A stretch of 32,018 nucleotides of DNA from a virus. The notes below the pieces were generated by a model. The model had not been told where the DNA came from and searched no databases. It saw only the letters and a list, made by a program, of their open reading frames with translations. The stretch lies in IMG/VR virus record IMGVR_UViG_3300006919_000232, positions 1-32,018 of that record. The stretch is one strand, 5' to 3'. This document shows, one piece after another, positions 1 through 32,018 of the stretch. Numbering within the stretch: position 1 is the first letter of the stretch; each line of letters starts with the position of its first letter. The translations under genes and the position numbers were made by a program.

Positions 1-1790
1 ATACTTGAGAAATTTATAGCCTCTTGTTTATCTGATTGAAAATGAATTGATTTAAATAAAGGTTTTTTCTTAAGCCATGATATAAAACCCGTTTGTGATG
101 AGTTCATAACCATTCTAAATGGATCTTCTATAGGTGTTGGATAACCTCCTGTTTCTGTTTCCCTGACTTTTCTAACATGTAACTCACTGAGCTTCCTTAT
201 GTTATGGTCTGGTGATTGAACCTTTCGATGAATAGTCAGGAAGCAATCAGCTCTGTTTACGAACTTTCCGCCACCCTCTGTGTCTTCAGCGTATGGAGCA
301 ACAGGTAATCCGTCTGGTCCTTTTCTTCTTTGCGCTTCTGTAAAGGCATGAGTGTTTAACCATACAGCAATGTTGTTTGCTTTAGAGAATGTAAGAAAAG
401 AACTAGCTGACTCATAATGATAATCGTGTACACCGATGTTACTTCCTTTCATGTCTAATTTAAGGCTATTGTATGGATCTATAAACACACCATCTACTGG
501 CTGTTGTAATAAAATCTTTTCCATAAATAAGATTATATCTGAATAGCTGTAAACTTGATTGTTATTGATGATAGTGAAGTGCTCGTTTACCCATTCATAA
601 GCAGCTTTTCTTTCATAGAAGCTCATATCAGAAACTTTTCTGTCTGATGCGAACTGCATTAATTGCATTTTAATAGACGCTGTTCTGTTCTCTGATGAAT
701 AAAGTATCCACTTCCATTTGTGTTGAATAACAGAGTTTACAATTAAATATAGTGCTGATGTAGTTTTACCTACGTTACTATGACCATTTATAATAACAAA
801 TTCTTTTTTATATCTAAAGTGTTCGTCAAGATCCTGATCTCCAGTGTTTAATCCAATTTCAATTTTACCCTGAGAGAAGTCATCTATCCATCTAAAGTCT
901 TCATCATCAGAAGATATGAAAGACATATCCCCATCATTTATAAGTAGATTCCTTTCAGCTGACTGTTCGTTATCTATTAAGGCTTTGATAGGCATCTGCT
1001 TGCCTTTTTCAATACCATCAATAACAGTAATTTTTGCATGCTCTAAAGAATCAACATCTCTCTTCTCTATCTCCCTCATAATGACCCTTATAACCTCGTC
1101 TTGTTCCATACGTCCAGCAGAGATATATCCACCACAAAGTATAGCAGCCTTGTTTAAGTTCACCCACTTCTCACCATCTGGAGCATTACGTATCATACGT
1201 GCAGCTAAGTTTAGCTTCATGTAATCCGTATAAGAATATGCTTCGTTATCAGGTGTTTGTTTTTCTGCAAACTCAGATGTAAAAGCCCCAAACTTTTTTG
1301 AATTATCCTTGATGATAATATCAGGATCAAAAGATTCAAAGCAAGCCCTTGATTCATTAATGCCCGACTCATCAACTTCTAAACAATACTGTTTGTTAAA
1401 GTATGTACATAAAGCTCTAAAGTGATCACGATGTCTTTCTGGATTTGTTATCTTAACTAAGGCTTTAATACCATCCCCACTAGGTGATACCCAGCATGAA
1501 TGGATGTACTCATCAGTTGCTAATGCTTTTTTAACCTCAGCAACTTTAACGTGGTCAAAGTCTAATATAATAAATCCTGAGTGCTCGAACAAAGCATCAT
1601 CAGCCCTAGACGAAAACTCCCCACTGAAACAAACAATGGGGAGCTCTTTCTTTTTAGGTTTTTCTCCAGACCTAATCTTCTCTATAAGAGACTCCGACTT
1701 CCCCTGTTGTATGCGTCGAAGCGCTGTTGGTATCGTTATGTGATGTGGACTCTTCGTATCCTTTATACTCTGGAATATTGTTACCTTCAT
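1..1790 (-). CDS. Primase-helicase: VirE-N domain plus DnaB/RecA-like ATPase (3' end outside window)
   Basis: The gene runs off the left edge; about 596 residues are visible from the ATG at 1790. The N-terminal 160 residues match the VirE-N (BT4734-like) domain of Bacteroidota primases: CFSGEFSSR near residue 54, LDFDHV near 76, SPSGDGIKALVKI near 101. A RecA-like ATPase follows, with Walker A GHSNVGKTT near residue 335 and Walker B GVFIDPYNS near 432. A later stretch (WLNTHAFTEAQ...APYAEDTEGGGKFVNRAD) resembles DnaB-type phage helicases. It probably primes and unwinds phage DNA at the fork. I chose the start because MKVTIFQSIKD is a typical VirE-N opening; it makes the first 119 bp overlap the upstream Nmad1 gene out of frame. 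Domain calls are good; actual primase activity is inferred. Confidence 0.8.
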   Translation of the reverse strand, partial: MKVTIFQSIKDTKSPHHITIPTALRRIQQGKSESLIEKIRSGEKPKKKELPIVCFSGEFSSRADDALFEHSGFIILDFDHVKVAEVKKALATDEYIHSCWVSPSGDGIKALVKITNPERHRDHFRALCTYFNKQYCLEVDESGINESRACFESFDPDIIIKDNSKKFGAFTSEFAEKQTPDNEAYSYTDYMKLNLAARMIRNAPDGEKWVNLNKAAILCGGYISAGRMEQDEVIRVIMREIEKRDVDSLEHAKITVIDGIEKGKQMPIKALIDNEQSAERNLLINDGDMSFISSDDEDFRWIDDFSQGKIEIGLNTGDQDLDEHFRYKKEFVIINGHSNVGKTTSALYLIVNSVIQHKWKWILYSSENRTASIKMQLMQFASDRKVSDMSFYERKAAYEWVNEHFTIINNNQVYSYSDIILFMEKILLQQPVDGVFIDPYNSLKLDMKGSNIGVHDYHYESASSFLTFSKANNIAVWLNTHAFTEAQRRKGPDGLPVAPYAEDTEGGGKFVNRADCFLTIHRKVQSPDHNIRKLSELHVRKVRETETGGYPTPIEDPFRMVMNSSQTGFISWLKKKPLFKSIHFQSDKQEAINFSS

Positions 1791-2043
1791 TGTCTAATGC
1801 AATCATTAAAAGTATAAGATATCCAGCCAGATCCATAACGGTATCTTCTGTTTCTCCATGTACTCCTACGTTTTTTATTCTATTTAATTTATCGTCTATC
1901 CTAGCCTTAAGAGCTTCTATTCTGTCTAGATGAGAGAATATACCTCCAGGTTGTAATGCGCTATTACCGTAAGCAGAATTCTTTTTTAAAAGCAACTCTT
2001 TAATCTCGTCACTCTTTTCTATTATACTGGCTCTTATGTTCAT
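1672..2043 (-). CDS. Nmad1/DUF1599-family protein
   Basis: A 123-aa protein whose first 90 residues match the DUF1599 (nucleotide modification associated domain 1) pattern: KNSAYGNSAL near residue 21, a conserved FSHLDRIEALKARIDDKLNRIKN helix region, and the DLAGYLILLMIALD helix near 70. The family is all-helical, common in phages and thought to be linked to nucleotide metabolism or modified bases; no catalytic role is established. The last 30 residues (Ser/Thr/Glu rich) look disordered and are encoded where the downstream primase-helicase gene already starts in another frame. The start overlaps the upstream gene by 35 bp, so the two are probably translationally coupled. Confidence 0.7.
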   Translation of the reverse strand: MNIRASIIEKSDEIKELLLKKNSAYGNSALQPGGIFSHLDRIEALKARIDDKLNRIKNVGVHGETEDTVMDLAGYLILLMIALDNEGNNIPEYKGYEESTSHNDTNSASTHTTGEVGVSYRED

Positions 2044-2275
2044 CTAATGTTAAATTTGAGTGTGATAACTCCACACTATCTAATATCTCACGTATGATAA
2101 TCTCTTTGTTTTTAGACTTAGCGGTGTAGTAAGTGTTACGTAGTCGTGACATTACTTTTTCATCATAACGCATGATATCAGATGGCGTGTCGTATATAGT
2201 GACAATCCACTCACAGCGCTCATGTATTTCCTTCCGTTTCTTGAAGGCTACACGAACCTGTGAGTGTTTTATCAT
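2009..2275 (-). CDS. Small basic hypothetical protein
   Basis: I take the ATG at 2275 (MIKHSQVRVAF), 7 bp after the stop of the SSB-like gene, giving 88 aa. The same frame is open further upstream to 2446, but that part lies wholly inside the SSB-like gene and looks like a shadow; an ATG at 2299 is the alternative. The protein is rich in Lys, Arg and Ser, and is mostly helical by eye (SRLRNTYYTAKSKNKEIIIREILDSVEL). I recognise no family. Its place between an SSB-like gene and an Nmad1 gene suggests a role in DNA metabolism by association only. Confidence 0.65.
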   Translation of the reverse strand: MIKHSQVRVAFKKRKEIHERCEWIVTIYDTPSDIMRYDEKVMSRLRNTYYTAKSKNKEIIIREILDSVELSHSNLTLDEHKSQYNRKE

Positions 2276-2282
2276 TGGCCTT

Positions 2283-2594
2283 TTAGAAAGGCATTTCATC
2301 TGTAGCCATCTGAGCTGCTTCTTTTTTAGCTGCTTTTGCTGCTCGATCTTCCTTAGCCTTCTCGCTATTGTAATCATACACCGTAGTGTATGGCTTACCA
2401 TTTTTCGATATGCCAGTTTTACAAAAAACATTTCCGCCATCACCATTCGCTTGAACAGGTGTTGCGTATTTGTCTATCATCTCCTGCAGTTCAGTGACTT
2501 TATATTTCACTGTTACACCTGCAAACTTACCATCGTAATAACGTGGCTCTTCTGTGTACCCTACGAGTACGGAATCATACTTAGTATCACTCAT
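2283..2594 (-). CDS. Small SSB-like protein with acidic C-terminal tip
   Basis: A 103-aa protein with a compact beta-rich N-terminal part (MSDTKYDSVLVGYTEEP, then KFAGVTVKYKVTELQEM), an Ala/Lys/Glu linker, and the last five residues DEMPF. That tail closely resembles the DDIPF-type tip that bacterial single-stranded-DNA-binding proteins use to recruit partners. It is much shorter than E. coli SSB, and I cannot confirm an OB fold by eye. It sits between a RecE-like nuclease and the replication genes, as expected of a phage SSB. An SSB-like role is an inference from tail, size and context. Confidence 0.5.
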   Translation of the reverse strand: MSDTKYDSVLVGYTEEPRYYDGKFAGVTVKYKVTELQEMIDKYATPVQANGDGGNVFCKTGISKNGKPYTTVYDYNSEKAKEDRAAKAAKKEAAQMATDEMPF

Positions 2595-2621
2595 AATTAA
2601 AATAATTTATAAATTATATTG

Positions 2622-2640
2622 AAAGCAAACTATTTGCTTT
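2622..2640. repeat. Perfect 8-bp inverted repeat upstream of the SSB-like gene
   Basis: AAAGCAAA and TTTGCTTT flank a 3-nt loop, in the 53-bp gap between the RecE-like gene (stop 2648) and the SSB-like gene (start 2594). On the minus strand it is not followed by a clear U-tract, so it could equally be an attenuator, an operator or an RNA-processing site. Confidence 0.45.
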
Positions 2641-2647
2641 TACAATC

Positions 2648-3430
2648 TTATACATCGAAAACTGCGTAATGCGTTTCCGTTTTGTGTCCATTAGCTAGCC
2701 ATTCTTTAATATTGACTAGTGCTTCATTAAACTTCATCTCACCCCTGAGCATTGTTTCGTCAGTGCATTTAACTAATGCAGGGTAGTAGGGGTATGCCTT
2801 CTCTTGCACAACCCAATAGTAATTATCTATACCAAACACAGTTGAATATATGTATGCTTGAATATCATAAGACCAGCTGTTAACGTCATACTTAAATTTG
2901 TTTACACTTCTAGCGCTTTTGCTGTCTGTAATAAACCCATCACCCAGACAGTCAAGGAATCCTTTAAGTGGAACACCATCAATATCTTCATTGAACTCTA
3001 CTTGGTATCGCCCTTTAAGATATGTATCTAACAATCCACAAGCATCTAATCTTTCAATCATTTCGTTAGCTTGTTTCCAATCTTCTTCAGAACATAACTC
3101 TTTACCTAAAGCTTCAGCTTCTTCTTGCATGTCAGACTTTATACTCTTGTACTCTGCAGTCATAGCAGGTCTTTTAGAATCTTGTGTTTTCTGAGAGCAT
3201 GACGCTAGGATCTGATCTGAATCAATAACCTTATATGTCTCAATAGCTTTATCTTTTTCGAAAAGAAGCATGTCGTATAGTGTACCAAAAGTTAAAGCTT
3301 CAGATTGCTTCTTGAGTTGCCCCCTCATATACATCTCCCAGAGACGCATGTCTCCAAGAGCGTATTTAATAGAGGAATAGGATAAGTGTTCCTTACCTAC
3401 TGCTTCTTTAAGTTGTTGTCTTAGTGTCAT
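2648..3430 (-). CDS. RecE-like PD-(D/E)XK exonuclease (DUF3799-type)
   Basis: A 260-aa protein. TFGTLYDMLLFE (47-58) matches the conserved early helix of phage exonuclease VIII-like nucleases. The core follows: Glu145 in QVEF, Asp160 in GFLDCL, and Asp169-Ser-Lys171 in ITDSKSAR, the PD-(D/E)XK metal and catalytic residues, then the Q191-A-Y-x-Y195 helix typical of the RecB/RecE branch. It should degrade one strand of dsDNA from ends and so prepare 3' overhangs for the annealing protein encoded two genes upstream (3651-4175). Pairing of exonuclease and annealing protein is the usual phage recombination module. Length fits a stand-alone RecE nuclease domain. It overlaps the preceding gene by 4 bp. 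Confidence 0.75.
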   Translation of the reverse strand: MTLRQQLKEAVGKEHLSYSSIKYALGDMRLWEMYMRGQLKKQSEALTFGTLYDMLLFEKDKAIETYKVIDSDQILASCSQKTQDSKRPAMTAEYKSIKSDMQEEAEALGKELCSEEDWKQANEMIERLDACGLLDTYLKGRYQVEFNEDIDGVPLKGFLDCLGDGFITDSKSARSVNKFKYDVNSWSYDIQAYIYSTVFGIDNYYWVVQEKAYPYYPALVKCTDETMLRGEMKFNEALVNIKEWLANGHKTETHYAVFDV

Positions 3431-3651
3431 TGTTTAATTGTATTGTAACCTAAAGCATGAATTATCATATCTGTTTTATTCATTTCAGTTTGGGTTGTAT
3501 TAATTTCAGGCTTTTGCCTGTCTATAATTTTTAAGCTCTCCTTCCAATCTTCACTCATAGGTGTAATATTTTTCCAATCTATAGAAGGAATCATTTCTAG
3601 AGCACCTAAAAAATCACCGTTCTTTAATTTTTTTTCATACTCTTCTCTCAT
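3427..3651 (-). CDS. Hypothetical protein between annealing protein and nuclease
   Basis: A 74-aa protein, charged and probably helical at the N-terminus (MREEYEKKLKNGDFLGALEMI). I recognise no family. The gene is coupled on both sides: its ATG overlaps the stop of the annealing-protein gene, and its end overlaps the start of the RecE-like gene by 4 bp. It may be an accessory factor of the recombination module; this is inferred from position only. Confidence 0.6.
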   Translation of the reverse strand: MREEYEKKLKNGDFLGALEMIPSIDWKNITPMSEDWKESLKIIDRQKPEINTTQTEMNKTDMIIHALGYNTIKQ

Positions 3652-4175
3652 TACACGAACTTTTTTAATCCTTCTTTTTGTCTGTCTGTAAGTTCTTCAC
3701 CATACTTAGATAACACATTGTCATATGCTTTCTTCTTGTCAGTTGAAGATTTAATGTAACCTACAGCGCTGTCCATGATGTTAGCTTTAGTTTTTCTCTT
3801 CGGAGTTGATGCTGTTTCTTGCTGATGTATAGCATCTGCAACTTCTCCAGCCGAAGCCATAGAGTCATCTACTCCAATACCCATAACCGCTAATGCTCTA
3901 CCAATAGCTGATGTCTCACAGTTTTCAATGTAAGATGTTTTGTTAATGTTACCATTAGCTTGAATCTCATGAGCATGACCAGTAGATATAACTCTTTGCG
4001 CTGTGTCTGCAACCGTTGCTTTACATACACAATGCTCTGAATCTAGCACCGTGAACTCTGTTGCAATGGTCCAATTTTCGTACTTCTTTTCTTGACGGAA
4101 GTACTTAACTCTTTCTTTTACCTCGACATATTGTTTGCCTCGGATGTTTACTGTTTTGAACTTGTATGTTCCCAT
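3651..4175 (-). CDS. Putative single-strand annealing protein (Rad52/ERF-like)
   Basis: A 174-aa protein. The N-terminal part reads KQYVEVKERVKYFRQEK, then an alternating beta pattern (TIATEFTVLD...CVCKATVAD), then the strongly conserved NKTSYIENCETSAIGRALAV segment (78-97) that marks a widespread phage family of Rad52/ERF-like annealing proteins. The C-terminal third is Lys-rich. It would anneal complementary ssDNA made by the RecE-like nuclease, for recombination or concatemer formation. The TSAIGRAL motif is clear; assignment to annealing activity rests on family memory and the neighbouring nuclease. It could also be a non-catalytic ssDNA binder. Confidence 0.6.
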   Translation of the reverse strand: MGTYKFKTVNIRGKQYVEVKERVKYFRQEKKYENWTIATEFTVLDSEHCVCKATVADTAQRVISTGHAHEIQANGNINKTSYIENCETSAIGRALAVMGIGVDDSMASAGEVADAIHQQETASTPKRKTKANIMDSAVGYIKSSTDKKKAYDNVLSKYGEELTDRQKEGLKKFV

Positions 4176-4217
4176 AATGTATTTAAATTAATTGTGTGTA
4201 AAATTACGAATAATATT

Positions 4218-4670
4218 TTAATATTCAACTGTTTTCTCTATAGTTTTTTTTCTTTCTCTTAATATATTTATCTGTCTATCAATAAATTGTACTTGCATGT
4301 CTTTAGACTTAATCCAACGTTCAGTGACCATTTTAATCCCTACGTTTTCAGTTAGTTCGTACAAAGACTTAAAGGTTTTGTTTACCTTTATTTCCCTTTC
4401 TACACCCTTATGCATGTCTCTAATTTGAAGTAAGGTATAGTCGTTAAAGTATTCTGATATAGCTCTATTTGTTTTACTTCCATATCTAAACATATTCTCA
4501 TTACAAAACTGTATGAATAACATAAAGGATGTTTTTTTGTATTTAGAGTATAAACTTTCTTCTCTCATTTCAAATGGTCGCTTTAAGAATATAGTCATAA
4601 GCGCATTTATTTCTTTTTCTAAATCTTTAAAATCTTTTATAGATCTATTAGTAAGTATTGTCTTGTTCAT
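4218..4670 (-). CDS. Hypothetical helical protein
   Basis: A 150-aa protein with a long charged C-terminal helix (DMQVQFIDRQINILRERKKTIEK) and an aromatic-rich middle (SFMLFIQFCNENMFRYG). I recognise no domain. It overlaps the upstream gene by 23 bp and is separated by 42 bp of AT-rich sequence from the annealing-protein gene, so a minor promoter for the recombination module could lie there; I see no clear box. Confidence 0.6.
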   Translation of the reverse strand: MNKTILTNRSIKDFKDLEKEINALMTIFLKRPFEMREESLYSKYKKTSFMLFIQFCNENMFRYGSKTNRAISEYFNDYTLLQIRDMHKGVEREIKVNKTFKSLYELTENVGIKMVTERWIKSKDMQVQFIDRQINILRERKKTIEKTVEY

Positions 4671-5037
4671 CTATTTGGGCTTTAATAAATTCATGTATTG
4701 AATGGTATTTTGTTAGTACGTTCATCATTTTTGTAGAGGCTAATGCTATTTTTTTAGACTCGTATAAGGTGTCTATTCGTTCTTGTTCCGATCCTAGAAG
4801 CTCATCTATAAGGACTTCACCTGCTTGTTGAGAATCAATTTCATCTATCAAATCTTTAACAGAATCGTTTAATATCTCAGAGAATATTTTTGATATGTCA
4901 ATCGAGTCCCATAATATCCAGTCTTCCAGACCGTAAGCCTCTATATCGTGAACACATAAATCTGCAGCGCAATTTGTGGAATCGTTATTGTCTAGTCTCA
5001 TGGCGTTAACCCATGATAAAGCTTCTTTATCTGTCAT
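4648..5037 (-). CDS. Acidic hypothetical protein
   Basis: A 129-aa protein, strongly acidic and helical (DSIDISKIFSEILNDSVKDLIDEIDSQQAGEVLIDELLG). No family recognised. The start overlaps the stop of the 63-aa upstream gene, so the two are coupled. Small acidic early proteins in phages often act as inhibitors of host nucleic-acid enzymes, but nothing here proves it. Confidence 0.6.
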   Translation of the reverse strand: MTDKEALSWVNAMRLDNNDSTNCAADLCVHDIEAYGLEDWILWDSIDISKIFSEILNDSVKDLIDEIDSQQAGEVLIDELLGSEQERIDTLYESKKIALASTKMMNVLTKYHSIHEFIKAQIDEQDNTY

Positions 5038-5228
5038 TAGAACCCATAGTTTTTACACTCTTTGCGGAATACATCCATAGAGTTTACAAAATTGAAATTC
5101 TTTATAGTGTTTGTCTTGTCGTACCTGTGCTTATCGTAAGCTTCGACAAATAAATTAAGCAAGTGTAAAGCATCAAGATGTTCTGGTGTTAGTTGTCTAG
5201 ATGGATATGTTATATGTTCTTTACTCAT
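5037..5228 (-). CDS. Small hypothetical protein
   Basis: A 63-aa protein (MSKEHITYPSRQLTPEH...) with one likely helix (HLDALHLLNLFVEAYDKHRY). No family recognised. Its ATG overlaps the stop of a 24-residue membrane peptide gene in a TAATG junction, supporting both as real translated genes. Confidence 0.55.
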   Translation of the reverse strand: MSKEHITYPSRQLTPEHLDALHLLNLFVEAYDKHRYDKTNTIKNFNFVNSMDVFRKECKNYGF

Positions 5229-5302
5229 TATTTATTATTTTGATAAGTTAGATAAATAGCTGTTATTACATAGAACAGCATTATAGGTATTATTATATTC
5301 AT
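5228..5302 (-). CDS. 24-aa single-span membrane peptide
   Basis: The frame from ATG 5302 to the TAA ending at 5228 encodes a hydrophobic span (IIIPIMLFYVITAIYL) followed by a short polar tail (TYQNNK). The stop shares one base with the next start (TAATG), the same overlap style used elsewhere in this arm, which argues against a random ORF. The function is unknown; tiny phage membrane peptides often target host membrane proteins. Confidence 0.45.
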   Translation of the reverse strand: MNIIIPIMLFYVITAIYLTYQNNK

Positions 5303-5316
5303 GTTAATTAAATTAG

Positions 5317-5433
5317 TGTGAGTGAGGGGAATCGAACCCCTCTACTAAACCAAATAAAAGCAGTCGGTCATATGATAATAAATCATGCAAAGGACACAAC
5401 CCCTTTACAGGAAGACCGAATCCAGACACTCAC
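5317..5433 (-). ncRNA. tRNA-like RNA: full acceptor and T arm, no normal anticodon arm
   Basis: On the minus strand a 7-bp acceptor stem (GTGAGTG at 5433-5427 with CACTCAC at 5324-5318) closes onto a perfect T arm (AGGGG, loop TTCGATT, CCCCT; 5341-5325), with A5317 as discriminator and no encoded CCA. The interior is 76 nt, too long for a tRNA and without a convincing anticodon loop with U33. It can instead fold as a TCGGTC/GACCGA stem (5419-5414 with 5369-5364) enclosing two small hairpins, plus a CTGCT/AGTAG hairpin (5363-5342). The 5' segment TCTGGATTCG resembles the D-loop segment of tmRNA. It could be a degenerate tRNA, a tmRNA-like RNA or a processing mimic. Confidence 0.6.
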
Positions 5434-5439
5434 TATGTT

Positions 5440-6048
5440 TTAATGCATAACCAATCCTACTTTATTAGAACGGTTAAACCATTTAGTAGCCATGACGTCT
5501 GACTCCATAGCTGAGGTATACCCTGCGCTAACTAAGGACTCCATGTCATCAAAAATTTTACAATGCCTATGATTGTTATAATCAATAAGGTCATCACGAG
5601 TACCACCTTCACTGTATATAATATCAAAGTTTTCAGGCATGTTTGTTTTTAAAAATAAAGGAATAGATTTCGTGTAAGAATAAAACTTTATGTAAGGTAA
5701 AGCCTTAGCTATAGCCACCCATTTATCTATGTATTTTTTAGAGTAGTAATCTCCTGAGTCATGAACTCTTAGCATGTCTACATTTTTTTTCTTAAGCTCG
5801 GCTATCATTTTATCTACAAATGAATCGCATTTAGTAGCTAAATATCTATGTTGAAATGCAGGTGATACGTTACTCCAAACATACGCACCTTTTTGAGCAT
5901 AACAAAATTTAGCACAAGCCCCAGCAAAAGGACAGGTTCGTTTCCCTTCTGAATCTTGGAATGCAGGTATACCAAAGTTAAAGACTCGCTGTCCAATAAC
6001 ATTGCTTGTTTTTTTTAGTTTAGTGTTTTGTGTTATTAAATGTGGCAT
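5440..6048 (-). CDS. Gp88-family phage protein
   Basis: A 202-aa protein matching the 'gene product 88' family seen in many phages. It opens with an NTKL-type motif (TQNTKLKK), has a cysteine cluster TCPFAGACAKFCYAQKG (Cys39, Cys45, Cys49), then the RVHDSGDYYSKKYIDKW block and the YSYTKS segment, all in family order. The spacing of cysteines suggests metal or iron-sulfur binding. The biochemical role of the family is unknown. It is the first gene downstream of the 69-bp palindromic repeat at 6060, so it probably heads a transcription unit that runs on through the tRNA-like RNA and the recombination genes. Confidence 0.7.
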   Translation of the reverse strand: MPHLITQNTKLKKTSNVIGQRVFNFGIPAFQDSEGKRTCPFAGACAKFCYAQKGAYVWSNVSPAFQHRYLATKCDSFVDKMIAELKKKNVDMLRVHDSGDYYSKKYIDKWVAIAKALPYIKFYSYTKSIPLFLKTNMPENFDIIYSEGGTRDDLIDYNNHRHCKIFDDMESLVSAGYTSAMESDVMATKWFNRSNKVGLVMH

Positions 6049-6059
6049 CGGTTTCTTAT

Positions 6060-6128
6060 TTAAGAGGTAGTGTATTATATATATAATTCATACTGAATTA
6101 TTATATATATAATACTACTACTCTCTAA
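6060..6128. repeat. Palindromic intergenic element, copy A
   Basis: A 69-bp element identical, base for base, to the one at 11044. It begins TTAAGAGGTAGTG, forms a long AT-rich hairpin (GTATTATATATATAAT arms around a central TTCA/TGAA stem), and ends ACTACTCTCTAA. It fills the gap between the zinc-ribbon gene (stop 6136) and the Gp88-like gene (start 6048). It could be a leader hairpin, promoter/operator or processing site. Confidence 0.85.
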
Positions 6129-6135
6129 TGTTTCT

Positions 6136-6252
6136 TTATTCCATATCTCTCCAGTATCCACCAGCACAATCCTTAGAGCAAAACTGCCCTTCTTGTTCTA
6201 CCTCATATGTGTCGCAGTAATTGCATAGGTGAACTTCTTCTTCATTCTCCAT
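6136..6252 (-). CDS. 38-aa zinc-ribbon-like protein
   Basis: Starts at the ATG at 6252. The protein reads MENEEEVHLCNYCD then, after 11 residues, FCSKDCAGG, giving two cysteine pairs (C-x2-C and C-x3-C) that would bind one zinc as a minimal treble-clef or zinc ribbon. The start overlaps the stop of the next gene upstream (GAATGA arrangement). Function unknown; small zinc ribbons in phages often bind nucleic acid or a host protein. Confidence 0.6.
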   Translation of the reverse strand: MENEEEVHLCNYCDTYEVEQEGQFCSKDCAGGYWRDME

Positions 6253-6418
6253 CTTTATTTTCTTTTAATTTATTAATTTCTATTTGTAAATTCTCAGCCA
6301 TTATACGCCATTGCATAGCCGCTTTGAGTAAGCTAGTCTTGGTGTTGGCTTTGAGGGCTGACTTAACTTGATCTTTTGTCCACCCATCTAATGGGTTAAA
6401 TTCTTTTTCTTTACTCAT
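6242..6418 (-). CDS. Small helical protein, 58 aa
   Basis: The frame opens at ATG 6418 (MSKEKEFNPLDGWTKDQVKSALK) and ends in a charged helix (AENLQIEINKLKENKDGE). Its start overlaps the stop of the upstream 57-aa gene, and its stop overlaps the zinc-ribbon start, so three tiny genes form a coupled string. No family recognised. Confidence 0.55.
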   Translation of the reverse strand: MSKEKEFNPLDGWTKDQVKSALKANTKTSLLKAAMQWRIMAENLQIEINKLKENKDGE

Positions 6419-6584
6419 TTATTTTGTTTTGTATTTCTCTCCATACTTCAGGGTAATCGTCTATCAGTATGCGCTTGAGTTGCTGTAACTCACTCCACAT
6501 ATCCTTGATTACCTTAGCTTGGTTCTTAATTGTTTTAGCTCTGTCTATTCGTTCTCTGTTTTTAGCTCGTTCTTGCATTCCCAT
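6411..6584 (-). CDS. Small charged helical protein, 57 aa
   Basis: From ATG 6584 the product (MGMQERAKNRERIDRAKTI...) is almost entirely helical and basic at the N-terminus, with a Trp-containing helix (VIKDMWSELQQLKRILID). It overlaps the downstream 58-aa gene by 8 bp. No family recognised; a DNA- or protein-binding helix is possible. Confidence 0.55.
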   Translation of the reverse strand: MGMQERAKNRERIDRAKTIKNQAKVIKDMWSELQQLKRILIDDYPEVWREIQNKINE

Positions 6585-6610
6585 TTGGTTATACTATTAG
6601 GTGAGTTGAT

Positions 6611-6895
6611 TCACTTATTACTCTTGTTGTGTATTTTTATTAAATGTACTGCTACGTTATATAAGTCCTCGATTGAACGCCATCTCTTCTGGTTGTTCTT
6701 CCTTAGGGAACCATCAATCAATTCATGCGGATCGAGTCCACCATTTTCTATCTTCTCTACTACAGGCATCAACCAATCCCATGAGGTGTGGAACATGAGT
6801 TCACCAACCTTATAATGACATCCGTTGTAATCATATAAGTTAAACCCCTCAGAGCCTTCTTGCATAAATTCTGCTATTAGTTTGTTATTTTTCAT
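6611..6895 (-). CDS. HTSWDWLMPV-family protein, paralogue 1
   Basis: A 94-aa member of a four-gene family in this window. It starts MKNNKLIAEFMQ, carries the core FHTSWDWLMPVVEKIE (35-50), and ends with a VHLIKIHN helix. The layout resembles the 'phage ABA sandwich' fold family (short N-terminal helix, tight strands, YxTSxxxAxxVVE helix), but that link is tentative. The related copies are at 6885, 8562 and 8893. Parts are nearly identical at DNA level, pointing to fairly recent duplication or gene conversion. The function is unknown. Confidence 0.65.
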   Translation of the reverse strand: MKNNKLIAEFMQEGSEGFNLYDYNGCHYKVGELMFHTSWDWLMPVVEKIENGGLDPHELIDGSLRKNNQKRWRSIEDLYNVAVHLIKIHNKSNK

Positions 6896-7352
6896 CGTTA
6901 TGTATTTTAATAAATTCTACTACTGATTGGTGTACACCTTTAAGATTACATACCAATAGATGTCTCTTGATTTCATCTGCTGATGTATCTCTTGCATCTA
7001 ATCTCTCAAAGCAAGACTCAACCACGGGCATCAACCAATCCCATGATGTATCGTAGAAGTACACATACTCTCCTGTACGAAAGAATGTCTTTTTATCGGG
7101 ATCTGCACCCATAAATTCTGCAATCATCTCATTATCTGATATGCACTCATGATCCATCACATCACCCTCGTCATCGAGGATATCGTAGCAACAGTCGGGG
7201 CATGTTTTGTATTCGTTATCGTTCATTAGTTTACATATGTTACGTCTTAATCTACCTACTTTGAGCTCATACATATTTACTCTTGCTGAATAAGCAAGTA
7301 TAGTTTCTTGTAGATGCTTGTTCTTTTCTGTTAGTTTTTCTATTTCAGTCAT
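6885..7352 (-). CDS. HTSWDWLMPV-family protein, paralogue 2, with coiled coil and Cys cluster
   Basis: A 155-aa member with an added N-terminal module: a coiled coil (residues 1-45, MTEIEKLTEKNKHLQETI...) and a TCPDCCYD...DHEC cluster (50-71) that could bind zinc. The family part follows: NEMIAEFMG (74-82), YDTSWDWLMPVVES (99-112), and SVVEFIKIHN near the end. It is the most divergent of the four copies (YDTS in place of HTS). It overlaps the downstream copy by 11 bp. The fusion suggests the core domain is used as an adaptor attached to different partners. Confidence 0.65.
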   Translation of the reverse strand: MTEIEKLTEKNKHLQETILAYSARVNMYELKVGRLRRNICKLMNDNEYKTCPDCCYDILDDEGDVMDHECISDNEMIAEFMGADPDKKTFFRTGEYVYFYDTSWDWLMPVVESCFERLDARDTSADEIKRHLLVCNLKGVHQSVVEFIKIHNDEK

Positions 7353-7358
7353 GTTTTC

Positions 7359-7592
7359 TTATATGGTTTTAATTTCGTTTGTTGTTTCAATCCAGACCTT
7401 AGCCCCACAACTAAGCGGTTTATCAGGTGAGTAGATGAGTCGTGCTGATTCCTTCCCATCCTGACCATAGATTACTACGTTGTGTGCATAGCTATTAGAT
7501 TTGTATGTCTTACAGGTTAACACAGGGTTTCTCTCTGAGTTCTTAGCGTTGGCTTTTATTACGTGTTGGTTAACGTGGATTACTGTTTTCAT
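7359..7592 (-). CDS. Hypothetical beta-rich protein, 77 aa
   Basis: The product (MKTVIHVNQHVIKANAKN...) alternates hydrophobic and polar residues in several short strands (HNVVIYGQDG, SARLIYSPD, GAKVWIETT). No family recognised. It overlaps the upstream 53-aa gene in an ATGA junction. Confidence 0.6.
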   Translation of the reverse strand: MKTVIHVNQHVIKANAKNSERNPVLTCKTYKSNSYAHNVVIYGQDGKESARLIYSPDKPLSCGAKVWIETTNEIKTI

Positions 7593-7750
7593 TGATGCTT
7601 TTTTATTTGATTTAATTGTCTACCTATATCGAGTATGTTCTCACCCTCTGCCATAGATAGATTATAGTGACTTCGCCACGCATCGCATGAAAGAAAGTTG
7701 TTGAACCAATCAAGGTACATAGCTTCTATTTGTGTGTTAGTGTAGTTCAT
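7589..7750 (-). CDS. Small phage protein, 53 aa
   Basis: Starts at ATG 7750. The product (MNYTNTQIEAMYLDWFNNFL, then AWRSHYNLSMAEGENILDIGR) resembles a common small phage protein with a YLDWxNNFLT...HYGLSxxEAxxII pattern, which looks like a helix-turn-helix-like unit. The biochemical role of that family is unknown to me. The gene overlaps both neighbours by 4 bp (ATGA), indicating coupled translation. Confidence 0.6.
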   Translation of the reverse strand: MNYTNTQIEAMYLDWFNNFLSCDAWRSHYNLSMAEGENILDIGRQLNQIKKHQ

Positions 7751-7938
7751 CTTATTTTTTCTCTTATTGTGTCAGCTATTTCTTCGTTAATGAAGTGCAT
7801 TATAGCTTCGTTGTCTTCAAACGTAGCTATGAGTATGCTCTCGGCTTCCTCTTCGGTTAGCTTTACGTCTAGATGTTCAGCATTAAGCATTACATCGTCA
7901 GTACTCCATTTGAGTTCGTTTCCGTTGTAGTATTTCAT
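7747..7938 (-). CDS. Acidic small protein, 63 aa
   Basis: Acidic and helical (KLTEEEAESILIATFEDNEAIMHFINEEIADTIREKIR). No family recognised. It overlaps both flanking genes by 4 bp. Confidence 0.55.
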   Translation of the reverse strand: MKYYNGNELKWSTDDVMLNAEHLDVKLTEEEAESILIATFEDNEAIMHFINEEIADTIREKIR

Positions 7939-8186
7939 ATTCGTGGTAAAAAGTGTTCGTCTTTATTAAGCAGTCCCTTTATGTCGTGTACTATGTCATT
8001 AGTAAACAGCAGATTAGTACGCTCTACCTCTACCAATCGTTTACACCAATCCTCATGGTCTATGCATGTCTGTATAACATACCATAAGTTCTCTCTAAAC
8101 CATTCGGGTAGGTTTTCTCTTACCACGCTTATGGCTTGTGTTGTTACGTCTGTGTTAGGTATTCCTTCTAATGTTTCTTGATTCAT
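7935..8186 (-). CDS. Hypothetical protein, 83 aa
   Basis: The product has Trp-rich helices (LPEWFRENLWYVIQTCIDHEDWCKRLVEVE) and no visible signal or membrane segment. No family recognised. It lies 2 bp after the 128-aa gene and overlaps the next by 4 bp. Confidence 0.55.
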   Translation of the reverse strand: MNQETLEGIPNTDVTTQAISVVRENLPEWFRENLWYVIQTCIDHEDWCKRLVEVERTNLLFTNDIVHDIKGLLNKDEHFLPRI

Positions 8187-8188
8187 AA

Positions 8189-8575
8189 TTAAAAATTTAT
8201 TGTTGCGTTTACTGTTTCAGCACACTCCATAAGGAAGTCATCATCCCAGTTTATAATCCCCATCTTGTGTCGCTTTATTTCTTTCTTCGTTAAGTCGGGG
8301 TAGAAGAACTTCTCGATGAACTCAGTGCGTGTCATAGTCGGTGGCTTAGTGTACTCATCCACCATCTTGCATATGTCCTCGTATATCTTTTCCTTGTTAC
8401 CTTTAAGTCCGAAGTACCGCTTGACATCAGTAACTTTCCAGTGTCTATGCGGTTTCATCCCTGCTTTCCATAGTCCTAAGTCACGCTTGGATACGATCAG
8501 GTTGTACATACCTTTGGATGATGCGGATCCGTTGATGCTCATGTCTTGCTTTAAGTCTTGTTCAAATTGTGTCAT
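8189..8575 (-). CDS. Hypothetical protein, 128 aa
   Basis: A mixed basic protein. Residues 20-60 (SKGMYNLIVSKRDLGLWKAGMKPHRHWKVTDVKRYFGLKG) have a strongly patterned, possibly winged-helix-like arrangement, followed by a helical region ending DDDFLMECAETVNATINF. I recognise no named family. The start lies within the end of the HTSWDWLMPV paralogue gene (14-bp overlap). Confidence 0.55.
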   Translation of the reverse strand: MTQFEQDLKQDMSINGSASSKGMYNLIVSKRDLGLWKAGMKPHRHWKVTDVKRYFGLKGNKEKIYEDICKMVDEYTKPPTMTRTEFIEKFFYPDLTKKEIKRHKMGIINWDDDFLMECAETVNATINF

Positions 8576-8888
8576 TGTTATACTCTTTTATAAATTCTAC
8601 TACTGCTTTGTGTGTATCTCCTATATGTCTTGTAGATAGTGCATCTTCAATGCCTTTCACACGAGCATATTGTAAGTGGTCAATGTTCTCAATTACGGGC
8701 ATCAACCAATCCCACGAGGTGTGGAACTTCATATCGTCAGGGTGGAAAACATTATCATCGTTTTCATTATGTGTATTATTTATATTCATGACACTTCCTC
8801 CAACATCATATGCTATTGTTCTGTCATCTACCGCATCTGTCATAGGAGGGTATCCCATAAATTCTGCTATTAGTTTGTTATCGTTCAT
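8562..8888 (-). CDS. HTSWDWLMPV-family protein, paralogue 3
   Basis: A 108-aa member: MNDNKLIAEFMG at the start, FHTSWDWLMPVIENID (55-70), and AVVEFIKEYNN near the C-terminus. The region between motif 1 and the core is an insert of about 40 residues rich in Asp and Asn, unique to this copy, so the family varies mainly in that loop. It lies 4 bp downstream of the fourth copy, so the two probably arose by tandem duplication. Confidence 0.65.
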   Translation of the reverse strand: MNDNKLIAEFMGYPPMTDAVDDRTIAYDVGGSVMNINNTHNENDDNVFHPDDMKFHTSWDWLMPVIENIDHLQYARVKGIEDALSTRHIGDTHKAVVEFIKEYNNDTI

Positions 8889-8892
8889 GATG

Positions 8893-9246
8893 TTATTGGT
8901 TATTATCTACACCATACAACATATCACACGCTTCATCTTCGGTGTCGTGATTGTTGTGTTCTTTAATAAATTCTACTACTGCTTTGTATGTATCCTCTAT
9001 AGATAGCTGAGATAACATCTCATCCTCTATGTGGTGGTACTTAAGTGCGTTATCATCACTGCAATAGTCCACTGATTCTTTGCATTTAAGTACTACGGGC
9101 ATCAACCAATCCCATGAGGTGTGGTAGGGTAGGTTGTCGTTGCTACGAATCCCCATAGGAAATTCATTATTTTCATCGGTGTAGTAACACACACCTGCTT
9201 TGATTGATAACCCCATAAATTCTGCTATTAGTTTATTGTCTTTCAT
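8893..9246 (-). CDS. HTSWDWLMPV-family protein, paralogue 4
   Basis: A 117-aa member with MKDNKLIAEFMG, YHTSWDWLMPVVLKCKE (41-57) and AVVEFIKEHNNH, then an extra acidic tail (DTEDEACDMLYGVDNNQ). The start codon region and the core are almost the same in DNA sequence as in paralogues 1 and 3. It overlaps the upstream gene by 4 bp. Confidence 0.65.
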   Translation of the reverse strand: MKDNKLIAEFMGLSIKAGVCYYTDENNEFPMGIRSNDNLPYHTSWDWLMPVVLKCKESVDYCSDDNALKYHHIEDEMLSQLSIEDTYKAVVEFIKEHNNHDTEDEACDMLYGVDNNQ

Positions 9247-9515
9247 GGTGTGTATGAGTTATAGGTTAATACTTCTTCGTACTTCTCTTGCATAGCTTCG
9301 ATTAACTCCCTACCATTCCTAGTATGGAAGCCGTAGCTATGTGTGTATAGAGAGGGTATCGGTGTGTTGCATAATAGCAACTCCATTAGAGCATAGCTAT
9401 CGTGCCCAACCTCTTCTGCTACCTCGTTGATAGCTGATGCGAGTGCCGCACAGTTGTGTCGTGGTGTACTATCTAGGTCTGTCCTGATGTACATTTCTAC
9501 TTGGTTTTTAGTCAT
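9243..9515 (-). CDS. Hypothetical protein, 90 aa
   Basis: Helical N-terminal part (CAALASAINEVAEEVGHDSYALMELLL), then a Tyr/His-rich segment (YTHSYGFHTRNGRELIEAMQEKYEE). No family recognised. The 5' leader ACCAATAACAACATG is nearly the same as that of paralogue 3 (ACCAATAACATCATG). Confidence 0.55.
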   Translation of the reverse strand: MTKNQVEMYIRTDLDSTPRHNCAALASAINEVAEEVGHDSYALMELLLCNTPIPSLYTHSYGFHTRNGRELIEAMQEKYEEVLTYNSYTP

Positions 9516-9519
9516 GTTG

Positions 9520-9726
9520 TTATTGGTTTTGGTGTTGATGTTGGTTATCCTCAGTCATAGCATCGTATTCATTTGCGTAATACTCGACTTCTTGTTGTGA
9601 TATAAGGAAATCATATACCTCTTCAAGGTATATATCCCATACGTTAAGAACGATTGCCTCGCCCATTATGTCATGCCCTATGTTACGTGCATCTAGTCTA
9701 TCTGATGCTTTCTCTACTTGTGTCAT
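9520..9726 (-). CDS. Acidic small protein with Gln/His tail, 68 aa
   Basis: The product (MTQVEKASDRLDARNIGHDI...) is acidic and ends in a low-complexity DNQHQHQNQ tail. Residues RLDARNI share a short word with paralogue 2 (ERLDARDT), probably by chance. No family recognised. It overlaps the upstream gene by 4 bp. Confidence 0.5.
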   Translation of the reverse strand: MTQVEKASDRLDARNIGHDIMGEAIVLNVWDIYLEEVYDFLISQQEVEYYANEYDAMTEDNQHQHQNQ

Positions 9727-10088
9727 TGTATTTCAATTAGCTTTCCGTTTATCTCTTCGTATTGGAAGTCCTCTTCACACTCCCATTCCGTATAGTATAG
9801 GTAGTCTTGCTGATATGCTATAAGCAGTAAATCTTCATCCGTTTCCTTACTCTCTTCTGCTCTACCTATTGCATCCTCTAACTCATTCCACCTTTCTATG
9901 TCTTGTACGTTATAAGGTATCAGCAAAGTCGGTATAAGTTCATCTATCTCAGATAAAATAGCTTCTCTATCCCTCCTACATTCAGCTAGGGTGTCCTTCT
10001 CATGCTTAGTGTAGAAGATACCATCTCCCCACACCCAACCTTCGTTCATTCCTTCGCCCGTTATCGAGCATTTTCTAGCGTATTTCAT
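9723..10088 (-). CDS. Conserved phage protein with KCSITGEGM/WGDG motif
   Basis: A 121-aa protein beginning MKYARKCSITGEGMNEGWVWGDG, a motif I have seen in small hypothetical proteins of flavobacteria and their phages. The middle is an acidic coiled coil (IDELIPTLL...WNELEDAIGRAEES), and the end is Tyr/Glu rich. The function is unknown. It overlaps both neighbours by 4 bp (ATGA), marking it as part of one coupled operon. Confidence 0.6.
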   Translation of the reverse strand: MKYARKCSITGEGMNEGWVWGDGIFYTKHEKDTLAECRRDREAILSEIDELIPTLLIPYNVQDIERWNELEDAIGRAEESKETDEDLLLIAYQQDYLYYTEWECEEDFQYEEINGKLIEIQ

Positions 10089-10264
10089 GCTCCCATTTTT
10101 AATTCAGATGCGTTCTCTTCATCTATTTCACCTTGCTCAAGCCTAGCTTGTGCAGCATCGCTTCTATCGTAGAAGCATTGCTCTCGGTGTGTAACTCCTG
10201 CAATCCATAGTGATGTTTCGTAGTCGAGTTCGTCTTGCTCGTCCCAATGGTTATCTTCTTCCAT
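10085..10264 (-). CDS. Acidic small protein, 59 aa
   Basis: From ATG 10264 the product (MEEDNHWDEQDELDYETSLW...) is highly acidic with a helical C-terminal half (SDAAQARLEQGEIDEENASEL). Its TGA overlaps the next start. No family recognised; its charge pattern recalls DNA-mimic or adaptor proteins, but this is speculation. Confidence 0.55.
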   Translation of the reverse strand: MEEDNHWDEQDELDYETSLWIAGVTHREQCFYDRSDAAQARLEQGEIDEENASELKMGA

Positions 10265-10300
10265 AATTAATGTATTTTATTGGTTTTTAATTTCGTCTTG

Positions 10301-10540
10301 TTATCCTTTTTCTGATGTAAACCCTAAATCTTTAAACACTTGCTCGCCACTACGCTTTGGTTTACCTAGTGGTATGCGGTAGTCATAAGGGAAGGCTTCT
10401 TCTAACCTACGCTTGTTTTCGTTATCGGCTCTACGCCATGCTTCTACGAGGTAGTGTTGAAATCCTCCACCGTATTTCTGATTCTCTAGCACCCAGTCGA
10501 TATGCTCTATCTCGGTGCAGTCGTGTGTTAATGTATTCAT
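10301..10540 (-). CDS. Hypothetical protein, 79 aa
   Basis: A mixed-charge protein (IEHIDWVLENQKYGGGFQHYLVEAWRRADNENKRRLEEAFP) with a helical middle and a short basic end. No family recognised. It overlaps the upstream 64-aa gene by 4 bp; downstream a 36-bp AT-rich gap separates it from the 59-aa gene. Confidence 0.55.
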   Translation of the reverse strand: MNTLTHDCTEIEHIDWVLENQKYGGGFQHYLVEAWRRADNENKRRLEEAFPYDYRIPLGKPKRSGEQVFKDLGFTSEKG

Positions 10541-10731
10541 TTTAATTCGTCTTGTACGTTTTCTAGTGCTATTTTGTATCCGTATTGCACAGCCATTTGC
10601 ATTAGCAATAAGTCCATAGAACCATTATTTGCAGTTGCAAACGATTCTAAATACTCTCTGTCCTGAGGTGTAGCTACGATGCCTTTATCTAGCTTACGCA
10701 TCTCCTCCTTAATGTAGTCTTGTATATTCAT
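10537..10731 (-). CDS. Small helical protein, 64 aa
   Basis: The product (MNIQDYIKEEMRKLDKGIVATPQDREYLESFA...) looks fully helical, with a hydrophobic second half (MDLLLMQMAVQYGYKIALENV). No family recognised. It lies 2 bp downstream of the coiled-coil gene. Confidence 0.55.
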   Translation of the reverse strand: MNIQDYIKEEMRKLDKGIVATPQDREYLESFATANNGSMDLLLMQMAVQYGYKIALENVQDELK

Positions 10732-10733
10732 GC

Positions 10734-11027
10734 TTATTTAATAATGGTTTTTAAATTTTTGATTACGTTCATGATGTGGTCGCTTACATCTATATCACTA
10801 GCTACACACTCTTCGTAGTGTTCTTCTTCGTGAGGTTCGATGTATTCTACTAATCTCTCTGAAAGCACCTTGAACTCATCAAACTGCATACGTATTTTCT
10901 CGTTTTCTTCACGCAAGTCCACAACTATGTTTCCTGCTTTCCACTTAAGTTGCTCGTTTTTATCACGCAGTTCTGTTATCAGTCTGCCTTGCGTTTCGAT
11001 AGTTTTGAATAATTCGTTGTTTGACAT
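10734..11027 (-). CDS. Coiled-coil protein, 97 aa
   Basis: A long N-terminal coiled coil (residues 1-60, LFKTIETQGRLITELRDKNEQL...) with an acidic middle (YIEPHEEEHYEECVASDIDVSD). No family recognised. It is the first gene downstream of the palindromic element at 11044, with the leader AATTAAAACCAAATCGAA before ATG and no Shine-Dalgarno sequence. Confidence 0.6.
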   Translation of the reverse strand: MSNNELFKTIETQGRLITELRDKNEQLKWKAGNIVVDLREENEKIRMQFDEFKVLSERLVEYIEPHEEEHYEECVASDIDVSDHIMNVIKNLKTIIK

Positions 11028-11043
11028 TTCGATTTGGTTTTAA

Positions 11044-11112
11044 TTAAGAGGTAGTGTATTATATATATAATTCATACTGAATTATTATATATATAATACT
11101 ACTACTCTCTAA
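11044..11112. repeat. Palindromic intergenic element, copy B
   Basis: Identical over 69 bp to the element at 6060. It sits 14 bp after the stop of the 11127-11489 gene and 17 bp before the start of the coiled-coil gene. Identity across the loop and both flanks shows that the whole element, and not only the hairpin, is conserved. Confidence 0.85.
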
Positions 11113-11126
11113 GGGTTTGACGTTTT

Positions 11127-11489
11127 TTAGAGTTCGGCGTGTATGCTACAGCCAAAATCAGGATTTTCTTCTAAGTATTCGAGTATCTGCCTACCTAATC
11201 GTAGGTCTGCATACTCGGATAAACCTTCTTTAGTAACCCCGTACTTCTTCTTAGTTTCATCATTATAGCCATCGTTTTCATCGCACATCTTATCTATGCG
11301 CTTGATTTGGTCAGCGTGTTCGGTTTCAATTTGCTTGACTTCCTCACGCACCTCATCAATTTGGCTAGAGTCTATGTAGTAATCTATATAGTTTTGATTT
11401 TCTATTGCACCAAATCTTTCAGGTGCGTTACTGCCTTGTACTGCGAACATGAACTTACCTTCGATGTCGCCTGAATAATATCTACCCAT
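11127..11489 (-). CDS. Conserved hypothetical protein, 120 aa
   Basis: It begins MGRYYSGDIEGKFMFAVQGSNAPERFG, a motif I associate with small conserved proteins of phages and Bacteroidota. A helical, strongly charged middle (IDEVREEVKQIETEHADQIKRIDKM) follows, and it ends GCSIHAEL. The function is unknown. It is the last gene before the palindrome at 11044 and lies 13 bp after the 208-aa gene. Confidence 0.6.
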   Translation of the reverse strand: MGRYYSGDIEGKFMFAVQGSNAPERFGAIENQNYIDYYIDSSQIDEVREEVKQIETEHADQIKRIDKMCDENDGYNDETKKKYGVTKEGLSEYADLRLGRQILEYLEENPDFGCSIHAEL

Positions 11490-11502
11490 GTTTTCTATTT
11501 AT

Positions 11503-12129
11503 TTATTTTGTTTCGTTGTGGTATAATTCTAATTCCTCCTCAATTTCACTGCTATCCATATACTCTCGTAAGTATGGGTGTATCAGCCAATCATCTTCGG
11601 TTTTGAATAGCTTCGCATCGGTGTAGCCACCTCTAGCATCACAACCTCCGTGTATCTGTAAGAGCAGGTATGTATCCCCGTCAGCATCTTCCAGCCATGC
11701 ACCTTGTAAGATTTGGGATAGGTCGCTATCTCCGTTGTATGTATTAAATTCGTATTTCAATTTCATACCTATCAACTCAAGGAAGTCAGCACCCTCTTGT
11801 GATACTCCCCAAGCTAAATCTCCGTCCCAATTATTACAGTCAGTATTCCGTACGTTAAAATTAACGCACAGGTGATCGAGTTCGAGTTCGCTTAGGTAGT
11901 GAAAGATTGACACCGTACGTTCGTACTCGGTGTGAGTTTCTCCGTATCTATCAGTCCATTCAGACTTTTCGATGGCTTGTGGTTGCTCGTTATTAAAATC
12001 CTCGATAGTCTTGGCTTGGTTTCTTGACCAATTCCTACCATAAGCACCGCCTGAATCACATATGTGGCTACCTGTGTTTTCCGTAAGCATAGCATACACT
12101 AGCTTCTGTGTGTCTGTAAATTGTTTCAT
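11503..12129 (-). CDS. Conserved phage hypothetical protein, 208 aa
   Basis: It carries TENTGSHICDSGGAYGRNWSRNQ (residues 16-38), a motif found in many phage proteins of unknown function, then long acidic stretches and a Gly/Asp-rich segment (QIHGGCDARGGYTDAKLF). It is soluble, with no signal peptide. It is probably an early host-takeover protein, judged only by its place in the leftward arm. The start overlaps the stop of the 47-aa gene in an ATGA junction. Confidence 0.6.
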   Translation of the reverse strand: MKQFTDTQKLVYAMLTENTGSHICDSGGAYGRNWSRNQAKTIEDFNNEQPQAIEKSEWTDRYGETHTEYERTVSIFHYLSELELDHLCVNFNVRNTDCNNWDGDLAWGVSQEGADFLELIGMKLKYEFNTYNGDSDLSQILQGAWLEDADGDTYLLLQIHGGCDARGGYTDAKLFKTEDDWLIHPYLREYMDSSEIEEELELYHNETK

Positions 12130-12269
12130 TTGATTTGGATTTTTTCGATTGCTACATCATCGTATCCACGCTCAGTGAAATGACTTGCTAATTTCTCAGC
12201 ATTTTCAAGGGTTTGGTATTCGTCATTGACTTCCACACCACCTACCCATACGCTATATATTCTATTCAT
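12126..12269 (-). CDS. Small conserved protein, 47 aa
   Basis: From ATG 12269 the product (MNRIYSVWVGGVEVNDEYQT, then a helix, then GYDDVAIEKI) matches a small family with a YSVWVGGxEV...GYDDVxIE pattern seen in phages and bacteria; it looks like a tiny alpha/beta domain. The function is unknown. Its start overlaps the stop of the 60-aa gene and its stop overlaps the start of the 208-aa gene, so all three are coupled. Confidence 0.65.
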   Translation of the reverse strand: MNRIYSVWVGGVEVNDEYQTLENAEKLASHFTERGYDDVAIEKIQIK

Positions 12270-12448
12270 TTTGATTTGATTTCTAAGGTTTCTAACTGAA
12301 GTTCTAACCTATCTAAACGCCCTTCGGCATTACGTATGATGGCTTGTTGCTTCTTGATTTCTTCTTTTGTTCGCATAACTACTGTCGATTGAAATGTTTT
12401 CCAATCACGAAAGTCTGCTTCCGCTTGGGTTAATACTGTGTTTTCCAT
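12266..12448 (-). CDS. Short coiled-coil protein, 60 aa
   Basis: Almost entirely a charged coiled coil (RTKEEIKKQQAIIRNAEGRL...). It is the first gene after the palindrome at 12525, with a leader rich in CAAAACCC-type sequence and no Shine-Dalgarno. Function unknown; it could be an oligomerising adaptor. Confidence 0.55.
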   Translation of the reverse strand: MENTVLTQAEADFRDWKTFQSTVVMRTKEEIKKQQAIIRNAEGRLDRLELQLETLEIKSK

Positions 12449-12524
12449 GTGAATTGGGTTTTGGTTTGCGCTAATGTATAAACTATTATTTCTATATCCT
12501 AATTTGGTTCCGACTTTCTCGGTA

Positions 12525-12587
12525 TTAAGTAGTATATGTATTATATATCTCTCAATTACATTGAGATATATAATACTATACTTCTAA
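12525..12587. repeat. Palindromic intergenic element, copy C
   Basis: Same architecture as copies A, B and D: TTAAGTAGTATAT, a long hairpin with arms GTATTATATATCTC and GAGATATATAATAC, and the flank ACTTCTAAAGG. The left arm carries an extra TC, exactly as in copy D. The stop codon and last residues of the 12576-12944 gene lie inside the right flank. Confidence 0.75.
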
Positions 12588-12944
12588 AGGTTCAGCCCTC
12601 AACCTCTCCTCCTTACTACGTAGGTACGCCATCTCTGCCGTTTCCCCATCTCTAATTTCTAAAGAAATCGCACACCTCCGCGCTTTGTAGCTCGGTTCGA
12701 CTTCACTCTTCAGATACGTAGTACATATGTTGGTACGTGCTTGTCTATGTTCCATTCTTTGGTTGCTATTCAACCCTAGCCTAACCTTACGTGCAAGGTT
12801 CCTACCGCTGAAATCTTCTACCTCCTCTAAAGAGGAGATGTGAGCAGTCATCTCTTTGATTAAGCGCATAGCTATACGCTTGTTTTTTGTAGTCGGTTGC
12901 TGTTTAGCTAGTCGTACAGCTGAACGTATGTCTGTGAATTTCAT
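12576..12944 (-). CDS. Basic protein, 122 aa, related to the 88-aa protein upstream
   Basis: I place the start at ATG 12944 (MKFTDIRSAVRLAKQQ), which overlaps the stop of the 27-aa membrane peptide. The frame is open to 13007, but that part would translate the peptide gene out of frame. Residues 6-40 (IRSAVRLAKQQPTTKNKRIAMRLIKEMTAHISSLE) align without gaps with residues 14-48 of the 13098 gene (TKSAVNKAMYNCTKAKKATALKFLKELTAEVEALK), so the two share a helical module. The rest is Arg/Glu rich. Probably nucleic-acid binding. Confidence 0.6.
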   Translation of the reverse strand: MKFTDIRSAVRLAKQQPTTKNKRIAMRLIKEMTAHISSLEEVEDFSGRNLARKVRLGLNSNQRMEHRQARTNICTTYLKSEVEPSYKARRCAISLEIRDGETAEMAYLRSKEERLRAEPLEV

Positions 12945-13024
12945 CTGTTTGGGTATGAGTGTGCTGTGAATAGAATAGAGACTAAGATGATGACAATAAA
13001 GCACCAAGCTATGTATGTAGCCAT
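12941..13024 (-). CDS. 27-aa single-span membrane peptide
   Basis: From ATG 13024 the product is MATYIAWCFIVIILVSILF plus the tail TAHSYPNR: a typical single membrane span. The TGA overlaps the ATG of the next gene (AGATGAAA), supporting real, coupled translation. It is the second tiny membrane peptide in this arm (see 5228-5302). Function unknown. Confidence 0.5.
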   Translation of the reverse strand: MATYIAWCFIVIILVSILFTAHSYPNR

Positions 13025-13048
13025 ATGAATTGAATTGATTTGTTACTG

Positions 13049-13068
13049 ACTACCCCTAAGGGGGTAGT
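13049..13068. terminator. GC-rich hairpin after the 88-aa gene
   Basis: ACTACCCC and GGGGTAGT form a perfect 8-bp stem with a 4-nt loop (TAAG). It lies 30 bp past the stop of the 13098-13364 gene. On the minus strand no U-tract follows the stem, so it may be a weak terminator or a 3'-end protecting hairpin that separates the first early gene from the rest. Confidence 0.5.
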
Positions 13069-13097
13069 TTCGTCCATTCAGGACTCATCAGAGTAAC

Positions 13098-13364
13098 TTA
13101 CTTACTTAGCGTGGCTAAGTGTTCAAGCAGTTGTGCTTTGGTCATCTTCGACAACCCCTTAACAGGGATAGCTTTCGACTTGGCTTTGGAAGTCTTCGAC
13201 TTCTTCTCTTTAGGCACAACCACCTTCAAGGCTTCCACTTCAGCAGTCAGTTCCTTTAGGAACTTCAAGGCAGTGGCCTTCTTCGCTTTTGTGCAGTTAT
13301 ACATAGCTTTGTTTACTGCAGACTTTGTCTCTGCAAGGACGGATTTTGATGTAGATTTTGACAT
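13098..13364 (-). CDS. Lys/Ala-rich histone-like protein, 88 aa
   Basis: First gene of the leftward arm. The N-terminal helical module (14-48) is shared with the 12576 gene. It is followed by a basic linker (PKEKKSKTSKAKSKAIPVK) like histone H1 tails, then GLSKMTKAQLLEHLATLSK, which resembles a SAP/LEM-type helix-extension-helix DNA-binding motif. It is likely to bind DNA, perhaps as an early nucleoid-associated or repressor-like protein. Its promoter presumably lies in the gene-free zone to the right, with palindrome copy D 36 bp upstream of the start. Confidence 0.6.
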   Translation of the reverse strand: MSKSTSKSVLAETKSAVNKAMYNCTKAKKATALKFLKELTAEVEALKVVVPKEKKSKTSKAKSKAIPVKGLSKMTKAQLLEHLATLSK

Positions 13365-13400
13365 CTGAAAAATGGTTTTGATGAGAGGGGGTTTGCATAT

Positions 13401-13470
13401 TTAAGTTGTTGTATGTTTTAAATATATCTCTCAGTAAGAACTGAGATATATTTAAAACTACAACTACTAA
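13401..13470. repeat. Palindromic intergenic element, copy D
   Basis: TTAAGTTGTTGTATG, then a hairpin with arms GTTTTAAATATATCTC and GAGATATATTTAAAAC, then CTACAACTACTAAGGG. It shares flanks and the two-base left-arm bulge with copy C. There is no leftward gene on its right, so it is not needed as a terminator of an upstream gene; it lies in the leader of the first early gene. Confidence 0.75.
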
Positions 13471-14079
13471 GGGTTCGGAATGAGGTCAGTTTGTGGTCAG
13501 GGCAGAGTAGTAGTAACTACTCTATATAGTAGGGTGGAGGTTGTCCCCCAAGCCTATTAGACTAGGTCAGGAAACCGCGAAGTAAACGCCTATACACACA
13601 GGTAAAGTCGTACGTGAAGTGGGTGCAGCTAAATGACTGTCTGACAATGCTGTAACAAAAGCTGAAAAGTATGCAGAAAACCGCAGGCGTAGTAGAAATA
13701 CGTGAAGCAAGGTGCGTTTCGGTAGGCGTGTGCTGGCGTGCGCATGTATATATAATCCCCCAGGCCTATATTTCTCAGAAAAAATTTGCGCTATTTTTTT
13801 CTTCAGACCCAATTTTAGCCGATTTGTGAATTATTATGCGGTTGCGAAATTCTTTACGATCACATTTTATTTTTATAACCCTTGTATTTTCAATACTTTA
13901 CAAATCATCACTTAAAGTAATTATTTACGGTTGATTTTAAGTTTTTTATGGGTTAACTTTGCTCAAGTCTACTAAACGAATAGCTTTTGTAACTGTTTAT
14001 GATGGTTTTAGTGTATTAGTTATTTTGTTTCTGTATGGGTTGATCAAGCCTTAGCTATGTTTGCGTCTATTATGACTTT
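13471..14079. other. Gene-free divergence region with GC-rich repeat block
   Basis: No credible gene is visible in these 609 bp. Three GGTCAG words occur (13484, 13495, 13565), the first two 11 bp apart. GAGTAGT/ACTACTC forms a palindrome at 13505-13522. Direct repeats include TCCCCCA(A/G)GCCTAT (13544, 13756), TACGTGAAG followed by GGTGC (13611, 13699) and AAACCGC (13572, 13678). ACGCCT at 13586 can pair with AGGCGT at 13685 or 13724. Local G+C is about 48% over 13561-13740 by hand count, and then falls sharply to the right of 13770. It is a candidate origin, packaging site, structured RNA, or early control region. Confidence 0.55.
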
Positions 14080-14103
14080 CCCCCTAATATATGGGGGTTT
14101 TTT
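14080..14103 (+). terminator. Rho-independent terminator-like hairpin, rightward
   Basis: CCCCC (14080-14084) and GGGGG (14093-14097) flank an 8-nt loop and are followed by six T. No rightward gene precedes it, so it would end a rightward transcript from the gene-free region, or act as an attenuator just in front of the first late gene. Confidence 0.6.
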
Positions 14104-14109
14104 ATTTAT

Positions 14110-14117
14110 TATATTTG
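14110..14117 (+). promoter_or_regulatory. TATATTTG, -7-like box before the 1048-aa gene
   Basis: Matches TAnnTTTG, the -7 box of Bacteroidota promoters, 4 nt before the ATG at 14122. No TTG lies at the usual -33 distance. If used, the transcript would be almost leaderless. Confidence 0.4.
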
Positions 14118-14121
14118 CTTT

Positions 14122-17100
14122 ATGGCTAGAGTAAAAAAATATCAGAACGGCGGTATAGGAGATCCTAAAAAGCCAGTTACAAGACAAGATAGCTTAGATG
14201 TAATAAACAGTAGCCAGCAGATGGTTGACGCATTATTGGCCTCAGGATATGTACCTGATGGTGATTTGCAGCGAGGCGGTGGGTTCTCATCAAAAACAGA
14301 CGAAGAAAACCTTGAATTTACCAAAAGGTCATTAGAAGAAACAGAAAAATGGTTTGAGGAGAATAAAGAGAGGATACCTGAAGATAAACAAGAGGCAGTA
14401 TTAAAGAAGATAGAGGATTATAAGAAAGAATTAGGAAAAAAACAATCAGAAGCCTTAGACCGTAACGCTAAGATGGATCGTGAATATAATGATGACGGCA
14501 CTTTTTTAAGTCGTGAAAGTGATACTTCTATAATAAATGAAGACCTCCCTAAGGTTTTATATAATACAAGAGTAAATCCTACTGGTACACAAAGTTATTA
14601 TAACAAACAATCAGGGGATGTAGTTAGTGTTCCTGTTTATGATAAAGTTAACTGGGTGAGTGGAGATGTAACCCCCCCTACAAGCGAAAAAGAAGCAATT
14701 AGTAATCTTAATAAGCCTGTAGATATGAAACCTCTTGAATTTTTACTTAAAGAAATAAAGAGGGGCTCAGTTAATAAAGAACTTCAAACTAGCACTAGCT
14801 CTATACCTACATCTAGACGCAATACAGAACTTATGTACAAGCTTAACGCTAATATGCGTACTGGGCAAGAACCTGACAAGTATAAAGTTTGGGATGAGAA
14901 AAGTAAAAGTTGGAAGATGAGGGATGTAGAGCCTGAGGAGTTAGAGCGTTACAAAAAAGAAAACCAGATTAAAAATAGGGAGATAATAAAAGCTTCTTTT
15001 GGTAGTGGGGGGATGACTACTGACCCTACCGATCCAAAGAAATCGGCAACCGCATCAGATAGTTTAAACGTAGCAGCTCTTAAGTCGGGTATTTCTCAGG
15101 TAGAAAGTAGTGGTGGTCAGGAGATTTTTATGATAAATCCTGATCCTAACAGTACAGCTACTGGATTATACGGTCAAAGGTTTAGTGAGATACAAGATGA
15201 GTATGATGGTAGTAGGACAGAGTTCTCTACAGACCTAGAAGCTCAAGAGGAATATATGAATAAAAGGATAGAGCAGGGTATTAACGCCCCTTCTTTAAAA
15301 AGGAATGCAATAGACCTTACGGCAGAGTATAAAGATCAGTTAGGTGATAATTGGGACTTCACTTTAAATGAGGTTGCTGCGTTGAGCCATTTCTTGGGGA
15401 GGGGAGGAGCGAGAAAGTATTTTGCATCTATCCGTGATGGGGAAGATTATGTTGTTTCTGGCACTAATAAGACTCCAGAAGAGTATCTAGAGATATTTAA
15501 TGAAGGGGAATCAAAAGTTAAAAACTATGGTGGCTATGTAAGGCCTATTAAAAGAGGTGACAACGGTGTTACTGTTGATTACGAAACAGAAGATGAGGAG
15601 AAAAATCGTAAAGAAGAAAAAGATTTCTCATCAAAAGTAAGAGATACAAGCGATTATAAAGACGTATTAGACACGTTAGGTGGATTATTAAAAGAGTATA
15701 TGTCTGGAGAGGGAGTTACTTACAGCAATCGTAACAACCCACAATCTGATCGTCAGATAATGGAACCTGGCAACCCTATTTTAAATATTGCAAAGCACGC
15801 AAAAGGAATTCTTTCTCAGGGATTAAATAAATATATACAGGAAAATATAAGGCCAGCTGATTATCCTGACACGAAAAAATTATTAACTGAGATTTTATTT
15901 GCAAATCCTGACGGTACCTTAACTGTTGCTGGTAAAAATTCGGAGAGCAGGGATATTAAATTGGCAGGGCTTATGAGTGATGACCCTATGTGGACTGATA
16001 CTGAAGGGGATTTAAATGTAGATGAGGAAGCATACGCTATGGCTCTCGGTAGACCAGTTAAAAACAAACATTTTCAGATATCAGAACATACTCCTTCGAA
16101 AGGTCATAAAGAGGGAGATGTATATTATAAAAGCCCAGATTTTGTATGGGATGCCTTGTTATCTGAAATGAACACTGACCACGGCGGAGGATATCGTGAG
16201 ACTTTTACTGGAGCTGTTAACAAAATTAATGGGGCTTATTGGGATACCGAAGCTTTAGGGCTTGATGGGGCAGATCCTTATCAAAATTTTACCGCTTATG
16301 TTGGGGAAGATGAAGGAGGTACGTTTATATCATATTATGATAAATTTGATTTTGCTAGCCCTGCTATAAACAATGTAATAAAAATGGGTGGTGGTAAACC
16401 AGTACAATTTTATGATAAGAAATATGTAAATAGAGACTCAAGCGGTAAGTTGAGTTTTGTAGATTCTCCAGAAGAAGACCCCACTTTAAGGAGTAGGAAG
16501 TTCCGAAAAGATGGTGGCATTGTAAAACCTATTAAAAGGGGTGATAATGGTGTGACTACAAAGGAAGGGGCTTTATCTAGCTTAATAGATCGGATGAGAG
16601 ACAATAGGGCTAAAAGAAGGGTAGCTAGAACAAATGTTAAACAGTCTGAAATGACTGATGAAGAATTAGAGCAGATGATGGATATGATTTCATCTACAAC
16701 AGGTGGAGATCGCGTTCCTTCTGCTGGTTATTTTAATCCTGCTACTAGAACTGCAGAAGTAGACTTTGATGAAAGATTTAAACCAGACGACTTAAATAAA
16801 CCTACAGATCCTAATGAGATATTAGGACATGAATTAATACATAGCACTCAGTTTGGGCCTTTAAGACAATTAGCAGAAAAGCTTGGGTTTAATACAGCTC
16901 CTAGAGTTCAAGACCCAGATATAAGAAAGTCTTTTAGAAAAGTAAAAAGAAGTATTAACCAGCGCGATATGGGTGATGGTTTAAGTGATTACGGTAACTA
17001 TATGGCTGGCAGTAGAAATCAAAGGGGTGAATATGAAGCTATTATGAAAACAGGTATTACTTCTGCTCTTTCACAAGGTGTAGACCTTTCTGGTGACTTT

Positions 17101-17268
17101 GATTCTATAGCGAGAAATCTTTCACAAAATGCTGGTTCAACCAATATCAGACAGCTTTCTGATTTTATGAATAATAATAATTGGGATAGTAATCAAAAAG
17201 ACATTATCATGCAAGCGATTAGAGCTAGTAAAGAGTTTACTCCTTATAATATAGAGCAAACTCTATAA
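14122..17268 (+). CDS. Large modular protein: probable lysozyme-like region plus HELIH metallopeptidase-like motif
   Basis: A 1048-aa protein that opens the rightward arm. It starts MARVKKYQNGG, a KYxxGG opening shared with other late proteins here. Residues near 318-470 (ISQVESSGG...NSTATGLYGQRF, later FTLNEVAALSHFLGRGGARKYF) look like a lysozyme or transglycosylase-type region with the early Glu in VESSGG as candidate catalytic residue. The motif GG-[YI]-V-[RK]-PIKRGDNGVT occurs twice (471-484 and 799-812) and seems to separate modules. Near the C-terminus EILGHELIHS has the zinc-peptidase HExxH pattern (His903, Glu904, His907). It is probably a virion protein that opens the cell wall during entry; both enzyme calls are motif-based. 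Confidence 0.55.
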   Translation: MARVKKYQNGGIGDPKKPVTRQDSLDVINSSQQMVDALLASGYVPDGDLQRGGGFSSKTDEENLEFTKRSLEETEKWFEENKERIPEDKQEAVLKKIEDYKKELGKKQSEALDRNAKMDREYNDDGTFLSRESDTSIINEDLPKVLYNTRVNPTGTQSYYNKQSGDVVSVPVYDKVNWVSGDVTPPTSEKEAISNLNKPVDMKPLEFLLKEIKRGSVNKELQTSTSSIPTSRRNTELMYKLNANMRTGQEPDKYKVWDEKSKSWKMRDVEPEELERYKKENQIKNREIIKASFGSGGMTTDPTDPKKSATASDSLNVAALKSGISQVESSGGQEIFMINPDPNSTATGLYGQRFSEIQDEYDGSRTEFSTDLEAQEEYMNKRIEQGINAPSLKRNAIDLTAEYKDQLGDNWDFTLNEVAALSHFLGRGGARKYFASIRDGEDYVVSGTNKTPEEYLEIFNEGESKVKNYGGYVRPIKRGDNGVTVDYETEDEEKNRKEEKDFSSKVRDTSDYKDVLDTLGGLLKEYMSGEGVTYSNRNNPQSDRQIMEPGNPILNIAKHAKGILSQGLNKYIQENIRPADYPDTKKLLTEILFANPDGTLTVAGKNSESRDIKLAGLMSDDPMWTDTEGDLNVDEEAYAMALGRPVKNKHFQISEHTPSKGHKEGDVYYKSPDFVWDALLSEMNTDHGGGYRETFTGAVNKINGAYWDTEALGLDGADPYQNFTAYVGEDEGGTFISYYDKFDFASPAINNVIKMGGGKPVQFYDKKYVNRDSSGKLSFVDSPEEDPTLRSRKFRKDGGIVKPIKRGDNGVTTKEGALSSLIDRMRDNRAKRRVARTNVKQSEMTDEELEQMMDMISSTTGGDRVPSAGYFNPATRTAEVDFDERFKPDDLNKPTDPNEILGHELIHSTQFGPLRQLAEKLGFNTAPRVQDPDIRKSFRKVKRSINQRDMGDGLSDYGNYMAGSRNQRGEYEAIMKTGITSALSQGVDLSGDFDSIARNLSQNAGSTNIRQLSDFMNNNNWDSNQKDIIMQAIRASKEFTPYNIEQTL

Positions 17269-17280
17269 CAAATAATATCT

Positions 17281-17288
17281 TATATTTG
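17281..17288 (+). promoter_or_regulatory. TATATTTG, -7-like box before the 141-aa gene
   Basis: TAnnTTTG match 12 nt before the ATG at 17301, in the short gap after the 1048-aa gene. There is no TTG at -33. Confidence 0.4.
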
Positions 17289-17300
17289 TAAAAATATCAC

Positions 17301-17726
17301 ATGGCAACACTTACAGTAAGCATACAAGAAGAATTAATCCTAAACGGAAAGGATAGGGGTAGTAGTTATGTAACTACATTTAACGCTACTGAAGTAGATA
17401 GCAGAATAGTTACAATTACTAATACTGAAAAATCAATACTATTGTTTGGAAGTGCTATTGAAGCAGGAACTATTAAAGATGCGACCCTAACTTACCTAAG
17501 GATTACAAACTTAGACACATCTACAACAGTAGATTTACGCATAAGAGATGCAGCGCAAGAGTTTATTGTGAGGTTGAATGCTGGAGGCTCTTTTATTTTA
17601 ACAGAAGATAAGTTAGATGCAGATGCTACTGGTAGTGCTGAAACAATTGCTCTGTCTCAGATAGATAGTATTAGCGCTGTATCAGGAACATCTACATCTT
17701 CTTTAGAGATATTCGCAACGGCATAA
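17301..17726 (+). CDS. Small virion/baseplate-like protein, 141 aa
   Basis: The product (MATLTVSIQEELILNGKDRGSSY...) is beta-rich with Thr/Ser and Asp, without signal peptide, and ends DSISAVSGTSTSSLEIFATA. The MATLTVSIxEELILNGxDRGSS opening is one I recall from virion proteins of marine phages, without a proven role. Its compact beta pattern suits a tail or baseplate decoration protein. The stop overlaps the start of the next gene (TAATG). Confidence 0.55.
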   Translation: MATLTVSIQEELILNGKDRGSSYVTTFNATEVDSRIVTITNTEKSILLFGSAIEAGTIKDATLTYLRITNLDTSTTVDLRIRDAAQEFIVRLNAGGSFILTEDKLDADATGSAETIALSQIDSISAVSGTSTSSLEIFATA

Positions 17727-18325
17727 TGAAAGTTATAAGAGCAAATAAATATCAGGGTCTTTTAAAAAGAATGGATGAGGGTGGAATATCAAACCCTGTA
17801 CTAAAAGGTAATAGGAGTGTAAGTAGGTCAAAGTTGAAAAAAATTAAAGACAGACAAATAGCACCTATTGAATCCTTATTAAGGAAGATCGTTATGAAAC
17901 AGGAATTAAAAAAAGGTGAGAGTGAGGGCGATTCAATAAGTTCTGAAGGTGTAGACTTTAATAGTGGATCAGAGGGAGACTCTTGTAGAGAAGTAGATGG
18001 AGAGATAGTTTGTGGGGCTTATGATTCTGACCAAGGAGACGCAGCAGATTCAGGTTCTGAAGAAGATCGTGAGAGAAAATCTATGGCTCTTATATTAGCA
18101 GACTTAATATCGGGAGGAAGAGACGCAAGGCAATCAAGTCTTAAGAATAGAATGAAAAATGTTGGTGGAAGAAGAGAGCTTTATTCTAAAGACAAACAAG
18201 TTGGTATGAAGAATCCAATTGCTAGAGCTAGATATAGATCTTTACAGAGGAGGTTAGCTAGGTCTGAGGGTAGAGAAGATGCAGCAGAAAATCCTGGATT
18301 TCAGACAATAAAGGCTTCTTTTTAA
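17726..18325 (+). CDS. Hypothetical disordered protein with RMDEGG opening, 199 aa
   Basis: It begins MKVIRANKYQGLLKRMDEGGISNP, again with KY and GG near the N-terminus as in other late proteins. Residues 65-120 are acidic and Ser/Gly rich (SEGDSISSEGVDFNSGSEGDS...), probably unstructured. The C-terminal third is basic and helical (ARYRSLQRRLARSEGREDAA). No domain recognised. It could be a scaffold-like or internal virion protein; this is inference from composition and place. Confidence 0.5.
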   Translation: MKVIRANKYQGLLKRMDEGGISNPVLKGNRSVSRSKLKKIKDRQIAPIESLLRKIVMKQELKKGESEGDSISSEGVDFNSGSEGDSCREVDGEIVCGAYDSDQGDAADSGSEEDRERKSMALILADLISGGRDARQSSLKNRMKNVGGRRELYSKDKQVGMKNPIARARYRSLQRRLARSEGREDAAENPGFQTIKASF

Positions 18326-18457
18326 TTGAATAAGTTTTACTTTAATCCAATAAAGAAAAGAAAAGATCACGCTAAAGAAGCAGAAAAGATTAGACTTAAT
18401 AAATTAAAAAATGAAATTAGAAGTAATAAGGTTCAACAAAGGAAAGGACTCGACTAA
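18326..18457 (+). CDS. Possible small basic protein with TTG start, 43 aa
   Basis: A TTG immediately after the upstream stop opens a 43-codon frame (NKFYFNPIKKRKDHAKEAEKI...) that ends at TAA 18457 and overlaps the DUF5675 gene by 47 bp. It fills an otherwise empty 85-bp gap and is rich in Lys and Arg. A TTG start is unusual in this genome, so it may also be non-coding. Confidence 0.3.
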   Translation: MNKFYFNPIKKRKDHAKEAEKIRLNKLKNEIRSNKVQQRKGLD

Positions 18458-18905
18458 TGGATTGCTATTTGATGTAACAAATGAAAGAAAATTTTTATGC
18501 TATACTCTCGAAGATGAGAGCCGCACCGAAAAAGTGCGTGGAGAAACTTGTATACCTGAAGGAGAGTATTGTCTCGGTTTTAGAACTGAAGGCGGCTTCG
18601 ACGCCAAATACGCTCATAGGTTTGCTGACATACATATGGGGATGCTTGAAGTGTGTGATGTCCCAAATTTTAAATATATTCTTATTCATTGTGGTAATAC
18701 TGATGAGGACACTTCGGGATGTTTACTGCTGGGTGATTCGCAAGAAAACAACAACATCAAAGAAAACGGATTCATTGGGAGAAGTACCCATGCGTACTAC
18801 AGGGTCTACCAAGAAATCGCGGAAGCCGTCGAAAAAGAAGAAGAAGTGACTATAGTGTATAGAGACTTCTCTACAGCGTTAGTCGTAGATCCATTATCTT
18901 TGTAA
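18411..18905 (+). CDS. DUF5675-family protein
   Basis: A 164-aa protein with the full DUF5675 pattern: TNGLLFDVTNERKFLCYTLEDE near residue 15, KVRGETCIPEGEYCLGFR (41-58), HRFADIHMGMLEVCDVPNF (69-87), then ILIHCGNTDEDTSGCLLLGDS (91-111). The conserved His and Cys residues and the compact beta layout recall enzymes of the L,D-transpeptidase type, and members are often near lysis genes of phages, but no activity is proven. Here it follows virion genes and precedes an adhesin. A second open frame lies inside it (see findings). Confidence 0.8.
   Translation: MKLEVIRFNKGKDSTNGLLFDVTNERKFLCYTLEDESRTEKVRGETCIPEGEYCLGFRTEGGFDAKYAHRFADIHMGMLEVCDVPNFKYILIHCGNTDEDTSGCLLLGDSQENNNIKENGFIGRSTHAYYRVYQEIAEAVEKEEEVTIVYRDFSTALVVDPLSL
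18895..18902 (+). promoter_or_regulatory. TATCTTTG, -7-like box before the LamG-like gene
   Basis: TAnnTTTG match spanning the end of the DUF5675 gene, 4 nt before the ATG at 18907. No -33 TTG. It overlaps coding sequence, so chance is harder to exclude. Confidence 0.3.
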
Positions 18906-18906
18906 T

Positions 18907-20031
18907 ATGTTAGGATTAGTAAACACAGTATCATCAGGTTCAACACTAGAGGCTTTATATAGTATAATTCTTAATGGCAGCGATGATTATGTAGATTTAG
19001 GCGAGACTTTTAATAGTGTCTTCCAAGGCCACTTTAGTATTTCAATATGGGTAAACTTTGCTGATAAAGATCCTTCTGGAAACGAATACGTTTTTGGATC
19101 AGAGATAGGAACTGAAGATGCTATCTGGTTTAGCCAAACCTCCTCTCAAACTTATGTTTTTCACTTCAAATCTAATAATGATGAAGCAGATTCTAATGCT
19201 TGGTCTACTGGATATAACGACGGAGATGATGGTGAGACGGGGTGGCAACATTTTGTTTTTGTTGTAAAAAACAGAGGAAGTAGCAACGCTTCTCAAATCC
19301 TTTGCTACCAAAACGCAGTATTGAAAACTGCCGTTACAGGTGGCCTTACAGGAACCAACCATGCTGCTTTTACCTCTACTAATCTTTTTTTAGGGGCAAA
19401 AAATAATGACGGAACAGCCGAGCTTTTTTCAGATTCTAAAATAAGTGATTTTGCCATATGGAACGCTTTATTAGATGGAGCCGCTGTAACAGCTATATAC
19501 AACAGCGGTAGACCGACTAACTTAACTTTTGACGATGGAGGTAGTTACGATAACTCTTCTGCGTTACAAGCATATTATAAGATGGGGAATGGAAGATTTG
19601 ATGATAAACCAAACGGAGTTATTCACGATCAACATGCACCTGGGTTTGAGGCTGATTTAATAGCTGCAAATGGTGGTCTAGTTGACAGTTTCTCAGGAAA
19701 CTTTACTCATTCTGGTGGGTTAATGACTGTAACTGCGGATGGAAATCAAAATTGGAACGGGGGTAATGTAGAGGCTTTGACAGTATATAAAGCTACTGTT
19801 GATATAGTATCTGGCGTAACAGGTAAAATTTTTATAGGAGGTACAAACTCAGCGGTTTTTTCTGGGAATGGTGTTAATGTTAGATATGTAACCACTGCTG
19901 CTTCTAACCTTAATTTTGTTTCATTTAATGACTGTGACGATATGGTCGTTAGAAGTTTGAAAGTAGAAAAACTAAAAGGTTTCCCAGGTTTAACTTCTGG
20001 TGGACCAACATTTAGCTCTGATACACCTTAA
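18907..20031 (+). CDS. LamG/concanavalin-like adhesin, tail-associated
   Basis: A 374-aa protein. Residues 18-203 form a LamG-like jelly roll: YSIILNGSDDYVDLG (18-32), FSISIWVNF (43-51), WQHFVFVVK, LFLGAKNNDGTAELF, and ISDFAIWNALLDGAAVTAIYNSGRP at the end. A second beta domain (about 220-374, with GNFTHSGGLMTVTADGNQNW and CDDMVVRSLKVEKL) looks like another carbohydrate-binding module. LamG domains bind sugars, so this is a likely receptor-binding or tail-spike-associated protein for host polysaccharide. It has no signal peptide. It is followed after 10 bp by a small conserved protein. Confidence 0.7.
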   Translation: MLGLVNTVSSGSTLEALYSIILNGSDDYVDLGETFNSVFQGHFSISIWVNFADKDPSGNEYVFGSEIGTEDAIWFSQTSSQTYVFHFKSNNDEADSNAWSTGYNDGDDGETGWQHFVFVVKNRGSSNASQILCYQNAVLKTAVTGGLTGTNHAAFTSTNLFLGAKNNDGTAELFSDSKISDFAIWNALLDGAAVTAIYNSGRPTNLTFDDGGSYDNSSALQAYYKMGNGRFDDKPNGVIHDQHAPGFEADLIAANGGLVDSFSGNFTHSGGLMTVTADGNQNWNGGNVEALTVYKATVDIVSGVTGKIFIGGTNSAVFSGNGVNVRYVTTAASNLNFVSFNDCDDMVVRSLKVEKLKGFPGLTSGGPTFSSDTP

Positions 20032-20041
20032 TAAAACAATT

Positions 20042-20308
20042 ATGGATACTACATACGTAATACTAAATACAACAGAGATCACGGATAAAGATTCTGTGAT
20101 AGATTTTTCTCAGCTAGATAATCGCAATGCTAATATGTTACGCTACAGCAAGGACGGAAGTAAAGCCTTAGTTAAGTATAGAGGAGATCAACCATCGTTT
20201 TTAGATGGGAAGACAACGTACACACATGCAGAGATAATGGTTGTGTTAAGAGATACTGACGGAGATTGGTATACTGAAGATGTGACATATCGGACCTTGC
20301 CTGCTTAA
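20042..20308 (+). CDS. Small conserved late protein, 88 aa
   Basis: I take ATG 20042 (MDTTYVILNTTEITDKD) as start; the frame is open 42 bp further into the LamG-like gene. The pattern MDTTYVILNT...LRYSKDGSKALVKYRGDQPSFLDGKTTYTHAEI is one I associate with hypothetical proteins in marine phages. It is probably a structural or tail accessory protein. Its stop overlaps the stop of the convergent regulator-like gene by 3 bp. Confidence 0.65.
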   Translation: MDTTYVILNTTEITDKDSVIDFSQLDNRNANMLRYSKDGSKALVKYRGDQPSFLDGKTTYTHAEIMVVLRDTDGDWYTEDVTYRTLPA

Positions 20309-20727
20309 CGATCTAGCTCTCGGTATATTCTTTGTACGAGTAACCTAGCTTTCTGCGTTAAAGCATATCTTACTCTATAGTTATATTTAGTTTCATCTCT
20401 AAATAAATGGTCTTCATATGTGTCTGAAGGTGTTAGTTTATCAAAGTGTTTATATATGTATCCGTGTCTAACTAATGGATAAACATATCTTTTACCTATA
20501 TTAGATCTGCTCGATTCAAAACTTTTGCTAGCATAATCTAAAGTAAAAAACTGTAAGTCATATGCCCATAACATAAACTCTATTTTAGAAAAATCCATTT
20601 CTAATTTTTCCGAGTATTTACTCTTTAAAACTTTTAAGTTTTTAAGATAGTTGTTGTTAATATATTTCTTATCTTGTTTAGCAAAGTCTCTAAATAAGAT
20701 TTTTCTCGATATTTTACTTTTAGGCAT
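20305..20727 (-). CDS. Winged-helix-like DNA-binding protein on the opposite strand
   Basis: A 140-aa basic protein and the only minus-strand gene in the late arm. The helix arrangement FMLWAYDLQFFTLDYASKSFESSRSNIGKRYVYPLVRHGYIYKH resembles a winged-helix fold with a recognition helix near SSRSNIGKRYVYPLV. The tail YRVRYALTQKARLLVQRIYRELDR resembles the wing and last helix of MarR-like proteins. It could regulate late genes or the early-late switch. The gene has its own divergent upstream region (20728-20756) with a TAGTTTTG box, so it can be expressed apart from the virion genes. Fold call by eye only. Confidence 0.5.
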   Translation of the reverse strand: MPKSKISRKILFRDFAKQDKKYINNNYLKNLKVLKSKYSEKLEMDFSKIEFMLWAYDLQFFTLDYASKSFESSRSNIGKRYVYPLVRHGYIYKHFDKLTPSDTYEDHLFRDETKYNYRVRYALTQKARLLVQRIYRELDR

Positions 20728-20733
20728 TTGTAT

Positions 20734-20741
20734 TAAATTTG
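20734..20741 (+). promoter_or_regulatory. TAAATTTG, -7-like box before the 100-aa gene
   Basis: TAnnTTTG match 15 nt before the ATG at 20757, in the 29-bp divergent gap between the regulator-like gene and the rightward operon. No -33 TTG in place. Confidence 0.4.
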
Positions 20742-20749
20742 TATTAAAG

Positions 20750-20757
20750 CAAAACTA
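20750..20757 (-). promoter_or_regulatory. TAGTTTTG, -7-like box before the regulator-like gene
   Basis: On the minus strand TAGTTTTG lies 22 nt before the ATG at 20727. It faces away from the box at 20734, so two opposite promoters may overlap here and be under mutual control. Confidence 0.4.
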
Positions 20758-21059
20758 TGACAAAAGACTTTGAATTCTTACTTCATATGCAGAGACTTAT
20801 GTTTGAAGCAGAGGCTTTAGCAAAGCAGTATGATGTAGAAGACAGGTTTATTTCCATTATGTTTGCAGGATTAGTTGATCCTTTAAATGGTAACATATCA
20901 AAGCTTAATGCAATGTATAGTTACAACATACAGGATATTGATGAATTATTAGAAATACAAGATTTTATATTTCAGACATATGACATTGATGATAAGGATG
21001 AATTAGATAATAGAGATCTAGGAAATTTGCTAGATGGAACTGGAATAGAATTAGAATAA
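20757..21059 (+). CDS. Acidic helical protein, 100 aa
   Basis: Mostly helical (FEFLLHMQRLMFEAEALAKQYD, then LNAMYSYNIQDIDELLEIQDFIF) and acidic at the C-terminus. No family recognised. It is the first gene of the middle late operon, just after the divergent promoter-like region, and its stop is 1 bp before the next start. Confidence 0.6.
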   Translation: MTKDFEFLLHMQRLMFEAEALAKQYDVEDRFISIMFAGLVDPLNGNISKLNAMYSYNIQDIDELLEIQDFIFQTYDIDDKDELDNRDLGNLLDGTGIELE

Positions 21060-21060
21060 A

Positions 21061-21303
21061 ATGGAAGGAATTATTAGAAAAATTATTATTGGGAAAGACC
21101 CCAAAGATGCTATGGCCTATTATGTAGGTATGAGAGCAGGTAAAGGAGAGGTTAGCGCAATAGTTCGTGATGAAAAACATCTTCACAGGTACGGTAAAAA
21201 CAGATATTTAGTATATTTACAAGATGAAAAGGATAGCTCTCAGGCTTTATGGAAAAGTGTAGACGATATGCCTTGTATGTTAGAATTTGATTGTAATTTT
21301 TAA
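21061..21303 (+). CDS. Small conserved late protein, 80 aa
   Basis: The opening MEGIIRKIIIGKDPKDAMAYYVG is one I associate with hypothetical proteins of marine phages; the rest is mixed alpha/beta with no clear motif. It abuts the next gene (stop TAA, then ATG). The role is unknown; its place beside a conserved GGEF(K)LPDG protein suggests a virion-related function. Confidence 0.6.
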   Translation: MEGIIRKIIIGKDPKDAMAYYVGMRAGKGEVSAIVRDEKHLHRYGKNRYLVYLQDEKDSSQALWKSVDDMPCMLEFDCNF

Positions 21304-21597
21304 ATGGTAAGAACTGAACTATATACTGCTGGAGGTGAATTTAAATTGCCAGATGGATCCGAATATATTGGTGCGTATCACGTTCACATTAATCGAGGAG
21401 CTATGGTTGGTGGGTTCCATAAAACAGAATATCACGAGAGACTGACTCCTTTAAATAGAACGGCAGAACTTTTAGTTCAAAAAATTATGCGAAAACTTTC
21501 TGACGATAGAACTCAACAAACAGCTATTAAATCTATATACAGCGGAACATCTACACGATCTAGTTCTGGAGGTTCTAGCGGATCTGGAGGATATTAA
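21304..21597 (+). CDS. Conserved small structural-type protein, 97 aa
   Basis: It carries YTAGGEFKLPDGSEYIGAYH VHINRGAMVGGFH (residues 7-39), a pattern I have seen in phage structural gene clusters, followed by a helical part and a Gly/Ser-rich tail (SSSGGSSGSGGY) likely to be flexible. It is probably a small virion protein. The stop overlaps the next start (TAATG). Confidence 0.65.
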   Translation: MVRTELYTAGGEFKLPDGSEYIGAYHVHINRGAMVGGFHKTEYHERLTPLNRTAELLVQKIMRKLSDDRTQQTAIKSIYSGTSTRSSSGGSSGSGGY

Positions 21598-21740
21598 TGA
21601 AAACAATTAAAAGTAAAGGATTTGGAGACACAGTAGCTAAATTTACAAAAACTACTGGTTTAAATAAGTTAGCGCCAGAAGATTGTGGGTGTAATAAAAG
21701 ACAAGAACAATTAAATAAAATATTCCCTTACAAAAAATGA
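21597..21740 (+). CDS. Small KGFGDT/CGCxKR protein, 47 aa
   Basis: From ATG 21597 the product (MKTIKSKGFGDTVAKFTKTTG...CGCNKRQEQLNKIFPYKK) matches a short phage family with KGFGDT...AKFTKxTG and a CGCxKRQxxLNKxFPY ending. The two cysteines might bind metal or form a disulfide. The function is unknown. Both ends overlap neighbours (TAATG and ATGA), so it is a genuine, tightly coupled gene. Confidence 0.65.
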   Translation: MKTIKSKGFGDTVAKFTKTTGLNKLAPEDCGCNKRQEQLNKIFPYKK

Positions 21741-22327
21741 AAACATTAAATCTATTTATTGTTGAGTTAAAAAAAATCATTAAAGATACTATTACTACTG
21801 AAAGTGGTTTTGAGTTATATGTAGATTCTAAATTTGAAGGTGGAGAATTTGAACACAGAATTACTGAAGGTCCTGTAGTGTGTGCACCTATGAAATATAA
21901 TACAGGTGTAAAAACAGGTGATACTATATACTTTCATCATCTTGTTGTAGTTAATAAAGGGCAAGCCTTAACTGGTGTAGACGATCATTATTTAATCCGA
22001 TATGATGATGAACATACAATAAACAATCAAGCAATAGCTTACAAATCTAAAGATACTGGAGAAATAAAACCTTTAGCAGGATGGGCTTTATTAGAGCCTG
22101 TTGATGAGGACTTGGATATTAAGTCTGATGTTATAGAAATTGTTTCTTTAAAAAAACAATTACCCTCTAAAGGAAAAGTATCTTTTAATACTCCTTGGTT
22201 AAAAGAGTTAGGTGTATTTGCAGGTGATATTGTTGGATTTGGAAGGGATAGAGATTATCGTATAAAAATAGATGGTAAAGAATATTATCGCACTCGTGCG
22301 GAAGACTTAATGTATATTTTAAATTAA
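21737..22327 (+). CDS. GroES-like cochaperonin with duplicated Cpn10-type domain
   Basis: A 196-aa protein. The C-terminal 100 residues fit the Cpn10 pattern: LAGWALLEPVDED, a charged stretch, SKGKVSFNT, GVFAGDIVGFGRDRDYRIKIDGKEYYRTRAEDLMYIL, with the GD-V-x-F-x and 'IxxDGKxYYxxRxEDL' ends. The N-terminal half (GPVVCAP...VKTGDTIYFHHLVVV...YLIRYDDEH) has a similar layout, so the domain is probably duplicated. Like T4 gp31 it may team with host GroEL to fold the capsid or other phage proteins. The mobile loop is not obvious. Confidence 0.65.
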   Translation: MKTLNLFIVELKKIIKDTITTESGFELYVDSKFEGGEFEHRITEGPVVCAPMKYNTGVKTGDTIYFHHLVVVNKGQALTGVDDHYLIRYDDEHTINNQAIAYKSKDTGEIKPLAGWALLEPVDEDLDIKSDVIEIVSLKKQLPSKGKVSFNTPWLKELGVFAGDIVGFGRDRDYRIKIDGKEYYRTRAEDLMYILN

Positions 22328-22333
22328 ATAAAA

Positions 22334-22594
22334 ATGTTTGACAAAGTAGAATTATGGGAAGAGCTTGAAACTAATGAATGCCTTTTAGCTGATGGATTAA
22401 ATGAAGCTGTAGTTGGTATAAGTTATGGAGCAGAACCTAAAACAGTATATAGTGTTCATAGAATAATTGAAATCCTTATGGAGGATGGGATGGAGTGGGA
22501 AGAAGCCATTGAGCATTTTTCCTACAATATAGGTGGAGCTTATGTAGGTGAAAAAACCCCGATTTTTATTTATGATTTAGATGAGCAAAAGTAA
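22334..22594 (+). CDS. Conserved phage protein with VGISYG and NIGGAYVGEKTP motifs
   Basis: An 86-aa protein with AVVGISYGAEPKTVYSVHRIIEILMEDGM (25-53) and EEAIEHFSYNIGGAYVGEKTP (56-76), both strongly patterned and familiar from small uncharacterised phage proteins. Acidic and soluble. The function is unknown. It overlaps the next gene by 14 bp. Confidence 0.65.
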   Translation: MFDKVELWEELETNECLLADGLNEAVVGISYGAEPKTVYSVHRIIEILMEDGMEWEEAIEHFSYNIGGAYVGEKTPIFIYDLDEQK

Positions 22595-22871
22595 ATTTAC
22601 TACTATATCTGCTTCTCAAAGACTTATGAAAAGTATGGAGGAAGCTATAGATAATATGATAGAAGAGATTAAGAAGCCTGTTGATCCAGAGATTAATGGT
22701 AGTGCAAGAAAGGCTGAACTTCAATCTATTAAACAAACTGCTACTGATTGTAAAGAGCTTATTATAGAAAGACAAAGATTAGATCAGATGGTAAAGGATT
22801 TAAAAACAAGCGGAGAAATAGGAAGTACACAAGACTATACTGGGGGGTTTGCTGAAAGATTCTCTAAGTAA
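22581..22871 (+). CDS. Helical protein, possible small-terminase-like, 96 aa
   Basis: Nearly all helical (MEEAIDNMIEEIKKPVD, then INGSARKAELQSIKQTATDCKELIIERQRLDQM). The PEINGSARKAELQSIKQ segment recurs in phage proteins encoded close to the terminase. Its place three to five genes before the large terminase makes a small-subunit or packaging-accessory role possible, but I see no DNA-binding HTH, so this is weak. Confidence 0.5.
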   Translation: MSKSKFTTISASQRLMKSMEEAIDNMIEEIKKPVDPEINGSARKAELQSIKQTATDCKELIIERQRLDQMVKDLKTSGEIGSTQDYTGGFAERFSK

Positions 22872-23236
22872 TGGGATACAAAGACCTTAAAAAACAAGCA
22901 GCTGCATCAAAACGTCATTATGAAGCTAATAAAGAAAAGATTATAAAAAGGTCTAAAGAGAGAAATATTAAGCAAAGAAATAAAAACAGGCTTTATGTAG
23001 AAAATATAAAAAAAGAATCAAGTTGTATTGATTGTGGAGAATCAAACCATCTTGTTTTAGATTTTGATCATATAGAAGACAATAAGCATAGATGTGTTTC
23101 TGATATGGTTTATGAATCTTACAGTATAAAAAGTATACAAAAAGAAATAGATAAATGTGAAGTAAGATGTTCTAATTGTCATAGGATAGTTACATATAAT
23201 AGAAGGAATAATAATAGTAACTTGCAAGAGTTATGA
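22871..23236 (+). CDS. HNH-type endonuclease
   Basis: A 121-aa basic protein. SSCIDCGESNHLVLDFDHIEDNK gives a CxxC pair and the DHI core of the HNH motif; CEVRCSNCHRI gives the second CxxC pair with the last His and NxH residues. The N-terminal half is a Lys/Arg-rich helix. HNH enzymes cut DNA, and those next to terminases are often needed for cos cleavage in packaging. It could also be a free-standing homing enzyme. Position just upstream of the large terminase favours packaging. Confidence 0.75.
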   Translation: MGYKDLKKQAAASKRHYEANKEKIIKRSKERNIKQRNKNRLYVENIKKESSCIDCGESNHLVLDFDHIEDNKHRCVSDMVYESYSIKSIQKEIDKCEVRCSNCHRIVTYNRRNNNSNLQEL

Positions 23237-23478
23237 GAGCTTTAAAAAAGAAAAGAAATTACAAGAAGGAGTATAAAAAATTTCAATCTTCTATTAAGGA
23301 GAAAAAAAATCGTGCTGCAAGAAATAAAAGGAGAAGGTATGCTGTCAAAAAGGGTAAAGTAAGAAAAGGTGATGGAAAAGATATTCATCATAAAGGGAAT
23401 AAAATTAAAATAGAATCTAAATCTAAAAATAGAGGTAGAAAAGAAAGGTCTAGACTAAAAGGTTCTAAACGTAAATAA
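23233..23478 (+). CDS. Very basic small protein with GDGKDIHHKG motif
   Basis: An 81-aa protein of which about half is Lys/Arg (KKKRNYKKEYKKFQSSIKEKK..., GDGKDIHHKGNKI, SKNRGRKERSRLKGSKRK). I have seen GDGKD(V/I)xHKxGK proteins near phage terminases; the two His recall a reduced HNH-like active site. It probably binds DNA. It overlaps the HNH gene by 4 bp. Confidence 0.6.
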   Translation: MRALKKKRNYKKEYKKFQSSIKEKKNRAARNKRRRYAVKKGKVRKGDGKDIHHKGNKIKIESKSKNRGRKERSRLKGSKRK

Positions 23479-23489
23479 AATTATATATA

Positions 23490-23699
23490 ATGAAATATTT
23501 TCTTATCCTCATGGCGGCTATATTATTAGCGTCATGTTCTGTGCAAAATAAACACAGACGATCTCAAGCACGTAAGTATAATCAATGTTGGTGTATAGAT
23601 CCCTGGGGAGGTGCAGGAGAATGGTGTTGTGATGGTCCAACCCCAAAGTATATGTCTCCATATAAACATAAGTGGGGTTACGTTAAAGCAAAATTTTAA
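23490..23699 (+). CDS. Small lipoprotein, possible outer spanin or exclusion protein
   Basis: A 69-aa protein. Residues 1-16 form a short signal peptide with lipobox LASC (Cys16 becomes the lipid anchor). The mature part is basic, then Cys/Trp rich (CWCIDPWGGAGEWCCDG), ending in an aromatic tail. Small lipoproteins in phages are usually o-spanins or superinfection-exclusion factors. No paired i-spanin is visible next to it, so exclusion or a moron role is equally possible. Confidence 0.6.
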   Translation: MKYFLILMAAILLASCSVQNKHRRSQARKYNQCWCIDPWGGAGEWCCDGPTPKYMSPYKHKWGYVKAKF

Positions 23700-23703
23700 T
23701 AAG

Positions 23704-23889
23704 ATGGCGAAGTATAAATGTAGTTGTTCGGATCGCGAAGAAGAGATAAGTAAGGTGACAATATCGGTGAAAGACGGGAAAATAGTAAGTTCCGCTCAAT
23801 GTCCTTGCGGTAAAACCATGGAGCTAGCACACCCTAAAACAGGATTTCCTTCTTTAGGTAGAATGAACCGTAACGGTAGTAGCTATTAA
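23704..23889 (+). CDS. Small CxC/CxC metal-binding protein, 61 aa
   Basis: I take ATG 23704 (MAKYKCSCSD). Two Cys pairs (CSC and CPC) are 28 residues apart, as in a small zinc ribbon, between beta strands (KVTISVKDGKIVSSAQ). The frame is open further left but overlaps the lipoprotein gene. It abuts the large terminase gene (shared base) and may be a terminase partner. Confidence 0.6.
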   Translation: MAKYKCSCSDREEEISKVTISVKDGKIVSSAQCPCGKTMELAHPKTGFPSLGRMNRNGSSY

Positions 23890-26009
23890 TGAGTGTCTTA
23901 TTAGACGTAAAAGACTATGAAGAACCTGCTGTCAAAATTTGTCCCAACGGTACGGAAGGTGAAATTATTGAACTCGGTGGGTTACTCATTTGTCTTCCAA
24001 AAAGGCCGCCTAAGAAAGAAATTTTCGGATATAAAGAATCAGACTCTGTGCAAATGTGGAGAAGGATATCTATGCCGAAAGAATTGTTTCGTATTCGTTC
24101 TATGGATGAGTGGGCGGAAATGCCAAGAGAGTTTAGAGAAAAGTTTCGTCCATATATCGAAGAAGAGTTTCGGCGTAGGCGTGAGGGTTTTTGGTTTTAT
24201 AACAACGGTGCAGCTACATATATTACGGGGCGGCATTATATGATGCTACAATGGACTAAGCTAGATATTGGCTATCCATATTATTTAAATTTTCAACGTG
24301 AGATATTTTTACATATGGCTGCTTGCGAGACTGATACTCGTTGTATTGGTCAGCTTTATACTAAGTGTCGTCGTTCTGGCTACACCAATATATGTTCTGC
24401 TGTACTTGTTGATGAAGCTACACAAGTTAAAGATAAGCTTATGGGGATACAGTCAAAAACAGGTAAAGACGCCCAAGAAAACATTTTTATGAAGAAGGTG
24501 GTTTTTATGTTTAGAAACTATCCTTTTTTCTTTAAACCTATACAAGATGGAACAACTAACCCTCGTATGGAATTAGCTTTTAGAGAACCTTCAAAACGTA
24601 TTACTAAAAAAAATAAAACAGCTCAAACAGGTGAAGCTCTTAACACTGTAATTAATTGGAAAAACACAACTAATAATGCATACGATGGTGAGAAATTACA
24701 CATATTATATTTAGACGAAGCAGGAAAATGGGAAAAACCAACAGACATAAGAGACGCTTGGAGGATACAGAGGACTTGTTTGATCGTAGGGCGAAAAATC
24801 ATAGGAAAAGCTCTAGTAGGAAGCACAGTAAATCCAATGGGAAAAGGAGGAAAAGAGTACAAGAGTTTATGGGAGGATTCGAATCCTTTAGAGAGGAACA
24901 AGAATGGGAGGACTAAAACAGGTTTATATAGATTGTTTATCTCAGCAGAAAATTCTCTTGAAGGATTCTTTGATTTGTATGGCAATCCTATTACTCAAGA
25001 TCCAGAAGAAGCAGTAGAAGGCATAGATGGAGAAGAGATAACTATGGGTTCTAGAACGTATTTAAAAAATGAAAGATCTTCTTTAAAGAATAACGCTTCT
25101 GAAATGAATGAAGTTATACGTCAATTCCCATTTACTTCAGATGAGGCTTTTAGAGACAGTATAGAAGGTAGTGTATTTAATATTGGAAAAATATATGAGC
25201 AAATAGAACACAATGATGAACTTTTCCCAAATCCAGTAGTTACGGGTAATTTTATATGGAAAGGTGGGCAAAAAGATACAGAAGTTATATTTACTCCAGA
25301 TCCAAATGGTAGATTTAAAATATCTTGGATGCCTCCTGTTGAATTTAGAAATAAAAAACTTCTGGTAAGTGGTAAAAAAATAGCGCCTAATTCAGATGTA
25401 GGTTGTGGCGGTGTCGACTCATATGATTTAGACGCTACTGTAGATGGTAGAGGGTCTAAAGGTGCTTTGCATTTATATAATAAATTTCATATGGAACATC
25501 CATCTAATATGTTTGTATTAGAGTATGCATCTAGACCACCACTTGCTAAAATATTTTATGAAGATGTTTTGATGGCAGCTGTTTTCTATGGCTACCCTAT
25601 ATTAATTGAGAACAATAAGTACGGTATTGCAAGATACTTTGAATCAAGAGGTTATGATGGCTATTTGTTAGACAGACCTAAACATTTAAAAACTGGTACA
25701 GCCAGGGTTAAAGTGAAAACAAAAGGTATCCCTTCAAACTCTCAAGACATAATTCAAGCTCATGCTCATGCTATAGAATCTTACATACATGATCATGTTG
25801 GAATCAATCATGAAGCTAATAAAGTTGGAAATATGTATTTCAATAATACTCTTGAAGACTGGATAGGTTATAAAATAGACAATAGAACTAAATTTGACCT
25901 TACTATTAGTTCTGGTTTAGCTTTACTTGCAGCTCAAAAAGTTAAAAAGAAAAAAGTCAGTAACTTTGATGAAAGGAAATTTTTTAGGCGATACAAAGTC
26001 TCTGGCTAA
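23889..26009 (+). CDS. terL: Terminase, large subunit
   Basis: A 706-aa protein. It uses ATP to pump DNA into the procapsid and cuts concatemers. The ATPase part has a divergent Walker A (KCRRSGYT, 159-166) and Walker B LYLDEAGKW (273-281, Asp276-Glu277). The nuclease part begins near CGGVDSYDLDATVDGRGSKGAL, with candidate metal-binding Asp residues, and includes IENNKYGIARYFESRGYDG. The Walker A lacks the classical GK[ST] form, as is normal in several terminase families of Bacteroidota phages. It is longer than lambda-type enzymes. A shared base with the preceding small gene indicates a packaging operon. Confidence 0.85.
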   Translation: MSVLLDVKDYEEPAVKICPNGTEGEIIELGGLLICLPKRPPKKEIFGYKESDSVQMWRRISMPKELFRIRSMDEWAEMPREFREKFRPYIEEEFRRRREGFWFYNNGAATYITGRHYMMLQWTKLDIGYPYYLNFQREIFLHMAACETDTRCIGQLYTKCRRSGYTNICSAVLVDEATQVKDKLMGIQSKTGKDAQENIFMKKVVFMFRNYPFFFKPIQDGTTNPRMELAFREPSKRITKKNKTAQTGEALNTVINWKNTTNNAYDGEKLHILYLDEAGKWEKPTDIRDAWRIQRTCLIVGRKIIGKALVGSTVNPMGKGGKEYKSLWEDSNPLERNKNGRTKTGLYRLFISAENSLEGFFDLYGNPITQDPEEAVEGIDGEEITMGSRTYLKNERSSLKNNASEMNEVIRQFPFTSDEAFRDSIEGSVFNIGKIYEQIEHNDELFPNPVVTGNFIWKGGQKDTEVIFTPDPNGRFKISWMPPVEFRNKKLLVSGKKIAPNSDVGCGGVDSYDLDATVDGRGSKGALHLYNKFHMEHPSNMFVLEYASRPPLAKIFYEDVLMAAVFYGYPILIENNKYGIARYFESRGYDGYLLDRPKHLKTGTARVKVKTKGIPSNSQDIIQAHAHAIESYIHDHVGINHEANKVGNMYFNNTLEDWIGYKIDNRTKFDLTISSGLALLAAQKVKKKKVSNFDERKFFRRYKVSG

Positions 26010-26014
26010 TTTCC

Positions 26015-26022
26015 TATATTTG
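26015..26022 (+). promoter_or_regulatory. TATATTTG, -7-like box before the portal gene
   Basis: TAnnTTTG match in the 33-bp gap between terminase and portal, 20 nt before the ATG at 26043. This is the natural spacing for a promoter, although no TTG lies at -33. Confidence 0.45.
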
Positions 26023-26042
26023 CAATATATACTCTCACCTTA

Positions 26043-28469
26043 ATGAAACAATATAGCGGTAAAAAAAATTTTCCAGATCCACTTGCTTCTCAAGAAGAAA
26101 AAGAGAGTAAGGAGTATGGCCTAAGATATGCTAAGGCTATTGAATCTCAGTGGGGGAAAAGATCTGATAGTTCATCTTTATTTTCAAATAGATATACATT
26201 ATTTAAAAGAAATAAAGAATACGCTAATGGTGTTCAAGATACTTCAATTTACAAAAGACTATTAAACAATCAAGATCCTAATTCTGGAGATGGTAGTTTA
26301 ATGAATCTTGATTACACTCCTGTCCCTATTTTACCAAAATTTGTTCGAATTGTAGTAAATAAAATATTAGGCAGAAATCTTTATCCCAATTTAGAAGCAG
26401 TAGATCCTTTATCTTCTTCAGAAAAAAATAGAGATAAAAAAAGAATAGAAATTCAAGTAGCTTTAAAAAAGCAACTTATGGAATTTAAAGAAAAAACAGG
26501 AGCTACTATAGGTATGGATCCTGAATCTATTCCAGATAACGAAGCTGAAGCAGAAATATTTATTGGAGAGAATGTAAAAAGTGATGCTGAAATAGCAGCT
26601 CAGATTGCTACAGACATGACATTGTCTTGGAATAATTTTGATGATAATGTATTTAGAAGGTGTGTAAATGATTTAGCAACAAATGGTATAGCTGTAGTTA
26701 AAAGATCAAATGATCCTAACTATGGAATTAAAACACATTATGTAGAGCCTAAAGATTTTATTCATAGCGAAACAAATGATCCTAGTTTTGAAGACATTAC
26801 TTATGGTGGTCATGTAAGAACTATGCCTATCCAAGAATTAAAAAGAATAGCTAGTGGTGAGCTTGAAGAAGAAGACTTTAAAAAGATAGCTAAAAAAACA
26901 TCTGGTAAAACCAGCGGAAGTTTTACTTATGATGATAAGCTTGGTAGAAATATTTATGATTACGATGAGTATTCTGTTGAAGTATTAGAGTTTGAGTTTT
27001 TGTCAACTGATTGTATGCATTTTGAAGAAAAAGAAAATCGGTTTGGCAACAGGAACTTTTTTTATGAAGGGTTTGATTATAAAGAAAAAGCTGGAAGCGT
27101 TTTCGAAAGAAAGCCGCATAAAATGGAAATTGTAAATGTATATAAAGGTTACTTTATTATAGGTACAGACTATTTATTTGGGTATGGAAGAATGCATAAT
27201 GTGCCTAAAAATATACATGATATAAGCAAGGCAAGGCTTTCGTATTCTGTTGTTGCTACTAATCTTACAGATATGATGCCAAAATCTATGGTTAACAGCT
27301 GTATAGGTTTTGCTGATATGTTACAATTAACTCACTTAAAGATTCAACAAGCTATTGCTAAAGCAAAGCCTGATGGTCTTATTATCGATATTGAAGGGTT
27401 AGAAAATGTACAGCTAGGAAAAGGTGGTGAATTGCAGCCATTGGAGTTGCATGATATATACGAGCAAACTGGTGTTTTTTATTACAGAAGTAAAAACCCT
27501 GAGGGAGGTTTTCAAAACCCACCAATACGTGAAATAGGTAATAGCATTAGAAATATTAATGAGCTTATTGGCCTATATAATCATTACTTAAGAATGATAC
27601 GTGATACTACAGGAATCAATGAAGTTGTTGATGCTAGTACACCAAAGTCTGAAGCCTTAGTCGGAGTTAGAGAGCAAGCTATTGCTGCCTCTAATAATGC
27701 TACTTATGATGTTACAAATGCTTCTATGATTCTTTACAAGAATGTTTGTAACGATATAGTTAAGTGTTTACAGATTTTGCCGCAAGAATCTGTTATTATG
27801 GATGTTTACAAGAACGCTATTGGTGATACCAACATGAGTATTCTTTCTAGTTTTTCTAGATTGCCCATGTATAATTTTGGTGTCCAGGTTCAAAGAGATA
27901 TGGATGATAAAGATCAAGCATATTTAGAGCAAGCTATACAAATATCTTTAGGTCAAAAAGAAATAGATCTTGAAGACGCTATGGCTATTAGAGAACTTAA
28001 AGATGTAAATCAAGCTGAAAGGTTGCTTATTGTTAGACGTAAAAAGAAAATGCAACAGCAACAAGCTATGATGATGCAGCAACAGCAAATGCAAGCTCAA
28101 ATGGCTCAACAAACTAAAGCTATGGAGATGCAAATGGAAGGCCAAAAGATGCAAGCTGAAGCGCAAATGGAGGCACAAAAAATGCAATTAAAAGCTCAGA
28201 TAGATGCTCAATTATCTACTATGAAACATGAGTTTAATAAAGAAATTGAAACTATTAGAGCTAAAGCTACATTAGGCTTTAAAGAAACTGATGATGAGTT
28301 TAAAGAAAAACTTGAAGTCCTTAAGGAGGATAGAAAAGATGAAAGAGTAGAAAAACAAGCGGTTCAACAGTCTAAGCTTATTTCTCAAAGAAAAGGAGAT
28401 AGAACTGAATTGCAACAAGGGGGAGAGAACCCAATGAGAACAATGTTAATGAATATGAAAAATGGCTAG
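26043..28469 (+). CDS. Portal protein
   Basis: An 808-aa protein that should form the dodecameric ring at the capsid vertex. Features in line with portals of Bacteroidota podoviruses: KFVRIVVNKILGRNLYPNLEAVDP near residue 100, the clip/stem region with YVEPKDFIHSE and EDITYGGHVRT near 240, and ASTPKSEALVGVREQAI near 535, typical of portal crown and barrel. The C-terminal 140 residues are a Met/Gln-rich coiled coil (QQQQMQAQMAQQTKAMEM...), perhaps a barrel that reaches into the capsid. The gene follows the terminase directly, the normal order. It overlaps the next gene by 8 bp. Confidence 0.85.
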   Translation: MKQYSGKKNFPDPLASQEEKESKEYGLRYAKAIESQWGKRSDSSSLFSNRYTLFKRNKEYANGVQDTSIYKRLLNNQDPNSGDGSLMNLDYTPVPILPKFVRIVVNKILGRNLYPNLEAVDPLSSSEKNRDKKRIEIQVALKKQLMEFKEKTGATIGMDPESIPDNEAEAEIFIGENVKSDAEIAAQIATDMTLSWNNFDDNVFRRCVNDLATNGIAVVKRSNDPNYGIKTHYVEPKDFIHSETNDPSFEDITYGGHVRTMPIQELKRIASGELEEEDFKKIAKKTSGKTSGSFTYDDKLGRNIYDYDEYSVEVLEFEFLSTDCMHFEEKENRFGNRNFFYEGFDYKEKAGSVFERKPHKMEIVNVYKGYFIIGTDYLFGYGRMHNVPKNIHDISKARLSYSVVATNLTDMMPKSMVNSCIGFADMLQLTHLKIQQAIAKAKPDGLIIDIEGLENVQLGKGGELQPLELHDIYEQTGVFYYRSKNPEGGFQNPPIREIGNSIRNINELIGLYNHYLRMIRDTTGINEVVDASTPKSEALVGVREQAIAASNNATYDVTNASMILYKNVCNDIVKCLQILPQESVIMDVYKNAIGDTNMSILSSFSRLPMYNFGVQVQRDMDDKDQAYLEQAIQISLGQKEIDLEDAMAIRELKDVNQAERLLIVRRKKKMQQQQAMMMQQQQMQAQMAQQTKAMEMQMEGQKMQAEAQMEAQKMQLKAQIDAQLSTMKHEFNKEIETIRAKATLGFKETDDEFKEKLEVLKEDRKDERVEKQAVQQSKLISQRKGDRTELQQGGENPMRTMLMNMKNG

Positions 28470-28914
28470 TAAAGTAAATTTAGACGTATCGGAAGTTTTA
28501 GATATAACTTGTCGTCAAGGAGATACATTTTCTCTTACACTTACCCTAAAGGATTCTTCAGGAACAGGTCTTACCTTGTCTACCTCAAATTACGCATTTG
28601 TTATGCAGGTTTGGCCATCTAATAAAAGAGGTTCAAATCCTTTAATTGCAACTACAGAAAAAGGTTTAAAAGGAAAGAATTTAAACACTCAAGAGCTTCC
28701 AGGTGGTGCTTATTTTGAAGCCTTTGTTGTTGACGATAGCGGAAATGTTACTATTACAGCTACAGCAGCTACTATGAGAAACGTGCCTTCAGGAAGACAT
28801 GTATATGATCTTCAATATATTTTACCTACAGCTTCTGGTGTTGACACTCACACTACTGTTCTTCGTGGTTCCTTTGTTATTAATGAAGATGTAACTAAGA
28901 CAAATAAAAAGTAA
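28462..28914 (+). CDS. Virion protein, BppU-like N-terminal domain type
   Basis: A 150-aa beta-rich protein: CRQGDTFSLTLTLKD (17-31), NYAFVMQVW, GNVTITATAATMRNVPSGRHVYDLQYI, and the ending FVINEDVTK. This pattern is seen in phage baseplate and tail-fibre attachment proteins with a BppU-like immunoglobulin-type domain. It probably links the portal or tail to the fibre encoded next; the genes share one base (TAATG). Confidence 0.65.
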   Translation: MASKVNLDVSEVLDITCRQGDTFSLTLTLKDSSGTGLTLSTSNYAFVMQVWPSNKRGSNPLIATTEKGLKGKNLNTQELPGGAYFEAFVVDDSGNVTITATAATMRNVPSGRHVYDLQYILPTASGVDTHTTVLRGSFVINEDVTKTNKK

Positions 28915-30464
28915 TGAGCGTAAGCACAACAACTTCTCAGGGAAATACTGTAGACGTTTCAGTATCTGGTAGTAATACGATAAGCTTAACTCAATCATCA
29001 ACTAGTATAAGCGTATCTACTCCAGCTATATCTAATATAGTTGTTACAGAAAAAGGCCCAAAAGGATCTACAGGTATTACAGGAGCTACAGGAGCTACAG
29101 GAGCTACAGGGCCTGCAGGCTCGTCATACGGTATTTCTTGTGTAGATGGAGATAATTCTGACGAAGAAAAAATAAGACTAACAGGTAGCGACTCATCTAC
29201 AGATGACGTTGTACTTGAAGCTGGTACTGGATTAAGTATAGCTAGAAGTGGTGATAAAATTACTCTTACAAATACTGTATCAGATACAGATACTAACACT
29301 CAATTATCTACTGAAGAAGTTCAAGATATTGTTGGCGGCATGTTTAGCTCTAATACTGAAACTAGAGTTACAGCTACATATGTTGATGGAGGAGATGGGG
29401 CTGGTAAAATAAATGTGGTTGTTGATGATATGACAGCTAATGACAATACTCAACTATCTACAGAAGAGGTTCAAGATATTGCAGGGCCTTTAGTTGCTAC
29501 TGGTGGAACTAAAACCAACATTGCAGTTACGTATGATGATGCTAGCGGTAACATGGATTTTGTTGTGGCTTCAGACTTAAATACTACAGGTAATGCTGGC
29601 ACAGCTACTGCTTTGGCAACAGCTAGAGCTATTAATGGGGTTGATTTTGACGGTTCTGCTGCAATAACTGTTACAGCCGCAGGGTCTACTTTATCTGATA
29701 CGGTGACGGTAGCTAAAGGTGGTACTGGATTAACAACAGTCGCAACAAATACAATATTGACGGGAAATGGGACTGGCGCTTTAACATCAAATGCTAACTT
29801 TTCTTTTGCAAACAGCCGTCTTGCTATTGGTGATGCTACAACAGATATTCAACCCTACGTACTCATGCGTAATGATGAAAATTCGTTAGAAATAGGCTTA
29901 TCCAATACCGCTGATGACTTTGTAGTTGGATCAGCCGACGGAGACGTTGTTATAAACTCTGTTGGGGATCACAATGTTATTATAGGTCAAAATGATGTTC
30001 CAGCTTTAACAGTAGACACAAACGGTGATTCTAATTTTAACCGTAGATTCTCTCCCACTGGAAATACAGACGGAGAGCATGAAGGTGATGTGGTTTATTT
30101 TGGCTCAACTACTTCAATGACTCTTGGCAAAATATATCATTATAAATCTGATGGCACATGGGAATTAGCAAATGCAGATGATGCTTCTACATGTGATGGG
30201 TTATTAGCGATTGCTTTAGGTGCGGCATCAGATACAAATGGGATGCTTTTAAGAGGTATGGTGACTTTAGACCACGATCCTGGGACCATGGGAGATGTCT
30301 TGTATGTTCAATCCGACAACGCTGGAACGCCTGGAAACGCTACAGCTACAGCTCCTTCTGCAAATGGTGATTGTGTTCGTGTTGTAGGGTATCAAATTTA
30401 TCATAACTCAGCTGGAAATATTTGGTTTAACCCAGACGGAACGTTTGTTGAAGTAACAGCGTAA
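28914..30464 (+). CDS. Tail fibre with collagen-like region
   Basis: A 516-aa fibre. Residues 48-69 are collagen-like (GxT/GxK triplets, GPKGSTGITGATG), and NTQLSTEEVQDI occurs twice (about 126 and 178), marking repeated fibre modules. TVAKGGTGLTT and TGNGTGAL are typical tail-fibre linker motifs. The C-terminal 140 residues (GDVVYFGSTTSMTLGKIYHYKSDG...) are a folded tip domain of a common phage type. It would trimerise and contact the host surface. It is preceded by the BppU-like protein and followed by another beta-rich virion protein. Confidence 0.75.
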   Translation: MSVSTTTSQGNTVDVSVSGSNTISLTQSSTSISVSTPAISNIVVTEKGPKGSTGITGATGATGATGPAGSSYGISCVDGDNSDEEKIRLTGSDSSTDDVVLEAGTGLSIARSGDKITLTNTVSDTDTNTQLSTEEVQDIVGGMFSSNTETRVTATYVDGGDGAGKINVVVDDMTANDNTQLSTEEVQDIAGPLVATGGTKTNIAVTYDDASGNMDFVVASDLNTTGNAGTATALATARAINGVDFDGSAAITVTAAGSTLSDTVTVAKGGTGLTTVATNTILTGNGTGALTSNANFSFANSRLAIGDATTDIQPYVLMRNDENSLEIGLSNTADDFVVGSADGDVVINSVGDHNVIIGQNDVPALTVDTNGDSNFNRRFSPTGNTDGEHEGDVVYFGSTTSMTLGKIYHYKSDGTWELANADDASTCDGLLAIALGAASDTNGMLLRGMVTLDHDPGTMGDVLYVQSDNAGTPGNATATAPSANGDCVRVVGYQIYHNSAGNIWFNPDGTFVEVTA

Positions 30465-31051
30465 TGCCAACAGTAGTATTAAGACCTTCATCGGAAATTA
30501 GTTCAGGTAACTGGGATGACTCAGCAACTTCTGGATCATTTGATGTTGCGAAAATAAACGATTCTGACAATTCTACGTATGTAAATAATTCTACTCAAAA
30601 CCAAAGTTTTATAGTTCATTTAGATGACACAAGCGGATTAAGTGGAGCTACGTTTAATAACTTCGTTGTCACAGCAATATTTCAAAAACATGGGGGGAGA
30701 GGAGCTGATGCTAGCTTTGAAGTAAAAATAGGTGACGCTTCATCAGTAACAACTTTTGGAAATATTAGTGATTCAGTTTTTGTTACAACAAACTCCTCTG
30801 CTACAACTATTAATGCTAATTCTATAAACTTTGGGGGTAGTGTTTCTGCTAGCGATGTAGATGACATGAGGCTTTCAGTAACTACTACTGACGGCACTCA
30901 AGTTAGAATTTTTGAACTCTATGTAACGGTAGATTACACAGCGGCGGCGACTGGATATACACACGATGTAATCGGCGTGGCTGCAGCTAGTATAGGAAAA
31001 ATAAATACAGTAGCTACAGCTAACGTTGGTAAAATGAATAGCGTAGATTAA
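30464..31051 (+). CDS. Beta-rich tail-associated protein with IGVAxAxIxKxN tail repeats, 195 aa
   Basis: The main part (1-160) is Thr/Ser/Asp-rich beta structure (QSFIVHLDD, TAIFQKHGGRGADASFEVKIG, VRIFELYVTVDY). The last 25 residues hold two related short motifs, VIGVAAASIGKINTV and ATANVGKMNSV, of the type found at ends of many phage virion proteins, possibly an attachment tag. The gene shares one base with the fibre gene. Probably part of the tail tip or fibre complex. Confidence 0.6.
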   Translation: MPTVVLRPSSEISSGNWDDSATSGSFDVAKINDSDNSTYVNNSTQNQSFIVHLDDTSGLSGATFNNFVVTAIFQKHGGRGADASFEVKIGDASSVTTFGNISDSVFVTTNSSATTINANSINFGGSVSASDVDDMRLSVTTTDGTQVRIFELYVTVDYTAAATGYTHDVIGVAAASIGKINTVATANVGKMNSVD

Positions 31052-31055
31052 TTAG

Positions 31056-31063
31056 TATATTTG
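31056..31063 (+). promoter_or_regulatory. TATATTTG, -7-like box before the 67-aa gene
   Basis: TAnnTTTG match 4 nt before the ATG at 31068. The nearest upstream TTG (31026) is 27 nt away, too far for a standard -33 element. Confidence 0.4.
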
Positions 31064-31067
31064 AATT

Positions 31068-31271
31068 ATGTCTTACTCAACAAATAAAACAACTAAAAAA
31101 AGAATAGATTCTCTTTTAGAAAAAAATTCTTTTTATCAATCATCTAATATGTGTGTTACAAATAGTAAAACAGTTAGAGAAAATATAAACAGACATTGTA
31201 GAGTGAACTTTATTAACCCTATAAAAGATATTGATGAAGTTTTTTATAAAACAATATCCGTAGGATCTTAA
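31068..31271 (+). CDS. Small basic hypothetical protein, 67 aa
   Basis: The product (MSYSTNKTTKKRIDSLLEKNSFYQSSN...) is Ser/Asn/Lys rich with one helix. No family recognised. It is the first gene of a run of small basic late proteins, 1 bp before the next start. Confidence 0.55.
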   Translation: MSYSTNKTTKKRIDSLLEKNSFYQSSNMCVTNSKTVRENINRHCRVNFINPIKDIDEVFYKTISVGS

Positions 31272-31272
31272 C

Positions 31273-31467
31273 ATGGCTAAAGTTGTAAAATATAAAAAAG
31301 GAGGTAAACTTTCTATAAGCAGTAAAACTGTGTCTGTAGATCCTCCACAAGGTTATCACTGGATGGAGGAACAAGGAAGATACTACCTTATGAAAGGTAG
31401 TTATAAGCCTCATCCTGGAGCTATAAAAAAAGCAAAATTTAAAACAGCAAATCACCCTAAAGGATAA
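31273..31467 (+). CDS. Small KYKKGG protein, 64 aa
   Basis: It begins MAKVVKYKKGGKL and continues VDPPQGYHWMEEQGRYYLMKGSYKPHPGAIKKAKF (22-56), a conserved pattern known to me from small late proteins in marine phages. It is very basic. It is probably a minor capsid or DNA-associated protein. The stop overlaps the next start (TAATG). Confidence 0.65.
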   Translation: MAKVVKYKKGGKLSISSKTVSVDPPQGYHWMEEQGRYYLMKGSYKPHPGAIKKAKFKTANHPKG

Positions 31468-31643
31468 TGCCAAGGCCTCTTAAAAAAAATAATATTATGA
31501 AGAAAGGTGGTAGCACAAAAGATGCGTGTTATCACAAAGTAAAAGCTAGATATAAAGTATGGCCTTCTGCTTATGCATCTGGTGCTTTAGCTAAATGTAG
31601 AAAAGTAGGTGCTGCTAATTGGGGCAATAAAAGCAAAAAGTAA
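31467..31643 (+). CDS. Small protein with YKVWPSAYASGAL motif, 58 aa
   Basis: From ATG 31467: MKKGGSTKDACYHKVKARYK (11-30), then VWPSAYASGALAKCRKVGAANWGNKSKK. The CYxKVKxRYxxWPSAYASGALxKCRxxGAxxWG pattern is widespread in phages and large DNA viruses, with two cysteines and a basic body. The role is unknown; a virion or DNA-condensing function is often suspected. It again has a GG near the N-terminus, and shares one base with each neighbour. Confidence 0.7.
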   Translation: MPRPLKKNNIMKKGGSTKDACYHKVKARYKVWPSAYASGALAKCRKVGAANWGNKSKK

Positions 31644-31891
31644 TGGCTGTACGCAAAACAAAAAAAGGCCTTGCGTTAAAAAGATGGTTTAAAGAAAAAT
31701 GGAGAACACCTAGAGGAAAGAAAAAATATAAAGGCAAGGATAGAACTTTTAGACCTACAGTTCGTGTGTCAAAAAAAACACCTTCAACATGGTCTGAGTT
31801 AAGTCCTTCAGAAAAGGCTAGAGCTGCAAAAGAAAAACGAACAAAAGGAAGAGTGTCTAGATATAAGGTCAAGAAAAAGACAAAGAAATAA
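31643..31891 (+). CDS. DUF5872-like basic protein, 82 aa
   Basis: Very rich in Lys and Arg, with KGLALKRWFKEKWRTPRGKKKYKGKDRTFRPTVRVSKKTPSTWSELSPSEKARAAKEK: the WFKEKW opening and the basic SPSEKARA end fit the DUF5872 type found in phages and giant viruses. Probably a virion or DNA-binding protein. It is the second of two consecutive proteins of this general type. Confidence 0.65.
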   Translation: MAVRKTKKGLALKRWFKEKWRTPRGKKKYKGKDRTFRPTVRVSKKTPSTWSELSPSEKARAAKEKRTKGRVSRYKVKKKTKK

Positions 31892-31895
31892 TAAG

Positions 31896-31903
31896 TATAT
31901 TTG
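31896..31903 (+). promoter_or_regulatory. TATATTTG, -7-like box before the last gene
   Basis: TAnnTTTG match in the gap after the DUF5872-like gene, 20 nt before the ATG at 31924. No -33 TTG. Confidence 0.45.
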
Positions 31904-31923
31904 CATATAAATAACTATTAATT

Positions 31924-32018
31924 ATGGCAACAACAACTGCAACATTAACACTTTCGAGCGCTGACCTAACTGGTGACGCTCTATCGTTGTCTACAACGGC
32001 AACACTAACTAAAGCTGG
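31924..32018 (+). CDS. Start of a Thr/Ser-rich virion protein (cut by window end)
   Basis: Only the first 31 residues are visible: MATTTATLTLSSADLTGDALSL, then STTATLTKA. The MATTTATLTLSS opening is typical, as far as I recall, of a virion protein of marine Bacteroidota phages. It follows a TATATTTG box, which suggests strong late expression. Major capsid or tail protein cannot be decided from this fragment. Confidence 0.5.
   Translation, partial: MATTTATLTLSSADLTGDALSLSTTATLTKA

Follow-up and report, generated by a model that had tools for sequence, protein, structure and literature searches.

A tRNA-like RNA in the early genes of marine Bacteroidota phages as a possible mimic of host tRNA-His

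What purpose could be served by a short phage RNA that carries the acceptor stem and T arm of a tRNA and has no cloverleaf between them? The question is raised by a virus record of 32,018 nucleotides (hereafter the window, meaning the whole of this stretch of DNA), which derives from a DNA phage encoding a portal and a terminase. Its terminase shows 42–49% identity to the enzymes of an uncultured Manatee Spring podovirus and of Flavobacterium elemo phages. On its minus strand, at 5433..5317, lies a 117-nt element (counting the unpaired 3' base, an A at position 73) whose acceptor (7 bp) and T arm (5 bp) pair without a mismatch. A sequence-only reading had reported these seven and five pairs, the T loop TTCGATT and a long interior stem with side hairpins, all of which we find at this place, and had described a structured tRNA-like RNA without a normal cloverleaf. 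That description is borne out: the fold energy lies 4 SD below that of shuffled sequences (z −4.0; 0/200 shuffles) and, in the window, ARAGORN makes no tRNA call at the RNA and Rfam gives no match to it at the gathering score.

Read from its 5' end, and with every part on the minus strand, the window RNA opens with the acceptor strand GTGAGTG, of tRNA-His type (5427..5433), and a linker, TCTGGAT (5420..5426; TYTGGA in most relatives), that is reminiscent of the D-loop region of tmRNA, which has no stem. A stem termed P2, with covariation in both its 5' strand TCGGTC (5414..5419) and its 3' strand GACCGA (5364..5369), encloses hairpin 1 (5387..5408), whose terminal loop holds GUG at 5397–5395, and hairpin 2 (5372..5386), which is found in long forms only and here has the loop UUUAUUA. 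Between P2 and the T arm (AGGGG-TTCGATT-CCCCT, 5325..5341) stands hairpin 3 (5342..5363), which is D-arm-like, with the loop TTGGTT (5353–5348), and the acceptor is completed by CACTCAC (5318..5324). The same order of acceptor, linker, P2 enclosing hairpin 1 (joined by hairpin 2 in the long forms), hairpin 3 and T arm is kept throughout a family of related RNAs.

The first relatives, L002 and L003, have a shorter interior and occupy the matching spot beside relatives of the upstream GP88 gene in IMG/VR. A covariance model, R1, built from these two alone finds the window RNA at 59 bits (E about 2e-12) and recovers the window and several more phages at E values of 1e-7 to 1e-20; the set was completed by pattern scans and by 80 loci around a conserved gene, phrog_11717. 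The family comprises 19 phage loci with 18 distinct sequences of 94–117 nt, plus one truncated copy (L454), and its carriers are a family of marine Bacteroidota phages. The family model, R2, scores members at 59–112 bits against less than 30 bits for ordinary tRNAs, and the sole ARAGORN calls on members (L323 and L330) are shifted, spurious tRNA-Gln predictions that start 13 nt inside the RNA. No copy was found among 395 Bacteroidota genomes, and pattern matches in GTDB were rejected as bacterial copies since their acceptor stem does not form. A mycobacteriophage BLAST match was likewise rejected as a homologue because the matched region overlaps a second copy of the 3' part of a phage tRNA-His; in mycobacteriophage Astraea (L429:958-1540) an intact tRNA-His is followed by a hypothetical gene and then by such a duplicated fragment, an arrangement which suggests that a mobile gene was inserted in the tRNA-His gene.

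Several other tRNA-like elements of phages were seen. In a 75-nt RNA (L008:9387-9461 and L175:2785-2859, both plus strand), which lies at an equivalent site upstream of the homologous recombination-type gene, the acceptor is CTCCTGC, one hairpin bears CUGGGA, and the T arm is preceded by a hairpin with a long UUUAAUUGGUUUU loop; this RNA was excluded from the family by its noise-level score of 12–15 bits and its different acceptor, and may be distantly related or may imitate some other tRNA. Three elements that ARAGORN does not detect (L136:3874-3950, plus strand; L146:9881-9957 and L166:513-589, minus strand) share AATTGGTTACAT immediately 5' of the T arm, have CTGATAC or CTTATAA as an anticodon-like loop, and could represent tRNA-Ile whose D loop has moved. 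A 58-nt element (L177:590-647, plus strand; L153:10107-10164, minus strand) consists of the acceptor GAAAGCT, one hairpin with a GTTGGTT loop and a T arm, without an anticodon arm.

The sequence-only reading had proposed looking for covariation among relatives, and compensatory changes are indeed seen in the helices. P2 is nearly wholly different between members with its pairing kept (TAATC/GATTA, AGATC/GATCT, CGGTC/GACCG, AGCATG/CATGCT, GTATGCA/TGCATAC). In the family alignment, whose fitting to the model biases the pair and covariation counts towards that model, 93.3% of cells are paired, 16 pairs show double changes, double-changed cells number 67 (20 ± 4 in shuffles, 3–15 with slid partners) and the covariation score is 0.44 against 0.21. 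The picture is unchanged in the initial, R1-based alignment, and covariation backs every helix. The T loop is of TTCRANY type, its stem being reduced to 4 bp in L003 and a few others. The acceptor behaves differently from the other helices, which drift freely: five of its seven pairs are invariant across the 18 sequences, and it is thus under constraint on sequence, beyond pairing. Such constancy, together with compensatory changes at a level that none of 500 shuffles reaches in either double-changed cells or covariation score, makes it very improbable that the RNA is a functionless, decaying relic of a phage tRNA-His, an idea which its patchy occurrence among relatives would fit.

The tRNA that is resembled had escaped the earlier reading, which correctly saw a tRNA-like molecule and missed the signs of tRNA-His in the acceptor and the loop triplet. 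Both acceptor variants of the family, GTGAGTG and GTGAGCG, occur in Bacteroidota tRNA-His, and a pattern of T arm plus CRCTCAC matched 19 genes in the 395 genomes, tRNA-His(GTG) in 19/19, the comparison being with Bacteroidota at large. Within the sampled host tRNAs, mainly of His, Arg, Pro and Glu isotypes, no non-His isotype comes within one base of the acceptor. GUG is the sole triplet common to the hairpin-1 terminal loops of all members, and GUG-R-U, corresponding to tRNA-His positions 34–38, is present in all except the window, where GUG is in register only with a small gap allowed. Reading the loop as GAU (Ile) was dropped, there being no GAU in the window or in L010. In L108 and L114, U33-GUG appears in the 7-nt loop of hairpin 2. 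The loop of hairpin 3, which directly precedes the T arm, carries UUGGUU (AUGGUU in L108 and L114), a motif also present in AGUUGGUUAG, the D loop of host tRNA-His. Judged by sequence, the His-type acceptor, the GUG loop and the D-loop-like hairpin point to tRNA-His; the anticodon match is a single triplet, for which the members are not independent evidence because of their common ancestry, and the His match overall comprises the acceptor and that triplet.

Other features of a tRNA-His are missing. None of the 19 members has G-1 (18 have A at position -1 and one has U) and none has C73, position 73 being A or U in all; the D stem is absent from its usual place; and hairpin 1 does not provide a 7-nt anticodon loop with constant U33, its loops being of 6, 8 or 10 nt with G, A or U before the GUG. 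Because G-1:C73, the usual D stem and a constant U33 are lacking, decoding of His codons is unlikely, and binding by an ordinary bacterial histidyl-tRNA synthetase (HisRS) would be weakened since G-1:C73 is the main HisRS determinant, as established in E. coli (PMC9976931). An odd yet working phage tRNA-His, with a long anticodon arm and displaced D arm, could be charged after addition of G-1 or without it, as in some alpha-Proteobacteria, where tRNA-His has A73 and no G-1; A73 is also found in yeast tRNA-His (PMC9976931). The His-type acceptor, GUG loop and intact T arm would suit such a molecule, as would the general commonness of phage tRNAs and the presence of a tRNA-Arg in the corresponding slot of L300. 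We nevertheless regard it as decidedly unlikely: U33 is not kept in most members, the hairpin-1 loops are of the wrong sizes, Thg1 was not found in 15 RNA-bearing phage records, and host tRNA-His has C73, so that the host HisRS should expect G-1:C73.

A minimal tmRNA, as the sequence-only reading had also entertained, does not survive comparison: the family has no conserved reading frame or resume codon, the Rfam tmRNA match is to the T arm only, and the acceptor is of another type. The frame ending in VVSFA does exist in the window and is unconserved, the same frame in L002 stopping at codon 8. At a permissive threshold RF00023 aligns with 17 nt of the T arm (model positions 347–363) at 11.6 bits, against a cut-off of 47. 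One might still imagine a reduced tmRNA performing ribosome rescue without an mRNA-like part, to which the stemless YUGGA segment and the following P2-like stem, as in tmRNA, would correspond, along with a 10-mer, TCTGGATTCG, common to the RNA and E. coli ssrA. The identity claimed with ssrA is correct for these ten bases, which in ssrA lie 2 nt further in; their ATTCG part occurs only in the window, L108 and L114, and the correspondence is mostly coincidence. With a 17-nt Rfam match, no conserved tag frame, an additional hairpin, hairpin 3, separating P2 from the T arm and an acceptor of His type, not the G3-U70 alanine type, the reduced tmRNA is largely refuted and has the least probability of the explanations considered here. 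The RNA is probably a tRNA mimic and not a short tmRNA, since the His acceptor and anticodon triplet are kept and the parts of a working tRNA are missing.

The location of the RNA bears on a further alternative. In the window it is intergenic, within 7 nt of the stop of an upstream gene of 202 aa (Pfam GP88, PF17338; 5440..6048, minus strand) and followed by a 63-aa gene (5037..5228, minus strand), all being co-oriented early genes. Wherever the flanks are readable, the RNA lies in one early operon, upstream of an exonuclease-like gene and of the conserved 174-aa phrog_11717 gene (3651..4175, minus strand, in the window), which served as a marker for locating the slot in other phages; of the 80 loci so anchored, 13 hold the RNA and most others are without it. 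In L004 and L300 the RNA's site is occupied by an ordinary tRNA-Arg(UCU), which in L300 (1411-1485, plus strand) directly follows GP88, the 63-aa gene being absent too. That gene is present in every RNA-bearing slot locus of testable length and was rejected as a strict partner, as it also occurs without the RNA. None of the window proteins that were scanned was recognised as tRNA-related. The idea that the loop of hairpin 3 pairs with AACCAA in the leaders of genes was dropped, since such sites exceed expectation by little (7 seen, 4 expected).

Such a position, between co-oriented genes and close to the GP88 stop, would suit a cis-acting tRNA-like element, cut by RNase P and 3' tRNA nucleases or bound by HisRS, that separates or regulates early transcripts (GP88 from the 63-aa gene). 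The acceptor–T-arm domain is the basic substrate of RNase P. The thrS operator offers a parallel in principle, tRNA mimicry regulating thrS in E. coli (PMC9976931). However, the neighbouring genes vary among members, as does the distance to the next gene, some relatives lack the RNA despite having the downstream genes, and a plain processing site has no need of a GUG loop or of conservation in the acceptor sequence; we consider the cis element rather unlikely, if less so than a working tRNA-His.

An acceptor fixed at the tRNA-His sequence and a GUG loop, without the features needed for decoding and charging, are most simply accounted for by a mimic that engages a tRNA-His binder. We therefore favour, with moderate confidence, a mimic of tRNA-His, its arms rearranged, that would be processed, would not decode and would engage a host tRNA-His-binding factor. 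This reading builds on what is observed of the RNA: its sequence, conservation, covariation and location, its His-type acceptor and its GUG. The mimic would be transcribed along with the early genes, and its acceptor and T arm should permit maturation by RNase P and by 3' tRNA-processing and CCA-adding enzymes. Its non-cloverleaf order of arms (the acceptor is followed by a long arm with the GUG loop, then by the D-like arm and the T arm) would then present the likeness of tRNA-His to a host factor recognising that tRNA, which the RNA would most likely bind and so occupy or mislead, to the presumed benefit of the phage. Candidate targets are HisRS and a tRNA-His-directed nuclease of a defence system; the offsetting of tRNA-cleaving defences by phage tRNAs is a documented or proposed theme (PMC10264068, PMC11555353). 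The earlier suggestion of a decoy for tRNA enzymes comes close to this reading, whose functional part is inferred. More tentatively, and with appreciable doubt, we propose that these RNAs form a new phage class that imitates one host tRNA, tRNA-His, with its arms reordered, and acts against a host factor that is possibly a tRNA-His-directed defence nuclease or HisRS.

Plant RNA viruses provide documented cases in which one tRNA isotype is imitated. If the present reading is true, DNA phages too mimic one isotype without making a working tRNA, and a D-like arm placed after the anticodon-like arm would measure how much tRNA rearrangement is tolerated with acceptor and elbow kept; the conserved parts of the family (acceptor, GUG loop, D-like hairpin) are separately testable.

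Among known systems, tmRNA (RF00023) shares the acceptor and T arm, the stemless YUGGA segment and a P2-like stem, whereas the phage RNA has no mRNA-like domain and no identified pseudoknots, a His-type acceptor and the extra hairpin 3. Ordinary phage tRNAs, some of which are proposed as countermeasures against anticodon nucleases (PMC10264068, PMC11555353), are likewise phage-borne genes of tRNA type, as the tRNA-Arg in the L300 slot illustrates, but fold as cloverleaves, which the phage RNA does not, ARAGORN being empty at it in the window. Bacteroidota tRNA-His(GTG) has in common with it the acceptor GTGAGYG/CRCTCAC, GUG in a hairpin loop, the UUGGUU loop and the T arm; the phage RNA differs in lacking both G-1:C73 and a D stem that would separate the acceptor from the anticodon arm, in its inconstant U33, in placing its D-like hairpin after the GUG arm and in its length of 94–117 nt. 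The tRNA-like structures of plant viruses (TYMV, BMV and TMV type) are also viral RNAs that imitate a given tRNA, sometimes with a matching anticodon triplet; these structures, which are aminoacylated, end the genomes of RNA viruses at the 3' side and act in genome amplification (PMC9976931), whereas the RNA described here comes from a DNA phage and lies between genes.

Follow-up and report, generated by a model that had tools for sequence, protein, structure and literature searches.

A group of uncultured phages that, judged by sequence, is related to flavobacterial phages carries a hairpin element of ∼65 bases between blocks of presumed early genes, and the hairpin is retained at orthologous places despite unrelated stem sequences. 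Since the fold is kept while the letters change completely, the elements probably divide the early mRNA into units. A fuller reading, to which about an even chance is assigned, is that they act in cis as boundary hairpins in the leftward early transcript, where they would be processed by RNase III or serve as a shield, that template switching keeps their arms complementary and that they are also recombination junctions. As far as the searched libraries show, they form an undescribed family of structured intercistronic elements.

The DNA is an IMG/VR virus record of an uncultured podophage, the whole of which (32,018 bases, 36% GC) is referred to here as the window. Its terminase and portal match phage families, and the nearest named relatives by terminase identity are an uncultured Manatee Spring podophage (49%) and the Flavobacterium elemo phages (42%). 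Leftward genes, comprising a recombination exonuclease, a GP88-family gene and many small open reading frames, occupy ∼1.7–13.4 kb; rightward genes, terminase and portal among them, occupy 14.1–32 kb. The leftward arm is taken to be the early arm from its content of recombination proteins and many small open reading frames and from its relatives. Gene-order maps show that this arm is highly variable among relatives and that the elements fall at the boundaries of its blocks. Four related small leftward genes, all with an HTSWDWLMPV-type motif, represent a paralogous expansion within the variable arm (Table 1). The window also encodes a GroES-like protein (phrog_13932), and a GroEL/GroES pair is annotated in the relative MW202828 (L086:8775–10665). 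Behind the GP88 gene lies a tRNA-like fold with a 7 bp acceptor (GTGAGTG/CACTCAC), a T-arm-like GGGGTTCGATTCCCC, an enlarged D region and a 12 nt anticodon-like loop, followed by CTAA; it gave no ARAGORN call and no Rfam match at gathering score, and stretches resembling it are present in the relatives U645, U329 and G003. In the early arm of G003 a sigma-factor gene (phrog_351; L106:14145–15050) has a degenerate element and a tRNA-like stretch directly behind it.

Table 1. Elements and other features of the window.
Feature	Position	Strand	Description
Element A	6060–6128	−	TTAG-hairpin-CTTAA; covariance-model match 47 bits; 7 nt after preceding stop codon, 11 nt before start of GP88-family gene (5440–6048)
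Element B	11044–11112	−	Covariance-model match 47 bits; 14 nt after preceding stop codon, 16 nt before start of gene 10734–11027
Element C	12525–12587	−	Covariance-model match 79 bits (C itself among the model's sequences); flanked by genes 12576–12944 and 12266–12448; overlaps last codons of the former, whose stop falls inside C; 76 nt before next start
Element D	13401–13470	−	Covariance-model match 60 bits (D itself among the model's sequences); in leader of first early gene, 36 nt before its start
First early gene	13098–13364	−	Small basic helical protein (D-domain); candidate partner of the elements
Second early gene	12576–12944	−	Partial paralogue of the D-domain protein
GGGGACAAC..TATAT stretch and short hairpin	13504–13549	−	Strongly conserved, noncoding, upstream of D
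Box GGGGATTATATNTANAT	13744–13760	−	Strongly conserved in noncoding region upstream of D
Host-type rightward promoter	13931–13961	+	TTG-N20-TAACTTTG; conserved
Intrinsic terminator	14080–14103	+	CCCCC-loop-GGGGG-TTTTTT; after the rightward promoter, just before first rightward gene (14122)
tRNA-like fold	5313–5433	−	Behind GP88 gene
Four related small genes	6611–9246	−	HTSWDWLMPV-type motif
GroES-like protein	21737–22327		phrog_13932

The first-pass annotation of this DNA had noticed four palindromic elements in the early arm, and their coordinates are confirmed. A search of the window for hairpins with perfect arms of at least 9 bp and loops of 3–12 returned four, which are exactly elements A–D, with arms of 14–16; the means in forty dinucleotide shuffles are 1.9 hairpins with arms of at least 9 and 0.025 with arms of at least 12. 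Elements A and B, described as identical over 69 bp, have a longest common stretch of exactly that length, and on the plus strand C and D do have two extra bases in common, located in the left arm close to the apex. All four elements read TTAG..CTTAA on the minus strand, the direction of the early genes, and all precede a leftward start codon by 11–76 nt, in agreement with the 10–80 bp first proposed.

Copies in related genomes, for which a search had been suggested and whose absence would have told against the first-pass annotation, do exist and constitute a genuine conserved family. When relatives were scanned for hairpins, the same design turned up in many contigs; related contigs carry about 30 copies, every one of them in an early arm. 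In the direction of transcription the layout is a partly conserved CCGAACCC, YTTAG, an outer stem, a bulge, an inner stem that usually opens with a G–C pair, an asymmetric tip, CTTAA, a short leader and the start codon. A covariance model built from twelve copies and searched against 1.8 Mb of related phage DNA matched element loci in early arms only, apart from one weak match outside the usual loci (L123:8631–8699, minus strand, 28 bits, E = 0.006); matches on the opposite strand represent these palindromes reversed, and those to the model's own sequences follow from the way it was built. Simpler searches were less selective, a TTAAG..CTAANGG pattern being too loose (many chance matches) and an RNAfold scan for TTAG..CTTA being swamped by weak matches. 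The C-type pattern matched ten IMG/VR contigs, each from this phage group; a search of 84,980 bacterial and archaeal genomes gave no match. Rfam returned only sub-threshold matches to the elements, for example with microRNA families, and none at gathering score. In cultured phages, nothing matched the leader region as DNA or the first early gene as protein.

Each of the 31 copies examined is either intergenic or part of the leader of the first gene. On crude open-reading-frame calls for these copies, the next start codon follows the element by 2–76 nt (median 17) and the preceding stop, where one exists, lies a median of 10 nt before it. An element so placed separates gene blocks, and the short gap behind the stop leaves an intercistronic copy little room for a promoter of its own. 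The elements were also compared with intrinsic terminators, which consist of a GC-rich hairpin and a T-run, and this assignment was rejected: they are AT-rich and are followed by CTTAA and an A-rich leader, and the classical terminator nearby, with its GC hairpin and T6, indicates that they are unlike the terminators of this phage. The earlier view that simple termination does not explain the elements is thus upheld, D having no gene close upstream; its position in a leader fits the leader site expected of a boundary hairpin.

The conservation of structure over sequence is clearest before the first early gene, where a hairpin is present in 14 of 15 genomes and the alignment distinguishes at least four unrelated stem sequences. 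In the twelve copies that can be aligned, pairing of the inner helix is 100%; eight changes are two-sided and none is one-sided, and the covariation score is higher than those of all 500 shuffles and of all slid versions. Stem differences between copies of at least 90% identity are mainly two-sided and without intermediates (pairwise counts below ∼0.85 identity are alignment-limited and were left out). G–U pairs are nearly absent from 23 distinct copies, with one in 583 predicted pairs on the transcript strand and five in 584 on the other, although the copies share ancestry and their pairs are not independent. The corresponding figure is 14% for random windows of these phages and 18/99 for T7 RNase III sites folded in the same way at what we take to be their positions, with one of the six sites not recovered. 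In a few copies (G009 and G025) the flanks are inverted.

As read from the aligned copies, the two-sided changes, the scarcity of G–U pairs and the inverted flanks match the footprint of template switching described in replication (PMC8794818). Such switching accounts for the complementary arms and is neutral between an RNA and a DNA role of the product. That the bulges persist implies that selection either goes beyond the copying of arms or disfavours perfect palindromes, and the TTAG and CTTAA ends show more conservation than a signal of structure alone requires. The same slot, occupied in different phages by hairpins of unrelated sequence, is a natural experiment, and the elements are a compact test case of whether template switching in replication maintains regulatory hairpins.

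In the transcript, each element is predicted to form a stem of ∼23–28 bp. This stem usually has a mismatched or bulged base 2–4 bp above its foot, a 1 nt bulge at ∼10 bp and an asymmetric bulge of 2–4 nt near the tip. A double-strand-specific RNase could cut this stem, as RNase III does in T7, in which an early mRNA of ∼7,000 nt is processed co-transcriptionally by the host enzyme at five sites (PMC4858673). Alternatively, the element could act as a barrier, shielding the 3′ end above it and leaving the next start region free of pairing. Translation start in Flavobacterium is governed by upstream bases and by low secondary structure, not by a Shine–Dalgarno sequence (PMC6847099), so a self-contained hairpin that ends ∼17 nt before the start codon could additionally insulate the region around it. 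Template switching would preserve the complementarity of the arms in the DNA, and recombination between near-identical copies would let gene blocks move along with them. Among the roles originally put forward, an RNA boundary (a processing site or stabilizing leader) is the best fit, with a recombination junction as a second property, whereas a promoter or operator is not retained. The elements thereby provide a handle on how Bacteroidetes phages organize early mRNA.

The scarcity of G–U pairs is the main reason for keeping a DNA-level role in play, since a stem nearly without them, in contrast to those of the T7 sites, might be selected as DNA. The palindrome would then be extruded in single-stranded or supercoiled DNA and recognized by a protein for recombination, replication or transcription start. 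This alternative is considered unlikely though credible. It would suit the near-absence of G–U on either strand, the two-sided changes, the persistence of the bulges and of the TTAG/CTTAA ends and the identity that copies within a genome can show; however, template switching explains purely Watson–Crick arms without it, and it does not need the strict stop-to-start placement in a transcribed arm. In addition, no tyrosine recombinase (PF00589; all 14 controls positive) and no Y1 transposase (five of 14 control genomes positive) was found in 11 phage records, and the giant virion proteins contain no recognizable RNA polymerase. A virion or T7-type RNA polymerase acting at hairpin promoters found no support in Pfam, PHROGs or PDB-sequence searches of the giant virion proteins, a weakly negative result given that the RNA_pol controls were silent.

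Recombination at the elements is a probable second property of the boundary hairpins, which would also mark swapped gene blocks. In G003, two identical copies flank a module that holds the GP88 gene and stands immediately in front of the gene that in the window comes after element B; in the window itself GP88 is found 5 kb further along, following the identical copy A. This arrangement would arise if a segment bounded by elements integrated at another element, and could have arisen through other histories; the evidence for module movement between copies consists of this one rearrangement. With neither a tyrosine recombinase nor a Y1 transposase found, the route is probably general recombination of repeats, and the elements suggest how small early genes could be shuffled. 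Movement of gene modules could instead be the main role, the elements being mobile or shuffling cassettes of a PeSL-like or REP-like kind with a secondary effect in RNA. The identity of A and B, the occurrence of the same sequence at different loci in G003, the displaced module between identical copies and the near-identical copies within U101 would all be expected of such cassettes. Element positions are mostly orthologous and not scattered, however, no transposase was found and no element lies outside early-arm boundaries, which makes this reading distinctly unlikely. The clearest empty site, at the position of B in U329, has kept TTAG and TTAA and lost the hairpin; a single copy is therefore dispensable, and the site is a deletion that leaves the flanks and not a pre-insertion site.

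The first early gene encodes the D-domain protein, which is small and basic, is predicted to be helical (structure prediction, mean pLDDT 78, pTM 0.43) and belongs to no recognized family. A profile of its N-terminal part matched element-carrying contigs and none of the others searched, a co-occurrence for which shared ancestry and incomplete contigs are confounders. The protein could bind the elements. It might even form a phage-specific nucleoprotein system: by recognizing the hairpins at every block boundary, either in RNA or in extruded DNA, it would control transcription, processing or rearrangement of the early arm; this proposal is doubtful and decidedly improbable. A related suggestion is that the same protein binds the elements in RNA, where they would serve for antitermination or regulation in the manner of lambda N and nut. 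Its gene lies directly behind the first element, its size, charge and helicity would be appropriate and a conserved terminator precedes the rightward genes; this terminator and the host-type promoter before it resemble lambda pR′/tR′, and by analogy suggest antitermination of late genes. Against this, the co-occurrence is confounded as described, the stems vary without limit, unlike boxB, and several copies per operon would not be needed, so that such a role appears highly improbable. The conserved box and the conserved stretch upstream of D (Table 1) are possible early promoters with a leader RNA. That the elements themselves are early promoters or operators is hardly credible: they do stand just before the start codons of gene groups, with a partly conserved CCC(T)TTAG flank, but no promoter of the Bacteroidetes housekeeping consensus (TTTG at −33 and TANNTTTG at −7; PMC6847099), which phage-specific promoters fall outside, lies upstream of A, B or C, no sequence is common to all stems, which are fully replaced between relatives, and the flanks are inverted in some genomes.

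Among known systems, integron attC sites resemble the elements in keeping structure while sequence varies and in lying at gene boundaries mostly in one orientation; the assignment is not supported, as the elements have no R or L boxes (by eye) and no accompanying tyrosine recombinase. A REP/HUH assignment is likewise unsupported. REP and BIME sequences, too, are imperfect palindromes; they contain bulges, have a short conserved foot and occur only between genes, but unlike REP/BIME with RAYT the present elements have no Y1 protein in the phages, no C-type counterpart in the bacterial and archaeal genomes searched and orthologous instead of dispersed positions. PeSL cassettes of T4-type phages (Arbiol et al. 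2010; Comeau et al. 2014) reportedly combine a promoter with a stem-loop and are repeated units in variable regions, tied to module shuffling. The elements are similarly repeated stem-loops in a variable region, with a possible link to the shuffling of gene modules, but differ in having no promoter that could be found, no terminator-type hairpin and a different host group.

In the early map of T7 (R0.3 to R1.3), irregular hairpins lie between early genes of a single polycistronic transcript, with one in the leader of the first gene, and each precedes the next start. The elements differ from these RNase III sites in their AT-rich stems, in their near-lack of G–U pairs (a typical though not strictly defining trait of T7 sites), in the identity that copies in one genome can show and in their conserved TTAG/CTTAA ends. 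What they have in common with them is the irregular hairpin and its placement ahead of a start codon, which in all 31 copies is either intergenic or within the leader of the first gene.
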